Shown one piece after another: positions 1 to 64,000 of a stretch of DNA of 64,000 nucleotides (within the stretch, counting starts at the first letter, position 1; every line of letters begins with the position of its first letter). The notes beneath the pieces were generated by a model that did not search any database, was not told the DNA's origin, and saw only the letters and a list, made by a program, of their open reading frames with translations. This DNA is from Rhytidiadelphus loreus. Lineage: Eukaryota > Streptophyta > Bryopsida > Hypnales > Hylocomiaceae. A program made the position numbers and the translations under genes. The stretch is taken from contig OX344762.1 in assembly GCA_947034895.1 (NCBI GenBank), forward strand, positions 50,571,087-50,635,086, in the 5' to 3' direction.

Positions 1-524
1 ATTTCCTATAGATGTACATTCTTAAATTTATTTTTTCTTCTCCTTTTTCATGTGACTTCGAAGACATTTGGGGCCTTCATGTTGATGAGTTCCATAATAT
101 CAAGATTGACATGAAAAAAATTGAAATTCGTAAAAACAATTTAGTTATTGCTCGAACGTTGACCATACTTGTACTAAATAATTCATGAATTGTTTCAAGT
201 GTGCTACCATAAAGTGACTATAACTATGACTAGGAAAAAAATAAATGTGAACTCTAAATTCTTTAAATATAAACAATTTATAATTACAACATCCTCTTTG
301 ATTTTCATTGTCTTAATTGTCTTCTAAGTCAATAAGGTAATTTGTTCATGGGTGATGTCCTCAAAAGAATGACATTAGAGATCTTCATTTTATAATATAA
401 AACATGATTGAAGTACTCAATAAATAACTAAAGACAGGGACGATGATAGTGGAAAGAACTAAGTAGGCTAATTCTTTCCATACATTTGATTTGCACTACT
501 ATAATTGCACTTCATATTTGTAAT
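1..524. other. AT-rich sequence, no gene seen
   Basis: Both strands are closed by frequent stops and I see no splice-consistent coding segment. It is simply AT-rich flank of the MITE-like element that begins at 525. Confidence 0.6.
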
Positions 525-888
525 GTCATTAGATGAGATTTTGGGGTTCTAGAGGGGCCGTTTCAGGGCCTTTCCAGACGTTGTTTCCCAGGCAGTGAAA
601 GAATGCCGCTGGCAGAATTATTTTAAAAAATAAAAAAAATAAAAAAAAAATCTTCAAATGAATTTTTCATTTATTTAAAAAAAATTAAAAAAATTAAAAA
701 AAATATTCTTCAAATGAATTTTTATTTTTTTATATTTTTATATTTTATTTTTTTTATTTTTTATTTTTTTTAATGACATTGCAATCTATATGCTACGTTA
801 GACAGCTGCCGCGTTGCGTTGGGAACGTCATTTCAGCGATTTCATTACTTGGGAAGAGCTGTGGAAGAGCTGAATCCCATCTAATGAC
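525..888. mobile_element. MITE-like element with 16-bp terminal inverted repeats
   Basis: The left end reads GTCATTAGATGAGATT (525-540). The right end (873-888) is AATCCCATCTAATGAC, which is its reverse complement with one mismatch. The interior is a short GC-richer stretch followed by A- and T-runs (about 620-770). The same right-end word, with GAATCCCATCTAATGA, recurs near 30759-30773 beside a similar AT-rich block, which supports a repeated family. I could not find a clear target-site duplication, so the exact ends and superfamily are open. The 124-codon open frame that overlaps the right end has no recognisable domain and I do not call it a gene. Confidence 0.5.
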
Positions 889-2824
889 AAAGCATGGCTT
901 TCATGAAGTGGATTCTTTAAAGTGCTATAATGTGGAGCTTGCTTTTTTTCTTGTGTGCTCGGATACCTATGACTTAGTAGTGGCATTCATAATCACAAAT
1001 GCGACTAAATACGGCATTGAGTGTATTCCACTATACACTCATTTATTATGGGGTCATGGGGCTTATAGGTTATTATTGATTTATGTACTTACTATTATCA
1101 ATCTCATGAATTATGATACCATTATTCACATAGTCCATCATTCATGAAGAGGGCATATAATGTGTAGGGATTTTTTTAAATTGTCATGATTGACATTGCA
1201 TTTATATGATGAACCACTTCAATGTGGTAACAACATCCTTAATTTTTTCGTTTAGTTTTTTTTTTAAATCATATTAAATCATTCATTTTTATAATTCTTT
1301 AGTGTATGAATGAAAAGATTACTAACTAAGTCCTGTACTACATTCAAATACATTGAATGCTAATCTTTATTTTTTATTTGCTTTATTAGTAATGCAAAAA
1401 ATTACCACAGATGTTGTATTTTATTTGTCATGGATGTTTTATATACTATATGAAACCTGCGTTTTAGTTGGCGGGTTGTAATTTTTTTATATGGATTTTA
1501 GAGAACATCGAAAAAAAGAACTTCTGTTCTTTCATCAATAATCATGTCCAACATAACATCTATATGTTTAGTAAAGCCTTGCATGGGTTCAAGGTAGATA
1601 TGAAATGAATTTGAACTCAAGTATTAAAAGTATTTTAAACTTGTTTGTTCATTTCAACCATTTATAAACATATGAAATCCATGACTTCATATGAATTGGG
1701 TTCATCAAAATACAACTAATAAGGTGTTTCATTTGTGATTGAAATTTTGAATACCGAAATTGGACTAGAGTATTAATGTTATGTAACATGAATTTCAAGT
1801 ATTATAAATTCTATCTACTATTTTTTTTTCCCAATATTATTCATAAGAATTTCATGATTTCAAGTGAATTATGGTCATTAACAAAAAAACAAATAATGCT
1901 CTTCATTACATTTTTTTCTTGAGAATGATGGAGCATTTATACTTTGAGGTTGTTTATTAAAGTTCAACAAGGGGCATTAAGTTTCGTAATCCCTTGAACA
2001 TTACAAGAAGTTCTGTTTGTACTAACTACTAAATGCACATGTGGGATTCTATCATTTACAATTGAGGCCTATAATTTCTTTTACCTTCATTACATTTTTT
2101 TTATGAGATTAACTCATTTTTTTGTTTATGTTCGTTAAAGTACAGTGGTTGGCCATCAAAAACTGTATCTCTTTAGAAATAATTATAAAACTCATGAATT
2201 GTACATGTGAAATTCATAAAGAAATTGTCCCTCTTATTTTTTTTCTTCCCTTATTTTTCTTTCACAAGATAAACTATCATTATTTTGCGGTCTTTCAACT
2301 ACAATGTGGGGATCATTAATTTCAAATCTCTTGAGTTTTTTTTATCAAAAAGCATTCATACTGAAAGCTCAAGCATTTTGCATGTGCCATACTAAAAGAT
2401 CCAAAGCATTTATAGTAAAAGCTTATGCATATTACATGTCGCATCAATTTCTGGTCATGCATAAATGTTTTTTTTTTCTAAATTTTCTCAAATATGTTAA
2501 CACAAAGATTTATAGAAATTTTTAAAAGTTCATCACACTTTGAATCATAGTACTTTACTATAAGTGGACTACTAAATGAAAAGTTGTTTTAGAGCAAAAA
2601 ACATCTATAATTCTCTTAAAGTATGCATTGTTGACTTCAAAAACTATAGAAGCTCACAGTGCACGTGAAACTACTATACAAGTAATTTACTTGTTAGACA
2701 AATATTTTGGAAACCATACAAATTGGAAACCATCCAATTTGCTTATTTTTGCAATTTTAGGCGTACTTTCCTTGGTGGATTTAGTACAAAATAAACTTTT
2801 TTTACTTGCACTAATCCGGACCTT
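889..2824. other. AT-rich intergenic DNA, nothing recognised
   Basis: Frequent homopolymer runs and stop codons in all frames. The small open frames (for example near 2122-2525) are low-complexity and lack domains, codon bias or splice context. No repeat boundary was recognised. Confidence 0.5.
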
Positions 2825-3660
2825 AGCATTGGAGTTACCTTGCCTTGGCGCGGGGGGCTTGTAAGAAGTAGCTTCGATGGAGGCTCGGCAGAGGTTCGGG
2901 AATTAGCTTTGGCGGCTTGGTACAGGTTTGGGTTGTCGTCTCTCCTGCTATAGGGACCTCTTGCGTGTCCCAAACCCGCAGAAGTTTTTGCAGTGTGGTG
3001 GAGTGCGCGCGGGTGAAGTTTTTTGCTTTGTGGTGGAGTGCGCTTTGTTGTTGTAATTTCGCGTGCGCGTCAAGGTTTAAGATTTGTGGAGTGCACGTTT
3101 GTGTGTTTTCCGTGCGCGCGTGAAGGCTTAGGATTTCAGAAGTGCTTTGTGTGCTGTTCGTGCGCGTTTTCATGTTTCTCGGTGTTCTGAGTGTACGTTT
3201 GTGTGCTGTGGGCGTGGGCGGTGGTGTGTGCTCCATGTCTTCATTCCTGGGTTTAGGGTTTTCAACTGTATGAGCTGCGATGGATGAGTAGAGGCGAATA
3301 TTTGAAAACGGAATTTTCATTGAAGCCTTCTGTTGGATGCTGTGTTGGGGTATTGCGTGCTTTTTGGATTGGAGGTGGGGGACCCTGGAGTGAGGTGAGC
3401 GCAAAGATCAGGTCTGCGATCGGTTCTTCATCAGCTTCTGAATCTTGGGTGATTGAGGTGAGAGGTACATTTTGTTTTTGAGCTGTTGGTTTCTTGTCAA
3501 TCATAGCGAGAATGAGAGAATTGTTCAGGGGTTATATCATGTTTTCAGACTCTGTAAGAGTTGATGGTCTTGTGGATGCAATGCGTACTCTCCAGCTTGG
3601 AAGGCTAGATCCATTGGAGTTTCAAATTTTGATCTGTTTTGTTTTTTGAAATTTTCTCTA
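2825..3660 (+). other. GC-rich island with short direct repeats; possible promoter or 5' region
   Basis: Base composition changes sharply here to G/T- and CpG-rich. The 15-mer TGTGGTGGAGTGCGC occurs exactly at 2994-3008 and 3029-3043, a shortened form occurs near 3085, and there are several GTGCGCG words. Two + strand open stretches follow: 3284-3481, and one beginning at the ATG of 3513 (MRELFRGYIMFSDSV...) that runs to about 3646. I recognise neither protein. The CpG richness in AT-rich DNA resembles an unmethylated promoter/5' region, but no downstream gene on this strand can be tied to it except, at a distance, the 4.9-12.3 kb locus. Confidence 0.35.
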
Positions 3661-4190
3661 ATCTAAGTGACTATGGCTCATTGTTTTAGCCGGTTTTGCC
3701 TTTAAGAGAGGAACTTAGGAATTGAATGTGAGGTTCATAAATTCAGTATGCAATTATGTATTGTGGATTTAGAAGTTGGAGATGCAAATGGATTGTTAAA
3801 GCAGTGTTGAACAATTCCCAAGGGCAGTAGCATTTGATACTAATGTCCTACTAATGTAGTAAGTAGTTATAATCAGTTTTTGGAACTTCAAATTTGAACT
3901 CCGATGCACTACTGAAGTTTGAAACTTAAACCAAATGTATGTGTAGTGACCAAAAATTTTCGTGAGTTGCGGGTTTGGTGGAGCAGCGTGCATAAAAACA
4001 GTTTTTGAGGTTTGTGTTTGCATTAACTTTTAATTAGGGTTTACGTCAATCACTACTTTAATCGTTGGTTTTACAATAACAACATTTAAGGATATTTCAT
4101 TGTGTTTCAGGTCTGTAGTTGCGACTTTATTGTTTTGAAAGGCAATTAGGGTTTCTATCAAATTTTTGTACCACATAGAACATGAGAAGG
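3661..4190. other. Flank between GC-rich island and palindrome-bearing locus
   Basis: AT-rich, with no coding segment recognised. The composition is ordinary up to the first 19-bp palindrome at about 4192. I searched by eye for inverted repeats or a target-site duplication marking the left end of the locus and found none. Confidence 0.4.
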
Positions 4191-4872
4191 TTTATCGTCA
4201 AGTCGAGGATAAATGAATACGAGAAGTGAGCTGATCCCGGACACACTAATGTCACAATCCCATAGGAAAAAATACATTACATAATAATTAACATTCAGTG
4301 CCTACTTTTAAAAATAAAAAATATCCTCGACTCGACGATACTAATAATAAACCCTCCGGAACATGGAGGCGACAATTGAAAGAAAACAGGAAAACCAACA
4401 GACAAAAATCAAGATACAAAGACGATGATATTGTCGACTCAACAATACGTCAATCAAAACGATAATCTTATTCTAAAAATAAAATTACAGAAGAACCTGG
4501 ATGAACTATATGAAAATTCGGAACAAAAATGATGAAAACATGAACAAGAACAAATGTCTATGAGTAGACAATATAGTGAAACACATGAAATTTGTGTATC
4601 GTCGATTCGACAATATATAAGATCTACCAATAAACATACAATTACGAGACGACGAATAAAATTTTGTGATTTAGATATAAATAAAAAAGATAAAAGAATG
4701 AAAGGCTGTCACAAAACCAAGTACAATGGATATGAGATATTGAAGAAATGGAAATGAAATTGATACCACAGTACTCAAGCTTTGCAAAGAGTGTCTACCA
4801 TCTATACCGCAAAGGACATCGATTAAATATCGAAAATCTTTTTCTCTTCAATGTATCCTTGAGTTGACAATA
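4191..4872 (+). promoter_or_regulatory. Cluster of five palindromes upstream of the fusion locus
   Basis: Five of the 14 copies lie within 680 bp directly before the first coding ATG (4914), at about 4193, 4322, 4429, 4598 and 4854. This is the densest cluster in the window. An acceptor-like TATATCAG precedes GGTAACAACATGG at 4904-4919, so this stretch could be a 5' UTR intron, a promoter, or both. The regulatory reading is inference from position and density alone. Confidence 0.4.
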
Positions 4873-4913
4873 CATGAATCTGATGATGACACTGTGTATA
4901 TCAGGGTAACAAC

Positions 4914-6339
4914 ATGGCAACAGAGGATGGATACAGTTACTTGGTGACAGAGCGGCACATTGAGCCTTTTGTAAACCATAGTGACGACGAGGCCTTCCTG
5001 AAAGAAATGGAGGCGACCTATGGAAAACTTTGGCAGTTCAAAGATCACGTAAGTACATGGAGTTTTGGGGTCAGTAGGTGGAAGAACTATGTGTACCTAT
5101 TACCTAAGATACCGAGCCCAAAGGAAAACTCAATACCTTCCCTGGAATATGAAAGAGAAGGTCATGCTCATTGACGACTACCAGACGAACTACGTTATAA
5201 TTGTACTACGGGATGTAGACGACAACGGGATCCCAGGCAAGCACTGCCACTTCCTTGTTATTGACGTGAATTCATACCACGGGAAGTTTGACCTCGACAA
5301 CCTCATGACCTTCTTAGAAGGTTCAGAGATGGATTCCCTAAATGAAGAGTTCGAAAAATGTGGTTACGTTCCGTGGAGAAATGGTTCTGCAAAATCAAAT
5401 GCAAGTAGACTGTGTTTGATTTGGCAGACACTTGACCACTACGCATTAGCTAATATCGCCCCACTCCCAATAGTTGGAGGATATCAATCTCAACAGATGA
5501 GGAGATCATCAGATTGCGGGCTACATCCTCCCTCTAGTAGGACTGGGGATGCCAGTCGCGGAACAAGACCTGCACAAATCAGGTCGGATCCAAGGAAGTG
5601 TGATCTGCCCCAACAAGAGCAGGCGGAATCCAATAGGAAAAGGAGAAAATCTATCCCTCCAGGTGGAACACCAGGGAGTTCAGGGGTAATACTAACGACT
5701 GTTGAAGCTACTCCATCAACATCACAATCTCCCATGAAAGACCACGAGAAGTTTGCGACATATCAACGTGATTTCTGGTGTGATCACAAGTCTTGCTTCC
5801 TTTTTGAGCAGGAGATTGTGCAAGTCTATATCAAGCAGTGTATACTTGCGCGAGACCAATACATCATCCGCACACTGCAGAGAAACATAGTAGATTCCAT
5901 AAAGAATGAACTTGTGCAGCTTGGGCACATGAAGCAATGGCAAATTCTATGCCTCACTCCTGTTGACATAAAAAACGAGCTCCTAAAGAGGAAGCCGGTG
6001 ACGTGGGACGAAATTAAGTCTGGCAGATTCATAATTATTAACGGCCAGCATAGCGTGACTACATCAATGGAACTTCAGAAAGAAGGATGCGGCGAGGCCA
6101 GAAGGGTGGAGCTTCAAACTTGGGATGCATGGATTGTTTGGTCTCTAGATCCAAACAAGTTAAGAAACATCTCTAAGTTTTATAACTGCACCAATCATTT
6201 AGACCACGCCCAACCTACTTGGGGGAATCAGATAATAAGTTGCCGAAATATCTGGATTACCTGCAAGCGGGCCACCGACATACGAACGGAGGCATCAACC
6301 CGGAAGAATAAAGCTATGTACCACGTCGAGAACCATAAG
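4914..6339 (+). pseudogene. ParB-like N-terminal exon of the fusion locus
   Basis: The start is ATG at 4914 (MATEDGYSYLVTERHIEPFV...), after an acceptor-like CAG. The frame is open for about 50 codons, shifts by one at the GGGG run 5067-5070, then stays open without a stop to the GTAAC donor at 6340. Near residues 355-385 is WDEIKSGRFIIINGQHSVTT, which resembles the ParB/sulfiredoxin-fold signature (I..GQHR..A). It is followed by a Cys/His/Trp-rich stretch containing KFYNCTNHLDHAQPTWG. ParB family proteins bind palindromic DNA and, in some members, act as CTPases or nucleases. I cannot confirm the fold by eye, and the usual Arg after GQH is Ser here. I considered an intron at 5049 (GTAAGT) and rejected it because no acceptor restores phase, while removing one G restores the frame. 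Confidence 0.5.
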
Positions 6340-6568
6340 GTAACAAATTTCACTTCTCAGTATTGTCGACTCAATGATAATAGATTAATATATTTGAACT
6401 TAGTATTACCACGGTGAAAGCAGTGCTTTCAATTTGTAAATATTAAATAATGAAATATTCATCCCGGGCCAATTTTTTGGTTTCCTATCGTCGAGTCGAG
6501 GATACATACTTCATTTACTAGACCTGTATGTTTCAATTCTAATACTTTGGAATGTGGTTTTCATGTAG

Positions 6569-8355
6569 AGCTTCACGATGGCGGTTCTTGATCGGTACCA
6601 GAATCTTAATCCTGATAGGGAGGGTACGTGTGTGAAAAGTCTGAACGATCTGAAGAACGAGATTCAGATAATCACCTTACCCGACGAGCTCTTTGCGTTC
6701 TGGGAGAGATTCCTCACGAAGCACTCGGAGGGAGAGATAATTGAGCCTATCTCCGGGATGTAGTTCAAGAATATCAGAGGCTTCAAGAAGAAGACAATGT
6801 CTTTAAAGAGAGAATTTTTCAGGCATTGCGGTCATTTCACGGACAAGGACTATGGTGCATTTGTGCAGCACTTATTAGGCGACACGCCAGACCGCAAAGC
6901 AACATATCCTAAATTGTCTGTGTCTAAGACCAAAATTCTAGTCGCAGATAACATAGCGGCTGGAGACTGGATTGAGTGCAGGAAGCGAAAGAAAGTTGTA
7001 CTCCAGGACTTAGCAGCCATCAAACTTTCGCTCAATCTGACAGACAAGGGGGGGGGGGACGTCATTGACAAGACGTGGAAGTCATGGAAGGCGCGACACA
7101 GGTTCACATCCGCAACCTGGGACTTCCTCGTCTCTCACCCAAAGAACGAGTATTTCAAAAAAAGGCTTTAGAACGATGCGTGGAGCAAACGAGCCAAAGA
7201 TCTGGTGAAGAATTTTCCGGAGGTTCTACATATATTCACGCAGTTCATGAAACTGAAATATCGGCTTGACGAACCGTCAAGGGATATGCAAGTCAGGGGA
7301 ATCGATTTAGATGCAAGGGCACTGGTGACCAGCTCGAACTACCAGTACGTGCACCGCGACATCTACTTCGGTCTCTTGGATGTCAGAGAGGTTCCAAGAT
7401 CCAACCAAGCCATGGAAAAAATGGCCAATGTGGATCCTCACTTGAAGTTTCTCTCAGAGAAGCTTCAGCCGAAAATGACTGAGCCATTCGTGTGGCTCCT
7501 CATTCTACGCAGTAGGGCTGATGTCAAGGTTGCAGCAAAGTTTGTAGCCCAGAAGATGAAGGATTATGATTGTGTGCAATCGTCATACGTTCCAATCAAA
7601 GCTGAAATGCTCGACAACTGCACAAATCGTAATATTGCAGATGATGTTCCACTCCTCTTTCTGTTTAAGAAAGATAGCGAATTCGCATCTTCAGTTCGGG
7701 GATGTGTAAAGGCAGAATACAAAACCCCTGTCAACTGCCAATACTACTTTGAAGTTTCGAAGAACACGAAGGCCAAGTGGAGGATCAATGCAATAGAACT
7801 TAGAATGGAGTTCTACCTTGAAATCTTCTAGGATTTTGCGGCTCCCGGTGAAAACGTCCTTGGTATCTATTGTGGACCAAAATTTATGCTAGCGGCAAAG
7901 GTCAGTCAAATGCGAGGCCATTGTATAGTCGACTCGACGATAGCAGTATGAGTGTGATAAAATAGCCTATTGAAACAAGTTCTACGTATCTATGTTTTTG
8001 TCATCTCCATCGTTGTGGTCATTCTATTGTCGACTCGAGGATAGGATTTGTTGTCAATGGCATGATTATTAATTGGGTGTTCACATTGTATCAGATGTTC
8101 GGTGCATATTTCTATGGGTTCTGCGATAGGGACGATTCGAAGGGCTACCGAAAAATTGCATACCTAGTGGATAAAATGGACAAGAACGACTTCATGTTTT
8201 CGAACTTGCCGTATTCGTTGGCGTATGTGAAACCACCAAGTCGAGTGCCGTTGGTTGTGGACTCAAATTTGCCTCCGTTACCGCCCACAACATATGAATC
8301 CTCGTTCGATGTGCCCAGGACAGCAGAGAGCCAGAGAGAGAGCGAGGCGCAGTAG
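6569..8355 (+). pseudogene. Degenerate beta-class DNA methyltransferase-like exons
   Basis: Two exons, 6569-7900 and 8095-8355, are joined at AAG/ATG. Across the junction the protein reads PGENVLGIYCGPKFMLAAK then MFGAYFYGFCDRDDSKGY. This lines up with the AdoMet-binding motif I region of bacterial/phage N4/N6 methylases (PGD.VLD.F.GSGTT..AA...GR.Y.G.E). The acidic residue after VL is Gly and the GSGT core is changed. I see no DPPY/NPPY motif upstream, where a beta-class enzyme would carry it, so even an unbroken version may be non-catalytic. TAG codons interrupt at 6761, 7169, 7829 and 8353. The intron 7901-8094 holds two of the palindromes. Phage ParB-methylase fusions are known, which makes this pairing plausible. 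The methylase call is by motif only. Confidence 0.4.
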
Positions 8356-8420
8356 GTCCTCAAATGGTTGATGATCTTTGTGGAGTGAACATCAACCAAT
8401 TTGGGACAAATACCTTCCAG

Positions 8421-9803
8421 GTGTTCTTATGGATGAATCAGCCAGCGGGTGCTCATGAAATGACAAGAGAACCGACTGCAACTCAAGGGGAGCGAGCAAG
8501 AGTTGAGGGCGAAGAGCCGCAAGAGCCAGGAGCTCAGAGCCGAGAGCTGGAAGTAAGGGCGGAGCCAGGTAGAACACCGAAGGAAGAAGAAGGGGCACCG
8601 TCGGAGCCCGCAGCAGCACTCCAGGCCCCAACATGCGCACAGGCGGATCAAGTCGATTGGGATGCCATGGAGACGGACACCGAGTTCGAAGAACTCCTTC
8701 GCGTTCATTCAACGCTGAACCGGAGCAGGCCACTTCAAGCTCCGTTGCAGGACATGGGTACATGCGGCGCAACAGACGCAGTTATTAACGCTATGCCTGT
8801 GGAACGCTCGGCTTCTACACTCAAGAAGCGTTGGATTGCGCAGTGCTCAAAGATCAGCGACATCAGCGACGAGGATGAAATAGATCGTTCGCATTCCTCC
8901 GATGAAGACGATGTTGAAGGCATGCCCCCCAAACTTGACAAAAAATCAATCCTCCTATGAGACGGGAAGGTTAAGGTTGAAGGTGACTAGTGGACACACC
9001 AGGAGGAAGCCCAAAAGCGTAGGATACTGAGGCAATAGGCGAGGGAAGAGACAGATAGACAACTTGTTGAGGCCGTCGCTTGCAGTCAAGCGGCCAATGC
9101 CAAAATATCTATGGTGCAGCATGAGTCCAATGCGAAGATCTCTTCCCTCGAGGATTAGTTGAAAAATTTGGTTGCCGCCATTCAATCTCAATCAGGCGGA
9201 TCGCTAATCCTACCTTCGCCGATTCCCGAGGCCCCACCACAACAGCAACCGGTGACCACCTCCGACTAGAATGACCTAGACAAAGTCCAGGAATTGGAAT
9301 CTGGATTGCCGGATCCTCGACTCGAGGATAAGGTTGATATTACCTCTCCCTCCCCTGTGGATGTGAATGCAATCCCCTAGGGTTCCCAAGTGGATAAGGT
9401 GCCATCCTCGGACCAAGCAGTCTCAGATGTGATACCTGAGACACAAAGAGTCTCTCCTTTAAGAGACCTTCCCGATGGGGATGAGAGCCGTCGTCGAGTT
9501 GACAATAATGTCCAAGGGTCGGCGCAACCTAATTCTGTTGCCGAGGTAGGCATTGAGTCTCATTGATCTACCAGGCCCAATCCCTTGACAATTACGCCCA
9601 GGCGCTTACTGCTGGAATCACCTGCATCTTTAGAAAAGAAGGTCAATTACAGCTTCAGTGAGGACGACGTCGGTGAAGGTGTTGGAAAACAGGAAGATGT
9701 CGGGGATGATGTGGGCGCGAAGGAGGGCGTCGAGGGAGATTTGGAACCGACACCCGTTGGGCAGCAGGTGGAGAATGATCCGCACAAGGTAGATTCATCA
9801 CAG
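8421..9803 (+). pseudogene. Acidic, Glu/Gln/Pro-rich linker exon of the fusion locus
   Basis: A single frame of 461 codons runs from an acceptor CCTTCCAG to a donor CAG/GTACAA. It is broken by TGA (8958, 9564) and TAG (8988, 9036, 9156, 9267, 9378). The composition is low-complexity: Glu-, Ala-, Pro- and Ser-rich, with an SDEDEIDRSHSSDEDD acidic block and a probable short coiled coil around 9000-9180. No domain is recognised. Two palindromes lie in the exon; the one at 9312 encodes DPRLEDK. Several stops fall where Gln, Arg or Trp would suit the local composition. Confidence 0.5.
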
Positions 9804-10333
9804 GTACAACCATCAGATCCTTACAATTTTGATTGACTCTCATATACGCAAAGTTATGGATGATTGATTTGTTCTGTTAGAGACAACGGAATTCATTTCG
9901 TAATCTGAAATTGCATTCGGATGCATGATGCTTGACAGGATGGTGTGGCCACTCCTTGATTGCATGCGCGTGGCGGCAAATCCATCTGTGTCTTCAATGC
10001 GTGTAGTCCAGTGCACCATAGATATGAGTGTATAGTTTTGGCGGCTGTAGATGTAAACAAAAAACATGTATGTAATATATTTCACTTGTAAATGAAGTAT
10101 ATCTGTTGAAATTGCAAAAACGGGCTCAAAAGTCTAATTGTCTTTTGCTTTCCATGTTTTTTTGCTCAACTCAAAAAACATAAAAGCGTGCATCGTTCGC
10201 TGCCTATGAAAGCACACCCTAACGGGAGCAAGCAAACGATTAGTGGATTTCAGTGTTCCCTCCCGTTTTCTAGCTCACATGATTTTGCATTCAAACAGGT
10301 AACTCTATTTCTATGTTGTCTTGACTTGATCAG

Positions 10334-11128
10334 GTAGAATCGAAGGACGAGAGAGAGGTCGTCCCAAGGAATGTAGCGCCTCTAGTGCCCCCACCGCGGA
10401 GGAAGTGGCTGAACATTGTCTTCGACTTGAATGGGGTGCTCTGCCAAGTCGCCACCAGGGCGTATGGCACAAATGGAAAATTCCAACCCTACCAACTCGA
10501 AGACAAAGTTCTCTGCCATAGAACCCCCACGATCGTTGGACCCAAGGCTGTATTCACTCGACAGAATTTAGAGAGTTTCCTGCGAGAGGTTTCCAACATC
10601 GAACTGGGTACTAGTATGGAGCGCCATGTTCAAGTCCAACACGGAACCCATTGCTGGACACCTGTTCAGCAGAGGCAGGGCCCCCTATGATGTGTTGAGC
10701 CAAGATCAATGCAAAAGAATAGAGGTCTCTCCTGGGAATTTTCTTCATTTTGGCACAAAGGGTGTCTTCATGAAGGTTCTGTCCGAGACCTTGTTCATGA
10801 ATCCCAGCGGAGACACGTCTTTCACTGTGGACAACAACCTCCTCGTCGATGACTTCCCGGAGAAGGGGATTTGTAATGAGAGGGGAAACACCGTGATTCT
10901 CGAAACTTGGAGTCACGCCAAGCGGAGGGACAATTCCTCTTGGGAGACAACCTGCCGTGGCTTCGGCGTCTCATCTCGGACTGCCAACCGGGGAGACTGC
11001 GAGAGTACGTAGAGGCCAACCGGATTGGGCTCGAACCCCTGGTAGCTAGGGACTACAATCACACCCGAATTGGAGATGCCATGAGGGAATCCGCAAATAA
11101 CGTGGGAGTCCGTTACGAACTGTCGGCA
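10334..11128 (+). pseudogene. FCP1/NLI-IF-like HAD phosphatase domain, frameshifted
   Basis: The first part, KWLNIVFDLNGVLCQVATRA, matches the opening of the plant FCP1-homology/HAD family, where the canonical DxDG(T/V) motif here reads DLNGV: the second catalytic Asp is Asn. Later come WSAMFKSNTEP and a TVDNNLLVDDFPEKGICNE stretch resembling HAD motifs II and III, with a Lys/Asp pair conserved in plant FCP1-like proteins. The frame shifts by one base near 10610 and returns near 10930. The two shifts compensate, so the exon keeps a length divisible by three. FCP1-like enzymes dephosphorylate Ser/Thr residues; with Asn in place of Asp, activity is doubtful. The exon ends best at GCA/GTAAAT (11128). 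Confidence 0.6.
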
Positions 11129-11414
11129 GTAAATTTAGTCATTGGGAGAGGCCGTCATAGGACGTAGGGTAACGCGGTTGAACCCACGTTCGTAGAACAA
11201 TAATAACATTTTGTATTCTATAATCTTGTATGCTATGATCTTCTGTAAATAATATATTCAGTTTGGACTTAGCTTTTCTTTATCTTTGCATTTCTGCTCC
11301 GCTTGTTTCTTTCTGTGGTTTTCCTTTCCGAATTATAGTTCTCTTGCATCTCTTCTCGTCATTCTTTTCGTGGAATTCGCATGGTGTTCTCTTGTAATTC
11401 AGTCCTTCCTGCAG

Positions 11415-12326
11415 GTTGGAGCTCGTAGTCTAAGTCTACAGACACCCAAGGGTAGGCTTACTAGGAGCTTGCTTTCAAGGTCCAAAAAGTTGCTCTCCAT
11501 TGGCTCAGAATCTGCCGGAGGGAGCTGCGGTCCTGCACCGGTGTCTAAATTGTACATGCTACGCTCAGCCGCGGACGCGGCGTTGGCAGCCATAGACTAC
11601 CCCAAGGGAGACATTGAAGACGGCGTCGTCGACAGTCCCCCAAGTCGAGGGCTGGGGCGGATGCCCATCTGCTCGCCGTCCCCGCTGAAGAGATCATCGT
11701 CGACTCGAGGAGGGTCATTCTCATCGGCTTCTTGGGCAGACACTACAACGAACAAAAAATTGGACCTGTTCGTCGGTGGAACTTCATGGCATCCTCGACT
11801 CGAAGATAGTATCCTACCTTCGGAAGTGGCTCCATCTGTCATCTTAAATGACTTGAAACGGATGTCATCTTCCTATGGGTATACAAAGAGTGAACAAGTT
11901 GGTCCGTCATTTAAACTTGGATTGCCTTGGTTCGAGGACAACCACTTGCCCTCGGTGTCTGTGGGAACCAAGAGGCCGCTTTCCAGCGACTCCCTTTTCC
12001 GTCAGCGAATTATTAGGGACCAAAGGCGCTCCGTAGACACCACATCCACTAGAACTGGACCGCCTTATACCAACAATGTGAACACGTCAATGCCGACACT
12101 GACTCTAGATGGGACAAGATCACTTTCCGCTTTGGATGTTCCACGAAGCTTACACAATTGTAAGCGAAAGGGTATTGGTTCGCAGAGTCTAGGCCTAGGT
12201 GTCTCGATGGACAGCGGAAGCAGGCTCCATCGTCACTCTCGACGCGACGATATCTTTAAGGAACTAGCAAAACTAAAAGTGTTAGAGGCGGCAAAGTCCA
12301 ATGGCGTGACTCACAACAATGCCTAA
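11415..12326 (+). CDS. Ser/Arg-rich C-terminal exon of the fusion locus (uninterrupted)
   Basis: Open for 303 codons from the acceptor TTCCTGCAG to TAA at 12324, without a stop or shift, unlike the preceding exons. It begins VGARSLSLQTPKGRLTRSLL, has many SRS/RRS words and ends in a short charged helix (DDIFKELAKLKVLEAAKS). No known domain is seen. Three palindromes lie inside it in frame, giving SSSTRGG, HPRLEDS and HSRRDDI; the word PRLED also appears at the 9312 copy. It could instead be the last exon of a separate gene that starts in the FCP1-like exon. Confidence 0.45.
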   Translation, partial: VGARSLSLQTPKGRLTRSLLSRSKKLLSIGSESAGGSCGPAPVSKLYMLRSAADAALAAIDYPKGDIEDGVVDSPPSRGLGRMPICSPSPLKRSSSTRGGSFSSASWADTTTNKKLDLFVGGTSWHPRLEDSILPSEVAPSVILNDLKRMSSSYGYTKSEQVGPSFKLGLPWFEDNHLPSVSVGTKRPLSSDSLFRQRIIRDQRRSVDTTSTRTGPPYTNNVNTSMPTLTLDGTRSLSALDVPRSLHNCKRKGIGSQSLGLGVSMDSGSRLHRHSRRDDIFKELAKLKVLEAAKSNGVTHNNA

Positions 12327-13727
12327 GCAAGCGGGAAATGTTTCTAAGGCCATGGGCTGCTCAATCTCTATTACTATTAATAGAATAGTTGTATATAGTG
12401 CGTATAAAAAAGTACAGTGCTTCATGTACAGTAAGCCTCTCCGATTCTAAGCAAGTTCAATAGATTGAACATTTAGTCATTCATACACTTCAGGTGGCAT
12501 TTGGAATAGCCACAGCTTGCATATTTTTAGGGGTTTTGTATCCGGCTTACAAAATGTAAATGGTCTTGCTTTTCTATACATTGGTTCATTTTGGGCGCAC
12601 CATATATGTGTGAAAATGATTTCTGTCTTTGTATTCGTCGGTGTGCTAGTACCCGCTGGTTCTAATTTCTAAGTTGTTTTGAACGTGCGCTCCAAAAATC
12701 TCTATGGTTGATGTCAATTACGCTACATTTATCGTTGAGTTCAACAACTACTACTGAGAGGAGCTTCGCATTCCATTTCTCAAAGTCTCAAAGTCTCAAA
12801 GTGACCACTTTGTATCAAAATAACGAATAAGGCCTTTTTGAGTGAAAATCCGCTTGAACAAAGTGCACACAATGTCAAAGAAATGGAACTATCTAAATCA
12901 CAAAGTGCCATGGTGTCGTACGCGCAATCTAAGCGTAAATATCTTTACAACACAAATATGTTGTAAGACAACTCAAAATGTTGTCCTAGAGGATTTGAAG
13001 ATGTTGTCACAAACTTCAGTATCTGGATTTCCTTGTTTCCAAAGGCTAAGAACAATCCGTCCACTTCTTTCTCTCTCTTTTGGCTCCAACTACTAACCGG
13101 ATTCCAATCCGGATCCAGTCTCACCTTGTTTCTGGATACAACTTCACTTAGTGTTGGTTTTAGTTACCTCTATTTTATCCTCAAAGGATCCACTCTCGAT
13201 CTTTAGAAGGGTAGGGACTTCACCACTTCTAGTTCTTAACTATTCTCTACCCTCTCAACACAAAACAAACAAGCACAACCCAAGAATTACAGATGTACCC
13301 AGGGAAAGAAATGACACCCTCACAACTTTCCAAATAAACAGAAAGCAAGTCACTTAGAACACCTTAGGTCCCTGTACTACAACGATAGATCTAAAGACAT
13401 TTGGAACGAAGAGGAGACTGCTTCTAAGTATCTAGATTGATGTGGAGGTTGGCAGACCTTTCGATATTTAGGACATTTCCTAGGACGGTTGCTTAATTCC
13501 GCACAGAACCACTCCTAGATTTCGGACCCGCATCCACACCACTCTTGGGTGCTACAAAATTACCATTCCGGTAATTTAAAGGCACCATGCACAAATCCTC
13601 CCTCACGAATCTAAATCTCTCCACAGAGTCCTTACTCTGAACTGATTACTATAGACATGGATTCTTCCGTAATCGTCCCCTCTCACATACATACGATAAC
13701 ACTCATGAGCACAAAATAAACAAGAAC
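12327..13727. other. Downstream flank, no gene seen
   Basis: Probably includes the 3' end of the fusion locus (AT-rich, about 12330-12620), then ordinary intergenic DNA. No palindrome copies occur here and I found no inverted repeat partner of the left flank near 4.0-4.2 kb, so the right boundary of the locus is undefined. Confidence 0.4.
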
Positions 13728-13735
13728 AACTCAAG

Positions 13736-13909
13736 CAGGGTTGTCTATCCGGACGTGACGTGGGCTTTTCACGTCCGGATGTCATGACGCGTCTATCCTG
13801 ACGCGTCGGTATTGCCGTCAGCCCAAAAAAAAAAATTTTTTTTTTGAATCCCAACGGACGCCAGGGTTGAATCCTAACAGACGGACAAGACGTGACGGGG
13901 ACAACCCTG
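13736..13909. mobile_element. hAT-type MITE, 174 bp, with 8-bp target-site duplication
   Basis: The ends are perfect 10-bp inverted repeats, CAGGGTTGTC and GACAACCCTG, flanked on both sides by AACTCAAG (13728-13735 and 13910-13917). An 8-bp duplication and CAGGG-type termini are diagnostic of the hAT superfamily. The interior holds GACGTGACG-type words and a poly-A/poly-T centre that can fold back. It has no coding capacity, so it depended on a transposase from elsewhere. Confidence 0.85.
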
Positions 13910-13917
13910 AACTCAAG

Positions 13918-16564
13918 AATTTGAACCCAGAAAGTACACATGATGACTCGGAATAGGGAATAGAATATGAAATTCAATTGCTCTAGGATGGAATGAGAGG
14001 GCAAGAAGCCTGCCCTCCCTTTAAAAACAAAATGAAAAGTCAAAAAAGACACCTCAAAACTAGAGTGACTACACAGTGACTTCTGAGATAACCAGAAAAG
14101 TCACAGGGCCGTTGGCCCTAAAAATCCGGAACTTGGGCCCACATCCGGGATACCCGTTCCGGTTAAAACTAAACACTAAAACTAAAACTAAAATTGCTGC
14201 AAAAACAAATTGACTACCACCTATCACTTCCACGCTTTCTTAAAATTGTTGCCTCCTTGTTTTTTCGATGCCTTGGCAATTGCTTTGGGAGGAGTTGTGA
14301 ACTGTGAAATTTTGAATTATTGGACTATTTTAACTTTGGCTAAGAATTATCGCTAATGGATTACTTAGTTTTGTAACTTAAGTAAGATTTACCTTGATAA
14401 TTGCCATGAATGTGAAAAGGTCTTTCCTTAGGTTTTGATAAGGCTAATAAACAAGATAGGAACTGTGGTAGGCAATTTCCTATGATTCTTTAAAGCCAAA
14501 ATTGGAAACGTTGCCAATCGTTTATTTCAAGGCTATATAGTTAGAGTTTTTTTTTTTTCTTCCCAGTTCATAATCTTGTAAATCTTGCGTATATGGCTCA
14601 TTAACTTGTGTATTAGTGTATTCCTTCAATTTAATTTGAATTTTGCAATTATGTGTGTGTGGATATTTGTCATATGGCTAATTTTCTGTGATTTGAGATT
14701 AAATATTTGAATATTGGCTAAATGGAGTTTAGCCATGGCGATTAGTCTGTGGAAGCGCTGTCTTGGACCGGGAAGGTTCGGACGGGTGAGTGAATAATAG
14801 CCTGACAAGTTAGGGCAACTGGTTTGGCAAATTTTGTCCCTCTCGCGGTGATGACTGCGAATTGAGAGGGGTGTGACCTATTGAGTTCGGGCAAGTTTAC
14901 AAAAGAAACTCCATCTCGTCTGGTGTTAAGGTTTGGCTATGGTGCTTGAGTCATTTAGGTTTGAGGTATCAAGTAAGATTCATTGCCAGTTCGGTGGTTG
15001 GGGTTTGGCGAGTGAACCAAAGTAAGATTCAAGGGTTCGGAAATCATTTGGCTAAATTTCAGGTTTTGCTTTACTGAAGGAAGTTAGGTGAATAACCTGA
15101 AGGTGTGGAATTCTTGGAATTAGAATTGGTAACCGGTCCTACTTAGAGGCAATGTTCAAACTGATTTCTGTTCCATGTTTGAGTGATCCGCATCGTAGAA
15201 ATTCACTGAGGAATTGTAAACTGCCCATACAGAAATTATTGCCCTTGATTTGTATTTCTCTATTTTGATGTTGGCAAATTAGCAGGACAGCTTAGACTGT
15301 AGGACTCGTGACAATTCTCCGTTGTATATTAGCCAGGTTATGAGTTTGAATGTAATTGTGTTGGTTGAAAATTGTAAAAGTAAATTTTGATGTTGGCAAT
15401 TGATTTGATTGAAGCTAGAAGTCATTCTTATAAGTTTGTTGTTTGGCTATGGAACCATTGCTTGTTTTGATGTGTCAATAAAACCTTTGTAAGTGAATGG
15501 TTGCCAATGCCTTTGTATTGTTGATGTCTGGCAACTTTACAGATATTTGGCTGTGAACTGTGTACCATTGAATTGGATATGGTCAATGATTTAATAGCCT
15601 AGTGTAGAAAGGTGGAGTGTTGCGTGTTTGTTACATACATCTCAACAAGGAGCATATTCACACATTTCATACCTTGCATACCGGAAATAATTGCCATATT
15701 GAGTAGCTTGGCTTTGCATCCTTGCATTAAATTTTGAAATCAGTATAGATAAAAACTGACAGTGGATTATTTGCCATAATATAAAAGGGGATAATTAAGG
15801 AAATATAATAAGTTATATAATTATATATATAAATAAGTCTGCATTAAGCATACCCTTGATAAATTGCCCAACCAAGAATATTTGCTGGATTATTGCCCAC
15901 CCTAAATAGGAACTAGGCAGGACTGTAACCGCAACATTGTATCTGCATCCATCGGTAATGGACTGTTGAGGGTACAAATTTGGAAATACTATACGTATTT
16001 ATGAATAAAATAAAATAGAAATCATTCCTATTTGAAAAGTGACCTTAGATACCTCAACGATAGACTTATTTAGCCTTTTCCCAAAGAATCCCTATACTTT
16101 GTCCTTAGGGTTGGTTGTCTTAGCTTAGACAAAATCCTACTCACATGCCTTCATCAGAACAACGGTGGAGACCACAGGGCTAACAGCTCCTCAAATGCGG
16201 CCAACTCCTCCGCAAACAGTGAATTTAGTGGAGGCCATTGAATTATCAACTAAGAGAACTTATTGGCCCATGAATTGTATTAGGTTGATGAAGTTGACTT
16301 CCTGGATACAACACTGCATGTATGTGCCACTTTGTCTTTTCATCTGATGCCTTGGAAGTGGAACAGAAGCCTAAACCGTTGTCATTGAATCGCTTGTCAA
16401 ACTGCAACTTATACATCACCAAGATGTCGGAATTCAATAGGAGTTGAGTACTAAAATCCCTCTCCAACACCATTTGTAGTTGCAAGAAGTCATTATTTAG
16501 TGGTAGCGGAGAGGCATCGTAGTCGTTGCTATAACTATGTCTCTGGTCAGCAACATTAACCCCC
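13918..16564. other. Non-coding stretch rich in TTGGC/TTGCC words
   Basis: No gene recognised. From about 14230 to 15920 the words TTGGC, TTGCC, GGCTA and their complements recur far more than expected in AT-rich DNA (for example TTTGGCTATG near 14930 and 15441, TTGCCCA near 15863 and 15892). Such enrichment resembles subterminal binding motifs of a DNA transposon, but I found no terminal inverted repeat pair to define one. Confidence 0.35.
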
Positions 16565-16567
16565 TTA

Positions 16568-18758
16568 CACTAGAAGAAAATGAGGGGTTTTGCAACTACA
16601 AAGAGCAACTAGTTTTTAGTTGCACCGGACATTTGCAAGTAGTGAGAATTTGGAGGGCCCCAGTTGCTATGGACAAGTTTTCTAGTTGCACCGTAGTTGC
16701 AAGACAAAATGTTTTAGTCCCGCATTCTGTAGCTTACGTGGAACTTCATCGATGCGCTTTATGATGTGGTTGCCTACGTGGCATTCACTGTTGTTTGACG
16801 TTGGTAACTAAGTTGCAACTTGTTAGTGACTTCATTGCAACTTTGATGCGATTGGTCTGCTACTTCATTTCAACTACTTTAGGTATATATTTGATTATTG
16901 GACAATGATTATGGGACAATGTAAGCAGTTTGCAACTCATTTACGACATGTTTGTCACTTCTTACCAACTGGTTTGCAACTAGGTTATGACTTTTCTATG
17001 ACTACTGTGGTTACTTTATAGGATATGTACAACTTTTTTGTAACTTTTTTGTGACTCATGAATCATGAGTACAACTTATTTGCAACTACTATGCATTTTA
17101 ATGATACATTTGTGCAACTTGTAATCGACTGCATACAAGTGTTTTACAACTCATTTGCAATTGATGGTCAACTAGTATACTCATAATACAATATACAACA
17201 TATTATACACAATATATCATACATAATACAACACATACAATATACCATACAATATACACCATATATCATACAATACTCACCATACTGGACAATTATGTTA
17301 GGTAGCTCCAAAGGCCACTTATTGTGATTTTAAAGTGTTAAAAAGACGAGTTATTTATACAAGTGGGGTGGCAGTAGGTATGACAAATGATATGGGATAT
17401 ATAAAATGCACGAATTATATTAAAGTAAACTTGTCTTCTTGTAGTTGTAAACTAATTGTAAACTAGTTGTAAACTAGTTGTAAACTAGTTGTATTTTGGT
17501 TGTTCTATAGTTGTTTTCAAGTTGTCTTTGAATTGATTTCTAGTTGCACTCTAGTTGTGGATTCCACATAACGCAAAATTGTCCACATTGACACTTCTAA
17601 CGAATTTAGGATTTAAAATATCCACTCTGTTACGATTCCATTTTACTACATTTTTTTCTACGACTACTCTACAACTACAACAACATACACATTAAAGTTG
17701 GTGCAAGAAACTTGTGCTCGATAGAGATTTGTAAACACATCAAATGTGTTTGTCAACATCATTATTTAAGCTTCTAGTTTGACTATTCCAAAGGATGTGC
17801 CACCTCTTCTTCTTCTTCTATCTTTGGTTGGAGTCATAGAGTTATCCGAAGAAGACAATTTCTTAACATTTGTAAGATATTGAAATTTTTGCAATCCATT
17901 TTGTTATTCTCAAGTTTGAAACTATCTTTGTATTGTTCTTTAGTTCAAAGAGACTTCATATACAGATGTATTACATTTTGTGAAAGAAAGAGTCAACTAG
18001 AAATCCTCTGTTCCATGGAAGCCGTTGAGCTAATTTTATCATAAAGTTGTAGAAGCCATTATGAGCTATATTTTGAAGTGTTGTTTTCAACTGATATGAG
18101 CTTTATGTAGGGCAATGATTCATTTATAACTCATGTAATAAAAGAACAAATTGTGAACTTGAAGCAAGTTCCATAGCATTTCAAGTAACAAATCTAACTA
18201 TAATTGTTTTGTAGTCTTTTAGTTGTCTATAGTTATTCTATATTAATCTTTCAATGATTTCTTAGTTGTTTTCTATTCGAAATGTAGTCATTTCCTAGTT
18301 GCATAATTTGTCTTCTTGTAGTTGTTTTGTAGTTGTAAATTAGTTGTATTTTGGTTGTTCTATAGTTGTTTTCTACTCGAAATGTAGTCATTTCCTAGTT
18401 GCATAACTTGTCTTCTTGTAGTTGTTTTGTAGTTGTAAACTAGTTGTATTTTGGTTGTTCTATAGTTGTTTTCTAGTTGTCTTTGAATTGGTTTCTAGTT
18501 GCACTCTAGTTGTAGATTATACATAACGCAAAGTTGTCCACATCAACACTTCTAACGAATATAGGATGTAAAATACCTACTCTGTTACGATTCCATTTTC
18601 CTACATTTATTTCTACAACTACTCTGCAACTACAACAACATACACATCAAAGTTGGTGCAATTATAGAAAATTGCAGTTGCAAGATAGTTATATAGGACA
18701 CTTAGTTGCATTTGAGTTGCATATGGCCGGTTGCAACGGACACGTTTTTCTTCTAGTG
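16568..18758. mobile_element. Non-autonomous CACTA (CMC/En-Spm) transposon, 2.19 kb
   Basis: The left end is CACTAGAAGAAAA (16568-16580) and the right end is TTTTCTTCTAGTG (18746-18758), perfect 13-bp inverted repeats beginning with CACTA. They are flanked by the 3-bp duplication TTA (16565-16567 and 18759-18761), the hallmark of this superfamily. Subterminal regions are packed with TTGCAACTA, AACTAGTTG and TAGTTGCA words in both orientations, like the transposase-binding repeats of En/Spm. No transposase frame is present, so this is a deletion derivative or MITE-like member. The small open frames inside are incidental. Confidence 0.88.
17428..18661 (+). repeat. Internal direct duplications of the CACTA element
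   Basis: About 260 bp starting with CTTGTCTTCTTGTAGTTG are repeated with few differences at about 17428-17706 and 18404-18661. Between them lies an exact-period 100-bp tandem pair (18264-18363 and 18364-18463). The second unit runs into the 3' duplication, so the units arose by repeated slippage or unequal exchange of the subterminal region. Confidence 0.75.
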
Positions 18759-18761
18759 TTA

Positions 18762-19819
18762 TAAGAACTTTTGATGTGTTTACTACAAGTGCAACTACTA
18801 CAATGTTTGAATTGCATCTATTGTTGCAATAAAGGCCTCATGACAATGGCACGCAGAAAGCAATCATTGTTCTTCCATTAGTATTTGATAACTGAAATCC
18901 ATCTACTGAAGTTGTACGAAAAAAATCTGTTTGTATGCTACCAAATCATTAATCGAACACTTCCTTCATCTGCCATGTTTTAATTTAAAGGTTAATAAAA
19001 AATACATGAAGATTAAAATTCATTGAGAACATGAATAGAAATTTGAAAAACATATAACTGAAAGAAAGATCCAAAAAAAATGAAGTGAAAGAAATAAGCT
19101 GTCAATTCATGAAAAAAATGAGGAAGACAAGGATAAAAAGAGACAAAATATCTTGAAATGCAAAAGCTATGAAGACATTATGATACAATAAAAACAAACA
19201 AAATCTCATTTCCATAGAATGATGGACAAGGCTAGAAAAAAAAGCAATAAGAGAAAAAATAAAGATTACAAAACTCAAGAGAGGTAGTTCACATCCCAAC
19301 TCAAAGTGCAAACTATAAAAAGAGTTCCGCAGATAGCGAAGCCACCGTAAATGTTATAAATCCTAAACCAGAGATTTCCTACAATTCCTAGCCTTTTTTT
19401 CTTTTACTTTCTGTGCACTTTTGGAAGTAAAAGATGAATCCTACAACACGTCAATAGTGGCTCACCTTGTCCTTTCCAATCAGTTTCATCATGGATCCTT
19501 TGAGCCATTTGTTAGTCTTCTCGAAGTCAATTGCAGCTACAATTCAGTTTCATGCGCTACTCTTTCGCAACAAGGGTCTCTACGTTAGACTTCATTGTAT
19601 CCAAGTTAGAATAATAGTAACAACAGTAATGAAAAACAACGGATGAATTATGCCTATCGTTAAGTCTTCGTCTTGAAGTTGCTATGCCAACTACATAATG
19701 ACTCTTGCGTCCTTGACCTTGTAGTGATAGTGCAATTAGGGAGCAATAGTAATTTTCTAGTTGTATTTTATATGAAGTCACTCTTTTACAGTCACATTAA
19801 GGCCCATTTTTTTGTAGTG
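18762..19819. other. Intergenic DNA; possible lone CACTA-type end at 19805-19819
   Basis: No gene recognised. The stretch ends with TTTTTTTGTAGTG (19807-19819), whose complement CACTACAAAAAAA is a common CACTA terminus. I did not find a matching left end or a 3-bp duplication, so it is only a candidate terminus or remnant. Confidence 0.35.
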
Positions 19820-19820
19820 C

Positions 19821-20860
19821 ATGTGCTATTTATATAGGTTGTTTTCAATAGTATTTTTAGTATACATGTTGTACTGATCAAACCTAAAAACATGTATAAT
19901 TTTAAAAATTAAACTAGAGGCATGTTTAAATGCCTCAAGTTTCAATTTTAACTACCATGCATAGGGGGTAGGAAAATGGGCAAAAGTTAGAAATAGAAGA
20001 AAAATTGGGACATCTATTGTGAAATAATAACTAAACAACCCCCACAATAAATAGTTCTGATGCACTTATGTATGGATTAAAAACGCATTGAAGTACTTGG
20101 AAGTAAACATTCAATTCTCCTATTTTGGAAGGAGTGACCTCCAAGATGATGAAATATGAGTGATTTTCCACTTGACTAAGGTATTCTAAATAATTATATA
20201 TATATATAGCTCATATTTAATTTAAGTACAACTGCAAATTTATCTTCTAAATACCTTAGTTGGAAGGTGATGTAGTTGCTTCTCAAAGGTGAAGGTCATT
20301 CTAAGTGTTGATTTTGATTTTGAAAAGGCTATACAGTTCAAAATCATTTTGAATCAATTTTCCTTACAAAATAATTAAAAATTAAATTTAACCCACTTTG
20401 ATTCCTTTTTTATGAATAATAATTAAAGTGGTCATAGATTTTTGAAGTTAGAATATGGAAGTGCTCTAAAAGTGTCCCAACTCTAAAATGATCACTAGAT
20501 GTTTGCACATTAGGGGATACAAGCTTTTGTGTCACTACTTGGCAATATTTTAATAAACTTGAAAAAATGCTCATGGTAAATGCTCATTGAATTTGAGGTG
20601 GATGACAATTTTTGAGAGAGATGAGATACTAAGGCCATATGACCATTATCCCCCTCTCTAAAATTAAAAATCTCCAATTGTTTAATATTGAAGAATTTAT
20701 ACCAAAAGAGAACTTCATCACAACACACTTTGTACCGTAAACAGGACCGTAAATTTAGAAATCTCATTGAAAACAATTGTAATAATTTTCAATTTTTTTA
20801 AATGTAGATATTTATAGTTGCAAGTATTGAATTTTGACTTTCACAATACTTTAACTCTTA
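19821..20860 (+). repeat. Dispersed repeat, copy A
   Basis: Recognisably the same sequence as 34718-36460 in the same orientation. Shared landmarks are TGCCTCAA.TTTCAATTTTAAC (about 19930 and 34818), GGAGTGAC.TCCAAGAT (20138 and 35066), AGGTGAAGGTCATTCTAA (20286 and 35904) and AAATGCTCATGGTAAATGCT (20566 and 36178). Both copies have a decayed minus-strand frame with words such as CCDEVLFWYKFFNI, of no known family. The divergence is typical of an old transposon family; no LTR or inverted terminus was identified. Confidence 0.6.
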
Positions 20861-22190
20861 AAGGTATTTGATGTTTTCAAGCCCAAACAACATCAAATCT
20901 TCATCTATATTTATTTCATTAACAAATTCAAGTATAGGATCTTTTAGTGAACTTGTTAGAGTTTGCCCTCCTAAAATTTCAAATTAAAAAACTTCACTAA
21001 CTACAAGATCAGGTCACTTGAATTTCAAAAAGAAGTATTTAAAACTCTTCCAATATGGTTAGGTTTCATCTCTTAAACTTCTTACACAAAAATGTGTAGA
21101 TCCTACAACTTGTTACTCTCCATAATATGTTGAAGAAATAAGTTGGGAATTCATATAGAAAATTCAAATAAAAAATATTTCATATTCATGCTTGAAAAAA
21201 GTAGTAAGTAGAAAGAACTAGAGTATTATTTAAAATGTTGAATTGTTAAGAATTTAGTTAAATGGAATTGAAAAATGCCAATCTCAATGGTTGTAATGTT
21301 GTAAATAAACAATCCACACCCAATGTTTTTATTTCTTTTAAAAAATATTGAAAATTGAGTTAAATAAGGGACTTCAAAGTTTAATTTAGAGTAGAGATTC
21401 TTCATGGTTTTTGTATGAGGTTCTTAACCTTGAAACACCATTATGTGGCATTTGGATGACAATCCAATTATCTATAAAGCTATAGGAAGCACTTTTCATT
21501 TCCATTTTCCTTGTTGAGTTATGAAGAGTATCCAATTGAGATTTTAGTCTAGTCAATGTCTGTGTTCATGTAAATGAAAAGTTTTTTAAAGAAATGGATC
21601 ACAAAATATACTATTTTAGTGTATTCTAGGAAGTGGTTGCTCCTTGGTAAAAATCTGAAATGATATTTTTCTCCACAAAAATGATATTTTTTGAGTTTGA
21701 GCCCAACAAATGTAATGAAGATCATCTACTCTAGTTTCTACTCCAATTTGAATTTTGAAAAAATTTCAAGAATTGAATATTTGAGTGCAATTTGAATAGT
21801 GGATGTATTTTCAATGTTTATTGAATTCTAATTATAGAATAACCTGAAAATTGATTTCACACAATGATATTTGTCATTGTAATGTACAAACATGGTGAAA
21901 TTTTCAGATTTTTTGAAATAATTTTCTATTTGATTTAATTTTTCTTCACTTTATCTTCAAAAATTCTCAAAAAAATCTAAATTTTTTGTGAAGTAATGAA
22001 GACATGTAGTTTCATCTCTGAAAAATAAATATAATTTTTTTCATACATATCTAGTTACAAAATGGCAACAAACTAAGTGACAGGTGACAGGCAGTGAGGC
22101 TTGAAATCAGTGGTGATGGGTCCGTCATTTAGGGGTTAATCATTTTTGGACCGAAAACTTGGAGAATCAAAGTCTGCACTGAAGATACGC
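20861..22190. other. AT-rich intergenic DNA, nothing recognised
   Basis: No coding segment, inverted repeat or target duplication noticed. Directly downstream (in minus orientation) of the pseudogene that ends at 22191, so it may contain that gene's former 3' UTR. Confidence 0.45.
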
Positions 22191-24400
22191 TCACAACTGA
22201 AGGCGCACATCCGTAAGCTGGTCGCCAAATGAGAAGAAGCAGAAGTTTTGGGATTCGCCAGGACGCTCGTGCGACTTCAGACGCCTTGCATTCTCCCTTT
22301 GAAGCCAATCCAAGCATTGCTCCTTAGTACCATCCGGATGGGCCAGCTCCCAGTTGAAGAAATTGAGCCAGGCATCTGCAAATGAACCTAAGAAACTGTT
22401 AGGATCAGATTAAAAGTACACTCCGTCTTGTGTAATTGCTGAACTGTTCAATACAAATGCAGCCTTTCGATTCAAGTACGAGAGAGAAAATATCAAAAAA
22501 CGTCAATGACAAAGCTTACCCATTCTTTGACTTGTGAGCCACCGTTCTGTAGTCCAAAAAGGCTCATAACCGGGTCCAAACATTGTCGAGTCCTGTAGAA
22601 GCACGCCATAATGGTGTCATCAGATACCGGGGATTTCAAAAGTGAGCAATCGCAGCAAAGCATATCAAGCTCCTCACCCTCGGAAAATTGAACAAACGGA
22701 TGGATCAATGGTAGTACTCAAGAGAAACCAAAATCATGAGACAGTGTGAACAAAAAAAGCAGGTGAAAAATGTGAAACACTTACGAATTGCAAATTGAAT
22801 TCAAAGTGAATTGCAAATCTTATTGAGCAAGACAAAAATAATGTGTAGAAGACGAAACACTCAAGTTCATTACGTTTCCTAGTTGCTTCGGACAGTACAA
22901 AGCAATGCAAGCTCCAGGGTAATTGTCTCCTGAAATAAGTTCCCAGGGTATTCCCCCTTAAAAGATTTCATACCATTCAAATCTCCAAGTCCGTAGATTA
23001 AAGGTGAGTTGGAAACCTGCTTGAACTCTCTTCTCTGCTTGGAATTCTTCATCACTCTTGTCATTTACCTCACTAAGGAACAATTGTGTAATGCTTATCA
23101 ACTGCTCCGCAGCAGAGTGAAGTTGTACCACCCGCCTGCCGAACAAATGCTCAAGAAATCAAGCATCGAAACAACCATGAGCCAAATCCACTAAAACACT
23201 CCAACATGAGCAGATATTGTTGTATAACGGAAGCTGCAGCCAAAGATCATGAAGGTTGCAAAAAATTAGAGCTCAATACAGACCTATTTAGCATCATTTG
23301 ACTTCATCTTCAAGGATTCCTTAATAATAAGTTCTGATATCGGTAGTTGCATAAATAACGTTCAGAAACCAGTAGATAAGAGCTATGAGGATGTCTGTAA
23401 TGGAGGGAGATGTCTTAAAAGACAACATATAATCGCTACTGAAAGAAGATCCTTCTGGACACATGTGCTGCAAGTTAGAGACAGTCACTTACTATTTGCA
23501 CAAATTCAATAGTATCAAATTGAAATTAAAGAAACTCAAAACAAATCCAGTAAAATATGCATGCAGAAATAATCTTTCAGTAAGATCGCAGCCCTAATAA
23601 CCATGATGGGAACGAAAAGACATTTCGAAAGAATTCACCAGGCCTTTTTCCTGTGAAGCTGTGACATGTCTTCACGGAAGGTGAGCCGGGGCTTTGTGTT
23701 CGATGAACCACGAGTGAGACTAAGAGGAAAGAGTTGAAGTTGCTCCCCGCGTCGCATTGCTGTACGTGTCTTCTTGCCGGCCCCTCAGCATCAGGTCAAT
23801 CTGCAGCAGAGTGGAGAAGAATCTCAAAGATCGTGGTTACAACCTGAACTTCACCTTAAGTCAAAAGGCAGCAAACCGGATATTCAGCTCGTGACCACTG
23901 CGTTCAGGGCTCACTTTGCTGCCCAGTGCTGTGTCCGGCCGGATCGATGATGGTTCGGAACGAAGCTTAAGTTTCGATCTGCGCTTCATTGAAGGTGCCT
24001 TTAGTTTGCAGCGCCATCGTCGCAGTCGTTGCAACACGCCCTGCTTGGAGCCTTCTCCCGCTGAAGACCACGTACGGTATGGTCCTTCTCCCTCTTTCAA
24101 CTATTTTCGGCTTGAACCTCGTTCGTGAACTCCATTTGATGCATTTCCTGAGTTGGAAAGTGAAGTGGGACGTACTTGGAGGAGGCTGCTGCTGGATGCC
24201 CCCTTGCCACCATGCATTGCAATCACCTCTGTATCCAAAGGAATTTGATTAAGCATGAAAAACAAGTGTGAAAGAGGTGATTGTGCTGCAAATATGCTCT
24301 GGGTTGCAAAATCCTCAACACAGAGAGATTTCTTTTTTGTACGTAGTTCTTTTTTCAGTAGAACGCAATTTCCATTTAAGATATGATATTTGGTGCACAA
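22191..24400 (-). pseudogene. Unrecognised conserved-looking multi-exon gene, broken
   Basis: Several minus-strand segments look like exons. The last is 22375-22191, after TTTGCAG, ending TGA, with DAWLNFFNWELAHPDG and SQNFCFFSFGDQLTDVRLQL. Before it, a piece ending at donor GG/GTAAGC (22520) holds FGPGYEPFWTTERWLTSQRM and joins in phase. Its upstream half (EELDMLCCDCSLLKSP...) is in another frame, so there is a one-base shift near 22590. An exon about 23231-22874 (donor AAC/GTAATG) holds FGRRVVQLHSAAEQLIS but has in-frame TGA and TAA. A long frame at 24400-23861 with one TAG may be its 5' part. I do not recognise the family. The protein-like composition and matching splice phase argue it was once a real gene. 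Confidence 0.5.
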
Positions 24401-26345
24401 AAGAGGGGTGAGGGTTTCATAATATGCCGATTATATGCGCTTGCCAATTGAAATTGTTGCGCATGGTTTTGTGTAAGCAAAGTGTCATATAGTCCATGAA
24501 ATCATCGGATGATGTGCAGGTGAGTCCTAATGACTAGCTTTAAATGTTTTGCAAGGGAATGCTTTGCAGAGTCTTGAGGTCATTTCTAGCTGGTGTAATT
24601 CATTATGGACTGAACTTGTTGGGCGTCATGGCGTTAAGCAAGTCAATGGTTATGTAATTCATACGATCAGCAGATGATGTGCGGATCAGTCTCGTAGTCT
24701 ACTTACCCATGTATTGGGAATTAACTTGTGTTGCAAATGTTGACTGATGTTTGTTGCGTACCTCTTTGTAAAGATGTTTGACATGGCTGCAGGTGAGCTT
24801 GGAAGCGAGGTCACGATCCAAAGGTTGCTGGAAAGTGAAGCCGACACGTTAACAATCCCCAACTCGTAAGATCCTTGCATGCTTTCACTATTTCTTATGT
24901 CCAAGTTTTTCATGCGTAATTCTTGCACTAGTGCTCAGCTAAATTTGTTGCATCCTTCAATGCGAGCAAATGAAATTCGAGACTTGATTTTTGTTGTTTC
25001 AGTATCACACAAGTGAGACAAGAAGTTTAACATAAACTGTATTTAGCAGAGATGGGACGAGAAACTTTATTCAGCAGAAAATTCAATTTAAAATCGATCT
25101 ATTTTGCTATAATACTAGTTATTGTGATGCTGGGCTCGTATTCTTAGTCTTGCTGCTCTGTGTTGGCTGGAGCATTCATTGTTGGCTGCCTCCATGGACT
25201 CAATTGTAGGCGACCTTGAAGCTCTCTCATATGTCTTTGTAGAAACACCAAACATTACAATTCCCTTTGTGTCCACAAAATCAAGAATGTATGTAAAACA
25301 TGCCTTTGGACCTCAGGAATTGACTTCTAAGTTCATAAACCAATTATGGGAGGATCGCTTTAAAAATATTATCTAAAATGAATAATTGTACCTCCATCCA
25401 CTAACATGTATCATTTACACTTGTAGAGCATGTTGTTTTCAAAGCTTTGATATATTACACTATTATTTTGAAAGCTCCTTTAATGAATTTGAATCGGATA
25501 TAGTGCAATTTTCAAAAGATTTGTCATGGATTCATTAATGGATGGCTAGTTGGTCATTTTTGGATGAAATATTGTCTTACGTCATTCTAATGTTGATAAG
25601 GATCTTCATAATTCCTTATTGACATTAGATTACATCTAACATTACTAAAGGTGCAGTAAACTACAATACTAAGTCTTCACCACCATTTTGTAGCCTTTAC
25701 ATGACAAAGTTCAATTAAGTTTTCATTGTAGAACATGTGGAATTCCAAACTAGCTAGGTCTTGGATTTCTACTTGCTGTGTTGTGGGGGTCTCAAAGTCC
25801 ATTCCTCAAGGATTGAGGGATTGTAGTAGATTCTTCAGAACAATGCCAAGAAGCTTTTAGACTCATGCAAAATGTAGTTGCATGCAATCACTCTTGTTGG
25901 GTTTTGGTGAGGTTTAATCTTGAGGTAGATTGACAACAATCAAACATCTCACTTAATTCCGTCGCACCAACTTTGGATGAGTGGTTTTCCTTGTACTTTG
26001 AATGTTTTACTTCAATTGTAGAAAGCAAAGCATTTTTGAGCCTAGATCTTCCTTTGCTAAAATATTCAATCATATGGTCTTTGATTGGGTGTATTTCTTC
26101 AATAAGAATTTCTATTTAGGAAATGTTGGGTGTGAATGATTTATTTGTTTTCATGAGGTGCTTAGTTGGATTTGGTCGAAGGGCAACTCTATTTTTGTTG
26201 TAGAAAGTGTTAATATTGCTAGTAAGCTTTGCTAACTATATTTCTTGGTGTTCGAGTAATATCTTTGTTTGGAACCCAAATGCTTCAACTTATTTGTTGT
26301 ATGGTGTGCAGGGAGTGAATCTTAGTAGAAGCACATTGTTTACAA
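24401..26345. other. Intergenic DNA with one isolated exon-like segment
   Basis: At 24793-24865 (+) an acceptor GGCTGCAG and a donor CTC/GTAAGA enclose a frame reading GELGSEVTIQRLLESEADTL and then TIPNS. It looks coding but has no neighbours I can join it to. A 65-codon open frame at 25179-25376 has no recognised domain. The rest is AT-rich. The segment before 26346 could include the promoter or 5' exons of the kinase. Confidence 0.35.
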
Positions 26346-27710
26346 ATGGCAAATTCAAGTAAGTCCACCAATTGTTTGGACAAACTAAAAGGATGGATGG
26401 GTGGGTGTTGTTGGATGGGTGCATCAAGTGACTCAAAGAATGTCCTGCAATTAGCATGTGAGACTAAGCATGAATCCACTTCTTCTACATCATGGCTTTC
26501 TTGTGTACGCTCTAAGAACTTGATCATCGAGAGGAAGGTTGAAAGTGGAGAAGGCACAAGTGTGGAAGATGAGATTGAGCGATCCAAGGTGCATTGGAGC
26601 CAATTGACAGAGCATGACAATGACCTTGAAGAAGTGGCCGAGATGAGCAACAAGGAAGTCTTCCAGTCTCTACAAAGGCACCCTACTTGGGGTCGCTTTT
26701 TCTGCACATTTGGTGATGGTGGAGAGCATGATTTGGGTGAGTTGGTGATGGGGGAGAAGTTTGCGGAAGGTGCGCAAGCTAAGCTCTACCATCACTTAGA
26801 AGAAGGTAGAGTTTAATTCTGAATTTCAAGAACGTGGAATTATGTGGGTGTTAAAGGTCTTTCGGAAGGGGACATTCTTGCAAGATTTGCAGAAGCAATA
26901 GCCGCAAGGAATATTCAAGGATTATGAAAAGAAAGTTGAATTTCTAAAGCTTGGAAAATCTCAACAGACTAAATTCACTTGTACTATACAATGTGGAATG
27001 CTATTGCTAGATGGGAGGTTTGCGTTTCTTTTGGTGAGGGAAACAAAAGACCTACGGACTCTCATTGTTCACAACATGAAGGCAAGAACTAGCCCTAATT
27101 CTGGACCTTTTTCAATGGAGATGGCTTTCTCGATCATGTATCATATTGCAAAAGGGATGGATCGGTTGCACAGTCTCGATATTGTGCATAGAGACCTCAA
27201 AGCATCGAATGTGTTATGCGCTATCTTTAACAAGAATAGTGATGAAAACTTTACCTTTTCTATATAGCAGACTTTGAGTGCTCAATTGAAGTTGTTGGAA
27301 CTGGCTTCTTTAGAGCTCCGGAGATATTACAAGCCATCAAAGATAGGGTTGTGAACGAGAGACCAAATTTGTTCACAAAAGCATCAGACGTTTATAGCTA
27401 TGGGATGGTGTGCTATGAGATCTTGACAGGGAAACTTCCTTTTGAAGGTCATCCTACATATGACTTTGACCTTGTTCTCAATGGGCAACGGCCAAAAGTG
27501 CCTCATCATGTTGATGAGTGGGTTCATGTGTTGTTGCAAAAGTGTTGGCAATTTGATTCTACTGCAAGGCCTACACTTGGGGAGATATTGAAGGTACTTG
27601 AAGCTAATTCAGTAGTTTGTAGAGGAATCAAACGACGAATAGAACAAAGAGAGATGTTGCCAATGGAAGAACAAATGAGTTCTTTTTTGACATATGAGTT
27701 TGAATCTTGA
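26346..27710 (+). pseudogene. TKL-type Ser/Thr protein kinase, frameshifted
   Basis: The start is ATG 26346 (MANSSKSTNCLDKLKGW...). The N-terminal region leads to a glycine-poor nucleotide loop (GEKFAEGAQAKLYHH), the catalytic Lys (WVLKVFRKGTF), the loop HRDLKASNVL, an activation segment with DFEC in place of DFG, then FRAPEIL and the C-lobe ending ANSVVCRGIKRR. Three breaks lie in it: a one-base shift near 26800, TAG at 26899 where Trp or Gln would fit, and an extra TA near 27265 in the ATATA run. The C-lobe is otherwise intact to TGA at 27708. The family is one I associate with mosses and lycophytes (from memory, not checked). Kinases with DFE often keep reduced or no activity. Confidence 0.7.
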
Positions 27711-30550
27711 AGTATCATGGAACTCTATGAGTTTCTACTGTAGGCTTTGTGAAGAAAAAATATCTATATGAATGGTCATTTTGTGTTATGTACTTGTCAA
27801 ATATTGTAGTTGCACTTGTGGGTGTTACAAGATTTTTGTTTTGTTCTTGAAGGCAAGTGGTAACTTATAATTATTTGTGTTGAATTTTTGACTTGTACTT
27901 TCTCTATCTTTCAAATTGTAAACAAGTAGTATTGTCATATTTTGACATTTGTGTAGGTAGCCTTGTTGTTGTAAATAGCTAGGATTCTAATATGAAGAAT
28001 TTGCTTCTTGTGTATTCCCATTTGAAATTCCTATACCATTTTAAAATCTAGTATGCATATGTGTCCATTAAAAGTGGGCAATTATGAGACAAAATCAACA
28101 AGTATTTCTTTCAATGACCCATGTTTTCATCGTGATTGTATAGCAGTGTGATGAATTGTATATCCCTTGAATGCTAAATTTTTTTCTATACTTTTATTGC
28201 AATTTTCTTATACAATAGCAACATAATGTATAAATAAGGTACAAGTTTTGGTTAAGAGGGAGCTTGGAATGTAGACAATGGTAGTGTTGCTTTTGTTCAT
28301 TTATATGCACTTATAAATACATGCTCAAGATCTCAAATTTTAACCTTGAAGGTGGCATTGCATTTGTATGTTTATGTTTTAAGATTCAAGGAATTTTTAT
28401 GATGGAGGTTTTTTGAAGCAATATTCCAAGGGAGAGATCAATGATTTAATGTTTAATCTTGTTTTTGTTCCAGATGGGTTGGTTTCATTGCTTGCAATTT
28501 GCTTGTACAAACATTTACAAAATCTTTCAACAATTTTTTTTTTTATAGATTAGGCATACTTAGTGCAATGTTGTGCTTTGGTTTTGTTTGAAGGAATCTA
28601 GCACTTGAATTGTACACTCTACAACCATAACTTGTTCATACTCTAGCTTGTTTTTTTACATGGTTTCTATTGTCTAGTTGGAAGTGTCTGTGTTTGCTAC
28701 TCTTCACTTGAAAATCAAGATTATGGACTTAATTGCAATTTGGTGTATCATGCATGTGTAGGTAATTCAATTGTTGTACCACACAAAAAGAAATTCATTT
28801 CAAAATACAAAAGGGTTCTTTTTATGCCATATATTTTTTCTTTAAAGAACCTAAATCCCTATGTTAATTGGAGTTTTTTGGAAATCTATATATATTTAGA
28901 GGACCCTAAAACCCCATTACAAAACATAATAGTCTCCATTTAATCCCACGTTTCACACTTGTGGATTAAAAAAACCCAATAGTGCCTTCTCCAAGTATGT
29001 GTAGTTTTTGATAAACAATTTTATAGGTTGTGTGATTTGCTTAATCTAGTTTTTGCACTACGGTAGACTTGATAGTCCTAATTTTCAAGAATCTCTATCT
29101 AATCACTATTGGAAATATGGTTTGTGAGACTTGGAGAAAATTGCACAAGAGACCCCATGTGGCAAATTAGAGCATTTGTAGGACTTCAAAGTTGTTTCTT
29201 AGGTCTTCTTTCATTTGATTTCTTCTAGACCAAGTGGAATGGAACAGGTTAAGTTGCTTGTTGATAGATGGAAAGACTTCCCAATCTTTGCTTTGAAGAA
29301 AGTGCATATGGACTTTTGATCAAATGGTTTGGCACTTTGGCAGTATGTAGGAACAAAGCCTAAGTTGAATCTTATTCAATTGGATGATGTAAGCATAAAA
29401 TTAGTTGCAAATTGTCTTGTAAAGGACACATGAAGCTCCATAAAGATGTATATTGATTGCACAAAGTTACGTCAATAAGAACATGCATATGCCTAAAGTC
29501 TCATAAATCCCATTGTTTATATAAAAATGACATTGAATTTGCATGCATCATACATCATGGTATGAACTACAAAGTTGCATTTAAATATGACAATATAATA
29601 TTGATATATGATAATATCAAAATACAAAACACAAATATACAATCAAAATTAATTGTCCTAGGAACAATCTTTAAGAACTTCAAGGGATAAGATATGAGAC
29701 TATATATTATGATTTAAAACCTACAAATAGATACCCATGTAGAGTCTCATTTAATAAAAGCATATTCAATCTCACTATTCACAAGATAAGGAGTAGACTA
29801 GAGCTACTTTTGTAATTGGCCAATTAGATCAAAAGAATGAGTCTTAGAGGTGCAGTTTTCCTACTATAACAAACGTGCGAACAAGTGGTTTCTAATAAAC
29901 TATAATTTCAATCTAAAATTTTGAACATTATTTGATAATAACTATAGCTTTCTATTGCCAAAATTTCCAACTCAAATAAAATATGAAATAATTTCTAGAA
30001 GAGTTTGAAAATGAACTAAAATGGCATGTTTTTCAACTCAAATAATTATAGAGGACACATTTAGATGACCATTGAGTCAATATTCAACTCAAAATGAGCT
30101 TTTAATAATGAGTTATTTTTCAATTTTTTAGATAATTTTTTTTTATATAATATAGGGCTATGAAAGTTATTTTTCAGTTCTACAATGTATCTTTTTACTT
30201 CAAAAATTTGTAACTAATTATTATTAACAAATAAAAATATCAATAATTCAAAACATAAACTTTCAAAGTAGGAAAATCTATTCATATTTTTTTAATTTTG
30301 TTTTATTTAAAATTCAAAAAGTATATAGAGGGTCCAAAATTTTGTTCGCACGTGGTTTCTAATAGACATTCTAAATGACCCCCCGAGGAATGAGTCTTAA
30401 TTTGCAATCATTTGCACATAACACATTAATCAAAGGCAATTCACAACCATAGATGACTTCTAGAAAGTTAACTTTCTAAATTTTCCAACTTCCACAATTG
30501 GAATTGCAAACCTCAAATGTTTTTCTATTCTACCAAGCTAGTGGATCTTG

Positions 30551-30551
<1 letters not shown>
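27711..30551. other. Long AT-rich intergenic region
   Basis: The first few hundred bases probably hold the kinase 3' UTR. Beyond that I see no coding segment, RNA gene or defined transposon end; the short open frames (28740, 29457) are low-complexity. Confidence 0.5.

Positions 30552-30612
<61 letters not shown>
30552..30612. repeat. (AT)n microsatellite, about 30 units
   Basis: An uninterrupted AT dinucleotide run, directly followed by T-rich low-complexity sequence. Confidence 0.95.
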
Positions 30613-30615
<3 letters not shown>

Positions 30616-31180
30616 AATGTTTTTTATTTTTTATTTTAATGTTTTAATGTTTTTTAATATTTTGATTATTTTAATATTTTTTTAAATATTATTTTTTAGA
30701 TAGTGGTGGTTGGATCCTAGCAGCAAGAACCAATTTGAAATGGCCCTCCCAAAGGGCTGAATCCCATCTAATGATTCAATAGAACTAGATGTTCTTCTCA
30801 TAGGAATTCAAGAAGAAAAATATTCTAGTATTTAAAACTCAACGTCTACTCAGTAGGGGAAATTCAGCTGCCTCATATGGCCGCGAGTTCCCTGAGTTTT
30901 CGAACTTTGGGAACTCAGCCACATGCGCAGTTTGATGTGGTCGAAGTTCGGCCACATCAGACTGCAATATTTAGTTTATTTTTTTATTTTTTTATTTTTT
31001 TATTTTTTTATTTTTATTTTATTTTAATATTTTAATATTTTTTTTAATATTTTTTATTTTTTATTTTTTAAAATTTAAAATTTATTTTATTTTTATTTGA
31101 CAACGTACGTTTGGTTCACAGCCAGGGGAACAGGCCTGAAACAGCCTTCCCCTAGCCCGAATTCTCTTCTAATGTCCAAA
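30613..31180. mobile_element. AT-rich fold-back region with two adjacent hairpins, MITE-related
   Basis: Contains the word GAATCCCATCTAATGA (about 30759) shared with the end of the 525-888 element, and a related GAATTCTCTTCTAATGTCC near 31159. Between them, GC-rich DNA forms two hairpins: GAGTTCCC (30885-30892) with GGGAACTC (30909-30916), and a 19-bp arm at 30927-30945 with its near-perfect complement at 30947-30965 around one base. The remainder is T/A homopolymer. Probably nested or truncated MITEs; the limits are not defined. Confidence 0.45.
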
Positions 31181-34100
31181 ATGACAAAGAAATTAGTATT
31201 GAAAAGTTATGATAACTGAAAAGAATTAGAAGAGATGGCAGACAATGAATGGATTATATTTCTATTCAAATATGGGCCAACTCAAAGCATCATAGTCTAC
31301 GTGGACTCGAGTGACATCATGTAGAATGTACACTATTTGTTTTGTAATTTCGATAGTGTCCAATTTGCAATTTTGAAGTGAAATTGGATGTTTTAGCTAG
31401 TTAGATGCAAACCAGGTTATTAAATTAGAATGAGTGTGGACTAATTGGAAATTAACCCATTAACGTTCGTGGTCGATTTGAGGGGCGGGTGTAGTTTTTG
31501 TATACAATTCCAAAAAAGTGTCATTTTGTGCCCTCTTGATAAATGCAATTTTAGATCGGATTGAATGGATAAATTCCATGGGATAGGTTCTTGAACCACA
31601 CAAAAAATGAAAATGATCCAACGGTTCACATTTTTGAAATAACTCTTCAAAGATTGATGTGCTATAAATGGCCTTTGGCACTAGTGCAAAACTAGGGTTT
31701 GCTACAATTGGGCATAAATTTGGGTAAATTGTCCGAAAATTGACCCAAAGCCTTTCAACTAATTCCTTCAAACACATAAATAGTTGTCTTTCGAAATAAA
31801 TATGCATTTTTCATTGAAAATCCCAATATGAAAGGTTAGGCTATTTCAAGTTTGAACAAGCACAACTCACTCATTTTTGCACACATTCTCTTGAAATTGG
31901 TTTTGTTAGGAGCGTATGAAGACACTTTAAATGCGTTCTTCTTTAAGTTTTTGGAAATCAAATGTTTTACAAATTATAGGAGACAAAAAGTACTGAAATC
32001 GACCAGAAAGTGGTCGACCAATCCTTAATGGGTTAAAGTCCTATTTAGTAGTTGATGAGGTCTAATTGGAGTTGTCAGTGAATGGGATGCAAAAGGGTTG
32101 TGAAAGTCGATTCCAAGATGGATTTGAACGGGTGTGCAATGGCTATTTAGCCTTCTTCCAAATTGATTTTTAGGGCTCATTACTACTAAGTACAAGTGGA
32201 ATCTAGCCCGATTTGGCTGCTTTTGTGGTTTTGGGAAGTGTTGTTGTAGTTGTGTGATGTGAATTCGAATTTGAGTGCTAAGGGATGAGAAACTGTGGAG
32301 ATTACATGGACTTTAATGTGTAGGAGTGAATGTGATTTGTGTTAAAACAATTTGGATATAAATTTAGAATATTTTAAAGATGATTTAGGTTGTGCTTAAA
32401 TGTGACTTGAAATATTTTGGGAATCTAATTGGATATACTTGAAGTGTTAGTTGTGTATTGTGGAGCCCAATTTGGAATAAAGAATTGTTAAAGAGAAAGA
32501 ATTAAAAGAATAAAGAAAGATAAAGTTCAAGAATTAAGAATGTAAGTTAGAAGTAATTTAATGCAAATCCTTTTGAATTGTGCAACTTGGCTAGAATTAA
32601 AATCCACTAGCTATTGAACCCTACTTAAAATTCTCCTTGGAACAAACTTATTATACTAATAGGATAATTTCCAATTCGGTCATTATTATTCTTCCACGCA
32701 TCACATCTCCAAAGTTGTTGCATATGATAACTACACCCAATTGTGATGTGCTTACAAAACCGACTAAAGCAAATCCATCTCTAAAATGTATAGTTTTTAT
32801 TCAAAAGAGTTTAGGAGTCAATTTTGAATCCATATTTTTATGTGTGCTACTAGAATGTTGAATTCCCTTCCACCGCCAAGCAAATACTTTAATAGTAAGA
32901 AATTATGCTCACATGCATCTTCATAAGATCATAGATATAGTTAATTTTAAGGCTAAAACAAGACATGATGTCTTCAAAAACTAACATAAGAGTCTTAAAA
33001 TAAAATTGATGCATGAGAAAAGTGATGTACATTTTTGTGTATTTGGGATATATTTGCATTCATCCATTGTTCAAAATTTCAACCTCTAGTAATTAAAGGG
33101 TTCAGACTATAAATTTTTGAATTAAAGATTGGACTACAATTTTTTTATTAAAAGTAGAATGCAAATAATTCCTAAGAAATTTAAAACTACGTTAAGAAAA
33201 ATGACATTATCCTAAATAAATTTGTTTACATTTGATTTCATATAGTAGATTAGTAGACACAAGAATAATGATTAATTTAACTTAGACATATTATTATTGC
33301 ATCATTGTTAAATTGTAAATATAAACAAACAATAACTAGTAAGTAGCTCAAATTTGGAAAGAGCTTGCTATATTGCTCTAAACTTGTCAATCTAAGCAAT
33401 AAATTTATCTAAAAAATCCCATTGGTCCACATTACGACATATGTGTGATTTGGAGTTTAGACTAATGTTTTAAGAATGATTCATTTACATGTGATGTCAT
33501 GAACAAGCATTGATACAATATTACTTTTGTGGGATTATCATACCCATATGAGAACAATACATGAGATTTTTTCTAAAAGATCAAATTTGATGAATTTATA
33601 AATGAATAAATGTGTATAATTATTCTATTATTTTTCCAAATAATGATCAAATTACATGTAATTGAATCAAGTAAATAGCATAATGTCGTATGAAATATAG
33701 AAGTATAAATTTTAAATGATCACTTTTGAAGTTAAATAGTAACAATATAAACTAGCTTAGTCCACTGCAAACTTTTCAAAAACATTCAACTTGTTGCAAG
33801 AACTCAAGCTAGTAGGTTTGAATTAGAATTTTTTTTGTTAAGCTATATAGTCTAGTTTTTCTTAGTGATATCCTTGTTGAAGTGAACATCTTGGTATTTC
33901 ACTAGTAAGCGGTTACTTTAGAAACAATATAAGATGTACTATAAGGTACATTTTAAATGTTGGAGCTTTTATTTAAAAAAAAATTTAAGTTACTATAGCA
34001 TCACTTTGTTGAAGCGTGTTGTATTACAACTACTATACAATATATTGTAATGATCTATAGTACATAATTTGTAAATCTACAAAAAGTGTAGTCTAAAAGA

Positions 34101-34717
34101 GAAGGGAGGAATCTGCATGAGGAGCTTCCATTTTCCATCAACAAATAGACAAAATAATGAACAATGTCTCATTTTGGATTGTGTACTTATATGGTCAATT
34201 GTTTTTTCCAAGTAGAAGTTATTGTTGTATTATATCTTGAACCCTAAAGTCTAAAACCAATCTATTTGTTGGTACATTTTGTAGGATTTGGGGACCTTAG
34301 ACCAGTGCATTTGCAAATGCATAAGTTAGATTTAGTCAATATAATATTATTTATTGGGTTTACAATTTTGAGGTTTTTTCTCCTATTATGTATGTATAAT
34401 TCATTTGTAATGATTTGTAATGAATTTGATATATGATGTCTATACACATAATATATTTTTTTAAGTCTCTAGAAGATTGTTTCGAGTTGGTCTCCTATGT
34501 TGTGAACTACGGCAGAGTAGTTAAATTATTAAATAATAATAATAATAATAAATTCAAAAAATCAAAATATTTCAAAATTACTTTAAAATTACTTGATTAA
34601 TATTATCCCATATGAAAATCTCTTTGCCATATCAGACTTATGCTACAATGACATTCCCACAGTCAGGGAATTGTGGGAAATTCACAGTCTTGTAGAGGCC
34701 CAAAAAAACATCTAATG
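31181..34717. other. AT-rich intergenic DNA, nothing recognised
   Basis: A minus-strand open frame of 115 codons (31460-31807) is the longest but has no domain or splice context I can support. Otherwise only low-complexity sequence, including a short (AAT)n run near 34530. Confidence 0.45.
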
Positions 34718-36460
34718 TGTGTTATTTGTGTGGATTGAATTCAATAGTACTTATTTATATTGATCAACCCTCAAAACGTGTATAAATTTTTTAATTATTC
34801 TAGGGACATGTGTAAATGCCTCAAATTTCAATTTTAACTACCATGGGGTGTAGGAATTGAATGGGAAAAAATTGGAAGTAGAAAAAATAGGGACATATGT
34901 ATTATGAAATAATAGCTAAATAACCCCCATAAAAAAAAGGTTTGATGCATGTACATATGTATTACAAAGTATAGTAAAATCATAGTATAGAGTATATGGC
35001 AGTTACTACCACTTCATGGTGCATAGTAAAATAGCTAGGAGTAAACACTCAATTCTCCAACTTTGGAGGGAGTGACTTCCAAGATTATAAAATATAAGTG
35101 ATCTTCCACATGATTCATTATCCAAGCTTTTATTCATTTGAATCCAAAAATCTTTGGCCATAAAAGTGTGTACATTGAGTGAATGGTAGAATAAACATCA
35201 CATATTCTTCTTGGTGATTTTTTCTTATTCTTTTAGTTTTGATTCAATATCCCATCATTGACTTCATCATGTGAACCATTGTTGGTTTCCATCAATAGTG
35301 ATATTGATGGAAACCTTGTCATTGTATTGTGGCTGTTACAACCACTTTTGGGTGCATAGTGACACTTCTATCACTATGCACTCAAAATTTTAATTAATTA
35401 ATTTTAAACTCCACTCCACCCCCACCCTTTTAAAAAAGAAATTTAATTAAAATGAATTTCTTAAGTTTTCATCCCCCCTCCCCCTACTTGTAATTTTTTG
35501 AATGACGTTATCATGACAAACAATATGGGACAATGAAAATCTCGTATCCCATATATCGTATATCGTACATTGTATTTGTATTTATATTGTACAATATTCC
35601 AATATCACGTATTTGTATTCATATTTTGGTACCGTATCTGTATCCAGATTCTGATTCTAATTTGGATTTGGATTTGGATGGATGGCTTAGATTCAATCTC
35701 AAAGATCAAAATCTTAAGAAATTTTGAGAAATCAATGGCATTTTGGAGGAAGAAGCATTTAAAAAAAAATCAATGGCCTATTCATTTTTGGAAGAGGGGG
35801 GGGCAACTAATGGCAAACCAGATGTGTGACTGCCACCATTTTGGGACTACAAATGTACCCTTGCAATACGGCTCTAGTTGGAAGGTGATGTAGCTACTTC
35901 CCAAAGGTGAAGGTCATTCTAAATGTTGATTAAAATTTTAGAAAAGTTATGTAACTCAAAATAATTTTGAATCAATTTTCATACAAGATACTTAAAAACT
36001 ACATCTAATCCACTTTGATTCCTATTCTTTTTAATACTAATTAAAATGTTCAAAGATTTTTGAGGTTAGAATATTGAAGTACTCTAAAAGTATCCCCTCT
36101 CTAAAATGGTCATTAGATCAGTTTGTACATTACAAGCTTTTGTATTGCTACTTGGTAGTGTTCTATTAAAGTTGAAAAAATGCTCATGGTAAATGCTTGT
36201 TGAATTTGATGTGGATGACAATTTTTGAAAGACATTTCTAGGCCACATATTCACTAAAATCCTTCTAAAATTAAAAATCTCCAAATGTTCAATATTGAAG
36301 AATTTACACCAAAAAAGTACTTCATCACAGTGCATTGTACATCCTAAATTTAGAGATTTCATCGAAAACTATTCTGATAATAATAATTTTTTTAAATATA
36401 GGTATTCATAGTTTTAAGGATTGAATTTCTATTTTTATAATATTTTAATATTGTTTGAAT
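34718..36460 (+). repeat. Dispersed repeat, copy B, with about 0.75 kb extra sequence
   Basis: Homologous along most of its length to 19821-20860. Between about 35115 and 35877 it has roughly 760 bp absent from copy A. This extra piece includes a pyrimidine-rich block and a short repeat of GGATTTGGATTT type near 35660. Either copy B took an insertion or copy A lost this part. No coding capacity of known kind. Confidence 0.6.
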
Positions 36461-38000
36461 TTTTTTGTTTGACTTTGAAGTTCAAAACTTCAAATTCATT
36501 TTAATCCTTAAATGCCTAAGCGACCATAAATAGTCTCTCCAAAATTTTAGGCTTGTTTTAGTGTGGGCAGTTGAATTCCTTTGCCTAGTTTAAAAAATTT
36601 TACAGACAATATTGAAGGTTAACTATTGATAGCTTTTATTTTTCACTGAAAAATATAAATATATGATTTTTGAAAGGTCCTTAAAGGCAAATATGTACCA
36701 TTAGTGGAAGAGTAAAGCTTGCAAATTATCTCGATTTCTTGGCTTTGAGCAAAATTTGCTAATTTCACTTGATTTGAGATCTAAAAAATTGTACTTATCC
36801 ATTTACTTTGAAAATGGTCCCAATGGAAAGTGTAAAGTGTTTTCATAATTTTCACTATTGAAAATTTAAACTTGTAAGTGATAATTTGGAGTTATTTGCA
36901 ATTCCTATTTATAAAAAATAATTGCATTTCAACAATTGCGTGTATGAGTTTGATAGCTTCTCATGTGAAATTAAGGTTTTTGAAAGTGAATTTTAGTATA
37001 CTAACACTATTTGTAGTTGTTCATGTCACTTCCCATCCCAAAAATCTTTTATATGCAAATTTTTAAAACATGGTTAAAACATTGGGAGAGGGGTAGCATA
37101 CTAAAAATAGAATGCATACATTTTTTTTTGTTATAATCTCACAGCTCCTATGCAATTTCACACTCAAAATTAGTATATGTATCAATAAGTTAGCTCTCTA
37201 AACATCTATACAGTCAAATTTTGAAAAAAAACACAATTTGCTTCACTGTAGATAACTATACGCCTATGCTCTTTTTTCATAGGAAAAACATCCTTGGAAA
37301 GGCTTAGGCACTTAGGGGTTAAAGAGCTCAAAAAGCATATTGTTTACTTTTTGTTTTTCCAAATGTGTATTTTATTGAAATTGTGAGGGCAAATTTGATT
37401 TGAATTTGTTATTCAAGGTCATGAATTATTTATGGAAAAAGAAACAAATTTACGAGTATACTTTTTTTGTGCAAATACTAAAATTTTGATGCAAACTAGT
37501 ATAAAGTGAGTATTTCTATGCACCTCGAGTGCATGATGGTGGACATAGTGTGCAATTATTCTATTCTTGGTACATTGAAATCTCCATTATGTATCCCATT
37601 TCAGAAGAATGGTTTTAGTTCAATACACCTTGCCACTCCATTAGGAGCAAGGACAATATCAACATGTTTTCTTCTCTCAATGCTTATGATATTCACTCAA
37701 AAGTATTACAAAAATGTCAAGAAAAGATTGTGTAGAATTTTTTGTTGTTGAATTTCTACAAAATTAAGATGGTATTGATCTTTTTCAATGAATGTACATA
37801 GATACTTTAGGATGAACAACTAACTTTCATCCATATTTACATGTTTCATTCACATCCATGCAAGGATATGGCTTCATCCGCTCCTGCACAAAATCAAAGA
37901 AATAATAAAAATCTCTGGATCAGACATTCAAAGGAATCTTGTAACAACCCCAACAGGATTCAAACCAATCGACCGGGTATCCAACAATACCCGGATGGTC
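36461..38000. other. AT-rich intergenic DNA upstream of the MYB gene
   Basis: No feature recognised until the composition turns GC-richer at about 37860-38050, where the promoter and 5' UTR of the MYB gene probably begin. Confidence 0.45.
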
Positions 38001-38856
38001 CCGAACATCAATAGAGAAAGTCCGTCTCTCTTCTTCTGTCGTTGGGGGATAGTCCGGAGAGACCGACCGACCGACCGACTGAAGAGCTGATTTCGCCTCT
38101 TCGTTCTGCTGGGAAGTGCCGAAGTTTGATCTTGTTGAGGATTCTTAGGGTTTGAAGAAGCGCTCCGTGTTGTTGCTGCTTCAGCATCAAACGATGTTTT
38201 CGGTGATTTACTTCGCTTTCATTTCTTCCGGAAGCGTTCCAATGTCTCCGCATTTTTTGTTTTGAGGAAGCAAAAGGAGTTTCTGTTTTGGCCATGTCTC
38301 TGGCGAACCTAGAACTCTGCTCCACTGAGAGGAGGGAGCTTGAAGACGACGGAAGGGCGAGTAGGTTCGTTTTCTCCCGATTGCGCATGCTCAATTTTGA
38401 TTTCAGAGAGTTTTTGACTTGCATGTTCAGGGGTTTTGTTGTTTGTTTTTTGACTCGGACTGGATTCTAATTCCGGTACGGAGAACTGAAATTGAAAATG
38501 GAAGGGTTTGGTTGAGATCTGTGCTCGTCTTCTGTAACGACGGCAGTCGACCTGAGCGTAGATGCTCTCGGCAATTACTTTTTCGTTTACTCTACGATTT
38601 TTGTCGATTATTTTGAGTTTGTTCGTTGCTTAATTTAGCTTTCTGGATTCGGTGTTCGGGACCTGATGTGCGCAAAATTGGGGCGAGGGTGTGGTTGCAG
38701 GTCGTAGGTCGTGTGGCGAAGTGTAAGAGATTTTGGTAGGAAGCACAATAGTTATTACGGATATTCTTTGGCTACCACTCCCTTTCGTTGCTAAATTTTT
38801 TTGAGGATTTAGTGAAATATTTGTATCGAAGGTTTTTGAGAATCAAAATAATTTCT
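38001..38856 (+). promoter_or_regulatory. Promoter/5' UTR region of the MYB gene
   Basis: GC-richer than its surroundings and non-coding in the sense of the downstream gene. It holds a pyrimidine-rich block (CTCTCTTCTTCTG near 38025) and a (GACC)n tract (38061-38078). Several GT/AG options exist for an intron in the 5' UTR. A minus-strand open frame here is an antisense shadow. Confidence 0.4.
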
Positions 38857-40319
38857 ATGGCGGAGTCGCAGTCGTCTCTCACGACAGTGAATGGTTCAGT
38901 TTGGACTCGCGAACAAGACAAAGAGTTTGAGAATGCGCTTAATATTTACGAGCAAGACAGTCCCACTCGATGGGATCAGATTGCAGCAGTGGTATCTGGG
39001 AAGGATGCAGTGGAGGTGAAGCGTCACTTTGAAATATTACAGGAAGATATTAATTTGATAGACTCCGGACGAGTTGCACTCCCTAATTACAGTTTATCGT
39101 CGCTTTCATTATCTGAGGGCGGTGCAGCATCCGACAGTCCGGGTGTGAAGAAAGGGACAGGGTTTTCAGGTCAAGCCGCAGGGCCTGGCGCTAATGCAAA
39201 TGGCAATGGAAATTCTGCGTTGGGAGGAAAGGGCGTGTCATCTAAACCCGCTGACCAGGAGCGAAGAAAGGGCATTCCGTGGTCAGAGGAGGAACACAGG
39301 TGGGAATGGCTTACCTTTCAGACTGTGAATTTGTTGTGCATCCTTTGCAATTATAAACCAGGAGTTTTTTTTGTTTTTTTTCTGGAGTTTACTTTGTCCA
39401 CAGCAATTGAAAATATGAATTTTGCATAACCTTTCCTGTTATTTTACCTCATTTTTGTATACTTTCTAGATAGTCCAATCTTGACACATTTTCGTAGTGC
39501 GGGCACTACATATGTTTTAGGAGGTTTGTGACTAGGTCCTTCGTCCACCTGATGACATGCTTAACCTCCCAAGTGCTCAAGCTGAAATTAGAAGTGCTCA
39601 CATGAAGGGATTACGCCGTTGACGTATGATAATTTACCATTATACGAACCTTAAATTATGGCATAGGTCACGATGTAATTCGATGAATTCATGTATTCTA
39701 TCCAATATATTTTCAGAAGTAATCGATACACTCTCGAGTTTGTTGAGTATAGCCTTTCCTTTTTAATTCAATTTCTTCCTGCTGTCTTCGTTGTTGTTTC
39801 AACTTTTCTGTGTGATCCATGAACTGGGTCTAATCAAGAGAAATGTGACCAAATTGTCTTTGCAGGCTCTTTCTGCTAGGGCTGGCCAAATTTGGGAAGG
39901 GAGACTGGCGGAGTATATCTCGAAACTTTGTCATTTCAAGGACCCCCACACAGGTAGCAAGTCACGCTCAAAAATACTTCATAAGGTTGAACTCGATCAA
40001 CAAGGACAAGCGAAGATCCAGCATCCACGACATTACGAGTGTGAATAACGGAGATGCTGCCCAACAAGGGCAAGGCCCTATCACAGGTCAACCTGGACCC
40101 GGTGCTGCCACAGGGCAGCCGATGCAACCCGGAATGTACCCTGGTCAGCAAATGATGGGCCAACAAACGGCTGTTGGAGCTCCTGTAATGCTGCCCCCTC
40201 CAGGGCATGTCCCGTTTGGCCCCAGGGGCCATCTCCCGAGGCCTGTTATGCCTGGGCAGCAGATGGGTATGGCACCCCACATCGCTTACCCCATGCAACA
40301 GCCAGGTATGCATCATTGA
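38857..40319 (+). CDS. DIVARICATA-type MYB/SANT transcription factor (298 aa, 2 exons)
   Basis: The exons are 38857-39299 and 39866-40319; CACAG/GTGGGA to TTTGCAG/GCTC restores the Arg codon and total length is 897 nt. The N-terminal SANT domain (residues about 15-65) begins [14 protein letters not shown] and keeps regularly spaced Trp residues. The second MYB domain (about 139-190) starts [16 protein letters not shown], spans the intron and carries SHAQKYF at 180-186. This single-repeat class binds I-box/TATCC-type DNA in the nucleus. The C-terminal third is Gln/Pro/Gly/Met-rich, a likely activation or low-complexity region. The start is the second in-frame ATG (MAESQS), preferred because the upstream 23 residues are hydrophobic/basic and not typical of the family. 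Fully intact; its closest relatives act in development and hormone or stress responses. Confidence 0.93.
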
Positions 40320-43300
40320 TGAAGGGGTGGAGTCAGTGTTCCCCGAGGGTAGATTACACTCTGTGTGCCCATGTTTCTATTTGTACATCGGTTTGTGGCC
40401 CATGAATTAGCAGAGCAACGGAAAAGTTGCAGGTTCGTTTGCTATGGGTGTCCAAGAATAGCTGCCTCCTTGTAATATAGTTTCTTCACGTGCAATAAAC
40501 TATAGCCTACAGCGCTTGCAATTATGGTAGTTCTCTTTGGGAGCGCAGCTTTTTGGAGTTTGGTCCATTTCCATGAGTTGATGTTGACAGAGACTTGAAA
40601 CCAGACGTACGCTTACATCCTTTTCCTGATTTGGTGTGTGCCGTTGCATTCATACTAACATCCATTGTAGCGTGTACTATATAACACCTGTAGCTTGCTG
40701 AAGAACTACATTTGTAGCACTGTTTGGAGAAGTGCATTGAATGCGAACATGTTCCGGTACCTTTGTCATTGTGATAGTGATGTCCACGAGCCTCAAATCC
40801 GGGAGTTGAATCCGAGTTATGTAGTACTGGTTACGAATAGTATTTACACCAAGCTACTGAGTGCCCAGCATCTAATTTTGTGCTCATGATATAATCTCAA
40901 GAAATTGCTGCAGTAGTATCTGTTTTTATTTTGGGCGATTTATCACTCAAAACCTATGCAGTTTTTTTTTAAGGAATATTTGGGATAGATTCCCCTATTT
41001 TTTATGGATGGAATCTCTCAATTGCTATCAAAATCTAGGGACAATATTGCTCTATTGTGGATGAATTTGTATATTTTGGGATGAATATGTTTGTTTTCAT
41101 CTATGTTAATAGCTTCACCATTCCACTATAGATCACTTTGTGCATTATCCAAAAATAAAGAAAAATTCCCCACTCATTTGATTTTTGAGCATGCATAAAT
41201 AGATTGCTTTCTCAGTTTCTTTGTTTGCACTATTCATGGAATCTATGTAAGAATAAGGTAGGAGGTCCATAAAACACTTGGGCTCTAAAAGCATCTTCTA
41301 AAGTAGAGATATATTTTTCTTTCCCATTGCACCAATAATGTACAAATAGTGTACATTACAAGAGGTGGATGCTTTTAGTGAACACTGCATTTCAAAAAGT
41401 CTAACCTCCCCAAATTAATTATTAGTTCTTAAATGGGTGCTTTATAGACCTCCTACCTTATTACAAAATATGTCACAGTAAAACTCCTCCATTGAACTAT
41501 TTAGAGGATGTGACATGTAGGGTTTTGATTGAATCTAAGCTCAATCCCTTGGTGCCTAAATCCTTTCTTGAATTTTTGCAAATTTTTGGTGAGTAACATG
41601 ACTATTACATATACATTTAAAAATGTTTTGGGGGCAATCCAATGACTTGTGGGCTCTTTGGACAATAGAGTTCAAAAATTCATAACATATTCTGTAAAAG
41701 TCTCATTTTCCACATTTAGTAAGCTCTTCATCCCCAGAAAATATGCAATTCTATATGGTCAAAGGACTTAAATATTTTATATACAAACTACAATGTATCT
41801 ATTTCAAATAGAAGGTAAACCCCTAAATATTTGGAAGAATATTTTGGAATTCATATCATCCTTTGTTAGAATTTTTTAATTTCAATTGCAAACGCCTTCC
41901 TTTAGGTTCAAGTATACGAGAAAATGAAATAAAAAAATTTCATCCATGACGAAGGCCGAAACAGCCATTCTCACTGGAATGGGCCCATCTACCTCATGTA
42001 TACCATTTTCTGTCAACACTGGAATGTCCCTTTCAGAGAATTCAATTCTAACTGTTTTATACCAGGCGTGTTATAAATAACTTATCGATCCTGGCCAGAG
42101 CCTTTGCACGAGTCCCCAATTTTGTAGGAGGTAAAGGCACCCTCACAGCACGAGTGAATAATGTTATGCACAGTCCTGCCAGGCAACACCATGCCCACAT
42201 CTCTGACTACGATCGTTTAGAATCTGTATTGCTGGCGTCTCCAATGGCCATCGACATTGACAGAACCGTGTGAGGGGTTTCACTTTCAGCAGAGGATTTG
42301 AATGCAGATAGAAAGGAGAGACAACGTTATAATTAAACAATAAGCCTGCAACTTCGGTGACAACACAGAGCTGCAACATACAGAAAATGTAAAAGCGCAC
42401 CTCAAACTGCATCTGCATCAGGCTTCATTAATGATTCATACTTTGAACTTCTAACTTTGAAGCTACAGTGGTATTGTTCTTTGTCATTGCAACTTCTGGA
42501 CTGGGCAAAAATACGAAATACTGTAAGCGGATGTCCATAATTTCATTGAGGGTTTGCGATCTGCATTACATATCATATGATCAAATAACCGGCGACGAAC
42601 CTATTACAAAATGGAAAGGAGTGCACAATACTCTCAATTTGCAGGGCAGGCTTGCCCAAGATTTCATTTTGGACTCCAAAGTTTGAAGGGTCTCATTTCA
42701 GGGCAGTTACGCATGCTACACTGGAGACCCACATATACAAAATATTAAGAACATAAGGTACGCAAGTGAGAACCTTCTCGAGAAGCGAATTCCTAAATGA
42801 AAGCAGTGCATCCCCAACCCACCACCCTGGTCCACACATTTGCTGCAAACATTGAAAAATTGCACAAATTCGAATTAAAAATCATACCCGAGTGGTTTGG
42901 ATTTCAAACACTTGTTTATGTCCTGACAACAAATACATATATTAGATGCTTGAAATCTACAAACCGCAACTTAATGAAATGTCTATTAAACCGACACAAT
43001 TATAAATTTCAAAGCAACAAACTGAATTGCCAACAATCCAGTTGAAATAAGGTATTTATTTTCGCATTGGCTAACATCAGATCATACCTTGTAGAGGCCG
43101 CCGAACAGACCGTAGATCCCGAATATTCCGCCACCTGCTTTCGGTACTTGGACGTGCGATGAAAACAAGTGACAAGCACTTCAGACGGTACACTACTGCA
43201 AACCAGCTTTTTGCAAACGAGCGTTCAAGCAGATGCACTGATCTTCGTATACTCCAAGCAGACACTTGCAGAGAGATGCAAGGTCAGGACCAGCATGAAA

Positions 43301-43706
43301 GCTTTAGCCTATCTACAACCATTTCCTTTTCTGTACAGTCTGTAAATTATCTACAAATCTAAGGGCCGGTGGAGTTGAAAGACTTTTACACAAGGTAAAA
43401 CACCTAAAATCTCCATGTACCCAAAAGCGCCACTTGATTAGAGGCTGGTGTAGTATACATCCCCTTGATCAATATGTACCTACTGTCAACGAAGCAATAT
43501 CAGAACATCTGCCAATAAAACTTTGAGACTTCATAAGATTTGCATACAGTATCCAAAAAACGTACTCTTCGGTGCATTGGAATCCTCTTCCATTCGCCAT
43601 CAAGAACACCAACCAAAATGTGTCCAGTCTAATAATGGGAACTATGGTCAAGAGCAAAAGACACGATTTTGAATGCCCCGAACTTACACAGATGAAAGTC
43701 AGAAGT
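40320..43706. other. MYB 3' region and intergenic DNA
   Basis: The MYB 3' UTR probably ends by about 40520 (AATAAAC at 40494). The rest is AT-rich with no gene that I can assemble. One exon-like minus-strand segment ends at donor AAG/GTATGA near 43090 and reads SHVQVPKAGGGIFGIYGLF, then GGLYK. It could be an exon of an unidentified small membrane or plastid protein, or part of a transcript of the neighbouring trihelix gene. I could not join it to others. Confidence 0.4.
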
Positions 43707-45419
43707 TCAGATGCATGTTGTGATATTTGAGCTACTGAACTTCTCGCAGGTTTGCACCGCCTGTTGCTCCACTCCAGGTGGTAATTTCTTCCCCTGTCCG
43801 ATAACCTGCAGGCGTAGTCGCAGAAGTTCCAGTTTGAGATTCTCTCGTCTCTCCATGTGCTTCTCTTGCATCTCCAGTTTCTGCTCCATCAGCTTCTGCT
43901 GCAACTCCAGTCGGCGCTCTTCCATTTTGAGTTTCCTCTCCATGTGTCGCTCCTCATTCTCCAGTCGCCTTTCCTCCATTCTCTCCAGAAACTGATGCCG
44001 CCGCTCTTCCAGAGCCATAGTCATCTCCATCTTGGCTTGCTCAACACGCGCGTACGTGTCGGCAAAACCTTGCACGATCTTCGCCACACTCTGCGCTGTG
44101 AGAGTAGCTCCTCCCAGCTTCCTACGTTTGACGCTCTCCTTCCCTGGCTCAACACTACCTGCATTGCTATTATGGTGGAAGCACCCATTTCCATCACCTA
44201 TCTGAAATTCGTCCCCCAAAGTAAACGAGAATCTGTTAGAAAAAAGTGATGTGAAATTGTTCCCTTGCAAAGAGCCTCCACGAATCATAACCAAATATTA
44301 GGTGATGGTCTAGAGTTCAATTGGATGTGGAAATAACCTCCTCTACATGATAAAAATGGGAATCCTTACATTCCTACTTTCTAAATTCACAATACATACA
44401 TTTTTTTTGTCCAAAAAATATGCTTCTATCCATCAAATTCCTGATTTTCAATGCAGAAGAAAAATAGAATTCCCAACATCATTCCCCTGGCAATTTTTCC
44501 CCCATGTAAGTGACGGAATTATCAATGGGGTCTTTCTACCTTATCAAGGTACGGAATTAAGCACACAGGGTCCTTTGCAATTGCATTTACTCATTTACAA
44601 TGCAAGGGTCCAAACACCAGACTTGTACGAAATGAAATACTCATGAAGAAGATACAATACCCATGGTCAGTCTACGCTTGTGATTGGACTCTACCACTTC
44701 TAACTTCAATAATTTATAACTAATTCATGCCATCTCCAAATAATACATATTTCTGTGCATTGGAATCCTCTCAAAATCAGGACAAGATCCACCCAGAAAG
44801 AACATTAATTTTCTTCAAAAAGTCTATTTGTAAAATGGAAACCACTAAAATAAGACGAAAGAGACGGCAATAGGTTCCCTACCTTATTGCCGCGGCCACA
44901 AGTCGCACAAGGGGACGGTGACACTTCTGGCAGACGCTCCTCATGACAATCCCCGATCCTCGACGACGCAGCCGCTCCTTTCACTCCCTGATCGCCATTC
45001 ACCTCAGGCGGCATCGCATTCAGGAATGGAACTAGTCGATTACTACTGTCCTGGTGCATTACGACTTCCGGAGCTCCAAGACTGGCCATCTCCCGCTTCG
45101 GAGTCCCCCACAACAAGTCACAGCGATCGTACCACTTCCATGTAATCAAATTGCGGTCATTCTCGCCTTTGCTCGACTTCTCCCGTTTGTACCGCTTCTT
45201 CAACGAGTCAATCTTGTTCTTCATCTGCGGCTGCTCTCGCTGATGCGCCAGACGCGCATTTACTTCACGCACCACGGTCTCCCAATGCCGCTTCCCGAGA
45301 TTCTCCCTGTTCACGTGAATGTACGTGTTGCCCCATACGTCTAACAGAGCTTCCACCTCCTCGTCAATCCATGTCTCTCTCTCTGAACCTAAACTCTGCA
45401 ACCCCGATGCACTGTCCAT
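43707..45419 (-). CDS. Trihelix transcription factor with C-terminal coiled coil (343 aa, 2 exons)
   Basis: The exons are 45419-44883 and 44201-43707, phase 0, with GGCAATAAG/GTAGGG and TTTCAG/ATAGGT. Residues about 14-100 form the trihelix (MYB/SANT-like) domain: WIDEEVEALLDVWG, then a Trp in HWETVVREV, then KKRYKREK and ITWKWYDRCDLLWG. A nuclear-localisation-like KRRK lies near residue 204. Residues about 220-315 are a very regular Glu/Arg/Lys/Met coiled coil (EERRLENEERHMERKLKMEE). This order, with trihelix first and coil last, is that of the plant ASIL/ENAP group, which binds GT-type elements and often represses transcription or recruits chromatin factors. Starts at MDSASG. No break seen. 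Confidence 0.9.
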
Positions 45420-46000
45420 ATCGATCTTTAAACTAGCTCAACAAAATGGAAACATAAAAAAACGATAAAAATACTCTTCCAAAAAAGCACTGTGGACTGA
45501 TACTCATGAGCTCAACTCCATCGCACGCATACCGAGACTCCAAACCCTACCACCTCGCAAACTCGGCAATCCCGATGTGCCACCGCTGTCGATTAATCGA
45601 TCCCAAACTATCTCAATAAAAATTGAACAAATAAAAACTGAAAATAAACTCTGGTCATGGTTCAGCTTCGTCCATGGACTCTACCGCACATACACGGAAA
45701 TTGCAAACCCTGGTACCTCCAAATCAAGCTCATGAGCCCAATTGGGCACCATTTAGAACACCGTAAAGAGGGACGGATACGGCAGGGGCGTGCGGCAGAC
45801 GCTGGCGTTGCGGCGACAGCCAAAGCGAGCAGGAATGGGAGAGACAGACGAGAATGGGCGATGGCAGTGAGTCCGGGGGACGACAGAAAGAGACGCCAGA
45901 GAGGGATTCGCCGAGCTAGGGCTTGCGGCAGCGGCCGGCCCACGCTACCTGCCTTTAAAAAGCAAAAGTGATGCAACTTTTCCTTAAATGCACACATCAA
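45420..46000 (-). promoter_or_regulatory. Upstream region of the trihelix gene
   Basis: Much GC-richer than the DNA beyond 46000, as expected for a plant promoter and 5' UTR. A minus-strand frame (46000-45662) looks like a signal peptide because of its hydrophobic stretch, but it is out of context and I regard it as chance. Confidence 0.4.
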
Positions 46001-47814
46001 AATCTTGCACTATGGTGGTCAGGGTTGGCATATAATTAACTAAAGTTGGCAAATGTAATTCGGCAAATGCTTAAAAATTGAAAGATTTGATTTTGTCATA
46101 CAATTTTTTTTTATTAAAAATAAAATTCCAATAATTCTGCCACTTATTTATAGAAATATTTTTTGGCAACCCTAACTACTACGTAGAGTATAAGTACATT
46201 TTTATGATGAGAATGCTATAAGAAATTGCATTGATGCTTGGTCATTATTCCTAGTTTTACCTCTAAAAGTCCTTGATATGAAGGCATATAGAGATTCTGA
46301 ACTTTTTTGGCAAAGTAATTTGTTGCATGAATAGAATTTAGACATAAGATTTATATTTTTGCATCTTAGTTTTTTTTTCATCCCATCAATACATGAACTC
46401 ATTCAAAATCTTGCACAAGAATCATGAAGCAGTAGTGATCATACAAGTTGCATCATTGAAGAATAAACAAAAATTGATTTAAAAAAATATTTAGTTGTAC
46501 TTCATCTGTTTCGTATAGGTCTGTTAGTAAGCCCTTGAAAACATTTGTAATTGACATAGTGGATGCAATCTCTTATAGAACATCCTTTATGCAATTGTTA
46601 AAAAAGCCTTTTAATAGATAGTTATGTGGTTTGATTTAAAATGGAATTAATGATTCTTCAACATGCCCATAGTTGGTTGTTTCAAACTCACAAGGTTGGG
46701 TTTTGTATTTCAACCCTTCACACCATATACTAACACTTTGAAAGCATGTAAAAAGATCACAACTTGCCTCTCTACACCTTGACCATGATTATAGAAATCC
46801 AAACTTCCTACCTTCTAAAATGATAACTTTGAGAGCATGTAAGAAACACATGCTCAGAAGCTTGAGATTCAATGTGAAAATGAAGAAATTTAAGATTTGA
46901 ACTATGAAAGGTTCAAGCCAAGGAGGAGTTACTAGCAAAAGAACTAAACCAATTACGGGCTCTATTCTAGGCTTGCCATTTGATGTTGCTAGGCTTATAT
47001 TTGCACTATAGATGCTTTTAGGGATTCAAATTCTACACAATCTAACCATACATATTGTATCATATTCGACTCATAGAATACATATTATGAATTAGAATAT
47101 AACTAGACATACACCATTGGATTGATGAATTCATCAAATTTAGCATTGGTTGTTTGGATATCACTTTAAAATCTAAACCTTATCATGCTATATGTAGTAT
47201 CATATAAATAGAGCATGAGACCTCTTTGAAGCTTTTGAGACTTGTAGGAAGTACAATAATGATCCCAATTAGAAGACACATATTGGTTTTGGATCATTAT
47301 GAATGCAATTTTGTCACTACTAGGGTCACTACTCAATCTCATTTTGTGAACCCTCTATGTCAAATACACAAAGGAACATTCATGTTGCATCCAAAATTGG
47401 GTTGTTTAGACCTTTAGTGATTAACATTCAAATTATAAACCACTCAAATGCAAGCTTTAGTGTATTGGAATCTTCTTTAATTTGATAACAAGGATATTTA
47501 AAATTTTGACCAATTTAATAAAAATAAATTTAATATTTAATATTTAAATGAATTTTTTTGGACAATAGTTATATCATTTATTTATTCAATTATACCTTCA
47601 TAAGTACAACACCTTCCTCGTGACATTGAATTACATTTTGATATTTTTTTAAATACATTGTAGTTGTAGTTAAAGTTCAACAAAAAATAAGTCTAAAAAT
47701 AGATGAAAAAAATCATAGGAATTTTTTTTCAAAAAAAAAGAAATTTGCATGGTAAAAAAAATAACATTGACTAAAATTTCTATTTTCAGCATCTACCAAC
47801 CTTATACTTTAAAA
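46001..47814. other. AT-rich intergenic DNA, nothing recognised
   Basis: No coding segment, inverted repeat or RNA gene found. Confidence 0.5.
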
Positions 47815-49310
47815 AACAATAATTATTTGACAAAAAGGTGCCAACCATATCCTACACTTATAGTAAATCTCATAAATCCTATTAAAATTTATTACAACTT
47901 TTAACCAATAGCTATGCAATACATGACATTATAGTATCAAAATAAATAAATTCTAACATGTCTTCATAAAATAGTAATAGAAAAAAATATGATGTTTTTT
48001 TATATTATTTGGCGTTGTATATTATGGTTATGATTTTCATCCAACTTTCATCCATATTCATCCATAATATATGATTTCATCTAAATTTCATTCAAATTCT
48101 CACAAAAGGTAGATATCATTCATTTATAATTCATTCAATTAGTTTGATGAGGTATAGCCTAATCAAACACTTACACTAATTAGATTAATTTGTATACTTC
48201 AATCAATCTTGCAATTTACAAAGTTATTAACTACAAAGAAGAGTATTGTATCATTGTAAGTTCATATATGAGCATCTATGGAAAAGGTGATAGGATTTTA
48301 GAATGCATGAGGATCTAAAACTATATGTGTGCTCTAATATTTCATGCCATCAATTGGCAAACCAACTCCAATAAAGAATAGAGTCTCTAACTCTATAGTC
48401 AAATTTGAAAGTTCCTAAATTTCTTTGCTATTTATGAATGATTTTTTGTTTTTTTAATTTTTCAGAGATGAAATGACATGTTTAGAGTACGTTGTAAAAG
48501 AATTCAAATTACCATAAATTATTGAAGAAAAAATGAAGAAAATTCATATCAAATACAAATTATACTCAAAAAGACAATTTGAAATTTCAGAATAGAAGTA
48601 CATTGTAGTGTAAAGAAAATTTCTAGGCCACTTCCTATTTATAAACAAGGTTATAGATCTTCAATGTCAAACTTCAATATAATGATTATTTTTAGGAATT
48701 TTCTAAAATTTTCAAGTGGCATAGAAACTACACCGAGAACTACACTTAGAGGCTTAATTTTTTTAGCTTGAGTAAAATCAAAAGAAATCATTTTGAATGT
48801 TAAAATGAGTCTTTAAAAACAATTATCTCAAAGTATTGAAATACACTAGACAGTGTACCATTTCTTTTTATAAACTACCCCATAGAAAATAAAAAAACAA
48901 CTAAAATGTCTTGAACTTAAGTCAATCATGTGAATATAGCATCAAAGAAGTTACACACACAAAATGGGATGAACATCACCCATTCTTGAATATGCACAAA
49001 GCCTATTTGGCCACTCATCCAAAGGATACAAAACATCCTTGGCATCCTTCTAAAGTTAACCCTTAAAACAACATCCAATGGATGACTTGCCTGTCCATTG
49101 TAGAAACAAAGAATGTAGAAACAAAGAATGCACTAAGTGATTAATCCAATAATCGGAGCATTTTGATGACTACCTGGATCATGGGGGACCGCGTCCTTCA
49201 AGGGTGCAACACTATACACATTGGGCTTTTAGCAAGCACCAAATCTTTTAGAAATGACATACTCAAGAGGGAGGTATATTTTGATTGTTCAATGTCCAAT
49301 TCCAATGATC
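47815..49310 (+). repeat. Dispersed repeat, second family, copy 1
   Basis: Shares sequence in the same orientation with 58985-59466. Examples are CACTTACACTAATTAGATTAA (48168; differs slightly near 59111), TTGTAAGTTCATATATGAG (48256 and 59196), and AGCAAGCACCAAATCTTTTAG followed by GATTGTTCAATGTCCAA (49231 and 59391). Here the two homologous parts are separated by about 0.9 kb that is missing in copy 2. Type unknown. Confidence 0.55.
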
Positions 49311-49365
49311 TTCCAACATCATTCAACGATAACGTGAATAATTGAAAGAGGAATTAGAAGGTTAA

Positions 49366-52300
49366 TTAATGAGCTGGCTTCTGACTCCCAAGTTGGACTT
49401 GCATGAAGTGTCCAGAAAGAGGAGGCACCGCAAATCTGCAACCAACAACAGTCTTTCAAACTTCAGGAGTCACTCAGGTTGATTAAAATTGACATCATCA
49501 ATAGTACTACCTTGAATCTGCACAATAGTAATGCTCCCGAAGGTAATTGGAAATCTGACCAGTGTTTTCCTTCAATAAAAAATACCTGGCTTGAATTCCA
49601 GCTTTCCGGAGGTCTGCTTCAAAGTCATTCACGGACCCAAAGAGTTGAAGCACGGGGGCTACCCAACTGAAGTCATGCTCGAAAATTCCACACAACAAAC
49701 ATAACGTTGTTAGTGTGAAAAAAAATCAAAAGAATGCTCATCGTAGAGCCTCTCATCAATGTAAGAAATAAATAGCAGGATTTCAGTGTTTCACAAAACT
49801 GTAGACAACTCATCCATGATTGTTAGGAAGGTCTTTGAATGATCGCAGATCACATAAAAGGCACCTAATGATGCATAAGAAGACGTCGGTATGATCATTG
49901 TAACCACAAGGAAAACGCCTAATGAATACTGACAGAGATCCAATTTATGATAATTATTGTCTAAAAGTTCCCGAAACACTCTTAATTTTCCATGAAAAAC
50001 TTTAAAACTTAAAATGAAAACCAAGGGACATCTGCAAAAGGATTCGTGGATTACTGACCCCGTCATTTCTAGATGCGTTAGTTGTATGGGGACAACTAAC
50101 TGAGGTTTCAATATGTCCAGCAGACGCGCAGCTTCCTCAACGCTCTCTGTCAAAGGAAATCCAGCCACTTTGTACTGACGCCCCGGAGTGATGACCACAT
50201 CAACTGCACTCTCCCACAAAAGCCATCAATGAGAAGCACATATTATGCTTTCTAATTAACTTGGTCCGTTACCACTTTGGCTCTCATGGCATGTATAAGA
50301 AACAAAAGCTAGTTCTGTCTTCCCTAGTTCATGAACTTTCAAGCCTCACTGAAGGAATAACACGTGCTTTGTCATTTGCATGCCATCTTCCATGCGAGAT
50401 ATAACATGCATAAAGCATGGATTATCCAAATGGAATAAAACGAGCTTCTCAATCTTTCTCGTTGTAACCCTTGTGTGATAATTAATCACTAAGTTACTCT
50501 AATAGACAAATGACATTGCGTTTCTAGTAGTTGTCATGTAGTGTGGTAAGCCTCTCAATTAATTCATCACCAACATATCATTACTATAAGACTCAACAAA
50601 CAATTTCTTCATCTGGTTCTATTCTTGTAGTGGATTCATTTGAAAAAAAAATGAAACCTTGCGGGCAACTGCAAGAAAAGAGTACAAACCTGGGCTCATC
50701 GAGCGGACAGATTCCTCGTCAAAACTGCAATGAGGTTCATAGTATAATCTGCACATCATCAAAAGCAAAGAATCACAACACTATGAGAACTCTAAGATGG
50801 AAATCCTTATTGACAGTCACATGATTAAGCAAAGAATAAAACTTCAAATATTGGTGGGCATATTCCAAAAAATAGTACGAAACCATCATCATCAATGAAA
50901 ATAAGGAGCTTGGTTCATTTTTAGTAAAGGTTTGTTCAAAACGGAAGTCTGAAAACACTCCCATTTTCCAATTGAAACTTATTTTCAACCTGTACACTCA
51001 ACAAACACATTGTAAATACTCAAACATCACATCAAGGCTATCAATTTGAGTTCAAATTGATACATGTTGATCTAAAACATGTTTCAAAAGTGAAAGATTT
51101 GTCAAAATACACCAACGGTTCAATACGCAATTCAATCGAGTTCCATAAAGTGGCAAACTATAACCAAAAACTCCTTACCTAAGCTTGGTTTGCATTTCCT
51201 GTAGCACAAAGCCATTCTCACGAAGCGCCCATGGAGGACCCACTCGACCACCCACAGTTGCCCATACTTGTAAACCGCGGATCTGTGTGGAGGTGCCATG
51301 AGCAAGGCTTCTGACGTCCGAAAAGCCCAGTCGTTGGACAATACTTGCAGCTTTGGAAGAAGCAATGACTGGAATATCCTTTCTACCCGCATTGACCACC
51401 CAACTTTCATAAGGGGAGAAAAATGGCAGCCTTGAGAATGTTGTACAAGGATTATCTCACTAATAGAGTTCCCACCGCCCAGGTTTTCTAGAAATTAAGC
51501 CACATAACAATTGATAGGATTTACATTTGTAATTGCCTAAGATGGAGTTACAATTGCTAAGATTAACACTAAAACTTCCTTACGCAACATTACAATCGAC
51601 AAGATTTGACACAGATAGATATTTCACGAGTTCTTTTCTCTACGAATATCAATAGTTGTGAGTTACTCAATTGTCCAGCTCACGGTCCACTAAAATGCTC
51701 ACGACGTGGAAAAATTCAAACTGATGGAAAGAATTTCGGCCAAGCATGGAAGAGAAGCACTCGCATCTTGGTACCTCAATTGCTTGAGAGTAGGCAGGTG
51801 GCAGTGGTCTTCCCATTCCTGCGAAATCAAATCCACTCATGCATGTAAGAGTTTTGGACAGACTGAAAAACGTTAAGACAAAATTCAGAAAAATTGAAGC
51901 ACATATCAGTCAATCCGAGAAAGGTCATTGATAGGTTTGCTCAGCAGAATCAGTAGAGTATTGCATTCATGTTGTCAGAATATTTTGAGCTCGCCCTTGT
52001 TGGACCTCCCACTGTATGTGCCTCTTACTTAACAGTATGCATAAGAAATTCTAGGCGATGGACTATCAAGGATACATCAAATTTGTACTAAACTGGATTC
52101 GGAAGATGAAACCCAGCATACCATTTCTTCCTCCATTCCCAATGCTTTGAAGACCCCTGAACTTGGCTTCAGGTTATCTACGAAGATCCTTACAAATCAC
52201 AAGCCCTATAGAAAAGAAGAAACCAATATTTTGTAGGATTTCTTCTTCCATTCCCAATGCTTTGAAGACCCTTACAAATCGCAAACCCCAGAGAACAGAG

Positions 52301-54154
52301 AAAAATGAGACCTGGTAGGGTTTGTGATGAGGCCAGAATGGCAGCAAGGTCATCCCGCTTAATTAGTATCTAATTAAGAAATTATAAAAGAGGAATCCTC
52401 CTAAGGTTAATCTCATTAAATCTCCGGATTTTATAAACACACTAAAGGTTCCCTACAGGACTGCGCCGCCCTCAACATCCAATAAAATGCAGGTTCCTGT
52501 CGACTACTCCTGTCGTGAAATGTACCTGAGAGATGAGGATGGCATCAACACTATTTACATACTCCATTGTCAAGTCCCCAGGAAATTCACCCTTCTGTCG
52601 AGACTGCGAGCGTCCTGCAAGATCAGCCACTAGTCCGATTTCCACAATTAATTTCCGCTCCAGGAAATGAAACAATTTTTCAGAGCCAAACACAGTAAAA
52701 AAAACATATCAATCTTGAAAACAGCTTCTCTCTCACTCCTTGGTCCATCCACTATTTCAACAGAGAAGCATGGCTTCCAAGATTTTAATGATCCACTGAC
52801 ATTCACTTTCTTTCAAGCAACTTTGCAAATATGCTGAGTTCAATACTCCAAAGCAAGCGTACTGACAAGTCAATTAAGTCATGAAGTATCACGGTACAAA
52901 AGTAGCAAGGTTGAAATATATGCCACATGGATATAAAGTTGCAGTTGCCATTAGTAGTTCTCACATCATGCCATTTATTCATTTATTTGTCTTTAATACT
53001 AGTGGGAAGGATGCAAGCCCAGCACTACTCGAAAATGTTCTGAAAGGTCAATAGATTTCTGAACTAAAACCTACGAATGGGTGAGAAAGTCAGACGCACC
53101 AGTGTAGAGCCAGCCCTGATCCCAAAACGTTTGGTTGTCAACAAGCCATGGATCAGCAAGCACTCGAAGCCCGGATGTTTCAAATTCCAGAAGCCACATG
53201 TTTCCCTCGGCCATGAAACGAAACGAAGGCCCCGCTTCCGATACCTCACTCGATTCATTCTCTGCCACAACTTCGTTGTTTCCTCGCACTGCAGCTGATG
53301 CGTGTCGACTGCTCCCTCTTTCCATTACCATTTTCACATGAGAATCACTGAAGCGCCTGCAAGTGCCACTGCATTGTCCACAGGCTGAGACCCCTGAACC
53401 CTGATTTCTATTCCATTCCCGCAGCAAACTGATGTTACATAAAGAGTCAAATTGCTGTCAATTAGAAACTCTGAGGTCATAACTAAAGTAGAGGATCTAA
53501 TAGTGCAGGGACTTTTTCCGATGGACTGAAATGTCACTCATTCTCAATGCAAGTGTTATCCAAACAAGTGACTTGTAGGAAATGAGATCAAATTCTAGGT
53601 TGTATCAGTGAAAACTACACTAGACGCAATACTCATGGTTTAAGGTTACGTAGTCGGGCCTCTTGAATCCCTATGACTTCAAACTTCAAAGATTTCGTAA
53701 CTAATTGATATAATATCCAATAACAATTATTTTATTGCGTTAATATCCCGTCAAGCGTGGAGGAAATCTACGAAAAGAAAAACGATAAGAGATCAAATTC
53801 TTCAAACAATGCAAACCACTCAAGACAGCTGAAACCCACTGGAATATAGTCGTTCCCTAGCTTGCACAATTCTTGTATTCCTACCAATCCTTCCACTCCA
53901 AGCAAAACTGATTCCCAGATTTTCAAGAATTGAACGATTTGTTTCAAAAACCTTTGCAGAAATTTAAACGTACACAAAATTTCAAAGAATTACTAATTAG
54001 CAGCTTGCGAGTGGGAAGAGATTAGGAGTATTGGGCACCTAAATGAGGCGCATCGTAATCCAAGCTGCTTCTGGGAATTCAATTGATCTGAAACTGCAAG
54101 TGGCCTCGTTATTTCGCAGATTCGCACGTAAGATGTTGACGCCATAGCTGCCAT
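49366..54154 (-). CDS. UlaG-like metallo-beta-lactamase-fold hydrolase, plastid-targeted (385 aa, 9 exons)
   Basis: The exons are 54154-54039, 53428-53100, 52614-52526, 51818-51775, 51403-51179, 50748-50690, 50203-50059, 49666-49586 and 49435-49366. All junctions are GT-AG, phases agree throughout, and the total is 1,158 nt. The first about 85 residues (MAAMASTSYVRICEITRP...) are Ser/Arg-rich, like a chloroplast transit peptide. The MBL fold starts near residue 109 with MWLLEF and LRVLADPWLV. DAILISQEWEDHCHLPTL (about 173-188) is the metal-site loop, with the Asp-His-x-His of this family. Then come IPVIASSKAASIVQRLGF, the VGPPW.LRENG loop, LYYEPHCSF and VDVVITP. The family of L-ascorbate-metabolism UlaG-like proteins is widespread in cyanobacteria and plastids; substrate unknown. 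Exon 1 is supplied by a distant 5' piece whose broken duplicate lies at 62.7-64 kb. Confidence 0.88.
52124..52290. repeat. Short direct repeat inside intron 3 of the UlaG-like gene
   Basis: TTTCTTC.TCCATTCCCAATG with CTTTGAAGACCC and CTTACAAATC.CAA occurs at 52124-52209 and again, shortened, at 52239-52290. A local duplication with no evident function. Confidence 0.7.
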
Positions 54155-55711
54155 TGTACTCACAAACGTTTCAAGACTCGGGAGAAGCTCTGAAGAATCC
54201 AATATCCACCCCAAATTTTGCAAATTAGGGGAGCACACAAACCTGAAATTGCGTTGTGATGACAAACCGATTCCGTTCAGTGACTGAATTGCATCAAAGC
54301 TCGACCCCCAAAGTTGGAAAGTGCAGGAGCGAGCTGGACAAGTGGACGTGTCTGGACTCTGGACAAGAGGAGTGGATGAACAACAAGCAGTTTTGGATGT
54401 AAGTTGAGGACTCCAAACAAGCAACAGAGTCAAAGTTTTGTTCCTACTATTAAATTGCCTTATTTTTAGGGTGGATCTGTTTGGAAGTTAAAAGAGTATA
54501 TTAGATTTTCTTCTTACCCCTTTTTTGGAAACCATAACCCTAAATTAAAAAATTTCAAAGTGGTAAAAAGAAAAAACCTTAGGTTCTCATGAATAGAGTC
54601 TTTACATTTTTGGCAAGAATTTGTAGGGGTTGGTTTTAAAAAGGTGTTATAATTAGGTGTATTTATCGTTTTGATTTGAGCCCTTGAGGGTTGAGGAAGT
54701 ATCAAGTTTTTTTTAGGTGGAGAAATTTATATAAAAGCAATATAGGGGTGTACATTTGAGTGCACTCAAATTGAGAGATTTTTGTCTAATTTTCTATTTT
54801 TCCAAGGATGAGACCCTTATTCATAAATCAAATTTGGGAATAGTGTATCATGTGTTTGACTCAAGTGTTCAAGAGGCATAAGATAATGCATAACTATTTA
54901 TGTATCCATATCCAAAGAAGGGACATATTTATATCCATCCATCCATACGAAACCATATTTATCTAGGATAGTGCAATGGTACGCAATTTTGAGTACATAT
55001 TAATAGGAATAGGAAGTACAATCACATTTTGACATTTTCTTGTCAAAACATGAATTATTCATGAATTTTTGAAGTGGTTAATCCCAAAGCCCATATGTGC
55101 CTCAGTCTTAGGTTCTTCCAAAACTCATACAAAACTGATTCTATGATGGTCATGCCACTCACCTAAATTGCCACAAATTTGTCTACAACGTTTGCAATGT
55201 GAAGGGCATAAAATGGTCACATTCAAAAAGGTTTGCATACGTGTCCTAGTTCATTCTCACTTTCCATTATATCACACATCCTTGACCTATTTTCTCATGA
55301 ATCCCTATAGCAATGCATGTACAGTACTAAGGTATTCCAATTCAAAACTCACTGACATAGTACTCTCACTACTGGAAGTGCTTTGAGTAATGCTGGAATC
55401 AGAAATGTCAAAAGCATTAGGTAATTTGCTGCAACAGTATTTCCTCTGGCAATTTTACAGCGTTTCTAACTTCCAAGTTTTTGAAGTGCAAATACAAATT
55501 GCATATCTTCAAGAAAAAGTTTCGCACAGAACTTGTCATGTACACTTAAAGTCTACCTCCGGTCATGAAGTGAAACTGACACACCAACCAACCCCATAAC
55601 AAGAGCTGGTTCCTACTAGAGAACATCTTGCATACTCAGGTATTTCACTGGCTTCCAACCTTTCACTGGAGCTTCTGCACAGCTTTGGCACGCCATCCAG
55701 TCACCTTCCAG
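54155..55711. other. 5' flank of the UlaG-like gene and 3' flank of the F-box gene
   Basis: About 54155-54490 is GC-richer, is shared with the second copy at 63.6-64 kb and should contain the promoter. An upstream in-frame reading to 54433 is open but the conserved ATG at 54154 better fits a transit peptide. Nothing is recognised from 54500 to 55700. Confidence 0.4.
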
Positions 55712-57247
55712 TCACCAATCTTTGTTCCAAGGCAGAAGAAGATTCATGTGCTTCCCAATCCATGACCTACTATATAGGCCTATATTAGGATTTTCATGCA
55801 CTGGCCCCAAAGGATTCGAAGGCAAGTCACGATCCCAGGAACCAGTCACCAAATCAAATATTGCCGACTTCCCAGATGCCTGTGACATGAAAAACAGAGA
55901 GCTTTCGAACCCAATGACACTAATGGCAAGCAAGTTGACCGGACTCGTAGCAAATCCGGACCAAGGTGTGATGTCAAAATTCGCCTTCACATCTGCTGCT
56001 GATAGCTTCAGCACCGTCTCTTGCGTCATATCACGGGTTCTAATCTCCCGTACTTCGAAATTAAACCTCTCCTTAGACATGTTGTCCTCCGAATATTCCT
56101 CGCTGCACCACTACACCAGAAACAAGCAGTCGTTGCTGACAACCAACGAAGCAGTGATGAAGCTATAGGTGCGCACATCCACATTTTCCCATGACTCCAC
56201 TGTGAGATTGTATCTCAGCAGCCTCCAGACGACTGAGGCTACATCTTCTTCCTCGTCTTCTCCAGATTTGCGCTCTTCGAATAGAACGTACAAAAACCCT
56301 TGGTACATGACGATGCTCCGGACGTACCCAAGTCCACCATGCTCAGTCCAAGATGTGTTGCCTATGCTTTTCCATTCAGAAGTGGCAGAATCATATACGT
56401 GGATCACGGGGTCATACCGAACCTCCAACCATTCCTCGATCTCGATACCAGTGTTCACGTTATGGTTGATGAGGAAAATCTTGAAGGACGTGCTGTCTGC
56501 GACCATAAGCAGTTTGGGATCATAACAGGCGTTCAAATGTCGTGCAATATCTGGCAGGGTTACGTTTGTCGAGCCTTTCACGTTATGGACAATTATGGAA
56601 AGCTGCTCAGAAGAGGGCTCAGCATACCGCAACCGCAAGCGGCACACCAAACCCCCGTCCATGGATTGAACCCCAGAAACAGACGGACCAATGTTACGAT
56701 CATCTTCGCGGAATGTGTACCTGGATGTCAAAATTATGTCAAACATGATGTAATGTGGTAAAACACTAAACCAGCTGCTTAAGCAGCTGTAACTTCAGAT
56801 TGTGTGCCAAAATTGCATTTATGAAAAGCAACCTTGGTTTTCAGCCCCTGGAAAGACGCTTTGTTTCTTGAATACTCCAAAATCGAATGAATAGTGCATA
56901 ACATTTGCACCCAAAATATGCCAAAATCAATGGAAAGCTTCATAACATTAACAATGAGTGTACTCGTACCACCGTCTAGCGCTCAAGTCGAGGCAGCACC
57001 AAACCCGTTGATCTCTTTCACGGTACATAGGACCTCGATGCCTCAAACTCATGGCAATGAAAGATGGACCTCGAAGCCGCCTCGCGTGTTGTCCATGCAG
57101 AGCAGCAAACTTATCACTAAGGATAAGCTGGTTCCACTCCTTGCACACAGTGCGGTTTCTGCACACATCGGGCAAAAGCAAGAAAGACAACACATGTCCC
57201 ACCATTCCAAACGTGAGCTTACTCCATATGGAAGCGTCCATGTCCAT
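55712..57247 (-). CDS. F-box protein with C-terminal beta-propeller-like region; one in-frame TAG
   Basis: The exons are 57247-56970 and 56720-55712; CGGTG/GTACGA to CATCCAG/GTACAC keeps a Trp codon. The start is MDMDASIWSKL, after an acceptor-like TGTAG. Residues about 6-46 are an F-box (SIWSKL...VLSFLLLPDVCRNRTVCKEW). The rest resembles plant F-box/kelch proteins, with IHVYDSATSEWKSIG and WENV blades, and would be a substrate receptor of SCF ubiquitin ligases. A TAG at 56113-56111 ends the product at 295 aa. The same frame then continues unbroken to 428 codons, ending near LLLPWNKDW, the normal size for this group. No intron can remove the stop. So this is either a recent nonsense allele, a sequencing error or a truncated F-box protein. 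Confidence 0.8.
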
Positions 57248-58163
57248 CGACCCTACACAGCAGACAGATTCCAAGATTAGGGCCATATTCTTAAAATTCT
57301 CAAGTGCGCAACAATCTCCTAACAATTCTTGAATCTCATCACAAGCAACTGAACCCAAACAAGAAGAAGAAAATCAAAAGATTGTTGGGAAGGAAGGCGC
57401 AGTCGTAAAACTCGAACCTCTTGGTTTGTCACTCTCGGCGCTTCAGGCTAGATCAGACCTTGCACCACACAGCAGAACACCAATTCGCTTCGATCAATGG
57501 CCTGCACAACATTCGAAAGTGCTGAATATTCAACACAGTATGAAATCGAATGCGTAACAAGCTAGCGAGAATCACCCAAACTGCAACAAATTCTTAACGC
57601 ATACTGCAAAACATTGTTGCGCTCCTAGCTCATATGTGCAGGCTCAGAGGACGGACTTGAGCAGAATATGTAGTTTGCAGCTGTAGTTGTCTTCAATTGC
57701 TGTCGTCAATCATCCCGCCTCTTTGCAACTGTTGGTTGCATTCCACACCCGAAGGATGAACTATCACTATGGGTTCAAGAAATGACAGAGAGCTGTAAAA
57801 CTCATCATGAGTGAAACTCGAAGCCTCAGACGAAAGGGATTGATTATGTTTGAGCATAATTTCGTCAGGTTTGGTCCATCTTCAGTAGCTTAATTTTTCC
57901 AATGTCATACTTCACAAAGGCAACCTTGTGTGATGGAAACTTTTGGGCAAACTGTAAAAATCAATATCCAGCCTCCATTCCACAGCCATCAATAAAACAT
58001 TTTTTTAGTTTGAAACCTCGAAGAATCAATTCCAAAGCAACTGGATTTTTGTGGCTCAAACATGAAGACTAAAAACTTGAAACTATTCAACAATATGACC
58101 AGGTTCTATGGTCAAAGATCTTTAAAGCAATTATCTAAGTCAGAAATTTGTTCACCAAAGAAT
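57248..58163. other. Upstream region of the F-box gene
   Basis: Moderate GC to about 57780, compatible with promoter and 5' UTR, perhaps with a 5' UTR intron ending at TGTAG (57252). No other gene recognised. Confidence 0.4.
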
Positions 58164-58285
58164 ATACCAATCATCGCAAGCTTGTCATCATTAGATTTAT
58201 GCAACAAGTGCATTTCTAGAGGAAATACCAATCATCGCAAGCTTGTCATCATTAGATTTATGCAACAAGTGCATTTCTAGAGGAA
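58164..58285. repeat. Perfect 61-bp tandem duplication
   Basis: The unit beginning ATACCAATCATCGCAAGCTT occurs twice head to tail (58164-58224, 58225-58285) with no mismatch, so it is very recent, or an assembly artefact. Confidence 0.95.
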
Positions 58286-58984
58286 AGCTAGTTAGGCATT
58301 AATGAAAAGCAATGGTTTGTTATCAAAAATTAGTACAAATTCAAACAAATTAAGAAATTATAGCTAAATTATTTAACATTACATTTCAGAGCATAACAAT
58401 ATTGATAGGAGATCTATGCAAATATCATCACTTAAACTGATTATTCCAAGGAAGAAGTAAGGTATTCCAAATCCCCAAAATGATATTCCAATTCTCTAGT
58501 AGCTTCTTTATTTGGGACAAGTCTTTTCTTCTCACATCTTCTATTCAAAAATGAAAGCATTGGTACTTGCATTTATAAATGCAAGTGCAACTATTGAAAA
58601 AAATTATTGTGAAGCTCCACTGAAAAGGGCTAGGTGACCTTGATCTAGGTGGAATGTTTTGAATATTTACGACAATTTTGTTAAATTGGCTAGATTCCAA
58701 TACTTGGCTAGCTTCTACAACATGCATTCTAAAACATAAATCCATACATGTACTAGTTTTTTTAAAGCAATTCACCCGGTCACAACCACAAACCAAGAAG
58801 AAACCCAAGCCAAAAGACCAACAACGAACTGAACCATGATAAAATCTTTGTTGAAATATGTACCAACTTGGCCATTTTGTTTCGATAAGGACTAAAATTA
58901 TTGAGTAACAAGAAAACAAACATGGTGAAAGAAAATATATTGACAATTTAAAAAAGATTTAAGCATACTTTGAACTTTATTTTT
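58286..58984. other. AT-rich intergenic DNA
   Basis: Only a low-complexity 133-codon minus-strand frame (58545-58946) without recognisable domain. Nothing supported. Confidence 0.45.
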
Positions 58985-59263
58985 GGGAAAAATAATTATT
59001 CAACAAAAAGGATTTCTTGCTCTACACTTACAATAAATCTCATAAATTCTATGAATATTTATTATAAATTCATTCAATTAGTTTGACAACATCTAGCACT
59101 AATCTAACTCTTACACTAATTAGATTAATTTTGTACACTTCAATCAATCTTGCAATTTATGAAGTTATTAACTACAAGGAGGAGTATTGTAGCATTGTAA
59201 GTTCATATATGAGTGTCTTTGGTAAGGGTGATAGGACTCTAGAGTACATGATGATTTGAACCC

Positions 59264-59298
<35 letters not shown>

Positions 59299-59466
59299 TA
59301 TGTATTCTAATATTTTATGCCATCAATAAGCAAATCAACTCCAATGCATGGATAATTAGACTACCTTAAACACTACACACACCGGGCTTCTAGCAAGCAC
59401 CAAATCTTTTAGAAATGAATTACTCTCGAAAGAGATATGTTTTGATTGTTCAATGTCCAAATCCAA
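58985..59466 (+). repeat. Dispersed repeat, second family, copy 2
   Basis: Homologous to parts of 47815-49310 in the same orientation. It carries an (AT)n/(AC)n microsatellite at about 59263-59300 in place of the longer middle section of copy 1. Confidence 0.55.
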
Positions 59467-60325
59467 AAATTTTGAAGTCTATTTTGTAAAAAAAATTTGA
59501 TAAACTTCCAACAATGATATTCTTCAATTCTACTCACATATGAATGAATAGAAAATTATGTATTCATTGGGTTTCCAATCTACTACAAGTTACCCAAGTG
59601 TCTACATTAAGTGCCATCTTGTTTGGAATTGTAAGGGATTTCTTTAGGTTCGTAACCTTGTTAGGCTCCTTTGTTTGTTAGTAGCGAATCAGTTATCGTA
59701 CATAACGAGTTGTACATTTTTCAATTACAACCTTTAATCTTTATGATCCAACGGTGTAAGAAGCAAGTTGAAAGGAAAGAAGGTTACGAGTTGCAACTTG
59801 TAATGGCAATAGTGACAGGTTCCTAATGGGACGGTGCCATGTTAGTGTTGAAAAGTCAACAACCGGTTAATATGAGAATATAACCATGACAACTCATGAC
59901 TGCAGGAGTGAGGGATGCTATCTCCATAAAAAGGCTTTGTTGTTTCCATGTTACCCTCTTAGTCAAAGTGCTGTGTTCAATTTTGAAGTCTGAAGCCTGA
60001 TGATCTTTTAGCACAATTATAAAATCAACTGCTGAAAAAATTTGAAGATAGAATAAACAGAACGCTGTCTTCAAGATACCCAAATCAGATTTTGCAAATT
60101 AGGTATCCAAGTAAAATTTGGAACGATTAGGTTTCGTTAGTAGTTAACAATGTCATTTTGCATCGGTATTACGCCTGGTAACAGCAATCCAGTCCACAAC
60201 AATAGAAAATAATTTGCAGTTTGTTAGAACGAACCTCACCACTTGGTAGCTTGGTTGGCATTCTCTTGCACATTATGCTGAAAGAAGTACAAGATTGTGT
60301 GTCCAACTATCTACTGTGTTTACAG
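59467..60325. other. Intergenic DNA, nothing recognised
   Basis: No gene or repeat end supported. It leads into the gene fragment at 60326. Confidence 0.4.
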
Positions 60326-60606
60326 GAGTGGGTGCTTGGCCTCCCCCACCCCCGTATGAAGAATTGTCCAACAACGAGGTCTCTTGACATTGAATGTGTT
60401 TTATGCAGGGATACTTATCACCTGATGTGGGAACGCCCAACTCTTACGGTGAGGCAAGTGGTTCCAGCAGATCATCAGGAGGTTCACCAGGATGGTTTTC
60501 TAGTGGGAATCAGAACTCCAGAGTCTCTCTTTTGGTCATGTTAGTCTCTACCATTTTAAGCACGCTTGGCATTCTGTGCTATTCCAAGTATGTGGTCTCA
60601 AATTAG
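60326..60606 (+). pseudogene. 3' fragment of a gene for a Pro-rich, tail-anchored-like protein
   Basis: Two coding pieces: 60326-60378, after GTTTACAG, reads GVGAWPPPPPYEELSNNE. 60409-60606, after TTATGCAG, reads GYLSPDVGTPNSYGEASG, then a Ser/Gly-rich linker, then a hydrophobic segment VSLLVMLVSTILSTLGILCY ending SKYVVSN and TAG. The gap between them (60379-60408) has GT and AG ends and two stops but is only 30 nt, too short for a working plant intron. I find no upstream exons. Probably a truncated copy in which the intron has been internally deleted. The C-terminal hydrophobic helix suggests a tail-anchored membrane protein; the family is not recognised. Confidence 0.5.
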
Positions 60607-61636
60607 AGGCATTGTGAAACTCATATTTTTGAAACATTAAAGAGTGCTGGAAAGGATCGTCGTTTGAAATATTTCCATGCATGGTGGCCACTTCCTGTCT
60701 TGATGCGTTCGCCATGTTCAGGTATCTGCATAACATTTTTGAAAGGAGCTCTTAGGACCTCGAGTCCATTTGGTAATCAGAGATCCCCAACTATCTTCAT
60801 TCTTTGACAAGCAAGCTCTTTCATCGTCAGTTGAATTTTAAAGAAGATGGAAGTCCCTAACATTAATCACTTTTGTATTGTCAACCACTTTAATAGTACC
60901 GTCATAGTGCTCCTGAATTTACACTTGTGAGCATGAACAAGTACATGTTGAACTCCATTATCAACCAACAATTGAATGGATCCATACTGGATCTTATTCT
61001 TATTATATATTGTCAGATGAACCGCAAGAAGATTACACACATAGAGCAACATAAGAATGTGATGCTCTTGTGCAACAACTTACTGGTCTGTCCCATAAAT
61101 TGGCGGAGATTTTATGATTGACACCCTCGGTATTGCCCCGAGTGGTGAGAAGCGGGAAGTGTCCAATTGCCGATGTGAATGGCTATGCCGGCAAACTTAT
61201 CAAACACATCTCCCTTAGGATTGATTCTAAGTAGAGTCAGAACCGGAGCATATTTTATCTTGAACGTCCTAATTCGAAACCACACTTGCTTGGTAAGTTG
61301 TTGATGTTCTGAAAGATATTAAGACGGCCAACAAGCATGAAGGCAATTATGCAATGTGTACAAATGAAACATGTTCATGCCTAATCAATATAAAATACCG
61401 AGAAGATGAGCATGCCACGAAGTACTCCACGTCCCGCGCGATTCAAGAAATACCTCTGCAAGTGATATAAGTAGCGGCAGCGGGAAACTGCGGTTGTCGC
61501 TAGGGTTCCATAAGGTTTATTCAGCTTCCAATCTTTCCCTACAAATAACGTCCAGAGAGTCCGAAAATTCGATCCGCGAATCCTCACAAGCCGATACACC
61601 GCATAGAAACCGTCAAAACGAAGCTATTTCAAGCAT
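60607..61636. other. Intergenic DNA, no supported gene
   Basis: Short open frames on both strands only. No domain or splice chain recognised. Confidence 0.4.
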
Positions 61637-62170
61637 CGAGTCTCTCGAAAAAGAAGTAGACGGGAATCCTCCATGGAAGAACTGCACCTGCACTATCGAA
61701 ATCTGAGAAAACGAAAGGGAAGATGGTGAGTGGGAGCATATGCTGTGAGTCTCTTGAAAAAGACGCAGACAGCGATCCTCCATGGAAGAACTGCACATGC
61801 AAAATATGGAAATCGGAGAAATCAAACGAGACGATGGTGAGTGGGAGTCTCTAAGCTTGAACAAGATTAAGCCAGAAATCCATCAAGGGAGAACTGCAAC
61901 TGCAAAATGAAATCCGTGAGAAACCGAAAAGCAAAGACCACACACGGTGTTCCTCCCACCACGGAACAACTGAAAGAGGCAAATTAGAGAACACAAAGGA
62001 AAAGATAGTGATTCAAGCACTCTGTGAGAGTCTGTTGCAACAAGACGCACTAAAAACAGACAGGAACTTTCACTGTTTGAATCAGTGCGGCAAAATGAGA
62101 CTTCGCAGGACTGCTTGTGCAGAAGTTCACAACAAAAGGGAAGATGGTGAGTGGGAGCATGCCAGAGAGG
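61637..62170 (+). repeat. Degenerate tandem repeat, units of about 100-150 bp
   Basis: Units start GAGTCTCT.GAAAAAGA, contain ATCCTCCATGGAAGAACTGC and end with GATGGTGAGTGGGAG. Clear units run 61637-61747 and 61748-61847; weaker ones follow from 61848, and one at about 62030-62160 ends again with GAAGATGGTGAGTGGGAGCA. The frames through it are not consistently open, so it is probably non-coding. Confidence 0.7.
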
Positions 62171-62675
62171 GTGATCTGCGCAGAACATTCAAGCTCGTGA
62201 TCCCTCCACTACCCAGAGCAGGAAGTGAACGCTGCTCGGTTGCCCGCCTCACGCGGTGCCTTCCGTTCTAACATCGCGGCAACTCCATCCTCCGATGGAG
62301 TAGCCGCGACGACTCCGGGTTCGGAGTGGGCAAGCCCTCAACACGTCTCCGCAGGCCCTGGCCTGGCGCTCCACTGCCACACCTTCCTACCCCCGCTCGG
62401 GTGACAGGCAGACGCTACTCTGTCCAGTTGTGAGATAGGCCCTCAGTCACGCCCTTTATACAGGTGAGAAGGCAACCCGACAATACGTATGGGTTTTCTC
62501 AAAAGGTGAGGTGCGGTGGCTTCGGAACATTATTAACCAGCCTAAACCATTCCCTTTGGGGAAGGGATAATAAATATCTTCCTATATGCCTAGGAGTGAA
62601 CTTAGTTATAATTTATAGAGAATCATTGGCTAGCTAGAAAATTGTTATGGGTTGGGGGCTTACAATTTACCTGTC
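62171..62675. other. GC-rich block with two consecutive tetraloop hairpins
   Basis: Abrupt GC-rich composition from about 62170 to 62540. CGCGGCAACTCCATC (62275-62289) pairs with 62294-62308 across a 4-nt loop with one mismatch. Directly after, ACTCCG (62312-62317) pairs with CGGAGT (62322-62327), again across 4 nt. The downstream end, GGGTTGGGGGCTTACA (about 62651), resembles the 3' edge of some plant LTRs, but no tRNA primer site or matching second LTR is seen. Confidence 0.45.
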
Positions 62676-64000
62676 GACTGGAAAGTCACTCATTCTCAAT
62701 GCAAGTGTTATCCAAGCATGTGACTTGTAAGAAATAAGATCAAATTCTTGGACATATCAATCAATACTGCACTAGATGTCATATTCATGGTTGAAGGATA
62801 TAGAGTCTATGCTTGTGAATCCCTATTACTTCAAACTTTAGCTATTTCCTAACTAATTGGTATTAAATTCAATGACACATATTTTTAGTGCATTAATATC
62901 CTAGCAAGCATGGGGAAGTTCACAAAAAGGAAAAAAAAAAAAAAAAAAATCATATCCTACAAACAATGGAAACCACTTAATATAGCTGAAAAACATTGAA
63001 ATACATGCATTTCCTAGCTTACTCAATTCTTATGAGCCTACAAATCCAAGTAAAATTGGTTCCTAGCTAGGTTTCAAAGAATTAAACAACTTGTTTCAAA
63101 ACTTTTGCAGAACTTCATCTGTATAAAAAATTTCAAAGAATTACTAGTTAGCAACAACGATTACACTACTAGTACATTGTAAAAAAGGCCCTTCAAGGGA
63201 GACATTTTTATTAGCCAAAACTGCAACAAACAATAGAAATTGATAGCCAATTTGCAACTTCTTCCACATTAGAATTTTTATCTATATAGTCAATTTTGTG
63301 TTATTGTACTCCCAATAATCCTTCACAATTTGCAAAATCCTTTCTTATCTATTTTTTTTTTATACTACTCACTCTCAAGGTAGCCAAAGTTGATGCTTGT
63401 TTGTCTTGAAGGTAGCATATTGCACTAAATTCCATAAACTAGCTCTAAGATCACTGGTTAGCAGATTGCGAGTAGGCAGAGACTAGGAGCATTTGGCACA
63501 TAAATCAGGCGCATCGTAATCCAAGCTGCTGCTGAGAATTCAATTGATCTGAAACTGCAAGTGGCTTCGTTATTCTTTCGCAGATTTCGCACGTAAGATC
63601 GATGTTGACGCCATAGCTGCCATTGTACTCACAAACGCTTCAAGACTCGGGAGAAGCTCTGGAGAATCCAATGCCCACCCCAAAGTTTGCAAATTAGGGG
63701 AGCACACTCTGCGGAAAAAACCTGAAAATGCTCGTGTTTGCGTCGTGATGATACACCAATTCCGTTCAGTGACTGAATTGCATCTAAGCTCGACCTTCTC
63801 TCAAAGCTGGAATAGGAGCTCAAAAGTGCAGTTTGGAATAGAAGCACGCTGGACGTCAAATGGAAGTGTCAAGTGGGCTGGGTGAACAATAATCAGTTAG
63901 GGAAGTTGTGGATGTAAGGTAAGCTTACTGCACCTAATTGAGTCCAAACAAGCAACAGAGTATTGTTCCTAATATTAAATTGCATTATTTTTGGAAGTTA
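62676..64000 (-). pseudogene. Broken second copy of promoter/exon 1/intron 1 of the UlaG-like gene
   Basis: Aligns in the same orientation with 53524-54490, from AGTCACTCATTCTCAATGC to the window end. The exon 1 ATG (63623-63621) is kept and the first eight residues MAAMASTS are identical. Small insertions (GATC, A, AGA) then shift the frame to TAA after 17 codons. Homology stops about 100 bp before exon 2, so no catalytic part follows. It is interrupted by a 303-bp insertion at 63154-63456. The promoter part may continue beyond the window. It could still drive transcription. Confidence 0.8.
63154..63456. mobile_element. 303-bp insertion with 7-bp direct duplication
   Basis: Absent from the otherwise matching copy at 53.5-54.5 kb, where ATTAGCA is uninterrupted (near 53998). 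Here GTTAGCA flanks it on both sides (63147-63153 and 63457-63463), as expected of a target-site duplication. The ends show no clear inverted repeat and there is no poly-A tail at the end. The class is unknown. Confidence 0.65.

Follow-up and report, generated by a model that had tools for sequence, protein, structure and literature searches.

The window considered here, a 64-kb stretch of DNA from the moss Rhytidiadelphus loreus, contains a broken, left-truncated member of a large DNA transposon whose palindromic sites occur by the thousands across the genome. The features of this copy, which include gene 1, its palindromes and the right end of the element, are as follows.

4193 to 4872, plus strand: cluster of five palindromes 5' of gene 1 (4193-4211, 4322-4340, 4429-4447, 4597-4615 and 4854-4872)
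4914 to 6339, plus strand: first coding block of gene 1, the ATG side and then a predicted ParB-like domain with IINGQHS
6361 to 6379, plus strand: palindrome in intron 1, ~21 nt past the donor
6486 to 6504, plus strand: palindrome in intron 1, ~64 nt ahead of the acceptor
6569 to 7900, plus strand: gene 1 exon 3, a helical region and a predicted amino-methyltransferase fold without DPPY/W
7924 to 7942, plus strand: palindrome in intron 2, ~23 nt past the donor
8025 to 8043, plus strand: palindrome in intron 2, ~50 nt ahead of the acceptor
8095 to 9803, plus strand: gene 1 exon 4, with a short block that is conserved and an acidic region of low-complexity appearance
9312 to 9330, plus strand: palindrome within exon 4, reading DPRLED in frame
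9489 to 9507, plus strand: palindrome within exon 4, reading RRRVDN in frame
10331 to 11168, plus strand: gene 1 exon 5, a putative NLI-interacting-factor-like (HAD) phosphatase domain, motif DLNGVL
11415 to 12326, plus strand: last exon of gene 1, with stretches 43-70% identical in other copies
11695 to 11713, plus strand: last-exon palindrome with 3 mismatches
11790 to 11808, plus strand: last-exon palindrome at a distance of 95 bp from the 11695-11713 site
12234 to 12252, plus strand: last-exon palindrome with 3 mismatches, the lowest-ranking of the 14
12809 to 12836, minus strand: right terminal inverted repeat (TIR); the element ends at 12836

The coding sequence of the window copy is interrupted by a single frame break near 5075-5130 in the first coding block, by three in-frame TAG codons in exon 3, by several stop codons in exon 4 in addition to a frame break near 8355, and by frame breaks near 10610-10630 and 10940 in exon 5. 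Gene 1 is predicted to encode a fusion in which fold comparisons point to a ParB-like domain joined to a methyltransferase domain lacking its catalytic motif, and a Pfam match to a putative NIF-type phosphatase domain. The ParB/Srx N-domain fold was recovered for gene 1, with the top 13 VIA-align rows all being of ParB type. The canonical CTP motifs of ParB proteins, GERRxRA and ENxQR, are absent from gene 1, in which the corresponding place (located by eye, as is the absence) is occupied by NGQHSITAS and by YNSTNHLDHAQP in P0001; the NGQHS columns are invariant across 30 sequences. Exon 3 is predicted to adopt a Rossmann-type methyltransferase fold, and DPPY/W, the catalytic motif of the N6A/N4C amino-methyltransferases, follows the first strand in 0 of 33 aligned sequences. 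The exon 5 domain matches PF03031 (E 5.7e-5, 23.3 bits against a cut-off of 21.8) over a stretch assembled across two frame breaks, and the second Asp of the HAD phosphatase motif, DxDx(T/V), reads Asn. Pfam scans of genes 1 and 2 gave no HTH and no ParA match and barely covered residues 1-235 of exon 3, and PDB sequence searches with exon 2 and with the exon-3 profile returned nothing relevant.

When the window was searched for TATYSTCGASTCGASRATA with up to 3 mismatches, 14 matches were found, all within 4193-12252, against a chance expectation of 0.06 and a highest count of 1 among 100 shuffles. A symmetrised position matrix, built from the same 14 sites, scores them at 20.8-31.0 and the next best position in the 64 kb at 8.4. 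An earlier sequence-only reading had described such an array as private to one locus and as extending over upstream DNA, introns and exons, frequently in pairs. The array and its arrangement are borne out by the window coordinates, but confinement to one locus is true inside the window only: across the whole genome the pattern occurs 4833 times with at most 2 mismatches, as compared with 18 for the control, and a one-locus motif is rejected on these counts. Six more sites precede the window start by 1.8-2.5 kb and stand upstream of the element's gene 2. The exact pattern was also matched in one viral contig, which we hold to be chance, and gene-1 exon 2 was sought in the viral contigs and found in none.

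The element is a TIR DNA transposon with two divergent genes and 4-bp target-site duplications (TSDs). Its TIR pattern has 801 matches genome-wide (394 on the plus and 407 on the minus strand) and 0 in the controls, and the 4-bp TSD is exact in 12 of 14 cases (in all four of those read by eye and in 8 of the 10 scored by script), the remaining two matching at 3 of 4 bases. Among the exact matches listed there are 17 pairs of facing TIRs, with gene 1 inside 15 of them (0.09 expected) and gene 2 inside 17, as judged from 103 of 991 candidates scored for gene 1 and 48 of 2168 for gene 2. The genes are divergent in 15 of the 15 listed pairs that hold both, and the two listed pairs of 43 kb and 12 kb are without a scored gene-1 match. 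Sites stand upstream of both genes, and within gene 1 they recur at set places, intronic as well as exonic. Gene 2 gives a DUF7869 match (E 7.5e-46) and has a D...D-38-E pattern, read by eye, whose first D is replaced by N in one copy out of six; neither a profile search nor a sequence search of the PDB with gene 2 gave anything relevant. We regard gene 2 as a putative DDE transposase, for which the 4-bp duplication and the DUF7869 match are no proof by themselves. No report of the element was found among open-licence PMC titles and the beginnings of abstracts on moss transposons, ParB, Sola-type superfamilies and anti-silencing palindromes, and open-licence PMC yielded no literature on DUF7869.

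Co-occurrence was assessed for 27 site loci among the exact matches listed in the first 41.2 Mb of contig C1, and 27 of the 27 are parts of one transposon family. Gene-1 exons are present in 11 of these listed loci and gene 2 in 14, with both in one locus; one (L018) is a derivative of 377 bp, bounded by TIRs, that has a 4-bp TSD and three identical sites, one is the promoter region of gene 2 without gene 2, and one retains a mere stub of gene 1, matched over a single stretch of 25 residues, in a gene-2-bearing element. The tally is a test, on part of the genome, of the earlier expectation that sites would cluster at loci encoding the same fusion protein; the earlier interpretation as a whole is partly supported.

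At seven orthologous positions outside the last exon, sites are 0.75-0.84 identical between copies, as compared with 0.28-0.40 for the 25-bp flanks (averages that exclude L026, a near-duplicate, as well as L041 and L043). Because the flanks are near-random in identity while the sites persist, passive copying is insufficient to account for them, and the earlier proposal that the sites reflect selection or copying for recognition is well supported by this result and by the membership of all 27 listed loci in the element. Copies scored with the matrix at a threshold of at least 13 (a tally that includes one borderline site in coding DNA of L017) carry 12-28 sites along gene 1 in six nearly complete copies and, where both introns and upstream DNA are covered (seven copies), 4-13 sites upstream. 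The exon 4/intron 3 region has two sites in 8 of 8 gene-1 copies, the 95-bp spacing in the last exon recurs in L022 and L029, and in the lineage-II copy L014 there are 13 sites upstream of the gene and another 7 within intron 4. The palindrome is read through as peptide in 16 of 94 homologs against 0.06 in shuffles, and in 28 of 94 for a broader peptide set that includes accidental matches within coding parts. The figure of 16 comes from the stricter set, in which one extra match (P0014, residue 27) is clearly outside any intron tail.

The sequence-only reading had also proposed correlated exchanges between half-sites, and for the window's lineage (I) this is rejected. Over 125 sites, positions 5/15 are symmetric in 36% as against 34% in within-locus permutations, with 676 of 2000 permutations reaching the observed value; since the arms do not covary, the symmetry in this lineage rests on fixed positions only. 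In lineage II (156 sites), position 5 is correlated (72% against 60%, 0 of 2000 permutations) and positions 9/11 are anti-correlated (31% against 42%). The half-site alphabets differ between the two element lineages, a contrast that is not blind, because loci were assigned from gene similarity after the half-site letters had been seen (L018 excluded). For the upstream cluster the observed/expected CpG ratio is 1.23, and for gene 1 it is 0.82; to the left of the element it is 0.67 and to the right 0.56. This comparison bears no conclusion because the sites themselves contain CpG. The partner gene, the mobile nature of the element and the absent arm correlation in the window's lineage all go beyond the earlier interpretation.

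On balance, we lean towards the view that the palindromes are cis sites integral to a TIR transposon that encodes their likeliest binder, and that they serve to keep its copies expressed in the manner of the VANC proteins. It is plausible that the 19-bp palindrome is bound by a dimer of the gene-1 product; this protein would then occupy the array along gene 1 as well as the sites of the partner promoter, and its occupancy would keep copies expressed, whether by activating transcription or by anti-silencing, much as VANC proteins act on VANDAL transposons. Once recruited, the phosphatase domain may act on the polymerase tail. The transposon may rely on a ParB-like protein of its own to locate its copies and control them. 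A variant closer to ParB-parS, in which a nucleotide-gated dimeric clamp would load at the palindromes and spread, the dead methyltransferase fold would read DNA or its methylation, and a CTD-type phosphatase would be the effector, so that ~18 kb is coated and protected from silencing or copies are paired, seems to us rather unlikely.

Were the gene-1 protein instead to repress both promoters or to control copy number through them, limiting transposition rather than countering silencing, the site clusters directly 5' of the two divergent genes would be in the classic place for operators; the intron and exon sites, together with the upstream and intron-4 arrays of L014, are more than an operator needs. 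The observations are compatible with both activation and repression, and we think autoregulation of this kind improbable. Sites for transposition itself, bound by the putative gene-2 transposase or by a gene-1 accessory factor, have a precedent in the TNPA sites of En/Spm and could account for the three sites retained in the 377-bp derivative. The palindromes, however, are not subterminal: the gene-2 end is free of sites for ~3.5 kb in elements A and B, and in the window copy 584 bp separate the last site from the element end, which leaves this explanation quite doubtful.

It is also conceivable that a host DNA-binding protein recognizes the sites, the element having borrowed its motif, in view of the lack of an HTH match in the Pfam scans of gene 1 and the presence of sites at the promoters of both genes. 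Against this, all 27 listed loci lie inside the element and there is therefore no host target among them, and the half-site alphabet shifts with element lineage, which suggests co-evolution with an element protein; we consider a host factor distinctly unlikely. Hairpins or cruciforms that aid splicing or serve as recombination points, or junk palindromes copied along with the element, might be imagined from introns 1 and 2 of the window, each of which has a site near the donor and another 50-64 nt before the acceptor, and the position-5 correlation in lineage II is compatible with pairing. In the window's lineage, RNA or cruciform hairpins are rejected by the independence of arms 5/15 (0.36 against 0.34), and the sites persist where flanks have drifted to near-random identity; we consider a structural role or passive copying very improbable.

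If the favoured reading as cis sites of the element's own protein is right, transposon anti-silencing or self-recognition arose more than once, in this instance from ParB, methyltransferase and phosphatase parts, and ParB-type DNA marking extends to eukaryotic mobile DNA. The family would then offer a second independent system for the co-evolution of a protein with thousands of dispersed sites, with two natural half-site dialects within one genome, and may yield a new sequence-specific tool to alter chromatin states.

Among known systems, Sola, Chapaev and Ginger are eukaryotic TIR transposons with a 4-bp TSD, and the present element is likened to them, by description, in its TIRs, its TSD and a transposase-like gene with D...D-38-E read by eye. 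The VANDAL elements of Arabidopsis are of MULE type, and MULEs have a TSD of 9 bp; with its DUF7869 partner gene and 4-bp TSD, the moss element falls outside that class. ParB-parS, Noc and KorB are bacterial and plasmid CTP-dependent clamps, with which gene 1 shares the predicted ParB N-domain fold and the clustering of palindromic sites near the protein's own gene; it differs from them in having NGQHS instead of a GERR-type CTP motif, in the absence by Pfam of a ParA-like partner or HTH, and in residing in a eukaryotic-type transposon with introns. A ParB/Srx-type domain and an adenine-methyltransferase-type fold also occur together in single proteins of bacteria and phages, such as the ParB-methylase fusion Bce_0392 (PMC5512222). 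The VANC proteins differ from the gene-1 product in that their binding has been shown and that of gene 1 is predicted, in that gene 1 encodes a putative ParB-like/methyltransferase-like/phosphatase fusion, and in that their reported motif is 9 bp (YAGTATTAY) and located in non-coding regions, whereas ours is a 19-bp palindrome found also inside exons (PMC5735166). That source describes VANC motifs in introns and upstream regions, with growth by tandem repeats and lineage-specific motif types (PMC5735166), and it is in this arrangement, a short motif repeated upstream and in the introns of the protein's own element, growing by tandem repeats and varying with element lineage, that the two systems resemble each other.

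Fourteen matches to the 19-bp palindrome pattern were found in the 64-kb window, all inside 4193-12252 and against an expectation of 0.06 (up to three mismatches), and with a symmetrised matrix derived from these 14 sites themselves they scored 20.8-31.0 versus at most 8.4 anywhere else in the window. The sequence-only reading was correct in placing 14 such sites in the upstream DNA, introns and exons of gene 1 (predicted ParB-like and methyltransferase-like folds with a NIF-type phosphatase domain) and nowhere else in the 64 kb. Its view that they are confined to one locus holds for the window but not for the genome, where 4833 matches were counted versus 18 for the reversed pattern (up to two mismatches; 407 Mb, 489 contigs), and the palindrome family is therefore large. 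The window occupies C2:50571087-50635086 of this genome. Judged by the appearance of its genes and introns, the host is probably a land plant, perhaps a moss.

Among the matches listed, the stretches around exact-match sites form 27 distinct loci, all on contig C1, and one family of TIR DNA transposons explains all 27. The predicted clustering of sites at loci of the fusion gene is upheld among these 27 loci at the level of this element family. Exons of gene 1 itself were detected in 11 of the loci; gene 2, its divergent partner, was detected in 14, with one locus carrying both. The assignment of the whole set also draws on L018, a 377-bp element that has TIRs and a 4-bp duplication and carries three sites; on L011, a gene-2 promoter cluster without gene 2 that is 95% identical to locus L025 across 840 bp; and on L033, where a single 25-residue gene-1 match (E 6e-4) lies beside the site cluster of an element that has gene 2. 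Features of individual copies are as follows.

C2:50566048-50568513 (= L030:4962-7427), minus strand: truncated gene 2 to the left of the window
L030:7546-8241: six palindromes upstream of that truncated gene 2
Window 12836: terminal repeat at which the copies end and which they have in common, AAGGCC(T/A)TATTC(G/A)TTAAATTGAGACAAA
Window 6569-9803: exons 3-4 of gene 1, in which 8 of 10 in-frame stops are TAG, a pattern that would be expected from C-to-T change at CAG (CHG)
L018:4768-5144: miniature element, TSD AATA, three identical palindromes 122 bp apart
C1:41118000-41158400 (L026, L027): gene-1 copy seemingly split within exon 2 by ~26.5 kb
C1:32391613-32415326: copy in which ~5.3 kb separates two parts of the last exon
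L016:1-1008: open frame weakly matching a SWIM zinc finger (E 0.088), which may be left over from a different transposon adjoining the element

Genome-wide, a 28-bp TIR pattern gave 394 plus and 407 minus matches and none in controls (up to three mismatches). The exact matches listed include 17 facing pairs, eleven of them 17.5-18.4 kb in length, four ~23 kb, one 11.9 kb and one 43.2 kb; among these, gene 1 (103 scored copies) lies inside 15 of the 17 versus 0.09 expected and gene 2 (48 scored copies) inside all 17, the genes are divergent in 15/15, and in 16 pairs the end of gene 2 lies 476-500 bp from one of the TIR ends. Exact 4-bp target duplications were seen by eye in 4/4 copies and in 8 of 10 of a second set, the other two agreeing in 3 of 4 bases. 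Gene 2 (~950 aa) matches DUF7869 (E 7.5e-46), and its six aligned copies present an Asp (replaced by Asn in one), a second Asp (LDNASG) and, 39 residues on, a Glu (GHTHED); we infer a DDE transposase. The window copy is left-truncated, its gene-2 match extending to about residue 834, and frame changes and stops disrupt its gene 1. About 6 kb free of sites separates the six palindromes on the gene-2 side from the five upstream of gene 1.

Site placement was compared in eight gene-1 copies spanning both introns. Two sites per copy is the usual count in intron 1 (six copies; L017 has one and L029 three) and in intron 2 (seven copies; L029 again has three), and the exon 4/intron 3 region has two in all eight, those of L026 being assigned by position. 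The seven copies that include upstream DNA carry 4-13 sites there, and coding exons 1-3 yielded one borderline site in one of the eight. At orthologous positions, with one near-duplicate copy dropped, sites are 75-84% identical versus 28-40% for their 25-bp flanks (6-7 copies), and 72-81% versus 52-69% in the last exon (3-4 copies), site identity being inflated by selection as motif matches while the presence of a site at each place is unaffected. That the palindromes are functional is well supported. Their translation occurs in 16 of 94 homologous proteins (twice in P0001) versus 0.06 in shuffled sequences (largest 1), and reversed palindrome peptides gave no matches among the 94; in diverged homologs the gene callers run on into the expected intron. 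One homolog, P0032, filed under an uncultured cyanobacterium record, has the peptide at its end and is perhaps misfiled plant DNA. Four of the five exonic sites in the window (9312, 9489, 11790 and 12234) share one frame, with the peptides DPRLED, RRRVDN, HPRLED and HSRRDD, so that each site and its peptide may be constrained together.

The half-sites fall into two dialects, the lineages having been split by gene similarity after the half-site letters were known. In lineage I, the window type (125 sites), position 5 is mostly G, C or A and position 9 nearly always A; in lineage II (156 sites), position 5 is C or T in 306 of 312 half-sites and position 9 is A or G, with some T and C. Lineage II sites form arrays of period ~40 in several loci, and in two lineage II copies 37-bp-period arrays were noted in the interval separating exon 5 from the last exon, at L014:8678-8918 and L017 9075-9204 (gene orientation). 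The correlated half-site exchanges originally described are found at position 5 of lineage II but not of lineage I, and at positions 9/11 of lineage II the arms are anti-correlated. A hairpin formed by the palindromes is spoken against by the lineage I arms, which vary independently at position 5; this independence fits a dimeric protein tolerant at that position.

Palindromes occur upstream of each of the two genes and within the introns and even the exons of gene 1; none were observed inside gene 2 or near the element ends. A protein that binds those ends fits this layout less well than one marking the element's own transcription units, which is favoured. We hold that the gene-1 product would be the binder and, once bound, would support expression of its element, a candidate role that may be anti-silencing or autoregulation; this view rests on the layout together with VANC, ParB and ParB-methylase precedents. 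Palindromic parS sites serve as loading points for ParB proteins, which spread in a CTP-linked manner (PMC7053999 among others), and the VANC work has a follow-up study (PMC10398659). A ParB-methylase fusion has been described from a bacterium (PMC5512222). The closest precedent is VANC of Arabidopsis, whose motifs likewise occupy upstream regions and introns of the element that encodes it, expand by tandem repeats and vary between element lineages (PMC5735166).
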